Origin: a virus
Length of the DNA stretch: 39,069 nucleotides
Virus record (IMG/VR): IMGVR_UViG_3300028837_002970
Coordinates: 1 to 39,069 of that record
Strand: one strand, 5' to 3'
Part shown: positions 1-39,069 of the stretch, in pieces
How positions within the stretch are numbered: position 1 is the stretch's first letter
How the letters are laid out: each line of letters starts with the position of its first letter
Translations under genes and position numbers: made by a program
Notes under the pieces: model-generated
The model's database searches: none
The model's input: the letters and a program-made list of their open reading frames with translations, nothing else
What the model was told of the DNA's origin: nothing

Positions 1-40
1 GAGTAAGAGAGCAACGAACATCATGAACGGCATACCGACA
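1..40. other. Left host flank
   Basis: Forty bases lie outside the inferred left end of the phage. On the minus strand they read through openly (VGMPFMMFVALLL), which could be a membrane segment of a host protein, but this is too short to identify. The five bases next to the end (CGACA) do not match those after the right end (TCTCC), so no target-site duplication is seen. Confidence 0.6.
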
Positions 41-81
41 TGTATGAAGACACAATAAATATAAGCTCAGGACAAATTAAA
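41..81 (+). repeat. Left terminal inverted repeat (transposase end site)
   Basis: The sequence starts TGTATGAAGACAC. At base 25 from the end (65..81) comes GCTCAGGACAAATTAAA, identical to bases 25-41 read inward from the right end. The outer 24 bases are partly alike (TGTA, then AGACA/GGACA and an AT stretch). The motif AGGACAAAWTAAA occurs twice at the right end and once, plus a degenerate copy, here. A TGT...ACA terminus is usual for MuA/TniA-type elements. Confidence 0.8.
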
Positions 82-136
82 AGTGAATTTTTAGGCTATT
101 TTTAGTAAGATTGAAAAATATTATATGATTATAACT

Positions 137-250
137 GGGACAGTAAGAGTCAAAAACTTTACATATTGAAATGTGGATAAGTGGGACAGTTAAGAACAGG
201 AACTTGACAGTATGTAAAAGGGACAGTTAGAGCCAAAAAGCTGACACTAT
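137..250 (+). repeat. Left-end iterons, three copies
   Basis: Three related copies of about 28 bp start at 137, 183 and 220 with GGGACAGT and end in ACTTTACAT, ACTTGACAGT and AGCTGACACT (cores at 156, 202 and 239). The same core in inverted orientation is found three times at the right end (38727..38829). These are the likely internal transposase-binding sites. The repressor gene ends just inside them, at 277. Confidence 0.7.
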
Positions 251-276
251 ATAATTTGGAAGCTGGAAGAAAAAAA

Positions 277-627
277 TTAACAATCTAATCCAGGAAAATT
301 AATATATTCATCGCTTTTACCAGGTGAATATAAATTTATCCAATGTTTCCATGGACCAGCCGGTATATCTGCAACAACAGGAATACCTTCACCTTTATTA
401 GGAAGAATCATCGGTTCTGCGCCATATCTTATCCACTCAGGATTTAAATTATATTCTTTCATTAATGATATTAAAAAATGTTCTGAAATATTGATACGCC
501 CATTAATGATATGTGAAATATTCGAACGTGATACACCTGTAATTGAAGCAATTTTTGCCTGTGTTAATTTTTTCATTTCAATGAATTTATAAAATTGTTT
601 ATTGGCAAAAGGGATATTTTTTTTCAT
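277..627 (-). CDS. CI-like repressor, HTH plus truncated S24 linker
   Basis: A 116-residue leftward gene, the only one on this strand. Residues 20-60 form an XRE/CI helix-turn-helix (LTQAKIASITGVSRSNISHI). The stretch GIPVVADIPAGPW resembles the hinge before the S24/LexA autoprotease domain, including a PAG cleavage-like site. The protein stops at FPGLDC, where the family normally runs on into the catalytic Ser and Lys. It is thus a DNA-binding half without self-cleavage machinery. No remainder of the S24 domain lies downstream, where the left-end iterons begin. Position and orientation fit the phage repressor; the shared spacer with the rightward regulator suggests a CI/Cro-type switch. Whether it is a working short repressor or a truncated one is open. 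Confidence 0.75.
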   Translation of the reverse strand: MKKNIPFANKQFYKFIEMKKLTQAKIASITGVSRSNISHIINGRINISEHFLISLMKEYNLNPEWIRYGAEPMILPNKGEGIPVVADIPAGPWKHWINLYSPGKSDEYINFPGLDC

Positions 628-725
628 AATGTTAAATACTCACATTTTTTCCTTGACAAGCGTTAAATATTAACTATATTAATCTTTACAGTATATATAA
701 ATACCTTATAAGAAAGGGAAACCCA
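628..725. promoter_or_regulatory. Divergent early promoter/operator region
   Basis: Facing right, TTGACA (653..658) and TATATT (675..680) are 16 bp apart, a good sigma-70-type promoter for the gene at 726. Between them lies the inverted repeat GTTAAATATTAAC (662..674), and a related half-site GTTAAATACTCAC sits at 631..643 just upstream of the leftward gene. An operator between -35 and -10 suggests direct repression by the HTH proteins encoded on either side. The leftward promoter cannot be assigned with confidence. Confidence 0.6.
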
Positions 726-953
726 GTGATATTAGACGGTGCAGATGTCAAATACCTCCTTCAAAAAAAGGGTTTTAGTTTTACCGATGTAGCCCGTCAG
801 ATCGGTGTAACGCCCGGCAGTATTTTTCTTGTATCAACCGGGCAGAGAAAATCGAAACGTATTACATCATACATAGAAAACCTCCTTGACATCGAGCCCG
901 GAACGCTTGAAATATCGGAGCGCAAGCGTGAAGAGCTCGTCGAGGTTGCATAA
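726..953 (+). CDS. Ner/Cro-like early DNA-binding protein
   Basis: A 75-residue protein starting at GTG 726, with AAAGGG upstream. Residues 5-60 form a helix-turn-helix of the Ner/Nlp kind (DVARQIGVTPGSIFLVSTGQ, then the basic RKSKRITSYIENLLDIEPG). In Mu, Ner turns down early transcription and blocks the repressor promoter. Here the gene is divergent from the repressor and directly followed by a terminator, which fits a Cro/Ner role. The sequence is also compatible with a generic XRE regulator. Confidence 0.65.
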   Translation: MILDGADVKYLLQKKGFSFTDVARQIGVTPGSIFLVSTGQRKSKRITSYIENLLDIEPGTLEISERKREELVEVA

Positions 954-1000
954 GCGGAGCCCCCAACGACTGGCCAGGTTGGACGGGGCTCTGCTTTTTT
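953..1000 (+). terminator. Intrinsic terminator after the Ner-like gene
   Basis: The stem AGCGGAGCCCC / GGGGCTCTGCT encloses a second stem (CCAAC/GTTGG) with CTGGCCAG inside, followed by TTTTTT. It starts at the stop codon. This could separate immediate-early from later early transcription. Confidence 0.7.
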
Positions 1001-1068
1001 ATTTGTGAAATATACGGATTTTTCGGGGGATGGCAATTAAAATTTTCGGGAGAGATTTTAAGATATAT

Positions 1069-1160
1069 GGATTCCCGATTAATCCCCAATCAAGTTGGGG
1101 ATCGGGAATGACAGAGAGGAAAAGGGATAAATAAGGGCAGGTGCAAGGCCTGCCCCTACG
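1069..1160 (+). repeat. Dispersed repeats A and D
   Basis: 1069..1114 is a family A repeat: GGATTCCCGATT, an inner hairpin (ATCCCCAA/TTGGGGAT), then ATCGGGAATGACA. 1135..1160 is a family D repeat (GGGCAGG...CCTGCCCCTACG). Both fill the spacer before the CII-like gene. Bases 1001..1068 show nothing recognisable. Confidence 0.7.
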
Positions 1161-1174
1161 GAAGGCGGGAAAAA

Positions 1175-1654
1175 ATGGGGAAACGAAAGAGTAATTTCAA
1201 GGCATCGATGACGCTGACGGAGATCATCTGGCAGACGGTAAACCGTGGACAGCTCACACCGGAACAGCTCCAGGATGAAATCGATTATTCGGCAAGCGCA
1301 CTCAAGCGAGCAGGACTCGACGGGGAATCGGGAGCAGGATTCAATCTCCGCAAGCTTATACCACTGATGAAAACGCAGGACGATTACAGCATACTCGAGT
1401 TTTTAGCATACCGCTGCGGGTTCCTGTTAATCGAGATACCCAGAGGCAGCAGATCAAAGAAGGACAGGATGGCGAGTGTGGCCGAGTACCAGAAGTTAGG
1501 CGGTATTGTTGTGGAAATGCTTATAAGGTTTATTGAAAACGGGGCAACACAGGCGGAGGCAGAAGATATTCTGCACGATATGCTCAAGGGTACGGCCGAG
1601 ATGATCCAGGATGTCAAATCGGGGAATCAGATCGAGCTGGATTTTATGGGGTGA
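1175..1654 (+). CDS. Phage regulatory protein CII-like (CP76 family)
   Basis: A 159-residue soluble protein. The segment around residues 30-90 (QLQDEIDYSASALKRAGLDG, then FNLRKLIPLMKTQDDYSILE) matches the pattern of the CII/CP76 phage regulators (Phage_CII, PF06892), which bind DNA and activate or repress early promoters. The C-terminal half is helical. It is the first gene after the Ner terminator, separated from it by host-type repeats. The family assignment comes from recalled motif resemblance. Confidence 0.6.
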   Translation: MGKRKSNFKASMTLTEIIWQTVNRGQLTPEQLQDEIDYSASALKRAGLDGESGAGFNLRKLIPLMKTQDDYSILEFLAYRCGFLLIEIPRGSRSKKDRMASVAEYQKLGGIVVEMLIRFIENGATQAEAEDILHDMLKGTAEMIQDVKSGNQIELDFMG

Positions 1655-1698
1655 GTGTTAAAAAAAGTCTATCATAAAGTGCAGTAAGTGCACTTCAC

Positions 1699-2124
1699 TT
1701 GACGTGTAATTTATTTCACGGATGGAGCAGATGGTTGGATAGTAAAATTTTCGAGCAGGATATACCAGATGAAATACTTGAAATCATCATTGAAAAAGCA
1801 GGAGGCGGGAGATTCAGGATTCCACAATGGGAATCGAAACATAATCCAAGATATAGGGAAAAGAGAAATAAGCGAATTTGCCAGAGAAGATTACAAGGAG
1901 CAACTTTAAAAGAACTTATTATTGAATTTAATCTTAAAAAACGAAGAATTTGCAAAATACTTAAAGAGAATGGGATTCAGGTCAGGGAAGAAAGAAAGAA
2001 ATCATTGAAGGAAGAAATAAAATTGTATTTGAAGCTCGGATATGGGAAGTCAGAGATAGCTAAGCGTGTGGGGAAATCGAGGCAGTGGGTATATGAATTT
2101 ATACGGAAAGAAGGGCTGAGATGA
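1699..2124 (+). CDS. Mor/C-like transcription activator with extra HTH
   Basis: Up to 141 residues. Residues 30-90 resemble Mu Mor/C: a GG.RFRIPQ segment, then basic residues and a helix-turn-helix (LKELIIEFNLKKRRICKIL). A second helix-turn-helix follows at about 105-138 (KSEIAKRVGKSRQWVYEFI), giving two DNA-binding units. Mor and C activate middle and late transcription in Mu. The start is uncertain. TTG at 1699 has no clear ribosome site, while the in-frame TTG at 1735 has GGAG just upstream. The region before it holds overlapping palindromic pieces (AAGTGCACTT, 1687..1696). The next gene overlaps the stop by four bases. Confidence 0.5.
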   Translation: MTCNLFHGWSRWLDSKIFEQDIPDEILEIIIEKAGGGRFRIPQWESKHNPRYREKRNKRICQRRLQGATLKELIIEFNLKKRRICKILKENGIQVREERKKSLKEEIKLYLKLGYGKSEIAKRVGKSRQWVYEFIRKEGLR

Positions 2125-2389
2125 AGTTAGATACAAATAAAAAAGAGGAAATAAGTGAAGAGTTAAAAGAACAAATCAGGGATGAATATTGTGAACCAGG
2201 GCGATGGGATAAAATGAAAATTGAAAGACTGGCTCTTGCTCATGATTTACGGCCAAAGGATGGATCGCTTTTACGATTTTGCTGGCGTATATCGCCGGCT
2301 TTGTAACGGCCTTATTATGGGGGCGTTGGGTGGTAAGGAGGAATCCAGAGAAATTCGGTAAAAAACCGGAGAAATATGGGGAGTATTGA
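2121..2389 (+). CDS. Small one-helix membrane protein, needs a -1 frameshift
   Basis: The first frame starts at ATG 2121, overlapping the previous stop, and gives a charged N-terminal part that would end at 2306 in residues without character. In the -1 frame from about 2255 the DNA encodes GWIAFTILLAYIAGFVTALL followed by WGRWVVRRNPEKF and a stop at 2387..2389. This is a textbook membrane helix with a basic flank, but it has no start codon of its own. Joining the frames at CCAAAGG (2253..2259) gives a credible protein of about 89 residues. The cause may be a programmed shift, a mutation or a base error. Function unknown. Confidence 0.4.
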
Positions 2390-2394
2390 GGAAC

Positions 2395-2446
2395 ATAGGC
2401 ACAGAGGCACAAAGTAGATTCCCGATTGAAGAATTCGGGAATGACA
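2395..2446 (+). repeat. Dispersed repeats B and A
   Basis: AGGCACAGAGGCACAAAG (family B) is directly followed by a family A unit (GATTCCCGATTGAAGAATTC and GGGAATGACA), ending 17 bases before the next start codon. Confidence 0.7.
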
Positions 2447-2462
2447 AAAAAGGAGGAGAAAC

Positions 2463-3008
2463 ATGAGTGCAGTAGGAATTGGTTTGCGGGCAAAGGAAAT
2501 TGATATTCCGAAGAAAAATTCACAGAAGATCGACCGTATCATCAAAGATGGTGTCAGGCTTAAAAAACATCTTGAGGATACAAAGCAGGAGGTCGAAAGA
2601 AACAATCAGCTGCTCATACCCCATGCGGAGAATCTGGCGGGCATCAGCGGTCAGAAGACGGTCGGATTTCAGAGCCCGCACGGATCTGTCAAGGTGACAT
2701 TCGGCGATAAGATCGTTTATCGTGAAAGCGATATGCCGAAAATAAAAGGCATACTCGGGCCGGTGTTTGACCAGGTGTTTACCCGTGAGACGACCTATGC
2801 AGTGAGCATCAGTGAAATCCCTGAAATCAAACGGCTTCTCGGCAAAATGTATGACACGCTCATCAAGGAGCAAGACAGCCACAGCCATAAAAAGAAGATC
2901 AGGGATATACTCTCAGACGGTGACAGCGAGGTTTCTAAGAAACTCAGGAAAATCGTTCTTATCGCGCCTAATAAACCGTCCATTGTCTTCAACAAAGATG
3001 CAGGTTAA
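2463..3008 (+). CDS. Hypothetical early phage protein
   Basis: A 181-residue soluble protein that I do not recognise, starting at ATG 2463 after a strong AAGGAGGAG site. The N-terminal 55 residues are a charged helix rich in Lys and Glu. The centre (residues 60-95) looks like a small beta-rich domain. The C-terminus is basic. It lies in the early block between the Mor-like and winged-helix genes, where Mu-like phages often carry Gam or DUF3164 genes, but the sequence does not clearly match either. Confidence 0.7.
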   Translation: MSAVGIGLRAKEIDIPKKNSQKIDRIIKDGVRLKKHLEDTKQEVERNNQLLIPHAENLAGISGQKTVGFQSPHGSVKVTFGDKIVYRESDMPKIKGILGPVFDQVFTRETTYAVSISEIPEIKRLLGKMYDTLIKEQDSHSHKKKIRDILSDGDSEVSKKLRKIVLIAPNKPSIVFNKDAG

Positions 3009-3026
3009 TACCGAAAGGGAACACTG

Positions 3027-3410
3027 ATGGACAACCAGGGCGGAACTCAGCTTGATATTTTCGACAAAATATCAATGGACAGCGATTCGCAATATGTTCT
3101 TCATCTTATCCAGGGAAGGATTGGCAGGCAAAGTGCAATTTCTGTCAGCGACATATCCGAACTTACCGCGATCCCACCTCGAACGGTGAGGGATATTGTC
3201 AAGAACCTGATCGAACATCACCTGGTCAGGATCGGGTCCGCCCTGGGCAGTCCATCGGGATATTATATAATCAGAACAAAGGAAGAAGCCGAGCAGAATG
3301 AGCGTACACTCAGGAAATTAGGCATATCAATTTTAGTGCGGGCGGCGGCGTTGAGGAAACTGACGATACGGGAATATTTGAGAGAGCTGCAGGGGGAATT
3401 GCAGTTGTGA
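3027..3410 (+). CDS. Winged-helix regulator
   Basis: A 127-residue protein. Residues 20-85 form a MarR/GntR-like winged helix (ISVSDISELTAIPPRTVRDI, then VKNLIEHHLVRIG and a YYII wing strand). The C-terminal part is helical and basic. ATG 3027 follows AAAGGG. The stop overlaps the GTG start of the GemA gene by three bases, so the two are translationally coupled. Likely an early regulator. Confidence 0.65.
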   Translation: MDNQGGTQLDIFDKISMDSDSQYVLHLIQGRIGRQSAISVSDISELTAIPPRTVRDIVKNLIEHHLVRIGSALGSPSGYYIIRTKEEAEQNERTLRKLGISILVRAAALRKLTIREYLRELQGELQL

Positions 3411-3820
3411 AAAAGATAACGAAAAATCAACTAAAGGCGATCTGGACGATTGTCCGGAAAAATAATATCGACGAAGATATGTTCCGGGAATGGCTCTATG
3501 ATAATTACGAGATACGATCAACCCGTAAACTCACAGAAGCACAGGCAGCCAGTGTAATTGATTCGCTGCAGGTGTTTATCGGACACCGGTACCGTCCGCA
3601 TGGAAGAACCTGGGGGATCACCGACAGGCAGTTCTGGAAAGCACGTGTGCTTGCCGAGAAATTAGGCTGGGACGATCCGAGACGATTGGATGGGCTTGTA
3701 AAAAAAATGTTTTACGGGAAAGACAGGCTGGAGATATTGAATAAATCGGAAGGAACGAAGCTGATTGTGGCGTTGGAGAAGATGGTGGTAGAAGTTGAGA
3801 AGGGCGTTCTTCAATTATGA
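3407..3820 (+). CDS. gemA: GemA-like regulatory protein (Mu gp16 family)
   Basis: A 137-residue protein starting at GTG 3407. It matches the GemA/DUF1018 (PF06252) plan: an N-terminal basic helix (KNQLKAIWTIVRKNNIDED), a conserved 'R.L....D.fR.WL' type segment, RKLTEAQAASVIDSL, then RTWGITDRQFWKARVLAEKL, which fits the family's second helical repeat. In Mu, GemA affects host gene expression and supercoiling-related functions. It sits in the early operon before the transposase, as in other Mu-like phages. Confidence 0.75.
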   Translation: MKKITKNQLKAIWTIVRKNNIDEDMFREWLYDNYEIRSTRKLTEAQAASVIDSLQVFIGHRYRPHGRTWGITDRQFWKARVLAEKLGWDDPRRLDGLVKKMFYGKDRLEILNKSEGTKLIVALEKMVVEVEKGVLQL

Positions 3821-3830
3821 ATTATGAATT

Positions 3831-4007
3831 ATGAATGAGATAGACAGGAAAATAAAGAGAATTGAGAATCAGATAAACACGATGACGAGAGTGATAGAAA
3901 CATATAAGCTCACGCTGAGCATTCTGAAATTTGTATTGATAGACTTAAAAAACAGGAAGGTTGTGGAAGAGGCTGAGAAAATTGTTAAGGAATGCGAAAA
4001 AAGATGA
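3831..4007 (+). CDS. Small coiled-coil protein
   Basis: A 58-residue reading frame, ATG 3831 to TGA 4005..4007. The product MNEIDRKIKRIENQI... is a nearly continuous amphipathic helix with hydrophobic residues every three to four positions, so probably a coiled coil. The start lies in an AATTATGAATTATGAA repeat (family E) with no good ribosome site, which lowers confidence. Function unknown. Confidence 0.5.
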   Translation: MNEIDRKIKRIENQINTMTRVIETYKLTLSILKFVLIDLKNRKVVEEAEKIVKECEKR

Positions 4008-4040
4008 ATAAATGCTTGACAAATAGAACGAATGGATGTA

Positions 4041-4189
4041 TTTTTCCGGCAATATTCAGATTCTATCACCGGTTTGCCGGACGAGACTCGGCAATTTTTG
4101 TGCCTGAAATATACGGCGCAGAGAGTCCCGGTACCGTGAGGTATCAGGCGACCTGTGATAGGGTCGGAATAGCTCTCTGCGTCTTTTTT
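4041..4189 (+). ncRNA. Structured leader/terminator RNA candidate
   Basis: Several stems follow one another: CCGG-TTTG-CCGG (4069..4080), GGCA/TGCC (4090..4104), then a three-way junction. The junction's closing stem is CGCAGAGAG/CTCTCTGCG (4117..4125 with 4173..4181). Its arms are GGTACC-GTGA-GGTATC (4130..4145, a GNRA tetraloop) and CGACC/GGTCG (4149..4166). A T-run follows at 4183..4189. The product would be a terminator with a folded interior, upstream of a gene with a strong ribosome site at 4221. It may be a terminator only, a cis-regulator, or a small RNA 3' end. Confidence 0.5.
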
Positions 4190-4231
4190 ATTGGCGCAAA
4201 ATATTCAAAAACTATCACTGAGGAGGCTCCG

Positions 4232-4504
4232 ATGGAGCGCCGAGACACCCACACAGTACACCCGCCGGAATTAGAATCCCGCGACATTTATGACATCGAA
4301 GAAGAAATGAACGAGATCATCGGATTCATGAAGGACGTTATTATGGTCCTTTCATGCGTGGACGAGAACTCGCTTGTTATTAATGGGTCTTACTATCTTC
4401 TGAGGGAATGCGAGAAGAAGATGGAACGGTTAGACGATGTTTACCAGGAGATGCTGACACGGTTGATCAGGAACAGGAAGATGGAGGACATAAGCGATGT
4501 GTAA
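4232..4504 (+). CDS. Small acidic hypothetical protein
   Basis: A 90-residue protein. The reading frame is open further upstream but runs through the structured RNA, and ATG 4232 follows GAGGAGG at good spacing, so I chose that start. The product (MERRDTHTVHPPELESRDIY...) is acidic and helical with a central hydrophobic stretch (IIGFMKDVIMVLSCV) that is probably a buried helix. Not recognised. It overlaps the next gene by eight bases, indicating one operon. Confidence 0.65.
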   Translation: MERRDTHTVHPPELESRDIYDIEEEMNEIIGFMKDVIMVLSCVDENSLVINGSYYLLRECEKKMERLDDVYQEMLTRLIRNRKMEDISDV

Positions 4505-4727
4505 TATGGATAGTATTAATAAAAAGAAGAAAGAGCTGGAAAAAATAGAATCTGAAATCGATGAAGATAACGAGAATGAACCATATGATCACAAAAAAAA
4601 TATAGAACAAATAAAAAAGCTTAAAAAATGCTACGAATTAACAAAAGAAATAGAGCAAGAATTACTCTCAATGATAACAATTATAGAAGCTGAAAATATA
4701 ATGAGAGAAAAGTTTAATAAATCATGA
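4497..4727 (+). CDS. Charged coiled-coil hypothetical protein
   Basis: A 76-residue, very charged, lysine- and glutamate-rich helical protein (KKKELEKIESEIDEDNENE, later ELTKEIEQELLSM). Start at ATG 4497, overlapping the previous stop, or at ATG 4506. Base composition is AT-rich compared with the transposase genes downstream. The stop codon falls inside the 47-bp palindrome. Function unknown. Confidence 0.6.
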   Translation: MCNMDSINKKKKELEKIESEIDEDNENEPYDHKKNIEQIKKLKKCYELTKEIEQELLSMITIIEAENIMREKFNKS

Positions 4728-4767
4728 TAAACAAATCCGACATAATGTCGGATTTGTTTATCATGAT
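4721..4767. promoter_or_regulatory. 47-bp perfect palindrome
   Basis: Bases 4721..4743 are the exact reverse complement of 4745..4767 around a central A, with inner arms AAATCCGACAT/ATGTCGGATTT. A third half-site, GTGTCGGATTTC, follows at 4770..4781. It lies between two genes and just before the real start of the next (ATG 4796). It could be a large operator or a strong hairpin; no T-run follows, so a simple terminator is less likely. Confidence 0.7.
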
Positions 4768-4795
4768 AGTGTCGGATTTCAAAAAGGAGAAAAGG

Positions 4796-5707
4796 ATGAA
4801 TCAATTAATGGCGCTATTTGATGATTTTAAAAATTTACCTAAAAAATATAACCGTGAAGAATATATAAATGCGGCAGAAAAGGCAATTTTATTTCAAAAA
4901 AGTGTAACCGCAGAAACAGCTGTTTTTGTCGGAAATATCTTAAAAGAGATTAAAGAACATGAAGGGCACGGAAACTGGTATAAAGCTTTAGAATCATTAG
5001 ACCTTGATCCAAAAAAAGCCGAAAGGCTTATAAAAATAGCCGATAAATTCGGGGATGATCCTTCGAAGCTATCAGGTATTTCTCCGACAAAAGCATATCT
5101 TCTGACAACCATTCCCGAAGAAAATCTCATCCAGTTAAAACAAGATGAATTATTTATTTCATCAGATGGAACAGCTTATACACTTGGTGAGATTAGAGAA
5201 ATGAGCGGGAAGGAATTCGAGAATAAACTCCTCAATCTTCGCAATCAGAAAAATAAGGATTTGAGCCGCATAACTATTGAACGTGACAATTATAAAGCAG
5301 AAATTGAAGATACCCGGGTGGAATATGAAAAAGTAATGAAGCAGCTCGAGGAACTTCCAAAAGGGAAAAATGAAACTCTCTATAAAGAAAAAAAGGCATT
5401 AGAACAATATGTAGAAGATTTAACAAAAAAATTAAATTCCCTCGAGATAAAAATGAAAGAGATGGAGGAGCAGAAATACAATGAACAGGAAATTATTGAA
5501 GCAATGTCGAACGCGAGCAAAGCTCTTTTTGATGCTCACATAAAGATTAACAATGTAAAAATTGAGTTTGATAACAGGAAATTACGAGCAAAGATTCTGG
5601 CATTTTTTCAGGAATCGAGGCAAGTATTGAATTTTACAACACAAAACTATGAACACAAAATTGACGAGAGTATAGACAATGACAGCACACATCAAAGTAC
5701 CGGATGA
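4796..5707 (+). CDS. DUF3102-like protein with coiled coil
   Basis: A 303-residue protein. I chose ATG 4796 because AAGGAG precedes it and the frame upstream lies in the palindrome. Residues 25-110 (VGNILKEIKEHEGHGNWYKA, then DPKKAERLIKIADKFGDD and SPTKAYLLTTIPEE) fit the DUF3102 pattern found in phages and plasmids near replication or partition genes. Residues 155-245 are a long coiled coil, followed by a small C-terminal domain. It overlaps the transposase start by 29 bases. Possible accessory factor for transposition/replication; function not established. Confidence 0.6.
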   Translation: MNQLMALFDDFKNLPKKYNREEYINAAEKAILFQKSVTAETAVFVGNILKEIKEHEGHGNWYKALESLDLDPKKAERLIKIADKFGDDPSKLSGISPTKAYLLTTIPEENLIQLKQDELFISSDGTAYTLGEIREMSGKEFENKLLNLRNQKNKDLSRITIERDNYKAEIEDTRVEYEKVMKQLEELPKGKNETLYKEKKALEQYVEDLTKKLNSLEIKMKEMEEQKYNEQEIIEAMSNASKALFDAHIKINNVKIEFDNRKLRAKILAFFQESRQVLNFTTQNYEHKIDESIDNDSTHQSTG

Positions 5708-7340
5708 AACGATCTGCGAAATCGTGCAGAGATGGGATGATATGACGGCCGGCGAACATGCACGGATAGTGCGTGAAGCGGCTCAGGAACATGGTGTGAA
5801 GATAGGCACGATTTATAACAGGATCAAGGGATACCGGGAGTGCGGCAGACGGACGGCAGAGAAACGGTCTGATAAGGGCAGACCGAGACTTTTCAGCAAG
5901 GATAAAATGAAAGCATTTGTGAAAGCGGTCATGGGTATCAAAGCGCATGACCCATATAAACCGGACGGCAGGGTATCGAACCCTAATAAGGTGATGAGCA
6001 CAGAACGTGCAATCGAGATCTTAGAGAAAATGGGGCAACTACCGGAGGGGAAACTCACCGCACGTACAGTGAACCGCTGGGCAAAAATTTATGATGCGAC
6101 GGTAAAAAAGATCTGTGCGGCGAAACCGGCGGTGAAGTTAGTAAGCGAACACCCGAATCATGTGCATCTGGTCGACTTTTCGGTATGTGAACAGTACTAC
6201 CTGCGGGAAAAGGACGGGAAAATCGCCATGCGGCCCTGGACATACAAGAATAAACCGAATGAATCGAGGGAAAAAATCTGGACATTCGCACTGGTAGATC
6301 ATTATTCGACGGCGAAATACATCAGGTATTTCCTGTCAGCTGGCGAAAGCTCACGGATTCTTTACCATGGATTAATGGAAGCCTGGGAGAAAAGAGACGA
6401 TACGCAATTCCCGTTTCATGGGGCGCCACGGATTTTATATGCAGATAAAGGCTCGGCACTCCGGTCGGAGCGGATACAGAATATGCTCGAGGCGCTTGGA
6501 GTGAAAGTGATCTATCACAAACCGGGGAATCCCCGCGCAAAAGGTATGGTAGAATCGGCATTCAAGCATCTGCAGGTAGATTTCGAAACTGAGCTGAGGC
6601 ACTGCCCGGCACTGACGCTCGAGGATCTGAACGACCGTGTGTATAACTGGCTTATTGAACACAACTGGAAATCGAGCGAAGGCGAAGATATATCCCGATT
6701 TGCTAAGTGGCAGGAAATCAGCGGAGAACAGCTCTTGGAGCTGCCGCCGAAACATATTCTTGCCCGGGTAACCGCATCGCATCAGATCCGAACGGTTGAT
6801 GCATACTGCACAGTGAGTATTCAGGGCGAAAAATTCGGCGTCCCGGAAGATATTATCGGGAAGAAGGTGAGGGTGTGGTTTAACATCGACGGCGGGATAT
6901 CTGTGCAGGATATCGAGACCGGAGAGATGTACCGTAATGTCGAACCAAAGAAGGCAGTATTCGGTGAATTCAGGGCGCATAAGAAATCAGATGCAGAACG
7001 TATGCAGGACGATGCGATCAGGATGGCGAAGGATATAAGCAAGGCAATGACACCCTATGTGCTGAGACGTGATATACCGAACCTGCACGGGCTGCCGAAA
7101 ACCGGGAAGCCGATCGAGGTTGACAGCGAACTTGTCCAGGAAGAATACGAGGAATATGGAAGTATCTACCAGGCTAAGATGGCAATTGCGGATGAGCTCA
7201 GGATCAATCTGGGAGATTTAGAACCCTGGCTGTTAGAGGAAATCGAGAGTGCATTGAATGAGACATTAGATAAGGAAAAGGTTCATAAAATAGCACAATT
7301 TATTGAGGGATATTTGAGAGAAGCGAGGGATGCTGTTTGA
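5679..7340 (+). CDS. MuA-type DDE transposase
   Basis: A 553-residue protein. Residues 15-140 contain helix-turn-helix DNA-binding units (VREAAQEHGVKIGTIYNRIK, then a basic linker) that would bind the terminal iterons. The retrovirus-integrase-fold catalytic core has D166 (HVHLVDFS), D256 (RILYADKGSA) and E292 (NPRAKGMVESAF), with exactly 35 residues between the second and third. A Mu-type beta-barrel domain follows (residues 370-430, TVSIQGEKFGVPEDIIGKKV) and a helical tail that would contact the ATPase. It cuts and joins the element ends at 41 and 38903 and drives lytic replicative transposition. Slightly shorter than Mu A (663), nearer the B3/D3112 type. Confidence 0.92.
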   Translation: MTAHIKVPDETICEIVQRWDDMTAGEHARIVREAAQEHGVKIGTIYNRIKGYRECGRRTAEKRSDKGRPRLFSKDKMKAFVKAVMGIKAHDPYKPDGRVSNPNKVMSTERAIEILEKMGQLPEGKLTARTVNRWAKIYDATVKKICAAKPAVKLVSEHPNHVHLVDFSVCEQYYLREKDGKIAMRPWTYKNKPNESREKIWTFALVDHYSTAKYIRYFLSAGESSRILYHGLMEAWEKRDDTQFPFHGAPRILYADKGSALRSERIQNMLEALGVKVIYHKPGNPRAKGMVESAFKHLQVDFETELRHCPALTLEDLNDRVYNWLIEHNWKSSEGEDISRFAKWQEISGEQLLELPPKHILARVTASHQIRTVDAYCTVSIQGEKFGVPEDIIGKKVRVWFNIDGGISVQDIETGEMYRNVEPKKAVFGEFRAHKKSDAERMQDDAIRMAKDISKAMTPYVLRRDIPNLHGLPKTGKPIEVDSELVQEEYEEYGSIYQAKMAIADELRINLGDLEPWLLEEIESALNETLDKEKVHKIAQFIEGYLREARDAV

Positions 7341-7906
7341 TGATTAAGGTGTGTCCATTTTGTTATAGGGAATTTAATAAACCGACAAAGTTTTGTACAA
7401 AGCAATGTTATTTAATACATGCAAGCCTGCAACCAAATAAAGGATGTTTTAAGAAAGGTCATGTACCCTGGAGCAAAGGAAAAAAGGGATTACATGTTTC
7501 TCCTGAAACCGAATTTAAAAAAGACAGAGAAAGAGATAATTTGGCACCAGTATTTTCATTGCGGAGAAGAAAACATAAGCGGGAAAAATATCCAAGACAA
7601 TTTATAAAAATAGCTCAGCCATCAAGATGGATGTTATATGCAAGATATTTATGGGAAAAGCATTATGGTCGATTGATTAAGGGCGATATTGTACGCCACA
7701 TCAATAGGTTAACACAAGACGATTGGATCGGTAATTTGGTCGCAATGCCCAGAAAAGATCATTTCTATTATAACTTCATAGGCTCAGGAAAGTTAACCAA
7801 AGAAAAAATACAATATTATATAAATAGGTATACGAAAGGAGATGGACATGAGAAAACCGAAAACATTCTGGTCATACTGGGACCTGAAGAAGAACCCGTT
7901 CGGTAA
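7337..7906 (+). CDS. HNH homing-type endonuclease between transposase genes
   Basis: A 189-residue basic protein. The N-terminus is a zinc finger (CPFCYREFNKPTKFCTKQC). Next comes a GHVPWSKGKKG segment like those before many phage HNH domains. Residues 105-145 (YARYLWEKHYGRLIKGDIV, HINRL, then GNLVAMPRKDH) follow the HNH_3-type order, though the first His of the usual pair reads RH. The gene is AT-rich and uses codons unlike its neighbours. It overlaps the A stop by four bases, and its last 59 bases overlap the B gene in another frame. This looks like a free-standing selfish endonuclease inserted at the A/B junction. Confidence 0.7.
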   Translation: MMIKVCPFCYREFNKPTKFCTKQCYLIHASLQPNKGCFKKGHVPWSKGKKGLHVSPETEFKKDRERDNLAPVFSLRRRKHKREKYPRQFIKIAQPSRWMLYARYLWEKHYGRLIKGDIVRHINRLTQDDWIGNLVAMPRKDHFYYNFIGSGKLTKEKIQYYINRYTKGDGHEKTENILVILGPEEEPVR

Positions 7907-8867
7907 CATCGAATCGGTGAACGAGGTATTTGAAAGCAACGAGATGAACCGGGCTATGGATCATCTTGCTGAAGCGGTCGAGGAAGGCGGTATTTACGGC
8001 ATTACAGGCGAGCGCGGGATCGGGAAAACGACGGTGAGGAATGAGATGATTCAGTATCTCAAAGACGATCCGCAGCGGTTTGCAGTGAGTGTCCTCGAGA
8101 GCATGGACCTGAACTTAGTGCGGATGACAACAATTCAATCAGCTTTAGTGATGGACCTCAGCAGTGAAACACCGAACGGATTCGCCGAAAACAGAAGCCG
8201 TCAGATCAACCGTATTCTCGGTGGACTGACCGCATCGGGCAGGCGAGTTGTTCTTCTTATCGACGAGGCACAGAACCTGCGGTTTCAGACAATGGAATCT
8301 CTCAAGATGCTCACCGAGATGAGATGGGCTCTTTTGAAGAAACCGCTCATCACGATACTTCTTTTCGGGCAACCTGTTTTAGACGCCCGTCTGGGACGTG
8401 ACGAAGGGCTCAGGCTTCGGGTGACACCTTTCCGGATGAGAGGATTGACGACCGATGAAGTGCTTCAGTATATCGATCTCAGGTGCAGAGCTGCCGGCGG
8501 AAATATGGAGGGGGTATTCAACGGTGATGCACTGGCTTACATTGCCGAACACCAGCACAGCCCGCTTCACATCAACGGGATCTGTGCACAGTGCATGCGT
8601 GCAGCCCGCAGCGCCGGAGAAAAGAAAGTAACGCTCGAGATGGTTTATTCCAGCGGCGGCATCCGTTCTCCAAAGACGATACTGCGGGAGAATGGTATTA
8701 CCATTCACAAGTTTGCCAAAATGATCGGTATCAGCGACCGTACTGTCAAGAGAGTATTGAATGGTGAAGAATATGTCAGTGAAGACCAGAAGAAAAAAGT
8801 CAGTGCCGGTCTTGCAGGGATAACCCGTGCAGATGAAAAACTCGAGGAGGAGACGAAAGCCGGATGA
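7848..8867 (+). CDS. MuB-like AAA+ target-selection ATPase
   Basis: A 339-residue protein. Start ATG 7848 is preferred for AGGAG seven bases upstream; ATG 7842 is in frame. Walker A is GERGIGKTT (residues 54-62) and Walker B is VVLLIDEAQNL, of the ExeA/TniB/MuB class. In Mu, B polymerises on target DNA and activates A. A helix-turn-helix (ENGITIHKFAKMIGISDRTV) lies near residue 290, in the C-terminal part. In Mu B the comparable HTH is at the N-terminus, so domain order is changed. The next gene overlaps the stop by four bases. Confidence 0.88.
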   Translation: MRKPKTFWSYWDLKKNPFGNIESVNEVFESNEMNRAMDHLAEAVEEGGIYGITGERGIGKTTVRNEMIQYLKDDPQRFAVSVLESMDLNLVRMTTIQSALVMDLSSETPNGFAENRSRQINRILGGLTASGRRVVLLIDEAQNLRFQTMESLKMLTEMRWALLKKPLITILLFGQPVLDARLGRDEGLRLRVTPFRMRGLTTDEVLQYIDLRCRAAGGNMEGVFNGDALAYIAEHQHSPLHINGICAQCMRAARSAGEKKVTLEMVYSSGGIRSPKTILRENGITIHKFAKMIGISDRTVKRVLNGEEYVSEDQKKKVSAGLAGITRADEKLEEETKAG

Positions 8868-9268
8868 TACATACCGCATCGTTTTATGAGGAAAGGGATT
8901 TCGGCAAGGGACGGTTAGTGAGCATTGCCATGGAGATGCCGGACTGGTTTTTATTTACCTACAGACATCGAAAAATAGTGGTTAACGAACAGCTTCAACC
9001 GGGCTGGGATATAGTAAACAGCTATCGAGCAGGGCTTCTTCATCCGGATAAATATAAGAAGCGGTATATGAAACTGCTGTACAGCCGGCTGGGCGGCTTT
9101 ATGTTAGATGTGGGATATGGGAGGATGAAGGGGAAAAAGACACTCGATTTTTTCAAATTGCAAGATGGTGATACGCTTCTCTGCTGGGAGAAATACCCGA
9201 AATTCTGTCACAGGATAATTATTGCCGAACTGCTGATGAAAAACGGAATCGAGGTTGTGAGGAAATGA
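8864..9268 (+). CDS. DUF488 family protein
   Basis: A 134-residue protein. Its C-terminus (LLCWEKYPKFCHRIIIAELL, then MKNGIEVV) is the signature of DUF488, in which a Cys and a CHR motif sit in a Rossmann-like fold. DUF488 genes recur in Mu-like phages, but the activity is not established. It overlaps the B gene by four bases and so belongs to the same transcript. Confidence 0.75.
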   Translation: MIHTASFYEERDFGKGRLVSIAMEMPDWFLFTYRHRKIVVNEQLQPGWDIVNSYRAGLLHPDKYKKRYMKLLYSRLGGFMLDVGYGRMKGKKTLDFFKLQDGDTLLCWEKYPKFCHRIIIAELLMKNGIEVVRK

Positions 9269-9312
9269 AGAAGGCACAAAGGCACAAAGGCACAGAGGCA
9301 GAAGGCATAAGG
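9269..9312 (+). repeat. Dispersed repeat B
   Basis: AAGGCACAAAGGCACAAAGG and then CACAGAGGCAGAAGGC: a family B copy in the spacer between the DUF488 gene and the next. It can be read as the start of a 60-residue frame from 9265, but that frame is mostly repeat and I do not count it as a gene. Confidence 0.7.
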
Positions 9313-9316
9313 GAAA

Positions 9317-9580
9317 ATGCTGAGAGATATAAATACAGAAAACAGATGGCATTATATGCTCAAAAATACGGATACTGCGAATGTTTACGAATGTTTTCTG
9401 ATAAAAGCTGTTATGGCTGCGACTCCGGTGGAATTACGGGAGCTTGAGAAATATATGCCGGCACTTGTCAATGCTGAGAAGGCGAGGCGTGAAGAGGAAT
9501 ATTATGGAGGGGATAACGGGACGGCGTACAGGCCTGAGGAGGGAGAAATAAATAATGCCAACAAAAATACAATGGTGTGA
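9317..9580 (+). CDS. Small hypothetical protein
   Basis: An 87-residue protein from ATG 9317, preceded by AAGGGAAA. The centre (ECFLIKAVMAATPVELRELE) and the run of alanine, glutamate and arginine after it suggest a helical domain. It overlaps the next start by 26 bases. A competing frame (9265..9447) begins inside a repeat and has a cysteine-rich end; I judge this one better because it fills the space to the next gene. Not recognised. Confidence 0.5.
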   Translation: MLRDINTENRWHYMLKNTDTANVYECFLIKAVMAATPVELRELEKYMPALVNAEKARREEEYYGGDNGTAYRPEEGEINNANKNTMV

Positions 9581-10358
9581 TGAAGTTTGGAATCCGGTAA
9601 CAGGCTGCACAAAGATACGTGAAGGCTGTAATAACTGCTATGCTGAACGCATTGCAAAGCGGTTTTGGGGAGATAGAAAATTTACTAATGTAGTAACCCA
9701 TTCAGAACGATTAAGTAAACCTTTTCATTGGAGAAGGCCTCGAAAAATATTCGTTTGTTCAATGAGTGATCTGTTTCACGAGGAAGTACCCGAATTGTTT
9801 ATATACAGTGTGTTTGATGTAATTGCAGCCTTACCAGAACATACATTTATAATTCTTACAAAAAGACCAGAGAGAATGAATGATTTTGTTTCCCGGGTAT
9901 CATATATAAGACAAGATGAATTGGAACATCTTAAAAGACCAGCCTGTTCTTTATCGCCTTATAAAAGAGAATTTCCAACCAAAACAATTCCAAATCTCTG
10001 GCCTGGTGTCTCAATCTCCAAACAAAAAGACGCTGACGAAATGATACCGATTCTCTTGGATATACTGGCAAGTAAGAGGATTGTGAGTGTTGAGCCACAG
10101 CTGGAAAGCATTAATGTTGCGCCTTATTTTTGGACAGACGAAGATGCTTATAATCGAGGCATTGAATGGGTTATATTCGGAGCAGAATCAGGGCCTCACC
10201 ATAGGTCATGTAAAATTGACTGGATTCGAGATGGTATCAGGCAATGTAAAGATTTCAATATCCCTGTATTTGTGAAGCAGATTCATCTTAACGGAAAATT
10301 AAGCAAGAATATGGATGAATGGCCTGAGGATTTGAGGGTAAGGGAATTTCCGGAATAG
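9555..10358 (+). CDS. Phage Gp37/Gp68-like protein (DUF5131)
   Basis: A 267-residue protein with the family's opening KIQWCDEVWNPVTGCTKIRE followed by GCNNCYAERIAKRFWG. The three cysteines resemble a radical-SAM-like cluster site. Further matches are RPRKIFVCSMSDLFHEEVP, IILTKRPERM, NLWPGVSI, SVEPQLE and WVIFGAESGP, all usual for PF07505. Its role in phages is unproven; it often lies near ASCH and TcmP genes, and a remnant ASCH start follows here. The gene is AT-rich relative to its neighbours. Confidence 0.85.
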   Translation: MPTKIQWCDEVWNPVTGCTKIREGCNNCYAERIAKRFWGDRKFTNVVTHSERLSKPFHWRRPRKIFVCSMSDLFHEEVPELFIYSVFDVIAALPEHTFIILTKRPERMNDFVSRVSYIRQDELEHLKRPACSLSPYKREFPTKTIPNLWPGVSISKQKDADEMIPILLDILASKRIVSVEPQLESINVAPYFWTDEDAYNRGIEWVIFGAESGPHHRSCKIDWIRDGIRQCKDFNIPVFVKQIHLNGKLSKNMDEWPEDLRVREFPE

Positions 10359-10370
10359 AAAGGTTTAAAA

Positions 10371-10502
10371 ATGAAAGCAATTACAATATGTCAGCCGTAC
10401 AGGGAAAGGACGATGAACAATGAACTGGTTAAAATCAATTATGGCGAGCATTGTTACGGTAGGTATATGCTCCTTGGTAGTTTTGGTAATCAAATATTTT
10501 AA
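10371..10502 (+). pseudogene. ASCH-domain gene remnant
   Basis: MKAITICQPY is the usual opening of small ASCH-domain proteins, which often follow DUF5131 genes in phages. After ten residues the frame continues with unrelated residues and stops at 10502. The beginning therefore seems to survive in front of a deletion. The membrane-protein gene at 10420 now occupies the space. Confidence 0.45.
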
Positions 10503-10596
10503 AGAAACGAACCCACAATTTTTATGTATCGCCGGGATCATATTTATGACGGTATTGGCGGCTGTATATTTCAAAGTATTTTTTTTCAGGAGATAA
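10420..10596 (+). CDS. Small two-helix membrane protein
   Basis: 58 residues from ATG 10420, with AAAGGA upstream. Two hydrophobic segments, MASIVTVGICSLVVLVI and FLCIAGIIFMTVLAAVYF, are joined by a short polar turn (KYFKETNPQ), ending in a basic tail (FFFRR). This shape occurs in small holins and in many accessory phage membrane proteins. No lysin gene is adjacent, so a lysis role is only a possibility. Confidence 0.6.
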   Translation: MNWLKSIMASIVTVGICSLVVLVIKYFKETNPQFLCIAGIIFMTVLAAVYFKVFFFRR

Positions 10597-10611
10597 TTAT
10601 TACAATTTGCC

Positions 10612-10800
10612 ATGATCAAAAGGAAAACACCGAAAGGAACGATTGTCGTTAAGGACAGCGAACGTCAAAGATGCGAGATCTGGAGCCGCGTGATGGGGTA
10701 TTACCGGCCGGTAAGCGAGTACAATATCGGTAAACAAAGTGAATTTCGAGAACGTATACATTTCAGCGAAGAAAAGGCAAAGAAGATTTTGGAAGAATGA
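10612..10800 (+). CDS. NrdD C-terminal-like small protein
   Basis: A 62-residue protein. The stretch CEIWSRVMGYYRPVSEYN followed by GKQSEFRER resembles the C-terminal region of anaerobic ribonucleotide reductase (RV.GYLRPV..WN.GK..EF..R). The paired CxxC cysteines and the glycyl-radical loop are absent. Similar free-standing pieces are common in phages and environmental genomes and are often labelled as anaerobic reductase. No reductase activity is expected from this fragment alone. Confidence 0.6.
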   Translation: MIKRKTPKGTIVVKDSERQRCEIWSRVMGYYRPVSEYNIGKQSEFRERIHFSEEKAKKILEE

Positions 10801-10805
10801 GGAAT

Positions 10806-10881
10806 GGATTCCCGATTAATGATTCGGGAATGACAGGTCAGGGATCTCGGGAATGACATGTCAAAGATCTCTGGAATGACA
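10806..10881 (+). repeat. Dispersed repeat A, three partial units
   Basis: GGATTCCCGATTAATGATTC is followed by three GGAATGACA blocks spaced 22-25 bases apart. An upstream ATG in the last block (10858) would extend the next gene by 12 codons encoded by the repeat. Confidence 0.7.
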
Positions 10882-10893
10882 AAAGGGGTCGGG

Positions 10894-11103
10894 ATGATCA
10901 GCTTTACGAAACATGCCTTGGAACGGATGAAAGAGAGATATCCAAGCTGGACAGATCAGAATTGTATGGATATGGCCAGGCTTGCGATCAGCTGCGGGAA
11001 GCTTTTACCAGGACATAACGGATGCCGGCGATACCAGTTTTTAAATAAAGAATTTGTGATCAATGAGAATAACGGGAATCCTGTTGTGATAACTGTTTAT
11101 TGA
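10894..11103 (+). CDS. DUF4258-like protein
   Basis: 69 residues. ATG 10894 is preferred because the in-frame ATG at 10858 lies in a dispersed repeat. The pattern FTKHALERMKERYP, then a helix, GCRRYQF, FVINENNG and a final VVITVY matches DUF4258 (RelE-like fold, HALERM.eR). Members are found in phages and near toxin-antitoxin loci. No antitoxin partner is evident here. Confidence 0.6.
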   Translation: MISFTKHALERMKERYPSWTDQNCMDMARLAISCGKLLPGHNGCRRYQFLNKEFVINENNGNPVVITVY

Positions 11104-11116
11104 AAGGGAATTTGTG

Positions 11117-11275
11117 ATGAACTTAAAAAGATGTAAAAGATGTGGATTTTATAAGTCAATAAAGGCATTTCAACACGATGAACAACCATGTTCCAAATGC
11201 AGAAGAGAATTAGCAAATATGAAATATCCTTTAAAGGAAAAGAGAGCGCTGGATTATGAGCAAATGCCCGCCTGA
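11117..11275 (+). CDS. Small zinc-ribbon protein
   Basis: 52 residues, ATG 11117 to TGA 11273..11275. Two CxxC pairs (CKRC near residue 6, CSKC near residue 25) should bind one zinc. GAAAGGGAA precedes the start. It overlaps the small terminase start by 20 bases. AT-rich. Function unknown; proteins of this sort often assist late transcription or terminase in phages. Confidence 0.6.
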   Translation: MNLKRCKRCGFYKSIKAFQHDEQPCSKCRRELANMKYPLKEKRALDYEQMPA

Positions 11276-11786
11276 AGTAAAGGAAAGAGCTTTCGAGTTA
11301 TTCATGATTCAGCAACTTCCGTATGAAGAAACGATACGGCGGATGCGTGAGGAATTTCCCAAGTTTGCAAAAAACAATCTCACTAAATGGAAAAACGATC
11401 CGGAACTGAACTGGGAAGGCCGTTATAAGAAATACTGCAAGGCTCTGGCGGTAAAGAGCGATAAGGAACGTGTGAAGAAAATAAAGCCGATGGTAGAAGC
11501 TATCGAGGAGATCAGGGACAAGGTCTATGACCAGCTCATTACATGCTTGAAGAAAGATGATTTAATAACAGATAAAAATATTGGATTAGTACTTTCCGCT
11601 TTTGCCAGATTAGGTGGACTGGAATATAAAATGAAGGGTAAAAAACATTCAGCAGCGCCAATTCGACAGGTGATAAATGTGCTTATTATGGTACTCGAGA
11701 AAAATCCGAATGTCGGACCAGTGATTGCAGCCCATAAGCATGAGATCGAAGAGGCAATTTTTGAGGAGATAAAGAGCGAAACATGA
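11256..11786 (+). CDS. Small terminase subunit-like (Mu gp27/DUF3486 type)
   Basis: A 176-residue protein. The N-terminus holds a helix-turn-helix (EETIRRMREEFPKFAKNNLT) followed by a basic patch. The middle is helical (IEEIRDKVYDQLITCLKKDD), the usual plan of small terminases, which bind the packaging start and recruit the large subunit. It overlaps the large subunit gene by four bases, which supports the assignment more than the sequence does. Confidence 0.7.
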   Translation: MSKCPPEVKERAFELFMIQQLPYEETIRRMREEFPKFAKNNLTKWKNDPELNWEGRYKKYCKALAVKSDKERVKKIKPMVEAIEEIRDKVYDQLITCLKKDDLITDKNIGLVLSAFARLGGLEYKMKGKKHSAAPIRQVINVLIMVLEKNPNVGPVIAAHKHEIEEAIFEEIKSET

Positions 11787-13198
11787 TCACACGCTATGAT
11801 GAAAAAAATGAGATACTGAATGTATTCCTCGAGGAATTCAGGGACCGTGACCGGCTCATAGGTAAATACAGCCACAAGCCGATTGAGTTTCTGGCAAAGA
11901 CTGGCAGTTATTATCCTCCCATCCTCGAGGAGATGTTTCTGGATATCTATTATCTCAAGGTAACAAGAGCTATATGGAAAGGCCCTCGAGGCGGCGGTAA
12001 AACATACAGTCTTGGTGATCTCTCAGCCTGTGTTTTCCTTTTCAAGTTATTCGATGTATTGATAGCATCAGGCGGAGAAGAACAGGCAAAAGAAGTATAC
12101 GAAGAAGTCACGAGTGTTCTCAATGCTGATGGCGAGGTCGCTGAATATATTCCCGAATTAACCAAGCAGATTACCAGAGGAAGGACCGGTAATTGGATCA
12201 GGTTTTTACCGGCAAGCACACGACGTGCTCGAGGACCGCATCCCGGTCGAGGGCATGGCGGAATGATTATTCTGGATGAAGAATGCGAAATGGAGGAAAA
12301 GATTGTCAAGGCTGTTCTGGGGACCGGCTCGACAGCAAAACCTCTGATAATAATCAGGGCCTCGACTGCGCATAATATCGACGGTACCTTTGCAGATCTT
12401 CTCGATAATTATGAGGACCGTGGATATAAACTCTATGAATGGGATGCATTCGATGTCTGTGAGAAATGTACCCGGAAATGTAAGGATTGTATACCTGAAT
12501 TCAGGGAAGATTACTGCCAGGGGAAAGCACATAATAACAGCACATTATGCTGGATATCGCTTGAATATCTTTTCGACATGTGGGAAGAAGAAACAAAGGA
12601 ATGGTTCGAAGTAGAATTAATGGGCAGAAAACCATCCGGAGCAGGGCGTGTTATCAATCTGGAGGATTTGAAAGAAGCATGTATTGATGAAGTGCCTTTT
12701 ATAAAGGGTGTTCCCGGGGCATTCGGGATCGACTGGGGATTCAAGGGCATGGCTGCCGCTCTGGCTACTCAGTTAGTCGGTGAGAAGCTCAGAATATTCG
12801 ACCGGATGTCTTTTCACCAGAAAGGGATTGAGGAGATAACAAATGCTTTAAAAGACTGGCGGAAAATGTATGATATTAATGAAGTGTATGGTGACAGCTC
12901 ACATCCGTTTGAGAACGATGCATTGAGGAAGGCGGATTTTATCGTTCATGAAGTAATGTTTGTGAGCTTTAAGGAGGCAGGTGCAGGGGCGGTGAAATGG
13001 TTTTTTGAAAAGAAGAAGATTGAAATTCCGGAAAGATTCAAGGTTGTGATAAAACAGCTTAAAAAATGGAGACGTGATAAACACGGGAAGATAATAAAAA
13101 AGGAAGATCACTTTCCGGATGCGCTACTCTGCACCATGCAGAAGTGGTGGCAAAAATCGAGAAGAAAAGTCGGATATATGAAAGTGACGAGGGGATAA
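11783..13198 (+). CDS. Large terminase subunit
   Basis: A 471-residue protein. The ATPase has Walker A GPRGGGKTYS (about residue 68) and Walker B GMIILDEECEME (about 160). A cysteine cluster (CEKCTRKCKDC plus two further Cys, residues 215-250) inserts before the nuclease and probably binds metal. The RNase H-like nuclease has acidic residues in GIDWGFKG (about 314), VYGDSSHPF (about 372) and HFPDALLC (about 446). Both motor and nuclease are complete, so packaging appears intact. Mu-like phages use it for headful cutting into host DNA. Confidence 0.93.
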   Translation: MITRYDEKNEILNVFLEEFRDRDRLIGKYSHKPIEFLAKTGSYYPPILEEMFLDIYYLKVTRAIWKGPRGGGKTYSLGDLSACVFLFKLFDVLIASGGEEQAKEVYEEVTSVLNADGEVAEYIPELTKQITRGRTGNWIRFLPASTRRARGPHPGRGHGGMIILDEECEMEEKIVKAVLGTGSTAKPLIIIRASTAHNIDGTFADLLDNYEDRGYKLYEWDAFDVCEKCTRKCKDCIPEFREDYCQGKAHNNSTLCWISLEYLFDMWEEETKEWFEVELMGRKPSGAGRVINLEDLKEACIDEVPFIKGVPGAFGIDWGFKGMAAALATQLVGEKLRIFDRMSFHQKGIEEITNALKDWRKMYDINEVYGDSSHPFENDALRKADFIVHEVMFVSFKEAGAGAVKWFFEKKKIEIPERFKVVIKQLKKWRRDKHGKIIKKEDHFPDALLCTMQKWWQKSRRKVGYMKVTRG

Positions 13199-13252
13199 GG
13201 GATAAGGCAGATCGGGAATGACACATAAATGAAATGATAAGGAGATATAAAA

Positions 13253-14689
13253 ATGGAACGGATAGCGGGATTATCGATAGGGAAACGGTATGGACTCAAG
13301 GAGATAGAATCTTTTAAAAACCGGATTGAACGTGAATACCCGGATCCGGTGATGCGGCTTGCGCAGGAAAAGGAAAAAGGTAAATCACAGCAGCCAGATC
13401 TCGATAAGGTTTATGAAGGTATGGACCTTCTCAAACCGCCGTTCTCGATGGCGATCATGGCACGTCTGCCCGATCTCGATCCCTACCTTTCCGGTGCTGT
13501 TGATGCGATTGCTACCAATGTGAGTGCCTGCGATATGGAGCTTAAATGGAAAGGTGATGGGAAAGAGAAAGAGAAGGAGCGGAAAATACTCGAGGAGTTC
13601 TTCTTCGAGTCGAATGATCCGACGAACCCGATGTCGCTCAACGAGAAAATAAGATCATGCACCACCGATTATATTATTTTCGGGAACTGGAATTTTGAAA
13701 TCATCGAGGGAGGTAAGGCATTCGTGGATCTGGTTCATGCGCCGGCTGAATTCGTACGGGTGAAAAAAGACATGACAGGATTTGCGATGGTGAAAAACAA
13801 TGAGAAGGTCGAATTTTCGCAATACGGCAATGAGGACCGTGATATGAAGCAGCACCAGATACTTCGGGCGATCAATAAGAAACCGGGACATCGAGTCTAT
13901 GGCAAACCGATGATCTATGCACTTGTGAATACAGTACTCATGAACAGTTTAAGAGACGAGAAAAATCTGAACTGGTTCGACCAGGGTGTTCTTGCTGATT
14001 TGCTTGTTCTCATAGAAGAAAACATCGATAAGGGAATCAGAGATCGTATTGTGGCAGATTATCAGAATACAAGCGACGGATCACAGACGATGTATATACT
14101 CGATGGTGTCGGGAAGTCGGTGGTCGAGCAGATCAAACGTGAGCTCGAGGGGAAATCATTCGAGACACTCGAGGAGAATAACCGTCAGAGAGTGCTTACA
14201 GCTCTCAGGGTGCCGCCGGCAAAGGTAGCGATCTATGAAGATGCGAACAGGGCGAATACGCTCACACAGGATGAGGTATTCCAGAATGAAGTTGCGAAGC
14301 CGATTCAGAAAATATTTAAAGTGCGGTTCGATCATCTGATAAAGCACGGATTCGGATTTGAAAACTGGGAATATGTATTCAAGCCTTTGTCACTCAAAGA
14401 CCGCTACCAGGAAGCGAAGATTGACGAGATTTATAGTAATAAGGGTGTTTTCACGGTGAATGAGGTCAGGGCAAAACTGAACATGCAGTCGGTGGAAGGC
14501 GGAGATCGGCGGGTGGTGAATACGCCGCTCGGGCTTGTCGATCTCAATACATGGGAGATTGCGATTGCAAAGGGATTGCCGGCAGGAGTGGCGGAGCGGT
14601 TAGCGAAGGTCGAGGCAATTGATTTTATAGGGAAATTGATTGAGTTGAGGAAAGAGTTACAAATGAGGATTAAGGGGGATTCCCGATAG
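13253..14689 (+). CDS. Portal protein
   Basis: A 478-residue protein with the order of HK97/PBSX-type portals: PYLSGAVDAIATNVSACDME, a stem region, QVLADLLVLIEEN-like crown helix (GVLADLLVLIEEN), then LRVPPAKVAIYEDANRANTL and QNEVAKPIQKIF, conserved in the family. It forms the ring through which DNA enters. The last four codons and the stop come from a family A repeat (GGGGATTCCCGATAG), so the original C-terminus may have been replaced. The start ATG follows AAGGAGA. Confidence 0.88.
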   Translation: MERIAGLSIGKRYGLKEIESFKNRIEREYPDPVMRLAQEKEKGKSQQPDLDKVYEGMDLLKPPFSMAIMARLPDLDPYLSGAVDAIATNVSACDMELKWKGDGKEKEKERKILEEFFFESNDPTNPMSLNEKIRSCTTDYIIFGNWNFEIIEGGKAFVDLVHAPAEFVRVKKDMTGFAMVKNNEKVEFSQYGNEDRDMKQHQILRAINKKPGHRVYGKPMIYALVNTVLMNSLRDEKNLNWFDQGVLADLLVLIEENIDKGIRDRIVADYQNTSDGSQTMYILDGVGKSVVEQIKRELEGKSFETLEENNRQRVLTALRVPPAKVAIYEDANRANTLTQDEVFQNEVAKPIQKIFKVRFDHLIKHGFGFENWEYVFKPLSLKDRYQEAKIDEIYSNKGVFTVNEVRAKLNMQSVEGGDRRVVNTPLGLVDLNTWEIAIAKGLPAGVAERLAKVEAIDFIGKLIELRKELQMRIKGDSR

Positions 14690-14737
14690 AGGCACTCGGG
14701 AATGACAGAATTATTTACGATTTTTGATTTACGAATG
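14677..14737 (+). repeat. Dispersed repeats A and F
   Basis: A family A unit (14677..14707) overlaps the 3' end of the portal gene and is followed by a family F piece (ATTTACGATTTTTGATTTACG). It fills the space to the next gene. Confidence 0.65.
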
Positions 14738-14752
14738 ATAAAAAGGCAAAAG

Positions 14753-14962
14753 ATGATACCGGTACAGCTCGCACAGCGACTTGACAGGGAGATATATGGA
14801 TTCCTCGCAGATCTCGGAATTGTTGAACAGCGTACGGACGAGTTTGTCGACCAGGAAGATCTGGTGAAGCGGTTTATAAATGACTGGGTGAAGGTTGTGG
14901 AGAAGATCGAGAAGAAGGTGATGAAGCAGGTTGAAGCCGGGAAAACGAAGGTGGCAATATAA
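14753..14962 (+). CDS. Small helical hypothetical protein
   Basis: 69 residues if started at ATG 14753 (AAAAGG upstream); ATG 14735 is also in frame but sits at the edge of a repeat. All-helical and charged (LAQRLDREIYGFLADLGIVE, then VVEKIEKKVMKQVEAG). It ends at 14962 with the TAA overlapping the next ATG. It lies where portal-adjacent small genes occur. Not recognised. Confidence 0.6.
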   Translation: MIPVQLAQRLDREIYGFLADLGIVEQRTDEFVDQEDLVKRFINDWVKVVEKIEKKVMKQVEAGKTKVAI

Positions 14963-15549
14963 TGGGTGTTTACATAGAAAATACTAAATTGATAGAAAAT
15001 GAACAAGCATATCCTGTTTATACATTTCATATAAGATGGGTTCAGGACGGTGAACATCGAGAAGATTATGGCGGAAACCATAAAGGGCTGAGAAAGGGAA
15101 GAATATGGAATCATCTTGTGACCCAAGATAAAATGTATAAAGAAAAATTAACGGAAAAAGAGTTGTTGAAAGTGGCAAGAACCGTATTTAATAATAATGT
15201 AAAAAAAGAAGTAAACCCTTCTCAACCAAAAATAAAGATTAAATTGCTTCATTATGAAACCTGGTGTTTAAAATGGTTTCAACACTATACATTTGATACT
15301 GGACAAACCAACGAAGAAGCCTTAATTAGCTTTGAGAAGTTTGTAAGTAGAATGGAAAGAAAAAATGTGGAAAATGGTCACCGAGAACATGACGTTGTAT
15401 CTGGTAATAATAATCCTTATTATTGCCTTATGGGGGCAGAGGACAGATATAGATGGTCTGGCGATGATGCTGAGGGTAATGCAGGAGCAGACCCTCCATG
15501 CCGTTGCAAACACTGTAAAAAACGTGGTGTACTTACAATAAACCATTAA
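14962..15549 (+). CDS. Inserted AT-rich gene with zinc-like C-terminus
   Basis: A 195-residue protein, AT-rich, between the GC-richer portal and MuF genes. The last 45 residues (PYYCLMGAEDRYRWSGDD and later CRCKHCKKRGVLTINH) include a CxCxxC motif likely to bind zinc. I recall similar C-terminal motifs in assorted phage proteins of unknown role. Its first 16 bases around the start (TATAATGGGTGTTTAC, 14958..14973) are repeated exactly at 15587..15602, at the MuF start. The gene therefore seems to have been inserted in front of MuF while leaving a complete start site for both. Confidence 0.65.
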   Translation: MGVYIENTKLIENEQAYPVYTFHIRWVQDGEHREDYGGNHKGLRKGRIWNHLVTQDKMYKEKLTEKELLKVARTVFNNNVKKEVNPSQPKIKIKLLHYETWCLKWFQHYTFDTGQTNEEALISFEKFVSRMERKNVENGHREHDVVSGNNNPYYCLMGAEDRYRWSGDDAEGNAGADPPCRCKHCKKRGVLTINH

Positions 15550-15590
15550 TCCCATTCATAAATTGAATTTGTGGAAGGGGAGGTGGTATA

Positions 15591-15996
15591 ATGGGTGTTT
15601 ACGAAGAATTAGAGAAAATCATATTCGGTTTTACGATGGAAGCGGCTCAAGGGCAATCTCGATCAGACGATTATCGAGGGTGTCAAAGAAGGGAAACCGA
15701 TCAGGGAAATCACGAAAGATGTCCAGGCGATATTCGACGATATGAAGGGATACGAGGCTGAGCGGATTGCCAGGACCGAGGTAGCGAGAGGAGTAAATAA
15801 CGGCGCCCTGGTGGGATATAAGGAAATGGGGATCGAGATTGTCGAGTTCTATTACAATGGCGGTGACTGTTCTCTATGTTCGCCACATCATGGTGAGACG
15901 ATGACGATTGACGAGGCGATGAATTTAATACCGCTGCATCCGAACTGTTACTGCTTCTGGCTCTCGAGGCCGGATTTAACGAAAAAAGACTTATGA
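15591..15996 (+). pseudogene. MuF-like minor head protein, internally deleted and frameshifted
   Basis: ATG 15591 (GGAGGTGG upstream) opens MGVYEELEKIIFGFTMEAAQ and then leaves frame near the GGG at 15651..15653. One base fewer there would continue as GNLDQTIIEGVKEGKPIREI, then YEAERIARTEVARGVNNGAL, DCSLCSPHHGET and LHPNCYCFWL. The last part is the conserved C-terminus of the MuF/SPP1 gp7 family (PF04233). Family members have roughly 200 more residues in front of the RIARTE motif. Both ends are kept, but the middle and the frame are lost. MuF proteins help capsid assembly or DNA exit. Confidence 0.7.
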
Positions 15997-15998
15997 AT

Positions 15999-16029
15999 GG
16001 ATTCCCGATAGGGGCGCTCGGGAATGACA
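15999..16029 (+). repeat. Dispersed repeat A
   Basis: GGATTCCCGATAGGGGCGC and TCGGGAATGACA, same orientation as the others, directly after the MuF stop. Confidence 0.75.
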
Positions 16030-16057
16030 ATAAAAAAGGAATGACAGGGGGGATAAG

Positions 16058-16408
16058 ATGGAATATGATGTGAAACTGAAGCTCAGGGAAGATATGTTAA
16101 AAACAAATACAATTGTTCTCGAGTGTGGTTATTATGCCGAAATGGAACAGAAATATATCGAGCCATACGATGGTGAATATTATCCTGCCGAACTCATGGT
16201 TAATGTACACAGCAAAACGGGTAAAATATTAGTCATCGTTCTTAAAGAGTTTAAAGATTGTATAAAAGAAGCCATTCAGGAACTCAGGGATAATCCTTTG
16301 CCCTGGACATTCAGTGTGCCGTCTATGAAGATCAAAGAGAAGCCGTTAGAGGATGTGCTGCTGGCGATTTATAAGAAGTATAAAAATGTCAAGATGGAGT
16401 GGGAGTGA
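16058..16408 (+). CDS. Hypothetical protein in the head region
   Basis: 116 residues, starting at ATG 16058 after GGGGGGATAAG. It appears to be a small alpha/beta domain: beta strands TNTIVLECGYYAEM and AELMVNVHSKTGKILVIVL, then a helix (FKDCIKEAIQELRDNP). The TGA at 16406..16408 is directly followed by a hairpin repeat. Not recognised. Confidence 0.65.
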   Translation: MEYDVKLKLREDMLKTNTIVLECGYYAEMEQKYIEPYDGEYYPAELMVNVHSKTGKILVIVLKEFKDCIKEAIQELRDNPLPWTFSVPSMKIKEKPLEDVLLAIYKKYKNVKMEWE

Positions 16409-16470
16409 TCCGCCTTCGCAAATAAATTTGCTTCGGCGGACAAGGAAGGGATAAGGCAGAAGGCACAAAG
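16409..16470 (+). repeat. Hairpin repeat G followed by repeat B
   Basis: 16409..16440 is TCCGCCTTCGCAAA / TTTGCTTCGGCGGA, a near-perfect hairpin that may act as a terminator, though no T-run follows. A related copy is at 34929..34965. Family B bases (AAGGCAGAAGGCACAAAGGG) follow. It marks the left edge of the AT-rich cargo island. Confidence 0.65.
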
Positions 16471-16478
16471 GGAAAATT

Positions 16479-16694
16479 ATGGCTGTTTTAATGGATGATA
16501 AATTGAAAGAGAAACTCGAACGTGTGAAGAAACGTGAGTGGTGGCCTGTTGCGCTCCTTGCGGAAGTGCTGGGGAAGCCGAGAATGTATGTTTATCGGCG
16601 GATTAATAGTGGGTATTTTGATGAAATTCAAACTATCGGACCTAAACGGGTAACGACGGAATCAGTTTTGGAATATTTTGGTGAAAACAGGTGA
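16479..16694 (+). CDS. Excisionase-like HTH protein
   Basis: 71 residues. VALLAEVLGKPRMYVYRRIN is a MerR/excisionase-type (HTH_17) helix-turn-helix, followed by a short wing (IQTIGPKRVTTESVLEYF). Small proteins of this kind bend DNA or regulate transcription. It is the first gene of the cargo island. No integrase is present, so a classical excisionase role is unlikely. Confidence 0.6.
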   Translation: MAVLMDDKLKEKLERVKKREWWPVALLAEVLGKPRMYVYRRINSGYFDEIQTIGPKRVTTESVLEYFGENR

Positions 16695-17058
16695 AAAAAA
16701 GTGTCAGAAACGGCTCAAAAATCGCTTAAAATTTTAAACAAGTGTAAATAACATTCTTAAAAAAAGATAATGCGTCTATGGGCGTTTGTATATATATGCG
16801 AGACAACGACTTACGAAATATATAAGAAATATTTGGAAAATATTAACTATAAACTATTACACTATTTGTAACTATATGCGAGACAAGGAGATACGGCTGA
16901 AGAAAAAGAGAAAAAATAAAAAAATAGCAGTGAAAAACATACAATGTAGAGTATATTATTTACAAAGTATAAAGAAAAAATACTAAAAAATGTGTTGCAT
17001 TATGCAACATATCATATAAAAAAATAACTTTTTTAAAAATATTTTTCACTTTTTTTAT
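16695..17058. other. AT-rich non-coding stretch with short repeats
   Basis: No convincing gene. A 66-residue frame (16786..16986) is lysine-rich low complexity. The motif TATATGCGAGACAA occurs at 16793 and 16873, 80 bases apart. A perfect 17-bp palindrome TGTTGCATTATGCAACA lies at 16993..17009. These may be binding sites for the island's HTH proteins. Confidence 0.5.
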
Positions 17059-17106
17059 TGTCCCTGTAAAAGCCTATGAATAAAGGCTTTGCGGGGACAT
17101 TTTTTA
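17059..17106 (+). terminator. Intrinsic terminator in the cargo island
   Basis: Stem TGTCCC/GGGACA (17059..17064 with 17094..17099) with an inner stem AAAGCC/GGCTTT, then a run of seven T from 17100. It isolates the following promoter and genes from upstream transcription. Confidence 0.75.
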
Positions 17107-17136
17107 AAGAATAATTATACAATGTAATAATAATAC

Positions 17137-17165
17137 TTGACATAATAGAGTATATTTATTATTTT
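17137..17165 (+). promoter_or_regulatory. Promoter of the cargo HTH operon
   Basis: TTGACA (17137..17142), then TATTTT (17160..17165) at 17 bp spacing, upstream of a gene with AAGGAG at its start. The terminator just before suggests an independently expressed cargo (moron-type) unit. Confidence 0.5.
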
Positions 17166-17193
17166 ACTATCAAGAAAAATAAGGAGACCCCCG

Positions 17194-17499
17194 ATGAAAA
17201 AAGAAATTACAATAACGAGCCCGAAGTCAGCAGCGAGAATTTCAGAAGATTTTGTGACGAGATATAATAATGGATTAAAGAGTGTCTCTGTTAAGGCTGT
17301 GATTGTTAAAGAAACTGAAAAGGCTGTCATGCTTTCCCGATTAATTGAATCAAAAGGAAAGGAATATACCTGCTGGATTCCTAAAGCCGGATTTGATTTT
17401 GGCATGAGCGGAGAAAAGGATTGGGATGAGAGCAATATATTTCCGAAAGATTTCCTTTATAGCGATTCATATAAGACATGGTTTTTGACGGCAAAATAA
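17194..17499 (+). CDS. Cargo hypothetical protein
   Basis: 101 residues, ATG 17194 behind AAGGAG. The segment VSVKAVIVKETEKAVMLSRL and, further on, YTCWIPKAGFDF suggests a small beta-barrel of a type seen in plasmid and phage accessory proteins (..AVL...WIPKS). The rest is not recognised. It is followed after 23 bases by the zinc-finger/HTH gene with its own GGAGG, so the two are probably co-transcribed. A toxin-antitoxin pair is possible but unsupported beyond the arrangement. Confidence 0.65.
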   Translation: MKKEITITSPKSAARISEDFVTRYNNGLKSVSVKAVIVKETEKAVMLSRLIESKGKEYTCWIPKAGFDFGMSGEKDWDESNIFPKDFLYSDSYKTWFLTAK

Positions 17500-17522
17500 A
17501 CAATTAAAAAGGAGGATTTCAA

Positions 17523-17978
17523 ATGAAAAAAATAGCAGAAAAATCGATTGTGGTTGATGACGAGGGAACACCTCTATTTGAAATACAGCTCGCATGTGAA
17601 CTCTGCGGCCGACCTATTAATGCAAATCCTGATTATGTTATCAATGAAAGGTATCATTGTATATATTGTTATAATGCAATCAAGCGAAATGATAAACGAT
17701 ATATCAATTTTCATCTTAAAAAAAATATTAAAGATGAAATAAAAAGTACCTTAGCGAGAGAAAGTTATCGTAATGAAAGAATGGAATTTCGAGAGATTGA
17801 AGAAATAAGGAACAGGCTCGGACTGACGACACGGGCTTTTGCAGAGCTTATCGGGATTAAAGTGAACACCTATTATTCGTATCGTAATGCACGGAATCGA
17901 TCGGGAGCAGTTGAAAAAATTTTGCGATTGCTGAAAAAAGAGCCCGAAGAGATGTTACAAAAAATGAGAAAGGTATAA
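17523..17978 (+). CDS. Zinc-finger plus HTH regulator (MqsA/HigA-like layout)
   Basis: 151 residues. The N-terminal part has CELC (residues 22-25) and, 25 residues on, CIYC, a likely zinc site. The C-terminal 65 residues are a helix-turn-helix (LGLTTRAFAELIGIKVNTYY, then RNRSGAVEKILRLL) of the NadS/HigA/MqsA kind. The zinc-then-HTH order recalls MqsA antitoxins. The C-terminal half is nearly duplicated as a separate gene at 18252. It probably regulates its own operon through the palindromes around it. Confidence 0.65.
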   Translation: MKKIAEKSIVVDDEGTPLFEIQLACELCGRPINANPDYVINERYHCIYCYNAIKRNDKRYINFHLKKNIKDEIKSTLARESYRNERMEFREIEEIRNRLGLTTRAFAELIGIKVNTYYSYRNARNRSGAVEKILRLLKKEPEEMLQKMRKV

Positions 17979-17995
17979 AAAAGTGTAACACTTTT
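17979..17995. promoter_or_regulatory. 17-bp palindrome, copy 1
   Basis: AAAAGTGTAACACTTTT, a perfect palindrome directly at the stop of the zinc/HTH gene. The identical sequence follows the paralogous HTH gene at 18450. Possibly an operator or weak terminator carried along in the gene duplication. Confidence 0.6.
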
Positions 17996-18059
17996 CAAGG
18001 TGGTGGCAAAGTTATTTAACATTACCGTTGTAAAAAATGTAATTTGGTAAAGTTACTTG

Positions 18060-18180
18060 ATGGGAAAATTATCTAAAAGCACGGATAATGGACTTAACCA
18101 ACAGAGCCGTGCTTCGATATCGACAAACAGCGAATATATCCTTCGCTTCTCTGACAATTTAAAGACTTGGAAACAAGTCA
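18060..18180 (+). ncRNA. Candidate non-coding RNA with three hairpins
   Basis: In a 273-base gap without a gene lie three consecutive hairpins: AAGCACGG/CCGTGCTT (18077..18084 with 18107..18114), AGCGAA/TTCGCT (18129..18147), and GACTTG-GAAA-CAAGTC (18164..18179), the last capped by a GNRA tetraloop. No T-run follows. Between two paralogous regulator genes this could be a small RNA or a structured leader of the second gene. The rest of the gap, 17996..18059 and 18181..18251, shows nothing else. Confidence 0.45.
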
Positions 18181-18251
18181 ATAGTGATGTCATAAGAAAA
18201 ATAAACAAAAAATAATATTATGTCAATAGAATATTTTGAAAGGATTAGATT

Positions 18252-18449
18252 ATGAAATTTGAAGAAATTGAAGCTATCAGGAACAGACTCGGGTTGACGA
18301 CAAGGGCTTTTGCGGATCTGATCGGGATTAAGTTAAGCACATATTATTCATATAAAAATTCGAGAAAGCCATCTGGATCTTGTTTAATTTTGTTAAAGCT
18401 CTTTAAAAATGAACCTTTTGAAGTGTTACAAAAAATGAAGAAGGTATAA
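18252..18449 (+). CDS. Stand-alone HTH paralogue
   Basis: 65 residues, closely similar over its whole length to the C-terminal 65 residues of the gene at 17523 (RNRLGLTTRAFADLIGIKLS, ending LQKMKKV). It lacks the zinc finger. Start ATG 18252 follows GAAAGGATTAG. Likely arose by local duplication including the palindrome downstream. It may compete for the same operators. Confidence 0.7.
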   Translation: MKFEEIEAIRNRLGLTTRAFADLIGIKLSTYYSYKNSRKPSGSCLILLKLFKNEPFEVLQKMKKV

Positions 18450-18466
18450 AAAAGTGTAACACTTTT
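18450..18466. promoter_or_regulatory. 17-bp palindrome, copy 2
   Basis: AAAAGTGTAACACTTTT, identical to 17979..17995 and in the same place relative to its HTH gene. Confidence 0.6.
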
Positions 18467-18500
18467 CACAGTATTAACATAAAAATTATATTATATATAA

Positions 18501-18531
18501 AACCGTGGGCAGAGATGCATGCGGCTTTTTT
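18501..18531 (+). terminator. Terminator after HTH paralogue
   Basis: A stem CCGTG/TGCGG around GCA-GAGA-TGC, followed by CTTTTTTG. It overlaps the upstream extension of the next reading frame, so that gene more likely starts at ATG 18547. Confidence 0.5.
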
Positions 18532-18546
18532 GTTTTAGAGGCGATT

Positions 18547-18777
18547 ATGGGAAAGCAAATCATTGAAAGAATAAAATATAGAATAAAAAAATTTAAAGAA
18601 ACAGAAGGAGATGGACTTGAAGATTGGCTTTATCTCATTCATCATCTTCATGAACAAAAAGAAATACAGCATTGTTTAAAAGGATTGGTAGAAGATCAAG
18701 ATGTCTACTGGAGTAATGAGGAAGCAGAAGCAGATGGCGAAACGGTACCCTGTGCAAATAGGCAATTGGAAAGTTGA
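18547..18777 (+). CDS. Small helical cargo protein
   Basis: 76 residues from ATG 18547. Helical N-terminus (IIERIKYRIKKFKETEGDGL) and an acidic C-terminus. It overlaps the asparagine-synthase-like gene by 77 bases if that gene starts at 18701, or by 47 if at 18731. This suggests a coupled pair. Not recognised. Confidence 0.5.
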   Translation: MGKQIIERIKYRIKKFKETEGDGLEDWLYLIHHLHEQKEIQHCLKGLVEDQDVYWSNEEAEADGETVPCANRQLES

Positions 18778-19480
18778 TGAAAATATTTATAGTATTGAGG
18801 AATTGCTTGAAATCATAAGCCATGAATTACAGCAAGCAATTTTCAATATCAAAAGACCTGGAATACTTTTATCGGGAGGTATTGATAGTTCAATAATTGC
18901 AATTTTGGGGAATAAATATTACCCGGGTATCCCATGTTTTACTATTGGTAAATCATATGAACATCCTGATGTAATTTCAGCTATGAAATTATCAAAAGAA
19001 AAACAGCTAAATCATTATGTATATCTACCAAAACAAGAAGAAATATCTGAATCAATAAAATGTTTTGACAGACTGAATCGTGGGGATAATGCAGTAATGC
19101 TTATTTTGAAATATGCCTCAAAATTTATAACAGATATTTTAGCCGGTGATGGCATCGATGAGCAAATGGGGGGTTATTGGTGGCATGTTTATACAAGCTC
19201 AAGGTTTTCTTCACAGGAAGAAACTTTTAAATATTTTTTTGGAAAACTCGAAGAAGAGCATTTGACTCCAATGTTTAATTCTGCTGAAAAATTAGGAATT
19301 AATGTTGACTGGATTTACCTACATAAACCGATTGTGGATTATATATCGAGAATACCTATTCGTGATCGTGTAAAAGATGGAATTGGGAAATCATTATTGC
19401 GTGAAATTGCAAGAATTGTGGGCATGCCAGAATGGATAATTAACCGTCCGAAAAGAGGTTTTGTAGATGCTCTCAGTTGA
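18701..19480 (+). CDS. Asparagine-synthase-fold ATP-pyrophosphatase, no glutaminase domain
   Basis: Up to 259 residues; ATG 18731 (MAKRYPVQIG...) is an equally good start. The PP-loop is LLSGGIDSSIIA, the second motif AGDGIDEQMGGYWW, and the C-terminal RIVGMPEWIINRPKRGF matches asparagine synthetase (PF00733). There it adenylates a carboxylate for amide formation. The N-terminal glutaminase is missing, and the protein stops five residues after RPKRGF, where AsnB runs on. Stand-alone relatives serve in peptide cyclisation (lasso peptides, beta-lactams) and possibly base modification. Which applies here cannot be told. No precursor peptide or modification partner was found nearby. Confidence 0.75.
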   Translation: MSTGVMRKQKQMAKRYPVQIGNWKVDENIYSIEELLEIISHELQQAIFNIKRPGILLSGGIDSSIIAILGNKYYPGIPCFTIGKSYEHPDVISAMKLSKEKQLNHYVYLPKQEEISESIKCFDRLNRGDNAVMLILKYASKFITDILAGDGIDEQMGGYWWHVYTSSRFSSQEETFKYFFGKLEEEHLTPMFNSAEKLGINVDWIYLHKPIVDYISRIPIRDRVKDGIGKSLLREIARIVGMPEWIINRPKRGFVDALS

Positions 19481-19523
19481 TTGGATTAAAAATAGAATTG
19501 AATATCGTAAGAAAAAAAATACA

Positions 19524-19619
19524 ATGAATACCGGGAAACAGATATTTCGAGTGCCGATTACCAGGATAGATATCGAGCGGCACATGGTATACGGTTATGC
19601 TTCGACGGGCAGAGTATGA
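19524..19619 (+). pseudogene. Prohead protease N-terminal remnant
   Basis: 31 residues: MNTGKQIFRVPITRIDIERH then MVYGYASTGRV and a stop. This is the typical first strand pair of HK97/XkdF-type prohead proteases (..I.kvd.e.r.vyGyastg.vD.qgD). The following protease core with its catalytic residues is gone. The next frame (19597) begins inside this remnant and carries what is normally the C-terminal domain. I infer an internal, out-of-frame deletion at about 19610. Confidence 0.55.
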
Positions 19620-20520
19620 ATACAACGGGTTTTCGGTCGAGGTGATACCATACGGATTCAAGGAAGAAGAAATCGACGGGAGGAGTGTTGTACGGTTTAC
19701 CAAATTTGTTTTAGACGGGATTACGATCGGTTATCCGGTGGCGAATTTAGACGCCCGGTTTCAGCTTGTTGAGAGATTGGAATATAATGACAGCTTACCG
19801 TGGGACTGGGACTGGAGTAAAGATGCCGATGCGATCATCGATGCGTTAGGTTGGAATGGATTGAAGCAGGCATGTCTTTATCAGGATCCCGACAAGGATC
19901 CGGAGACGAAAGAAGCATACAAGCTGCCGGTGGCGAAGATGAAAGGCGGGAAACTCACGGTATTCTGGAACGGCAGCCGTGCTGCGATGGCGGCTTTGAA
20001 TGGAGCACGAGGAGGTATCGATATTCCTGAGAGTGCAAGGAAAACAGCATATGCAAAGCTGAAAAAATTATACAATAAATTCGAAAAGGAAATACCTGAA
20101 TTACGTTTAGACAACGGAGGAAGTACGATGAGTAAATTTACAGAAAAGGTTATTGAAATTGTAAAGAGGCTGGCCGGAAAGGATCCGGATGAAGCTGCGA
20201 AAAAAGAAATCACCGAGCTCGAGACACGGCTTGCCGACGAGAAAGCCAAGCAGATAGATGAGCTTACGGAAACAGCGACCAAGCTGAACGAACGTCTGGA
20301 GAAGCTTGAGAAGGGCGATCAGGATACTGATCAGAATACCGATGAGGCGAAAAAGCTCAATGAGATAACCGAATCGGTGAAGAAGGTCGATGAGCGGTTA
20401 GTTGAAGTTGAGAAGCGGATTGCAGAATCGAAGCAGCCGGGGGAAGGTAATGAACCAGCCGGCAGCACATCCGGGAAGGGCATGAATACTTTTATTCGTA
20501 AATCAGCAGACAGAAAATAA
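19597..20520 (+). CDS. Scaffold-like protein (protease C-terminal domain plus coiled coil)
   Basis: 307 residues. Residues 65-165 (LPWDWDWSKDADAIIDALGW, then YKLPVAKM, AAMAALNGARGGIDIPE and KKLYNKFEKEIPEL) form a conserved segment normally joined to prohead protease-like proteins upstream of capsid genes. Residues 180-280 are a long, charged coiled coil typical of scaffolds (ELETRLADEKAKQIDELTET). No protease motif is present. The start ATG 19597 lies within the remnant of the protease N-terminus, so the true start may be lost. A second ATG at 20127 (MSKFTEKVIEIVKR) could yield a separate internal scaffold. Confidence 0.65.
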   Translation: MLRRAEYEYNGFSVEVIPYGFKEEEIDGRSVVRFTKFVLDGITIGYPVANLDARFQLVERLEYNDSLPWDWDWSKDADAIIDALGWNGLKQACLYQDPDKDPETKEAYKLPVAKMKGGKLTVFWNGSRAAMAALNGARGGIDIPESARKTAYAKLKKLYNKFEKEIPELRLDNGGSTMSKFTEKVIEIVKRLAGKDPDEAAKKEITELETRLADEKAKQIDELTETATKLNERLEKLEKGDQDTDQNTDEAKKLNEITESVKKVDERLVEVEKRIAESKQPGEGNEPAGSTSGKGMNTFIRKSADRK

Positions 20521-20571
20521 CATGAATTATAAATTGTGAATTGTGAATTATGAAAGAGGAGGTAAAGAATC

Positions 20572-21313
20572 ATGGGAGATTATGATCAAATTATAAGCAG
20601 ATCGGATGCCGAAGCTCTGATACCTGAAGATGCCGCGACAGAGATCATTCAGAGAGTACCCGAAGAATCAGCGGCGCTGAGGCTATTCAGGAAGCTTCCG
20701 AATATGTCCAGGAAACAGCGGCGAGTACCCGTGGTCAGCGTTATGCCGGTGGCATATTTTGTGGACGGGGATACAGGCCTGAAGAAAACAACCGAGCAGA
20801 CCTGGGAAAACAAATATCTCAATGCAGAAGAAATCGTCTGTATTGTACCGATACCGGAAGCGGTTCTTGACGATGCCGATTACGACATCTGGGCACAGGT
20901 CAGGCCGCAGATAGTGACAGCGTTCGGTAAAGTAATAGACGGTGCTGTCTTCTTCGGCACGAACAAACCTACAGCCTGGCCCATCGACATCGTAACAGCC
21001 GCGACTTCCGCAGGCAACGCAGTTGCTTTCGGTACGGGAGTCGATATGTACGACGATCTTCTGGGCGTAAACGGCATGTATGCTGCTGTAGAAGCTGACG
21101 GGTTCGGCATTACCCTTAATATTGCCAGTATCTCGATGAAAGCAAAACTGAGAGGTCTCAGGGATGCAAACGGACAGCCGATTTTCCTTCGCTCGATGGG
21201 CGAGAAAGCCCGTTATGAATTAGACGGCGAGGAAATCATGTTCCAGAGAAGCGGTGCCGGATTTGCAGCCGGTAGAGGCTAACAGGTATCCATTCGGTGT
21301 GTTGACACCGTAA
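20572..21313 (+). pseudogene. HK97-fold major capsid gene with internal deletion
   Basis: The first frame, ATG 20572 to TAA 21280..21282 (236 residues), is a major capsid protein. It shows IPEDAATEIIQRVPEESAAL, then RVPVVSVMPVAYFVDGDTGL, WENKYLNAEEIVCIVPIPEA and LRGLRDANGQPIFLRSM. It ends at FQRSGAGFAAGRG, where I expect about 80 further residues. Immediately after, in the +1 frame, EANRYPFGVLTP and a stop (21278..21313) look like the family's usual C-terminal tail. So both ends survive and an internal part is missing, out of frame. As read, the shell protein lacks much of its A/P-domain and should not assemble. Confidence 0.7.
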
Positions 21314-21319
21314 GCGTAA

Positions 21320-21376
21320 GCAATTGTGAATTGTGAGTTATGAATGGATTCCCGATAGAGGAATTCGGGAATGACA
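21320..21376 (+). repeat. Dispersed repeats E and A
   Basis: CAATTGTGAATTGTGAGTTATGAA (family E) runs into GGATTCCCGATAGAGGAATTCGGG and AATGACA (family A), 21346..21376, in the spacer after the capsid gene. Confidence 0.7.
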
Positions 21377-21401
21377 ATTATGAATTGAGGAGGAAAATAC
21401 C

Positions 21402-22013
21402 ATGGGATTTTATCCTAAGAATCCTGGTCTCGGCCAGGTAGTACAGAGCGATGTTGCAAATGACAATCCCGACCGGAGTTTCGTTGCACATTTAGAGTGG
21501 ACAGCAGGGGAAGCACTTGCAGCCCTCACCACCGGTGTTCATGCGGCGGTTACGTGTAACGGTTCAACGCAGGTAATCACCACGTTAATCACCAATCCCG
21601 GAGTGCCGCGCAGTATCACGGCAACAGCAGGCGGTACGGGAACCGATATCGGGGCCATTCAGGTAACTATCACAGGTACCAATATTCTCGACGAGGTGAT
21701 CAGCGAGGTGCTGCCGGTATTTACCGTGGATACGCCTGGAACGGTCGAGGGTAACAAGGCTTTCAAGACGGTCACAAGTATCTCCATTCCGGCTCATGAC
21801 GGTACCGCTGCGACCACAGCCATCGGCTGGGGTGATAAATTAGGGCTGCCTTACGCAGAAGAAGAAATTCCCTGCATCGATGCATTTCTCAACAGTGTAC
21901 ACGAAGGGACAGCTGCGGCAGTCACCGCAAGCGCCACAGCAATCGAGAGCAACACCATCGATCTAAATTCGGCACTGAACGCGACGAAGGTGGATGCTTA
22001 TCTGGTTGTGTAG
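21402..22013 (+). CDS. Virion decoration-like protein, copy 1
   Basis: 203 residues, ATG 21402 after GAGGAGG. Beta-rich repeats rich in Thr and Gly (PRSITATAGGTGTDIGAIQV, then FTVDTPGTVEGNKAFKTVTS and IGWGDKLGLPY). This composition is typical of capsid decoration or other structural proteins of tailed phages. It lies directly after the capsid gene. A paralogue at 25504 shares most of its length. Confidence 0.65.
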   Translation: MGFYPKNPGLGQVVQSDVANDNPDRSFVAHLEWTAGEALAALTTGVHAAVTCNGSTQVITTLITNPGVPRSITATAGGTGTDIGAIQVTITGTNILDEVISEVLPVFTVDTPGTVEGNKAFKTVTSISIPAHDGTAATTAIGWGDKLGLPYAEEEIPCIDAFLNSVHEGTAAAVTASATAIESNTIDLNSALNATKVDAYLVV

Positions 22014-22020
22014 AATGAAT

Positions 22021-22148
22021 GGATTCCCGTTTTCACGGGAATGACAAAAAGGGCAGGTGCTCTTTGCGATGCAACGCAGCGAACAAGACCTGCCCTTACG
22101 ATTTACGAAGTACGAAATACAATTAATCGAGTCGGGGACCGCCCCTAC
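22021..22148 (+). repeat. Dispersed repeats A, D and F in series
   Basis: 22021..22046 is a compact family A unit (ATTCCCGTTTTCACGGGAATGACA in effect, with a perfect CCCGT/ACGGG stem). 22051..22100 is a family D unit with GGGCAGGT and ACCTGCCC arms. Family F (TTACGAAGTACGAAATAC) and a short D half (GGGGACCGCCCCTAC) follow. The whole 155-base spacer is made of repeats. Confidence 0.7.
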
Positions 22149-22168
22149 ATTTAATTGATGAGGTTGTT

Positions 22169-22513
22169 ATGAAAGTCAAAATGAAACTGCAGACACGGTG
22201 GGAAGGTGAAGTTCTCAGACCAGGCGATATTGTTGAGATAGATAGCAATACGGCGCGCAGGTGGATTGATCATGGAATTGCAGAGCCGGTGGCGAGTGTT
22301 CCAATACCAGTTGAAGAACCTGATGCAACAGAACCAGCGACCATGGAGCTCGAGGATTTGAATTACAATAAGCTTCGGAAAATAGCATCCGGGAAAGGAA
22401 TCAAAGTTCCCAAAGGGACGAAGAAACCGGAATTGATTGTTATGATCAGGGAAGCTGAGGGAGTTCCAGCTGAAACAAATGATGAATCTACTGCAGAAAA
22501 AAAAACGGTTTGA
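22169..22513 (+). CDS. Phage structural-region protein with HeH/LEM-like end
   Basis: 114 residues. The N-terminal part (YEGEVLRPGDIV-like: WEGEVLRPGDIVEIDSNTAR, RWIDHGIAEPV) is a small domain common between capsid and connector genes. After a Pro/Glu linker, LEDLNYNKLRKIASGKGIKV followed by KPELIVMI is an HeH/SAP-like helix-extension-helix. Role unknown; perhaps DNA or capsid-interior binding. Confidence 0.65.
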   Translation: MKVKMKLQTRWEGEVLRPGDIVEIDSNTARRWIDHGIAEPVASVPIPVEEPDATEPATMELEDLNYNKLRKIASGKGIKVPKGTKKPELIVMIREAEGVPAETNDESTAEKKTV

Positions 22514-22614
22514 CGATCAGGGAAACCAGATCACGGCGCCGTAACATAATGAATGTGATCAAGCGAACAGAGCAGCGTAGAAATTTCGGTTTAGACATTG
22601 AATAAGGGGCTGAT

Positions 22615-23181
22615 ATGGCGGTTGATGCTGCAGACAATGCACTCGTAACGATAGCTGAATTCAAGGACTGGCTTAAACTGAGCGGATCAGATGATGATGA
22701 TTTTCTTCAACGGGCTATCAACGACTGGTCAGATACGATAGAGAAGCGCTTAGGGCGGGTGATTAAATCTGCCGAACATTCTGACGAACGGCACGACGGG
22801 GGCAAGCAAGCTGTTCTTCTAAAAAATATTCCGGTGACTGATATATCCTCTGTTTCAGTGGATGGGGCTGCTTTAGGATCAAGTGATTATACGGTTGATC
22901 AAGACAGCGGCATTTTAAGGCTTGTTTCGGGTAAAGCTTTCGGCGGTGGCCCTGGAAGTATCTTAGTGACATATACCGGTGGATACAGCACGGTTCCTGG
23001 CGATCTAAAGCGGTGTGTGAAGCAGATTGCGGCTCTCGAGTATTATCTATCCGGTCATGGAAGAAAAGCGCTTGCAAAACGCGGTGAGAGTACCGGTGAA
23101 GGCACGGCGACATACGAGCGCGGGCCAGAGGACCAGGAAAAGATCATGAAGCGACTTGAACGGTTATATGCGAGGCGGTAG
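22615..23181 (+). CDS. Head-tail connector (gp6-like)
   Basis: 188 residues. VTIAEFKDWLKLSGSDDDDF and AINDWSDTIEKRLGR are the usual start of HK97 gp6-type connectors. A beta domain follows (LKNIPVTDISSVSVDG, ILVTYTGGYSTVPGDLKRCV) and a C-terminal helix (KIMKRLERLYARR). It would form the ring below the portal. Bases 22514..22614 upstream hold only a fragmentary frame. Confidence 0.75.
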   Translation: MAVDAADNALVTIAEFKDWLKLSGSDDDDFLQRAINDWSDTIEKRLGRVIKSAEHSDERHDGGKQAVLLKNIPVTDISSVSVDGAALGSSDYTVDQDSGILRLVSGKAFGGGPGSILVTYTGGYSTVPGDLKRCVKQIAALEYYLSGHGRKALAKRGESTGEGTATYERGPEDQEKIMKRLERLYARR

Positions 23182-23303
23182 CCCCCTAAATCCCCCGGAG
23201 AGGGACTTGAGATTCCCGATTAAAGATTTCGGGAATGACAAAGAGGGCTTAATGTATTAAGCCCCTACAATGCAAAGAGGCAGAAGGCACAAAGGCACAG
23301 AGG
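23182..23303 (+). repeat. Dispersed repeats: CCCCC-type, A, D and B
   Basis: GCCCCCTAAATCCCCC, then a family A unit (23211..23240), a family D unit (GGGCTT...AAGCCCCTAC, 23245..23268) and family B (AGAGGCAGAAGGCACAAAGG). Four families are packed end to end in the spacer before the next ribosome site. Confidence 0.7.
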
Positions 23304-23310
23304 AAAAACG

Positions 23311-23760
23311 ATGGAACCAGATGTGAGATTTGACGGGGTAGATGATTCCAGAAGGGGCATGGATAAGACTGCAAAAGCGATGCCCGGAAGAATTTACAAA
23401 GCCGTTGTACAATCTTGCTCGCTTGTCGAAACACGAGCAAAGACACATCACCTTGCAGGAGCAACGCTTAAAGCACGTACTCATCGGTTTCAGCATTCTG
23501 TAAAATCGATTGTAAGGCGATTAGGAAATGTTATAAGCGGCAGAGTGGGAAGCCCGGTTGTGCAAGCGGCAATACACGAATACGGCGGGATTATCAGACC
23601 GAAGAATGCGAAATACTTAGTTTTTCAAATAGATAGCAAGTGGATCCGGACGAAGAAAGTTACCATGCCGAAACGTGAATGGTTACTAAAATCATACAAT
23701 GATGTTAAAGCTCAGATTGAACTGATATTCGGGCGGCAGATCGAGATATCGATAGGATAG
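23311..23760 (+). CDS. Tail completion/virion morphogenesis protein (Mu gpG/HK97 gp10-like)
   Basis: 149 residues. The pattern of a basic N-terminal helical part, GNVISGRVGSPVVQAAIHEY then GGIIRPKNAKYLVF, and a closing KKVTMPKREWLLKSY is characteristic of the gpG-type morphogenesis proteins (..vGs...YA.iHefGG.I.pk....l). It joins tail to head. ATG 23311 follows a family B repeat whose GAGGAAAA supplies the ribosome site. Confidence 0.75.
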   Translation: MEPDVRFDGVDDSRRGMDKTAKAMPGRIYKAVVQSCSLVETRAKTHHLAGATLKARTHRFQHSVKSIVRRLGNVISGRVGSPVVQAAIHEYGGIIRPKNAKYLVFQIDSKWIRTKKVTMPKREWLLKSYNDVKAQIELIFGRQIEISIG

Positions 23761-23762
23761 TG

Positions 23763-23839
23763 CCCTCACCCTGCCCTCTCCCGCAAGCGGGCGAGGGTAA
23801 TAAGGAATGGATTCCCGATTAAAGACTTCGGGAATGACA
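23763..23839 (+). repeat. Dispersed repeats C and A
   Basis: 23763..23797: CCCTCACCCTGCCCTCTC and CCGCAAGCGGGCGAGGG (family C, with a CCCGC-AA-GCGGG stem). Then 23809..23839, a family A unit. Confidence 0.75.
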
Positions 23840-23852
23840 AAAGGAAACGAGG

Positions 23853-24405
23853 ATGGCAGAAGAACCGAAACGGGAATTGATATTACAAGATCTGGAGACA
23901 ACGCTGACCGCGATAGACGGAGAGGGTCCTTACTGGACAGAAGTTAAGACAGTGAAGCGGGTGCCGCTTGTTCCGACTGAATTCGAGGGCGAGGATAAGC
24001 CGGCATTATTAATCGTGGCAACGGGAGAACCTGAGGAGATCGAGAATCAAATGAGCTATCACGATAAACGTGATCTCAGGGTCGGGATCATAGGTGTGAT
24101 GGACAGGCCGATATGGTTATGCAGCACCAGGAAAAAGCATAACTGTTCCGGACGATACAGGCAGAAGTCTCTGTTCAGAGGGATCAGATTTCCAGGAAAT
24201 AAAAAAGCCTCTATCCGGAACGGAAATATCATTATCTGTAGCGAAAAAATCTTTGCCAGAGGTGAAAAAGGTTAAACCTAAACGTTCACGCAAAATCATA
24301 CAGAAAAAAAATAAAGGGACAGAGGCAAAAGGGACAGAGACAGAAGAGGCAAAGGCAGATGTGAAACCTGCCCCTACGAAAATACAAGGAGGTAAAAGGA
24401 AATGA
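23853..24405 (+). pseudogene. Tail-completion gene joined out of frame to a DUF2635-like gene
   Basis: From ATG 23853 the first 80 residues (LQDLETTLTAIDGEGPYWTE, VPLVPTEFEGEDKPALLIV, DLRVGIIGVM) look like a tail terminator/completion protein. After GVMD (about 24097) the frame turns to unlikely residues and stops at 24275. In the +1 frame the DNA reads GYAAPGKSITVPDDTGRSL, CSEGSDFQEIK and a lysine-rich tail ending at TGA 24403..24405, which overlaps the next start as ATGA. That part resembles DUF2635 (Mu gp38) but has no start. Family B and D repeats provide its last residues. A single base less in GGCCG (24103..24107) would fuse the two frames. Confidence 0.5.
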
Positions 24406-25394
24406 GTGATATATACGCATACGGACGAGAACAGATTGTATTTGTTAAAGCAGAGGGTGCGGATGCTTACGGAACGCTTGTACATCCTGCAGGCGGGGAT
24501 GCGATCAAGGTACTCTCGTGTAAGATGAACATATCCCAGGAACGTAAGGACCGGTTAGAGAAAGGCAGTACACGATCTATAATCAGCAGGTTTACCGGCA
24601 GGAAATCGGCGGACTGGTCGATTGAAAAATATTCGCTGCCATCAGGATCGAAGGGCACAAAACCGGATGATGCTGTTCTCTGGGAAGCGATGTTCGGTAA
24701 AGAAGAAGTTCACCAGGACACGAGTGTCGATTATATACTGCTGGCTGAGCCTTCGATTTCACTGAGTATATTCAACGATGTTGGTCCGCACCGTGAGGCG
24801 ATATGCGGCGCTGTCCCTTCCAAATGGTCATTCAAATTCGGCGGCGGAGACGAACCGAAGGTGACATTCTCGGGTGAGGCAAAGGATCACTATCTCTGCG
24901 GGAGTACGCTGAATGCACAGGTGGCAAGCCAGTCGAGCGGAGCTGCTGTCGTACCTCTGCCGCTGACTCCTACAACGATCGGCAATGTTATCCCTGTGAT
25001 CGTGGGGAATGTGAAAATCGGGACACCCGAAATATTGATAACAGGCTGTAGTTTCGATGTTGATCAAAAAGTTGGACTGCGGAATGATGAGTTCGGATCG
25101 GAATCAGCGAGTGGATTCAGACATCCGGACTTCAGAGAAGTGACCTGCTCGCTCGATCTTTATTTTAAGAAAAACGCAGCGAAATGGCTCAACGATGCCA
25201 AGAGATTCACGGCACAGGATATCGAGGTCAACCTGGGAGATACAGAGGGGTATAAAATGGAGATCGATGCTAATCAGGTAGAGTTCGAGATCCCGAATAT
25301 AGATGTCCCTGATAGCGACGAGTGCACGATTTCATTAGCAGGGAAATGCCTTGGATCCGCAGGTGAAGACGAAATAGTTGTAAAATTCCATTAA
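24402..25394 (+). CDS. Tail tube protein
   Basis: 330 residues, beta-rich. The N-terminus (VKAEGADAYGTLVHPAGGDA) and the later KWSFKFGGGDEPKVTFSGEA, GCSFDVDQKVGLRNDEFG and TISLAGKCLG fit tail tube proteins of the long-tailed, phage-tube fold type. It lies after the tail-completion gene and two genes before the chaperone and tape measure, the expected place. AGGAGG precedes the start. The frame is intact. Confidence 0.7.
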   Translation: MSDIYAYGREQIVFVKAEGADAYGTLVHPAGGDAIKVLSCKMNISQERKDRLEKGSTRSIISRFTGRKSADWSIEKYSLPSGSKGTKPDDAVLWEAMFGKEEVHQDTSVDYILLAEPSISLSIFNDVGPHREAICGAVPSKWSFKFGGGDEPKVTFSGEAKDHYLCGSTLNAQVASQSSGAAVVPLPLTPTTIGNVIPVIVGNVKIGTPEILITGCSFDVDQKVGLRNDEFGSESASGFRHPDFREVTCSLDLYFKKNAAKWLNDAKRFTAQDIEVNLGDTEGYKMEIDANQVEFEIPNIDVPDSDECTISLAGKCLGSAGEDEIVVKFH

Positions 25395-25400
25395 GATATG

Positions 25401-25478
25401 CCCTCACCCTACCCTCTCCCGCAAGCGGGCGAGGGGAATAAGGAAATGATAATGGGCAGGCGCAAGACTTGCCCCTAC
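25401..25478 (+). repeat. Dispersed repeats C and D
   Basis: 25401..25436 is a family C unit with the CCCGC-AA-GCGGG stem. 25454..25478 is a family D unit (GGGCAGGCGCAAGACTTGCC, CCTAC). Confidence 0.75.
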
Positions 25479-25503
25479 ATAAAATTGAAAAGGAGAATAT
25501 ATC

Positions 25504-26115
25504 ATGTCAGTAACATATCCTTTTAATCCAAGCGGTCAGGAGATAAAATCCGATGTAGTTAGTGAGGATCTCGACCGTAGTTTTATTACACATTTTGAGG
25601 TTTCGGCGGAAGATGCAGTTGCAGCCAGTACCACCGGTGTTCATGCGGCAGTCACGGATAACGGTTCAGAGCAGGAGATTACAACCGAAATTACCGATCC
25701 GGCGGTACCGAGAAGTATCACGGCTACGGCAGGAGGTACCGGTGGTGATATCAAGGCGATTCAGGTGACTATCGAAGGCACCAATTTCTTAGATGCTGCG
25801 ATAAGTGAAACGCTGCCGGCATTCACAGTGGATACGCCAGGAACGGTCGAGGGCAGCAAAGCTTTCAAGACGGTCACCAAAATCACTATTCCTGCACACG
25901 ACGATACCGGCGCTACCACGTCCATCGGCTGGGGTGATAAGTTAGGGCTGCCATATAAACGGGAGATTATATCCTGTATCGATGCATTCCTGGATAAAGC
26001 AAAGGAAGGGACTGCACCGGCACTCACAGTTCATGTTGACAATATCGAGAGCAATACGATCGATTTGAATTCCGCATTAGACGGGACGAAGGTGGATGCA
26101 TTTCTGGTGATATGA
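25504..26115 (+). CDS. Virion decoration-like protein, copy 2
   Basis: 203 residues, the same length as the gene at 21402 and clearly its paralogue (shared PRSITATAGGTG, AFTVDTPGTVEGSKAFKTVT, IGWGDKLGLPY, ESNTIDLNSAL). It sits after the tail tube rather than after the capsid. It may decorate the tail, or the duplication may be recent and redundant. ATG 25504 follows AAGGAG. Confidence 0.65.
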   Translation: MSVTYPFNPSGQEIKSDVVSEDLDRSFITHFEVSAEDAVAASTTGVHAAVTDNGSEQEITTEITDPAVPRSITATAGGTGGDIKAIQVTIEGTNFLDAAISETLPAFTVDTPGTVEGSKAFKTVTKITIPAHDDTGATTSIGWGDKLGLPYKREIISCIDAFLDKAKEGTAPALTVHVDNIESNTIDLNSALDGTKVDAFLVI

Positions 26116-26219
26116 GGTAAGGCAGAAGGCAGAAGGGGATAAGGCAGAAGGGGATTCCCGTTTTCACGGGAATGACAGGAGAGAAATCGGGAATGACAGG
26201 AGAGAAATCGGGAATGACA
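26116..26219 (+). repeat. Dispersed repeats B and A
   Basis: AAGGCAGAAGGCAGAAGGGG (B) twice, then the compact A form with CCCGTTTTCACGGG (26152..26177), and two further tandem AATCGGGAATGACAGG blocks 21 bases apart. Confidence 0.75.
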
Positions 26220-26237
26220 GGAAATGTAAAATAAAAA

Positions 26238-26339
26238 ACAGAGCTGTGGCGAAAGCACAAATACTGACACACTTTCGATTCTCTTATGAACTGAGAATGG
26301 CTGACGAGCACAGACAGGTGAGAGACCTGCCAGTTCTGT
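26238..26339 (+). ncRNA. Multi-stem RNA candidate before the tail chaperone
   Basis: The closing stem ACAGAGCT/AGTTCTGT (26238..26245 with 26332..26339, one G-U) encloses a hairpin capped by GAAA (TGTGGC-GAAA-GCACA, one bulge), a hairpin GATTCTC/GAGAATG (26278..26299) and a hairpin CAGGT-GAGAG-ACCTG (26315..26328). An alternative pairing CGAAAG/CTTTCG (26250..26277) exists. No gene covers it, and the chaperone starts 13 bases after. It could be a leader controlling translation. Confidence 0.45.
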
Positions 26340-26351
26340 AATAACGAAAGG

Positions 26352-26828
26352 ATGGATGGAATGGACTGGATTACCTATGTACCGGAGTATGACGGGAACC
26401 GTGACAGACCGGAAGATAAACGGATCACGGTAGAGATTCTTCCGCTCACAGTACGTGAAGTACGGAGGATCTCAGGCGGAATCACCGCAAAACGTGCCAA
26501 AGGCGGTGGATTCAAAACCAACCAGGGTGAAATATCGCTGAAGACATTCGAAAATCATGCAAGAGATATCCGCAATCTCGATTACGAGGGGAAGCAAATC
26601 ACGACGGTGGAGGAGCTTTTAGACACGACATATATCGAGTTAGCGGATGAGATCGAGGCAGCAATAAGTGATGTTTCGATTTTGAACGAGGGCGATATAA
26701 AAAACTTCAGATCGCAGTCCGGTGGTTCGCCCGTAAAGAACCCTGGGACTGCGACGAATGCGATGACAGGCGTCAAAAAGCACGTAACTGCGGAGGAGAA
26801 TACCGGGGAGAAGACGGACGACCGGTAG
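26352..26828 (+). CDS. Tail assembly chaperone (short form)
   Basis: 158 residues, ATG 26352. A compact beta/alpha N-terminus (ITVEILPLTVREVRRISGGI) and helical middle (EELLDTTYIELADEIEAAIS) fit gpG-type chaperones. It stops with two stop codons in a row (26826..26831). The -1 frame continues downstream with a typical extension, as in most long-tailed phages, where both forms guide tape-measure folding. It stands directly before the tape measure gene. Confidence 0.65.
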   Translation: MDGMDWITYVPEYDGNRDRPEDKRITVEILPLTVREVRRISGGITAKRAKGGGFKTNQGEISLKTFENHARDIRNLDYEGKQITTVEELLDTTYIELADEIEAAISDVSILNEGDIKNFRSQSGGSPVKNPGTATNAMTGVKKHVTAEENTGEKTDDR

Positions 26829-27076
26829 TAGTCCTGGGTAAAAATATACTGAAAGAATGTCCGAACAGTTTCATCAGCGACTGGTCGAAAGAAATGATTA
26901 ACCTTTTCCATCTCTGCCACACCGCCAGTCCATCCCCGGGGGGGCTCGTAGTCATCGCGGGCCCCCTTCCCTTAAAAGGGGGAGTTATGGACCAGGATAA
27001 TGCAACGATGGAAGCATTTTCGGTGATACGTGATGAGATGATACAGTTGAGTGCAGAAAAAAGTAAGAAGAAGTGA
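26800..27076 (+). CDS. Chaperone extension in the -1 frame (GT form)
   Basis: In the -1 frame relative to 26352 the DNA reads GEDGRPVVVLGKNILKECPN, SFISDWSKEMINLFHLCH and ends at 27076. Motifs such as PVVVLGKN.L..CP..FI..W are usual for the T half of the G-GT chaperone. It has no start of its own at the proper place. Slippage should occur before 26828, perhaps at GGGGAG (26805..26810) or CAAAAAG (26774..26780); neither is a classical heptamer. About 13 residues (LVVIAGPLPLKGG) are encoded by a repeat inserted in frame at 26938..26985. Confidence 0.55.
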
Positions 27077-27093
27077 AGGGAGAAGGGGAAATG

Positions 27094-27176
27094 CCCTCAC
27101 CCTGCCCTCTCCCGCAAGCGGGCGAGGGGTTGAGGATCGATCCACCTTGATCCCCCTTATTAAGGGGGAAAGGTAA
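27094..27176 (+). repeat. Dispersed repeat C and CCCCCTT palindrome
   Basis: 27094..27129 is a family C unit. 27146..27176 is TTGATCCCCCTTATTAAGGG with GGGAAAGG, a palindrome related to the one inside the chaperone extension. Confidence 0.7.
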
Positions 27177-27182
27177 GAGGAA

Positions 27183-30100
27183 ATGGCTAAAGATTATACA
27201 GTGGCGGTTCATATCAATGCGAGGGACAACGCTTCGGGAGTGGTGGAGAAGTTCTCGAAGGGTTTTTCCAAATGGATGAACCGTGCTGTCATAGCGGCTA
27301 TTGCAGCGGCGGCTGCATTCAGTACCATGTCCATGAAATGGGGCATGGATTATGAGGCACAGATGTCGGCTGTGAAGGCTGTTTCTCAGGCTACTGCAGG
27401 AGAGATGGCGGCACTCTCAGAGAAGGCGAAACAGCTTGGCAGGGATTCCGCTTACAGCGCCACCGAGTCTGCTCAGGGGATGGAAGAACTGTTGAAGGCG
27501 GGGCTTTCTGTCGCCGATACCTTAAATTCAGTAGGCTCCGCGCTAGATCTGGCAGCAGCGGGCGGTATCGAGGTAGCAGAAGCTGCAAAGATAGCCGCAC
27601 AGGCACTGAATATATTTGACCTTCCAGCCACAGCCACAACACATGTAGCAGATGTATTAGCGCAGGCAGCATCTTCTACGGCAACCGGTGTTATTGAGTT
27701 AGGAGAGGCAATGAAATATGCAGGACCTGTCGCATCGGGACTAGGAGTATCTCTCGAGGATACCGTTAGTATGTTAGCTTTGATGAGTAAAGCCGGTATA
27801 GAATCAACTATGGCAGGCACCACATTCCGCAATGTCATGATGAGCATAGTAGATCCAACCGATGAAGCAAATAAAGTCTTAAAAGATTTGGGCATAAACA
27901 CAGTAAATGCCCAGGGTAAATTTTTAAAAATGGATGAAATACTCGAACAGTTCACGCCTGAAATTCTCGATACAGCACAGGGCATTGCTTTTATGAATAA
28001 AGTATTCGGTGCACGCGGCGCGCCCGGAATGATACAGCTTATTAAGGAAGGGTCTGTAAACTTTAAAGAATTTAGAGACGAAATGAAAGCATCGGACGGT
28101 GTCGCAAAAACCATGGCGGAAGTACGGCTGGATAATCTGAAAGGTGCATTCACGATGCTGAAAGCAAGCATAGAGGGAGTCGGGATAGCGTTAGTTTTAG
28201 GCGGTGAAAACAGCCTTGCCGGCGGGATGAAGAAATTTATTGTAGAAGGGATTATACCGGTAATAAACAATACGGCAAAGTGGATCGAGCAGGTCGGCGG
28301 GCTGCCGGGTGTGTTGAAGATGGCGTGGGAGATATTAGTCGCGTTCGGGACGGAAGTAAAAGTTGCACTTGTTAATCTTTTTACCGACTGGGAAACATTC
28401 AAAGCATTTGCAATTATGTTCGGACAAACACTGGCAATAGCTATTGGATCGCTATCATTGTTTGCAACCGAAGTGATGATAGCAATTGTCAATGTGGCAG
28501 CAGTTGCCTGGCTGCCTTTAGTGGCACCACTCGCGGTTGTTATCAGCCAGTTGAAGGAACTCTTTGTAATCTTCCTAAACTGGTTAGGGCCGAAGTTTAT
28601 AAATGCTATCAATACTCTAATAAGCCCATTCAGATGGCTTATGGATAAAATCGGTATAGAGATAGGAGAATTTGACTGGACACCATTAACAGTCGAACCA
28701 GCACTTACCATGGAGGAAGTATTCCCTGCATCAATAAAGGTGGTTGCTGATGCAATCGGGAACGGGAAAGATAGGATTATAGCCAGTGCATACGATTTAA
28801 AGAATAATTTTAAATTGGTAGGTGAAGGTTTGAGGGAAGCACTTCTTATTGCCAATCCTGATCTTTTGAATTTTCCGGAGAAACTCGATGAAATAGTGAA
28901 GTCTTATGAAAAAGTCGGGACTGCGGCTGTGGAGAGTGCGGAGGAAGCGGCGGCGGTAGTGGGACCCGGGTCACCATTGGATGAGAATACAAAAAAAGCA
29001 GGGGAAAATATCACAACGAGTTTCATAAAGGGTTGGCAGAATTATATAAAATCGATTCCGACGTTCTTAGAGCAGGTCGAGGCAAATGTATATCACATGG
29101 GGCTTGCGATAGAGCGGAGTCTGGCGGACAGTTTTGAAATGTTTTTCCGGACGGGAACATTTTCATTCAAGGTTTTTGCGGAAGAGGTAAAGGAGAGTTT
29201 CTGGAAGATGTTAGCGGATATGGCTTCGAAGACACTTATAGAGGAAATAGTCGGAGGTGCAGTGGGTTATATGACGGATCTTTTCACCGGCGATGAGGAA
29301 GGCGATAAGGGATTTGCGAAGATAAAAAAGGATGGATTAAAACTCTGGGAAGATCTGGGAAAAGCTGTTGAAACTGCTGCTTCAATAGCAGGAAAAGTAT
29401 GGGAAGCCGGTGCATATATTGCCATAAAAGCCTGGGAAGGATTGAAATGGATCGGAAGTTTCAGTGTTGATGCAGCCGCATATCTTGCCGGCGCTGCCTG
29501 GGCCGGTGCAGGTGCTATTGCCAAATTAGCCTGGGCAGGATTGAAATGGATCGGGAGTTTTAGTGTCAGTGCTGCTGCGACTGCTGCAGGGCTTGCGTGG
29601 GCAGGCGGAGCTTCCATAGCAAAATTAGCCTGGGCAGGATTGAAATGGATCGGGAGTTTCAGTGTCGATGCTGCTGCGACTGCGGCAGGGCTTGCCTGGG
29701 CCGGCGGAGCTGCGATTGCCTGTGCTGCGTGGGAGCTTTTAAAATGGATCGGGAGTTTCAGTGTCAGTGCTGCTGCGACTGCGGCAGGATTTGCGTGGGC
29801 GGTTGGGGCTGCTGTTGCAAAGCTTGCCTGGGCAGGGCTCAAGTGGTTAGCAAGTTTTTCTGTATCAGCGGCAGCTGAAGCAGCCGGGTTAGCATGGTCA
29901 ATAGCTGCGTGGGTAGCGAATATGGCTTGGCAAGCACTCAAGTGGTTAGCAAGTTTTTCTGTATCAGCGGCAGCTGAAGCAGCGAATATGGCTTGGCAAG
30001 CACTCAAGTGGTTAGCAAGTTTTTCTGTATCAGCGGCAGCTGAAGCAGCCGGGTTAGCATGGTCAATAGCTGCGTGGGTAGCGAATATAGCTTGGCAAGC

Positions 30101-30767
30101 ACTCAAGTGGTTAGCAAGTTTTTCTGTATCAGCGGCAGCTACGGCAGCAGGGACAGCTTGGGCATCAGCAGCGACAACGGCAACAACTGCTTGGTCAACC
30201 TTTGCAGCTATTGTAGCAGGAATTGGGACAGCATTATTATATATAACTGAGGCTGGCGTAGCGATTGGGAGTGCCTTTGCTACAGGTGCGGTTATGGCAA
30301 TAGCAGCATTAGCACCATTACTTGCAGCACTTTGGGCGGCATATGAACTGGCTGTAGCGTTAGGTATAATTAAAGAAAAAGAAGGAAAATATTACGGTAC
30401 CGACCCGCATATAGATTACGGGCCTAAACCGTTTCCTATCGATCAACCAAATCCATTTGCAAAAGCAGCAGGATATCAATACGGCGGACTGATACCGGGG
30501 ATAACGGGACAGGGACGGTTTATATACGCACATGCGGGAGAAGGAGTGCTGAATCAGCGGGCAATGAGTTTTATCGGGGAGGGCGGACTGAACAGGATGA
30601 ATGAAGGCAGTACACCGATGAAACATATAACGATTATTATACAAGCACTTGATGGCAGTGATGTCGAACGTGTTTTTGAAGATAAGTTATTGCCATTGAT
30701 ACAGGAAAAAACAGAAGCAGGTGTCGAGGTTATACATGAACGCGGGATCAAGCATGAGACGGCGTGA
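27183..30767 (+). CDS. Tape measure protein
   Basis: 1194 residues. The N-terminus has a TP901-type core (TTFRNVMMSIVDPTDEANKV, IAFMNKVFGARGAPGMIQLI). Long helical segments and hydrophobic stretches (about 30-50, 390-460) follow. Residues about 750-1005 are eight tandem 33-residue repeats of the form LKWIGSFSVSAAATAAG. A glycine-rich tail region ends the protein (YQYGGLIPGITGQGRFIYAH). It sets tail length and is ejected with DNA. The frame is intact. AAGGTAAGAGGAA supplies the ribosome site. Confidence 0.9.
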   Translation: MAKDYTVAVHINARDNASGVVEKFSKGFSKWMNRAVIAAIAAAAAFSTMSMKWGMDYEAQMSAVKAVSQATAGEMAALSEKAKQLGRDSAYSATESAQGMEELLKAGLSVADTLNSVGSALDLAAAGGIEVAEAAKIAAQALNIFDLPATATTHVADVLAQAASSTATGVIELGEAMKYAGPVASGLGVSLEDTVSMLALMSKAGIESTMAGTTFRNVMMSIVDPTDEANKVLKDLGINTVNAQGKFLKMDEILEQFTPEILDTAQGIAFMNKVFGARGAPGMIQLIKEGSVNFKEFRDEMKASDGVAKTMAEVRLDNLKGAFTMLKASIEGVGIALVLGGENSLAGGMKKFIVEGIIPVINNTAKWIEQVGGLPGVLKMAWEILVAFGTEVKVALVNLFTDWETFKAFAIMFGQTLAIAIGSLSLFATEVMIAIVNVAAVAWLPLVAPLAVVISQLKELFVIFLNWLGPKFINAINTLISPFRWLMDKIGIEIGEFDWTPLTVEPALTMEEVFPASIKVVADAIGNGKDRIIASAYDLKNNFKLVGEGLREALLIANPDLLNFPEKLDEIVKSYEKVGTAAVESAEEAAAVVGPGSPLDENTKKAGENITTSFIKGWQNYIKSIPTFLEQVEANVYHMGLAIERSLADSFEMFFRTGTFSFKVFAEEVKESFWKMLADMASKTLIEEIVGGAVGYMTDLFTGDEEGDKGFAKIKKDGLKLWEDLGKAVETAASIAGKVWEAGAYIAIKAWEGLKWIGSFSVDAAAYLAGAAWAGAGAIAKLAWAGLKWIGSFSVSAAATAAGLAWAGGASIAKLAWAGLKWIGSFSVDAAATAAGLAWAGGAAIACAAWELLKWIGSFSVSAAATAAGFAWAVGAAVAKLAWAGLKWLASFSVSAAAEAAGLAWSIAAWVANMAWQALKWLASFSVSAAAEAANMAWQALKWLASFSVSAAAEAAGLAWSIAAWVANIAWQALKWLASFSVSAAATAAGTAWASAATTATTAWSTFAAIVAGIGTALLYITEAGVAIGSAFATGAVMAIAALAPLLAALWAAYELAVALGIIKEKEGKYYGTDPHIDYGPKPFPIDQPNPFAKAAGYQYGGLIPGITGQGRFIYAHAGEGVLNQRAMSFIGEGGLNRMNEGSTPMKHITIIIQALDGSDVERVFEDKLLPLIQEKTEAGVEVIHERGIKHETA
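29440..30200 (+). repeat. Eight tandem 99-bp repeats in tape measure gene
   Basis: Units begin near 29442, 29541, 29640, 29739, 29838, 29937, 30003 and 30102. The sixth is 33 bp short. Units 5 and 7 differ by about one base over 100, so the last duplication is recent. Units 1-4 (LKWIGSFSV) and 5-8 (LKWLASFSV) form two subtypes. All changes are in multiples of three and keep the frame. Confidence 0.85.
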
Positions 30768-30783
30768 ATTGTGAATGATGAAT

Positions 30784-30989
30784 GGATTCCCGATTAAAGA
30801 TTTCGGGAATGACAGTGGGAGCTCTCGGGAATGACAGTGGGAGCTCTCGGGAATGACAGTGGGAGCTCTCGGGAATGACAGTGGGAGCTCTCGGGAATGA
30901 CAGTGGGAGCTCTCGGGAATGACAGAAAAGGCACAGAGGCAGAAGGCAGAAGGGACATGGATTCCCGATTGATGCACTCGGGAATGACA
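30784..30989 (+). repeat. Repeat A with 22-bp tandem array, repeat B, repeat A
   Basis: After GGATTCCCGATTAAAGATTT, a 22-bp unit (GGGAATGACAGTGGGAGC plus TCTC) occurs five times exactly at 30805..30914. The unit is the A-family end with a GAGCTC palindrome. A sixth partial copy, family B bases (30927..30956) and another full A unit (30959..30989) follow. No gene fits the 255-base spacer. Confidence 0.85.
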
Positions 30990-31022
30990 GGATGAAGTAA
31001 GATTTACGAATGGTGAGAGATA

Positions 31023-31784
31023 ATGAGTAATGCGAGGTTTTTACATAATTTCAAATTTGACAGCGGAACGATCACCTCATCGAGCGAGGTGAGCGGGCTG
31101 CCGGATGACAACGCTGTCGATGATTTTGTAGCAAAGAAATGGAGGACAGAAACAGATACCGGGGAATGGATAAAATTCGATCTCAGCTCGGAGAAGAAGA
31201 TCACGATGGTAGCGATTTTCGGGCACAACCTGACGGGCGGAGCAACGATAAAGATCGAGGCGAACAGCTCTGATTCATGGAGTCCTTCATGGGATCCGCC
31301 GGGGTACAGCCAGGCAATGACCTGGAATGAGAAAGCGATTGTGAAATTCTTAGACCAGACGTACCAATGGTGGAGGATCACACTCGAGGACGGATCGAAT
31401 CCGGATGAGCATCTCGAGATCGGCAGGATCTGTGCGGGTGAATATGTCGAGCCCGATGTGAATGTGAATCAGGAAGTACAGAAGAAGCTCATAGATCCAT
31501 CGGTTATCCAGGAATCGGCGGGCAGACAGGGCTATGCAGTCGAGAAAGAGGTATACCGTACGTTCGATATAGGTTTTACGGGGATCGCACGGGCACAGCA
31601 GGACCAACTGGCAACGATATTCGAGGCGGTGAAGACTATCAACATGCTGGTTTTTGCGCTGGATCCGGATAATTATCCGGAAGAAGATACGATCTACTGC
31701 AAGTTAACGACGCCCCTGGCTCATGCACTGCGGGCTTTGGGATACGGCGATGTGACGTTGAGTTTTGAGGAGAAAGTAAGTTAG
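31023..31784 (+). CDS. Distal tail-type protein with discoidin-like domain
   Basis: 253 residues, ATG 31023. Residues 15-140 form a jelly-roll like the F5/8-type (WRTETDTGEWIKFDLSSEKK, then ITMVAIFGHNL, WWRITLEDG). A second part (YRTFDIGFTGIARAQQDQLA) is similar to proteins between tape measure and baseplate hub. Probably links tail tube and tip or binds sugars. Confidence 0.6.
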   Translation: MSNARFLHNFKFDSGTITSSSEVSGLPDDNAVDDFVAKKWRTETDTGEWIKFDLSSEKKITMVAIFGHNLTGGATIKIEANSSDSWSPSWDPPGYSQAMTWNEKAIVKFLDQTYQWWRITLEDGSNPDEHLEIGRICAGEYVEPDVNVNQEVQKKLIDPSVIQESAGRQGYAVEKEVYRTFDIGFTGIARAQQDQLATIFEAVKTINMLVFALDPDNYPEEDTIYCKLTTPLAHALRALGYGDVTLSFEEKVS

Positions 31785-32000
31785 GGGCTGAACATGTTCA
31801 GCCCGTACATAGCCACAAAGGCAGAAGGGACATGGATTCCCGATTCGCTTTGCTCCCGGGAATGACATAAAGGGGGAATCGGGAATGACATACCCTCACC
31901 CTGCCCTCTCCCGCAAGCGGGAGAGGGAAATAAGGAATGATGGAGGAATGGATTCATGAGATTGCTTCGGCTATTTCGCCTCGCAATGACAATCGATGGA
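31784..32000 (+). repeat. Dispersed repeats D, B, A, C and H in series
   Basis: 31784..31808 family D (GGGGCTGAACATGTTCAGCC); family B at 31815..31829; family A at 31834..31890 (a full unit plus a half); family C at 31893..31927; and 31953..31991, GAGATTGCTTCGGCTATTTC with GCCTCGCAATGACAA, a family (H) found only here. The downstream frame is open through these repeats, but its true start is after them. Confidence 0.75.
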
Positions 32001-32011
32001 GGAATGGAATA

Positions 32012-34255
32012 ATGGGGTTTACACCGGCGGCGGTCCAGGATGCACATGTGCTTGCACAGATAGGCATGACCGGGATAACAAAGGATGGATTAGTAGGATA
32101 CTGGCCGCTAAATAAAGCGAGTCTGCAGGGAAGCAACACATTTTTAGATTTGAGCGGTAAAGGAAATCACGGCACATCGGCGAATGCACCTAATTTTACT
32201 ACAGGGCCGAAAGGCAATTCAAACAACGCAATGGTGTTTAATGCTATTGATGACCAAATAGATATGGGAGATGTGCTGGATATTGGACTTGGTGATTATT
32301 CTGTTTCATTGTGGTTTAGAACAAGTTCATCAGGAGCACATATTGCTCTAATTTCAAAATACCATCCTGGTTATTTTCTTTCAGTATATACCGATAATAA
32401 ATTACGAACATATGTTTATAATGATGGGGTTAAGGTTGAACAATATTCTGATAATGTAGTAAATGACGGAGAATGGCATAATGCAATAGTAACTTTTGAT
32501 AGAGACGGTTATTGCACAACATATATTGATAATGTAGAACAGTCGGATAAAACAGATATATCAAGTTTTTCTGCTGAAGATTGGACAGCTACTTTGGGTC
32601 ACGCGGCAAATCGTGTTTTTTTGATTGGTAGAGGACATTCTGGACGGGCTTTTATGAATGGAGATATTTGCAATATCCGAATCTATAACAGAGCATTGCC
32701 AGTAGATGAAATTGAATGGACATACTACGAGGAAAAAACAGGAGCCGGGAAAACATTCTACTATGCCGATAAAAGCATGAGTATGAGCGATGGGAACTAT
32801 TACGATGGCAGGTTGAGTGTTTCGACGCTGCAGCGGGCGTTCTCATCATTCACTGCACCGAAGCAACGTCACAGCACGCTAACCATTACACTCAAGGATG
32901 CCGATCTGACGGTGCGTGAGCTTCTCGATTTGTATACCTGGGGAAACAGGGAAGTAAAGGTCTATGTCGGCAAGGGCAGGAATTTAGACGATTATTCGAT
33001 CGATTTCCACGGGATAATAAAGATACCGGGCGGGATCAGTTTCGACCGTAAGGAGGTATTTATCAAGCTCAGGGATGTGCGAAACAGCGACGAGCTCATG
33101 CTGCCGATCAATAAATACTGGACAACAGATTATCCGAATTTGGAAGAAAAAGCGGAAGGAAAGCCGATTCCGATTGCATACGGGGATTACAGCAGCATGT
33201 GGATCGATGTGTACTGCATCGATACGACAGCGAAGAAATTCAAGATAGCCGATCATGCGATCAAGAGCATCGAGAATGTAACCAAGAACGGTGAAGTGGG
33301 GACGAGCTGGTCGAGCCCGAATCTGACCGACGCAACGTTTATCTTAGATGAGGAATACGATCCGGATAATGATACTGTCGGGGTGAAATTCAAAGGGAAA
33401 GTGGACGGAGAGTCGAACCTTATCGAGAAGCCGATCGATATCCTCGAGGACCTGCTGAAGAATTATGTGGCTGTTTCGGATGAAAACATAGATCAGGATT
33501 CGTTCGATGAGCTCAATATTGAGACCGGAGATGTCAGGTGCAGGCGGTATATCGCAGATGAGATATCGTCAAATACGCTTATGGAGGAGCTTGCTATCGA
33601 AAACATGTTCGATCTTTTCATCGAGAATGATAAATACACCGCCAGAAGCAGGATGCCGAAGATTCAGGTTGATGCGACATACGATAATATCAGTATCATG
33701 CCGGACTCGATGCGTGTGGATTCGGATCCGGAGGGGCTTTATGCGAACCAGATCAAATGCAATTACCGGTATGATCAACTCCAGGATAAATATATGAGGC
33801 ATTCGCAGGAAGATAACGTGATCGAGCAGGACCGTATCGGTCAGGTGATCCCCAGGACTATCAATTTTAACTGGCTCTGGGTTGACAGCGATGTTCATGC
33901 TCTGGCAATGCATCTGATCATGCTCTACTCGAGGGAAATCAATGTAATCAAGTTTACGGCCTTAGGAGACGGGATTCTCACGAAATTGGCTGACCGTGTG
34001 GGGCTGACATTTGCGAATTATGTGGGCAGGCCGCTTGTGGTCCGTGAGATATCGAAGCATTTCAATACGATGAGCTGCACGATATTCGGTTATGACGAAG
34101 TGAAGCATGTGCTTCCGGGGTATATTACGGCAAACGATGCACCGGATTATGACGACGCAACTCTTGAGGAGCGTGCAACGATGGGATTTTTGACCGATGA
34201 TGATGGAGAGGCAAAACCGGGGGATGAGGATTCGAAGGTTTCGCATATCTGGTGA
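32012..34255 (+). CDS. Baseplate/tail hub protein with inserted LamG domain
   Basis: 747 residues from ATG 32012 (GGAGG at 31998); an upstream ATG at 31937 lies in repeats. Residues 30-225 are a LamG/concanavalin domain (GLVGYWPLNKASLQGSNTFL, LGDYSVSLWFRTSS, GEWHNAIVTFDRDG, CNIRIYNRALPVDEI) that is AT-rich compared with the rest. The remainder (FHGIIKIPGGISFDRKEVFI, IKCNYRYDQLQDKYM, LADRVGLTFANYVGRPL) is like tail hub/receptor proteins of this phage group. The LamG part probably binds surface sugars. Confidence 0.7.
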   Translation: MGFTPAAVQDAHVLAQIGMTGITKDGLVGYWPLNKASLQGSNTFLDLSGKGNHGTSANAPNFTTGPKGNSNNAMVFNAIDDQIDMGDVLDIGLGDYSVSLWFRTSSSGAHIALISKYHPGYFLSVYTDNKLRTYVYNDGVKVEQYSDNVVNDGEWHNAIVTFDRDGYCTTYIDNVEQSDKTDISSFSAEDWTATLGHAANRVFLIGRGHSGRAFMNGDICNIRIYNRALPVDEIEWTYYEEKTGAGKTFYYADKSMSMSDGNYYDGRLSVSTLQRAFSSFTAPKQRHSTLTITLKDADLTVRELLDLYTWGNREVKVYVGKGRNLDDYSIDFHGIIKIPGGISFDRKEVFIKLRDVRNSDELMLPINKYWTTDYPNLEEKAEGKPIPIAYGDYSSMWIDVYCIDTTAKKFKIADHAIKSIENVTKNGEVGTSWSSPNLTDATFILDEEYDPDNDTVGVKFKGKVDGESNLIEKPIDILEDLLKNYVAVSDENIDQDSFDELNIETGDVRCRRYIADEISSNTLMEELAIENMFDLFIENDKYTARSRMPKIQVDATYDNISIMPDSMRVDSDPEGLYANQIKCNYRYDQLQDKYMRHSQEDNVIEQDRIGQVIPRTINFNWLWVDSDVHALAMHLIMLYSREINVIKFTALGDGILTKLADRVGLTFANYVGRPLVVREISKHFNTMSCTIFGYDEVKHVLPGYITANDAPDYDDATLEERATMGFLTDDDGEAKPGDEDSKVSHIW

Positions 34256-34262
34256 TGATATA

Positions 34263-34340
34263 AAGTACGATTTATCCCCGATCAAGGCGGGGAAGTACGA
34301 TTTTATGAATGGATTCCCGATGGGAACATTCGGGAATGAC
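34263..34340 (+). repeat. Dispersed repeats F and A
   Basis: AAAGTACGATTTATCCCCGA with AAGGCGGGGAAGTACGATTT (F units around a CCCCG hairpin) and a family A unit at 34311..34340. Confidence 0.7.
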
Positions 34341-34348
34341 GGGAGAAA

Positions 34349-34729
34349 ATGAGCAAGGATTATACATTTACAAGTGATTTTACAGGATCATCGGTAATCG
34401 GGAAGCCGACGACAAAATCATTATTTGATAATGTTATCGATAATACGAAGGAGATCGATCAGCGGTTAGAGGCACTGGCTTTCCTGGGTGGATTTCTGCC
34501 GAAAGCGGGAACCGGTACCATTGCATACGACGGCAGCGGGAGGATCAGCACGATTACATACGCCACGAGTCCTGTGGGGGTTGTGACATACGTATACGAC
34601 GATGAAAACGGCGGCAGGATCGACTATGTGGAGTTTGTTTGCACGGATCCTGTGGCTGCAACTATAAGGAATACTTATTCATACGATGAAAGTAATAATA
34701 TAACAGGCATAACAAGGACGGTGTCTTGA
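34349..34729 (+). CDS. Small tail fibre-type protein
   Basis: 126 residues, ATG 34349. The centre has RHS/YD-like motifs (IAYDGSGRISTITYA, VTYVYDDENGGRI, TYSYDESNNITGITR), a beta-strand pattern used in phage fibres. The N-terminal 50 residues would attach it to the baseplate. Intact frame; flanked on both sides by repeats. Confidence 0.6.
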   Translation: MSKDYTFTSDFTGSSVIGKPTTKSLFDNVIDNTKEIDQRLEALAFLGGFLPKAGTGTIAYDGSGRISTITYATSPVGVVTYVYDDENGGRIDYVEFVCTDPVAATIRNTYSYDESNNITGITRTVS

Positions 34730-35068
34730 GAAGTACGATTTACGAAGTACGATTTACGAATGGATTCCCGATCGGGGATTTCGGGAATGACAAATATAAC
34801 TATTGTTTCCCCTGGGAGCTGTGGGATCCGGATTTGCCGGCAGCCAGAAAAAATTATAACTTATTGCAAGACAAATACATCATATTTTTACTATAAATAA
34901 CAGAGGTTTTATAAAATGAACAGTGAGTTGATCCGTCTTCGCATTAAAAAATGCTACGGCGCGACAGGGAAATGGATTCCCGATCGGGGATTTCGGGAAT
35001 GACAGCAGGGGATTTCGGGAATGACAGGAAATAAGGCACAGAGGCGCAAAGATATAGGGAGATGAGAG
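34730..35068 (+). repeat. Gene-free spacer of repeats F, A, G and B
   Basis: F units (34733..34760), an A unit (34762..34792), a stretch without clear content (34793..34925), a G-type hairpin (CTTCGCATTAAAAAATGC, 34937 on), an A unit with an extra half (34974..35026) and B bases (35031..35051). A 28-residue frame from 34916 consists of repeats and is not counted. Confidence 0.65.
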
Positions 35069-36547
35069 ATGTTTGAAGGATGGCTACAGCAGATACAGAA
35101 TAAGGTCGATAGATCGAGTGTGCTTGCATTCAGGGGCAAATGCGATTCCGGGATGACGCCGAGCACGACAGATATTTATTGCATCGGGCTTTCGCTTTTC
35201 GGGGACGATTATTTCAACGGTAAATACTATCTGCAGGTGATTAAAAATGCCAATTCGGCGGGGAATGCACCGGAGAAGGAAACAAAGAAGATAACCGATT
35301 ATACCTCATCCACAGGGAAATATGTAACTGAAGCATTCAGTGCAAATGTGGAGGAAAACGATGAAATATTTATTTTTCATGAAAATTTTACACAACAAAC
35401 TGCAGGTGGCAGCCGGATATTAATAAACGGTGCCTGTGATTCGGGTATGGGTGCGAGCAATGTTACTATTGTTTCTGCTGATTTATCGGGATATGGCGAT
35501 GATTATTTTAATGGAAAATTTTATGCCCAAGTAGTAAAGAATTTGAATAGTGTTGGAAATGCTCCGGAAAGAGAGTACCGCAAAATAACGGATTATCTTT
35601 CAAGCTCAGGTACATTTACTTGTGAAGCTTTTTCCGCAAATGTAGAAGAGTATGATGAGATTATTGTTTTGCATTCCTCACAAGTTGATTATCAAATAGC
35701 CGTATTCGCAACACCAGGAAATGATACATGGACTGTACCGGCAGGTGTAACTTCTGCCGAAATCCTTCTTATCGGAGGTGGTGGTGGCGGAGGCGGCGGC
35801 GGAGGTGGTTATGGTGATGCGGGTGCTGGAGATGGAGGGACAGGAGGTGGTGGTGGTACTACACGTTTTGGTTCAACTTATGGTATAAAAGTTGAGGGGG
35901 GAACAGGTGGAAACGAAGGATTACAAGCCGTTGTAGCTGCTCATGGAGCGGGTGGTGCAAAAGACACTACACCTGGTTTGCCTCCTGAAATCAGTTCTAA
36001 TACATTGGATTACACAGATTCTACGAGTTCCATTATACCGACAGTGGGATTTGCCATAGCAACTCGATATAATGGAGAAGGAAAGGCAGGAAATTTTGAT
36101 GGTAACGCTGGAGACGGACGTTCTATATTTGCCGCACCAACTGTTGGAGGAGCAGGAGCAATTGGAAAAACTGGAGCAGGTGGTGGAGGTGCAAGTATAC
36201 TTAAAGTAGGAGCAGACGGTGCTGATGGTGCAATTGGAGCAGCGGCAGGAAATGCAGGAAACACAGCACCAACAAGTTATGGCTCAGGTGGTGGCGGTGG
36301 TTCAGGAGGTGGTTCAAGTGTTACATTTTTCGGCGGTGGCGGAGCAGGAGGACGTTCTGGAAAACTTCTATTAATAACAGTACCGTTACAATCAGGAGCA
36401 GTTGTTCCGGTAACAGTAGCTGCTGCCGGAACAGCAGGCACAGCAGGTACAGCGGGTGGAACCGGAGGCTTTGCCGGAGGTGCGGGTGGTGCTGGTGCAG
36501 GAGGATATGTACGGATTAAATACAGGCAGGAGGTAGCAGCATTATGA
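35069..36547 (+). CDS. Tail fibre with duplicated domain and glycine-rich tip
   Basis: 492 residues. Two related 85-residue domains (residues 24-108 and 120-205) share DSGM, GDDYFNGKYYLQVIKN-type, GNAPE, KITDY and EAFSANVEE motifs. Then WTVPAGVTSAEILLIGGGGG starts a long Gly-rich region with runs of glycine and Gly-Ala-Gly turns to residue 480, as in receptor-binding fibre tips. The second domain and the tip are AT-richer than the first. Likely host-range determinant. Confidence 0.75.
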   Translation: MFEGWLQQIQNKVDRSSVLAFRGKCDSGMTPSTTDIYCIGLSLFGDDYFNGKYYLQVIKNANSAGNAPEKETKKITDYTSSTGKYVTEAFSANVEENDEIFIFHENFTQQTAGGSRILINGACDSGMGASNVTIVSADLSGYGDDYFNGKFYAQVVKNLNSVGNAPEREYRKITDYLSSSGTFTCEAFSANVEEYDEIIVLHSSQVDYQIAVFATPGNDTWTVPAGVTSAEILLIGGGGGGGGGGGGYGDAGAGDGGTGGGGGTTRFGSTYGIKVEGGTGGNEGLQAVVAAHGAGGAKDTTPGLPPEISSNTLDYTDSTSSIIPTVGFAIATRYNGEGKAGNFDGNAGDGRSIFAAPTVGGAGAIGKTGAGGGGASILKVGADGADGAIGAAAGNAGNTAPTSYGSGGGGGSGGGSSVTFFGGGGAGGRSGKLLLITVPLQSGAVVPVTVAAAGTAGTAGTAGGTGGFAGGAGGAGAGGYVRIKYRQEVAAL

Positions 36548-36945
36548 TAAGAAAATATGCGACTATAGATAAGAATAATATCATCTCCGTTATACATAAT
36601 TATCCGACAAGTGATGATTTTAATGGTACATCAGACAGTTTTGTTGATATAACTGATTTGAAACCGTTGCCAATAATAGGTGATGTTTATATCGACGGTA
36701 TATTCTATTCTGCCAAATCAACAGAAGCCGTTTCACATCTGAAAGCGAAGATATTCGATCCAGTAAGAAATAAAGCATTCAAAGAAACAATGTGGGCGAG
36801 ATACCGACATTCAGACAGAGTTGATTTAGGAATAGATGATGCAGAAAATTGGAATGAATGGTTACATTACTGGCAGAAACTAAGAGATTTACCAGAGGAG
36901 ACTGACTTTAATCCTATAGCAGAATTTTCTGAAAGACCGGAATAA
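36544..36945 (+). CDS. Tail fibre assembly-like protein
   Basis: 133 residues, overlapping the fibre stop by four bases (ATGA). The C-terminal half (RYRHSDRVDLGIDDAENWNE, WLHYWQKLRDLPEETDF) matches the 'W..Y...LRDLP...DFP' ending of phage tail assembly chaperones for fibres. N-terminal part is beta-rich. AT-rich like the fibre tip, so the two were probably acquired together. Confidence 0.7.
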   Translation: MIRKYATIDKNNIISVIHNYPTSDDFNGTSDSFVDITDLKPLPIIGDVYIDGIFYSAKSTEAVSHLKAKIFDPVRNKAFKETMWARYRHSDRVDLGIDDAENWNEWLHYWQKLRDLPEETDFNPIAEFSERPE

Positions 36946-36979
36946 ATGTATATATAATAAATTTTGAAAAGGATAAAAC

Positions 36980-37189
36980 ATGGAAAGTTATAACAGAAAC
37001 GGATCCAGGATTTATCGGTGGGTGATCACCACGCTGGTGGGGCTTCTTTGTTTTTGTCTCGGATTGATAGTTCAGACGGAAAGAATGAAAACGCAGGTTG
37101 TAACGAATACAGTCGAGATACGGATGTTAAAGGACGGGCTCGTGAAGATCGAGGCCAAGCTCGATCAGATATTAGCTGAACGGGAATAA
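36980..37189 (+). CDS. Small membrane protein with coiled coil
   Basis: 69 residues. One membrane helix (WVITTLVGLLCFCLGLIV, residues 14-31) and a charged coiled coil behind it (VEIRMLKDGLVKIEAKLDQI). AAAAGGATAAAAC precedes the start. The position before KTSC and endolysin genes suggests the lysis module: a haemolysin/XhlA-type holin helper or a spanin-like component. Confidence 0.6.
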   Translation: MESYNRNGSRIYRWVITTLVGLLCFCLGLIVQTERMKTQVVTNTVEIRMLKDGLVKIEAKLDQILAERE

Positions 37190-37400
37190 GGCACAAAGGG
37201 ACAGAGGCACAAAGGCACAGAGGCAGAAGGCAGAAGGGATAAGGCACAGAGGCACAAAGGCACAGAGGCAGAAGGCAGAAGGGATAAGGCACAAAGGCAC
37301 AGAGGCAGAAGGCAGAAGGCAGAAGGGACAGAGGCAGAAGGCAGAAGGCAGAAGGGACAGAGGCACAGAGGCACAAAGGCAGAAGGGATAAGTACGATTT
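37190..37400 (+). repeat. Long array of repeat B
   Basis: About 200 bases consist only of steps such as AAGGCACAGAGGCACAAAGG and AGGCAGAAGGCAGAAGG, ending in GGGATAAGTACG. Almost no T is present on this strand. On the other strand all frames read as Leu/Cys/Ser/Pro strings, which are artefacts. Family F follows at 37389..37418. Confidence 0.85.
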
Positions 37401-37436
37401 ACGAATGACGAATAACAAATAACCAGGAGGGATGAA

Positions 37437-37649
37437 ATGGACAGGGAGCCGGTTGAATCGAGTAATATCGAGAGCATCGGTTATGATGCTGGCAGTGGTG
37501 TTCTGGAGGTTGAATTCAAGGGCGGATCTGTATACCAGTACAGTGGGATTCCGCAAGAGGTCTATAATGAGCTTATGGAAGCTGGTTCGGTGGGCAGTTT
37601 CATTCATAGACGGATTAAAAACGTTTTTGAATGCGAGAGAATCGAGTGA
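37437..37649 (+). CDS. KTSC domain protein
   Basis: 70 residues. SSNIESIGYDAGSGVLEVEF, then KGGSVYQYSGIPQEVYNELM and a final FIHRRIKNVF fit the KTSC domain (PF13619), a small beta domain frequent in phages. It starts after AGGAGGG and overlaps the endolysin gene. Function unproven. Confidence 0.75.
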   Translation: MDREPVESSNIESIGYDAGSGVLEVEFKGGSVYQYSGIPQEVYNELMEAGSVGSFIHRRIKNVFECERIE

Positions 37650-38044
37650 GTGACGAGAAAATACAGATCGCAACGAATGAGGATGTGACGGAGCATTTTA
37701 AATTTACTGAATGTATCTGTCCGTGCTGCGAGCGACTGAAGATTATGCCAGAATTCTTCAGGCACATGAAGATGCTTGAGGAGATACGGCAGAAACTGGG
37801 ATTTGCTTTTATTATTAATTCGGGATACCGTTGTCCTGATCATAATAAAGAAGTAAGCGGATCGAAGAATTCCTGGCACATGATATTTGCCACAGATGTG
37901 AGGCCGAAATGGGGCAAAGGATATGATCAGAGGCTCAAAGCGATGTATAAAATGGCATTGGAAATTAATTTCGGGGGAATCGGACTTTACGAGAGTTTTA
38001 TTCATCTGGATCTCAGGCCTAAGGAAACCAGGTGGAGAGGATAA
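37631..38044 (+). CDS. M15-type peptidase endolysin
   Basis: 137 residues; ATG 37631, or GTG 37646 within the frame. FKFTECICPCCERLKI is a common start of phage M15A peptidases (PF08291). INSGYRCPDHNKEVSGSKNS precedes the zinc ligands: His in SWH, Asp in ATDVRP and His in FIHLDLRP. H-to-D spacing is one residue shorter than the usual SxHxxGxAaD. It would cleave peptide cross-links of the cell wall. No signal peptide, so a holin is needed. Confidence 0.8.
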   Translation: MRENRVSDEKIQIATNEDVTEHFKFTECICPCCERLKIMPEFFRHMKMLEEIRQKLGFAFIINSGYRCPDHNKEVSGSKNSWHMIFATDVRPKWGKGYDQRLKAMYKMALEINFGGIGLYESFIHLDLRPKETRWRG

Positions 38045-38092
38045 AACGAGATATAAAGGTACAGAGGCACACAATTAAAAGGAGGATGTACG

Positions 38093-38416
38093 ATGAGGTA
38101 TTTACTGATTGTTTTATTGGTTACCGTGTTGATGGTTGTGCTTGCAACACAGGCGTTCGCGGGAGTTCTTGATACGGTGAAAGGCTGGATGACCGGCGAA
38201 GCAATAGCGTTTATCGCATCGGCGGTTGCTGTGGTTATTGCCGGAGTTGTCGGCGTACTGTATACAAGAATTACCAGGACATGTAAAGAAGCAGGCGAAT
38301 TTCTGGCAACATTAGGGACAGCGCTCGAGGATAAGAAAATAACACGTGAAGAGCTTGGATCTATTGTCAAAGAAGGGAAAGATATATTCGCTGTCTGGAG
38401 AGGCGGTTCAGGATAA
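38093..38416 (+). CDS. Holin-like membrane protein
   Basis: 107 residues, start after AGGAGG. Two hydrophobic segments: the first 22 residues (LLIVLLVTVLMVVLATQAFA), which could be a cleavable signal ending in AFA, and AIAFIASAVAVVIAGVVGVL. The C-terminal part (GEFLATLGTALEDKKITREE) is a helical cytoplasmic tail typical of LLH-type phage holins. Its place after the endolysin supports lysis function. Confidence 0.65.
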   Translation: MRYLLIVLLVTVLMVVLATQAFAGVLDTVKGWMTGEAIAFIASAVAVVIAGVVGVLYTRITRTCKEAGEFLATLGTALEDKKITREELGSIVKEGKDIFAVWRGGSG

Positions 38417-38491
38417 CTGAGAGCAGGCCGGACGCAGCAACGTCCGACCGACGCTATAAAGGAGCGTCAAGGCAAAAACCTCTACTCTCAG
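38417..38491 (+). ncRNA. Compact three-way-junction RNA candidate
   Basis: Closing stem CTGAGAG/CTCTCAG (38417..38423 with 38485..38491), extended by AGG/CCT (38425..38427 with 38479..38481). It encloses CGGACG-CAGCAA-CGTCCG (38429..38446) and GACGCT-ATAAAGG-AGCGTC (38450..38468), with the single strand AAGGCAAAAA. The structure starts at the stop of the holin gene. No T-run follows, so it is not a plain terminator. Confidence 0.5.
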
Positions 38492-38514
38492 CCGATTGAT
38501 ATTGATTTTAATGA

Positions 38515-38727
38515 AGTGAGAATAAATTGTCTCTGAAGCACGAAGATTTTGAACGTATACATTCGATATTATCGAGTATTGAAGGGAAGTTTCTGTTCAG
38601 TATAAATGACCATGAAACAATCCGAGAAATGTTCTCTGGTTTTATCATCGAGGAAGTTTAGGTCATATATTCTATAGGCAAAAGCAGGGATAAAATCGGG
38701 GAATTGTTGATCAGGAATTATGATTGA
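38515..38727 (+). pseudogene. D12-class adenine methylase C-terminal remnant
   Basis: The frame reads LSLKHEDFERIHSILSSIEG, KFLFSINDHETIREMFSGFI, IEEV, amber stop (38659..38661), VIYSIGKSRDKIGELLIRNY D and a stop. This is like the last third of D12 (Dam-type) N6-adenine methylases (SxND...R.LF.GF.i.ev...YSI...ELLI.NYd). The N-terminal catalytic part is absent, and one in-frame TAG interrupts the rest. TAG is used as an ordinary stop in the portal gene, so recoding is unlikely. Confidence 0.6.
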
Positions 38728-38829
38728 AAGTGTAAAGTGGAATTGAAAATATTACGTCTTTTTTATGGAGGAAAGTGTAAAGTAATTGTCATTGAAAATG
38801 TGATGGTAATCACTAAAAAAGTGTCAAGT
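38727..38829 (-). repeat. Right-end iterons, three copies
   Basis: AAAGTGTAAAGT (38727..38738), AAAGTGTAAAGT (38772..38783) and AAAGTGTCAAGT (38818..38829), spaced 45 and 46 bases. Read on the opposite strand they give ACTTTACA/ACTTGACA, the core of the left-end iterons, in inverted orientation. Confidence 0.7.
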
Positions 38830-38862
38830 AAGTCGGTTTTGGGAGAGATGATAAAATTCATG

Positions 38863-38903
38863 TTTAATTTGTCCTGAGCCGAATTTTATTTTGTCCTGGT
38901 ACA
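38863..38903 (-). repeat. Right terminal inverted repeat
   Basis: Read inward from 38903: TGTACCAGGACAAAATAAAA, four further bases, then GCTCAGGACAAATTAAA, identical to the left block at the same distance (bases 25-41). The motif AGGACAAAWTAAA appears twice here, 22 bases apart. Confidence 0.8.
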
Positions 38904-39003
38904 TCTCCACAGCGTTGGTGACCATCCGCTCAATTTGATTGCAACATATATGCCATTGAATGCTTACATGCTGTCTCATGAGAAGAAATACAGGGATTGG
39001 ATC
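38904..39003. other. Right host flank
   Basis: One hundred bases of presumed host DNA. On the minus strand a frame is open throughout (DPIPVFLLMRQHVSIQWHIC, CNQIERMVTNAVE) and continues into the phage end. I do not recognise the protein. Confidence 0.6.
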
Positions 39004-39069
39004 CTGTCTCTTATACACATCTCCGAGCCCACGAGACGCTACGCTATCTCGTATGCCGTCTTCTGCTTG
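39004..39069 (+). other. Illumina Nextera/P7 adapter (artefact)
   Basis: CTGTCTCTTATACACATCT (39004..39022) is the Tn5 mosaic end, CCGAGCCCACGAGAC (39023..39037) the read-2 adapter, GCTACGCT (39038..39045) an i7 index, and 39046..39069 (ATCTCGTATGCCG...) the P7 flow-cell sequence. It is not biological. A minus-strand frame starting in it (MYKRQ...) is the known signature of this contamination. Confidence 0.98.

What the first reader, a model, noticed from the sequence alone, without database searches (positions are those of the whole stretch)
16409..19523. AT-rich cargo island with regulators, candidate RNA and an asparagine-synthase-fold enzyme
Between MuF and protease lies a 3.1 kb block with its own terminators and promoter, two paralogous HTH genes, a zinc/HTH protein and a PP-loop amide-forming enzyme without glutaminase. 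None of it is needed for a phage particle. It may be a defence, competition or modification module.
Basis: partly seen in the sequence, partly recalled or inferred. Interest (0 to 1): 0.7.

Follow-up and report, generated by a model that had tools for sequence, protein, structure and literature searches.

The report
Phage head-gene amide-enzyme pair
Next to the genes that build their heads, a scattered set of uncultured bacterial viruses carries a tightly linked pair: a small histidine- and cysteine-rich protein, often fused to the portal or minor head protein, and a stripped-down relative of asparagine synthetase that probably makes an amide bond on or through it.

Summary
The AT-rich block is real, but it is two unrelated things. 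The first half (16479-18450) holds an excisionase-like HTH gene, a small orphan protein, an MqsA-like zinc/HTH protein and its partial duplicate. Its orphan and zinc/HTH genes were found only in one near-identical contig (L002). The second half is a conserved two-gene cassette: a small His/Cys-rich protein (window 18547-18777; 106 aa in L002, but 90 bp is missing in the window) and an AsnB-type synthetase domain without glutaminase (18701-19480). I found about 30 non-redundant virus or prophage loci with both genes side by side, mostly in head modules. The small "HHC" domain is free-standing, or fused to portal, MuF, protease-like or ChaB-like proteins. Searches with the HHC domain alone returned the enzyme nearby in all but one locus (L119, where the HHC gene is broken). 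ATP-site residues are intact and selection is purifying, while aspartate-pocket and glutaminase-interface residues of AsnB are replaced. No match was found in 50,697 GenBank phage records. My best reading is a head-protein modification pair: the enzyme forms an amide on, or guided by, the HHC domain. That chemistry is inferred. There is no evidence for a defence function, and the HTH genes are not part of the cassette.

The parts
18547..18777 (+). Small His/Cys-rich 'HHC' partner gene, truncated here: 76 codons. The intact 106-aa version is L002:1551-1871. The 30 codons missing at junction 18659/18660 carry the invariant HHC...DHLGN core.
   Evidence: invariant residues
18701..19480 (+). AsnB-type synthetase (PP-loop) domain protein without glutaminase, 259 aa from the first ATG (true start possibly 18734). 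It overlaps the HHC gene. PP-loop LLSGGIDSS, AGDGIDEQMGGYWWH, K219 (of the 248-aa form), RPKRGFVDAL.
   Evidence: Pfam E 7e-26; model pLDDT 87, best PDB match E. coli AsnB TM 0.81; family alignment
19467..19619 (+). Start of the downstream prohead-protease/scaffold gene, whose ATG overlaps the last codons of the enzyme gene. Intact in L002:2561-3808 (415 aa); 194 bp missing in the window. 'Protease' is my reading from position and sequence; no PHROG matched.
17523..17978 (+). MqsA-like zinc (CxxC...CxxC) plus Xre HTH protein. Not part of the conserved cassette.
   Evidence: PF15731 27.7 bits (cutoff 30); TIGR03830 37 bits (cutoff 61.8)
18252..18449 (+). Partial duplicate of the HTH half of 17523-17978. 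Not part of the cassette.
17194..17499 (+). Orphan 101-aa protein upstream of the MqsA-like gene. Not part of the cassette.
   Evidence: no family match; no homologue in 50,697 phage records
17059..17105 (+). Strong intrinsic-terminator-like hairpin upstream of the HTH genes
   Evidence: z -5.9

Best explanation
The last 0.9 kb of the block is a conserved two-gene module of uncultured tailed phages. Gene 1 encodes a small domain ('HHC') with an invariant His-His / Glu / His-Cys / Asp-His / Asn core that looks like a metal or active site. Gene 2 encodes an AsnB-family synthetase domain that activates a carboxylate with ATP and joins it to an amine. SHOWN: the two genes are almost always adjacent and closely spaced or overlapping, they sit mostly in the portal-to-capsid region of unrelated head modules, the HHC domain is often a C-terminal part of portal, MuF or other proteins, both genes are under purifying selection where testable, and the enzyme keeps the ATP site but has lost the AsnB aspartate-pocket and glutaminase-interface residues. 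INFERRED: the HHC domain is the enzyme's protein substrate or docking platform in the assembling head, and the enzyme forms an amide there (amidation by free ammonia, or an isopeptide/lactam with a neighbouring amine), giving a post-translationally modified head protein. Which residue is modified, and whether the product matters for assembly or for the infected host, is not known.
For: Scans with the HHC protein alone returned loci that all carry the enzyme nearby, except L119, where the HHC frame is broken. The reverse scan with the enzyme found the HHC domain beside nearly every glutaminase-less member and beside only one full-length AsnB, L049, which keeps an intact Cys-2 glutaminase and therefore points to ammonia chemistry. 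Three HHC subfamilies are homologous (hhalign 98.9-99.9%), with H32, H33, E43, H47, C48, D52, H53 and N56 invariant in 26 of 26. Fusions: Portal_Mu+MuF, SPP1 portal, lambda-family portal, another portal. Neighbour tallies: upstream portal, minor head and terminase; downstream head maturation protease and major head protein. In most loci the enzyme start lies within about 15 nt of the HHC stop, and in subfamily 2 the last codons AAG GAG TGG read as a Shine-Dalgarno. dN/dS 0.03-0.31. Tree: 27 HHC-linked enzymes plus four others form one clade (100/94), L049 and L053 outside it. Residues: PP-loop, DGxDE and Lys-466 equivalent kept; Arg-403 becomes Pro in 30 of 32; Glu-414 and Arg-416 lost; new invariant His in GGYxxH, 32 of 32 (residue roles from PMC6748925).
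Against: No experiment shows modification. The HHC model is weak (pLDDT 72) and matches no known fold, so 'substrate' is not distinguishable from 'partner enzyme' or 'effector'. Many HHC proteins are free-standing. In the window the HHC gene lacks its core. L049 keeps a canonical AsnB next to its HHC gene, which could mean that plain asparagine-type chemistry suffices. Part of the C-terminal conservation is explained by overlapping translation signals.
Confidence: 0.45

Rival explanations
1. Injected-effector reading: the HHC domain is a cargo effector (metal- or cysteine-dependent enzyme) packaged with portal/MuF and delivered into the next host, as described for MuF toxins and polyvalent proteins; the AsnB-like protein matures it or protects the producing cell.
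For: C-terminal fusions to MuF and portal match the architecture in PMC5576092 and PMC5512222; invariant catalytic-looking residues; the gene immediately downstream is in the place of an immunity gene.
Against: The HHC domain is highly conserved instead of polymorphic, the downstream gene is an ATP-using synthetase of 230-260 aa where immunity ORFs are often under 150 aa (PMC5576092), and many HHC proteins are free-standing.
Confidence: 0.25
2. Metabolic or host-surface gene: an ammonia-dependent AsnB-like enzyme making asparagine or amidating a small molecule or cell-wall precursor during infection; HHC is an accessory subunit.
For: AsnB fold and chemistry; AsnB-family enzymes act on other substrates (general knowledge); L049 has a complete AsnB.
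Against: Aspartate-pocket Arg-403 and Asp-400 are replaced; it does not explain the repeated HHC fusion to head proteins or the near-strict pairing; full-length viral AsnBs found in the same scan lack HHC, apart from L049.
Confidence: 0.13
3. One reading: a single cargo, defence or competition island made of regulators, RNA and enzyme.
For: Shared low GC; an MqsA-like regulator often belongs to toxin-antitoxin pairs.
Against: The regulators do not accompany the cassette in any other fetched locus; no RNA family; no solid defence-library match for the enzyme.
Confidence: 0.05
4. Passive hitch-hiking: the pair is a selfish insert carried in head modules without function for the particle.
For: It moves between head types; in L034 and L036 the enzymes are close (dS 0.22) but the HHC domains are further apart (dS 0.94) and fused to different proteins; L007 carries remnants of a replaced enzyme.
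Against: No mobility gene seen; near-strict pairing, close coupling and purifying selection.
Confidence: 0.07

Closest known systems
Asparagine synthetase B (AsnB/ASNS, TIGR01536, PF00733)
   Same: Synthetase-domain fold, SGGxDSS PP-loop, acidic cluster (Glu-364 to Asp, Asp-367, Glu-368), Lys-466 equivalent, C-terminal RxKxxF motif
   Different: No N-terminal glutaminase; stops at RxKxGFxDA; Arg-403, Asp-400, Glu-414 and Arg-416 equivalents lost; new invariant GGYxxH; paired with the HHC domain
Lasso-peptide cyclases and beta-lactam/carbapenam synthetases (AsnB-fold ligases with dedicated substrates)
   Same: AsnB-fold enzyme working with a dedicated partner or substrate; CarA is among the closest solved structures
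   Different: Those keep an N-terminal glutaminase-like domain (general knowledge); no lasso precursor, RRE or peptidase genes recognised here; only one of 12 members hits the lasso cyclase model, weakly
MuF polymorphic toxins and polyvalent head-packaged proteins
   Same: Extra C-terminal domain on MuF or portal in the packaging module, with a dedicated gene directly downstream
   Different: Conserved domain instead of a polymorphic toxin; downstream gene is an ATP-dependent synthetase; toxicity and immunity unknown
MqsRA toxin-antitoxin (for genes 17194-17978 only)
   Same: About 100-aa gene followed by a zinc plus Xre-HTH protein
   Different: 17523 scores below the MqsA cut-offs and 17194 has no MqsR match

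Membership tests
AsnB / asparagine synthase (glutamine-hydrolysing) | N-terminal Ntn glutaminase with Cys-2 | tested here: not met
   259-aa protein covers only the synthetase domain; TIGR01536 72 bits against cutoff 267
AsnB / asparagine synthase (glutamine-hydrolysing) | PP-loop and ATP/PPi-binding lysine | tested here: met
   PP-loop (one G to A exception) and Lys-466 equivalent conserved in all 32 cassette-type enzymes
AsnB / asparagine synthase (glutamine-hydrolysing) | Synthetase-site Arg-403/Asp-400 and glutaminase-interface Glu-414/Arg-416 | tested here: not met
   Arg-403 position is Pro in 30 of 32; Glu-414/Arg-416 positions variable; Asp-400 is His in the profile consensus
AsnB / asparagine synthase (glutamine-hydrolysing) | Makes asparagine | not testable with these tools
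   needs an enzyme assay
Lasso peptide cyclase (NF033535) | Model match above cut-off plus precursor and B1/B2 genes nearby | tested here: not met
   1 of 12 members, E 1.7e-6; the neighbours classified are head genes
MuF polymorphic toxin | MuF N-terminus with extra C-terminal domain | tested here: met
   only in L033, L036 and L037; the HHC gene in the window is free-standing
MuF polymorphic toxin | Toxic C-terminal domain and small immunity ORF | tested here: inconclusive
   downstream ORF is a 230-260 aa synthetase; toxicity not testable
MqsA antitoxin (gene 17523) | Score above PF15731 / TIGR03830 cut-off and MqsR partner | tested here: not met
   27.7 of 30 bits and 37 of 61.8 bits; 17194 has no MqsR match
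Known anti-phage defence system | PADLOC model match | tested here: not met
   12 enzymes scanned: one weak QueC hit, E 0.005

The most novel reading that the evidence does not exclude
A new class of virion post-translational modification: a phage-encoded AsnB-type ligase that installs an amide or isopeptide bond on a dedicated His/Cys (metal-site) domain appended to portal, MuF or other head proteins.
Probability: 0.3. Interest if true: 0.85.

Novelty: new variant of a known kind. Interest (0 to 1): 0.63.

Why it matters
It links an ATP-dependent amide-forming enzyme to the portal/minor-head region of many unrelated phage head types, together with a conserved domain that has no significant match in Pfam, PHROGs, NCBIfam or the PDB and was not found in the GenBank phage records searched. 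If the enzyme modifies the head domain, it is a new kind of capsid maturation chemistry; if the domain is an injected effector, it is a new MuF/portal cargo with an unusual partner. Either way the pair is small and easy to test by co-expression and mass spectrometry.

Tried and rejected
One island with regulators: rejected, the HTH genes and the 101-aa protein occur only in L002. MqsRA system: below cut-offs, no toxin match. RNA gene: no Rfam match, no excess folding apart from the terminator. Decayed AsnB: rejected by conserved ATP-site residues and purifying selection. HHC as a replacement glutaminase: disfavoured, L049 has an HHC gene and an intact glutaminase. A fourth domain type next to the enzyme (downstream in L041, L047, L050; motif FHNYEH..HC..NPYRIxH) looks similar, but homology is not shown (hhalign 2.8%). 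HHC fold search: no significant match. GenBank phages, plasmids and 395 genomes of the phylum of L013's host (only L013's own genome matched): nothing further. Literature: no paper linking AsnB-like genes to phage heads found in the held library. A shared N-terminal leader on the downstream gene ('MxYLEKVISGI.KRK') was seen in some loci but not in all, and was not pursued.
Full report
WHAT IS THERE. The window is a 39,069-bp IMG/VR virus record. Between about 16.5 and 19.5 kb the GC content falls to 0.32-0.34, against 0.41-0.50 in the flanks. The block holds an excisionase-like HTH gene (16479-16694), a hairpin terminator (17059-17105; z -5.9), an orphan 101-aa gene (17194-17499), an MqsA-like zinc/HTH gene (17523-17978), a partial duplicate of its HTH half (18252-18449; about 220 bp duplicated 471 bp apart), a small gene starting at 18547, and an Asn_synthase-domain gene (18701-19480; PF00733 E 7e-26). 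No RNA family was found, and promoter/terminator counts are near shuffled expectation in such AT-rich DNA.

THE WINDOW COPY IS INCOMPLETE. Contig L002 (7.6 kb) is identical to the window over about 7.1 kb apart from one SNP and three stretches present only in L002: 90, 194 and 203 bp. There they give a 106-aa small gene, a 415-aa protease/scaffold gene and a 314-aa capsid gene. The junctions have no microhomology, so these may be closed assembly gaps. The small gene was therefore studied from L002.

TWO UNRELATED HALVES. tblastn of the zinc/HTH, 16479 and 101-aa genes against all fetched loci finds matches only in L002 (and its copy L021); 16479 lies outside the part covered by L002. GenBank phages have no match to 17194 or 17523. 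The small gene and the enzyme gene recur together. Scans with the enzyme and, independently, with the small protein found about 30 non-redundant loci in IMG/VR and one Bacteroidota MAG (L013). All loci found through the small protein have the enzyme nearby, except L119, where the small gene is frameshifted and no enzyme follows; L043 has a methyltransferase-like gene between the two. Among the enzymes, nearly every glutaminase-less one has the small domain directly upstream; full-length viral AsnBs do not, apart from L049. Three glutaminase-less enzymes (L041, L047, L050) have instead a downstream domain with a similar His/Cys spacing whose homology is not shown; L074, a long-branch outlier, has neither.

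THE SMALL 'HHC' DOMAIN. Its pattern is DWxYLIHH - E..HHC - DHLxNxY - H - H - GL - WSDEEA. H32, H33, E43, H47, C48, D52, H53 and N56 are invariant in 26 of 26. Three subfamilies are homologous. It has no significant match to a Pfam, PHROG or NCBIfam family, a PDB sequence or a PDB fold (model pLDDT 72). It is free-standing (window, L013, L019, L031, L035 and others), follows a ChaB-like segment (L003, L010, L011, L012), or is the C-terminus of a Mu-type portal+MuF protein (L033, L036, L037), an SPP1 portal (L028), a lambda-family portal (L051), another portal (L042), or of phosphoribosyltransferase-, nucleotidyltransferase- or protease-like proteins (L039, L034, L030) (the last two names and 'ChaB-like' are my reading of the sequence). 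Upstream neighbours tally as portal, minor head and terminase; downstream neighbours as head maturation protease and major head protein.

THE ENZYME. The model (pLDDT 87) matches the synthetase domain of E. coli AsnB (TM 0.81). Compared with 37 other viral AsnB-type sequences, the 32 cassette-type enzymes keep the PP-loop, the acidic DGxDE cluster and the ATP-site lysine. The position of ASNS Arg-403 is Pro in 30 of 32, the positions of Glu-414 and Arg-416 are unconserved, and a new His in GGYxxH is invariant (human numbering from the alignment). In human ASNS, Glu-414 and Arg-416 lie at the glutaminase interface and Asp-400/Arg-403 in the synthetase site (PMC6748925). So the ATP chemistry is kept, while the classical aspartate pocket and glutaminase interface are not. 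The 27 linked enzymes fall, with four others, in one supported clade; L049 (with glutaminase) and L053 fall outside it.

LINKAGE LOOKS FUNCTIONAL. In most loci the enzyme start lies within about 15 nt of the HHC stop (overlaps of up to 50-77 nt in the window's group). In subfamily 2 the last HHC codons, AAG GAG TGG, look like the enzyme's Shine-Dalgarno. dN/dS is 0.19-0.31 for enzymes and 0.03-0.22 for HHC domains where it could be computed. Partners are re-shuffled: L034 and L036 carry close enzymes on different HHC fusions, and L007 keeps both ends of a replaced enzyme around a more distant one.

HOW IT PROBABLY WORKS. Established chemistry of the AsnB fold is ATP-dependent acyl-adenylate formation followed by attack of an amine. 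Given the near-strict pairing, the close coupling and the physical fusion of the partner to head proteins, I infer that the HHC domain is the substrate or docking site and that the amide is formed in the assembling head. The steps 'acts on HHC', 'amine is ammonia or lysine' and 'effect on the particle' are inferred. The main rival is that HHC is an injected effector, as for MuF toxins (PMC5576092, PMC5512222), with the synthetase as maturation or immunity factor.

NOVELTY. Nothing similar was found in 50,697 GenBank phage records or 72,556 plasmids, in 395 genomes of the phylum of L013's host apart from that genome itself, or in the literature searched. The enzyme is a new subfamily of a known superfamily, the HHC domain is undescribed in the libraries searched, and the combination appears new.

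Noticed in passing
window 2417, 14678, 16000, 21347, 23211, 23810, 30785, 34763, 34975 and others: Many intergenic copies of a 30-40 nt hairpin repeat (GATTCCCGAT...TCGGGAATGACA), some in 22-bp tandem arrays (30785-30933), plus other intergenic repeat families; unusual for a phage genome and like bacterial REP-type repeats.
   Followed up: partly
window 21431-22006 and 25533-26108: Two head/tail-region genes share 72-83% nucleotide identity 4.1 kb apart: an internal duplication.
   Followed up: no
window 29374-30236: Tandem repeats of 33/99 bp inside the 1194-aa ORF at 27183-30767.
   Followed up: no
window 15591-15996: The MuF-like C-terminal piece (15742-15996) lacks an in-frame N-terminal part; possibly another closed gap like the three seen against L002.
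   Followed up: partly
L051:1833-4985: The lambda-type portal ORF that carries the HHC tail also contains a LAGLIDADG domain (probable intein).
   Followed up: no
L043/L110, between HHC gene and enzyme: A DNA-methyltransferase-like ORF sits between the two cassette genes.
   Followed up: no
L005, L016, L042, L108 head modules: Sugar-nucleotide epimerase, radical-SAM, glycosyltransferase-like or aminotransferase genes lie close to the cassette; virion or surface glycan modification may accompany it.
   Followed up: no
L041:5635, L047:2950, L050:3595: A different small His/Cys domain (FHNYEH..HC..NPYRIxH) directly follows the enzyme in loci without the HHC domain; found in no other context.
   Followed up: partly
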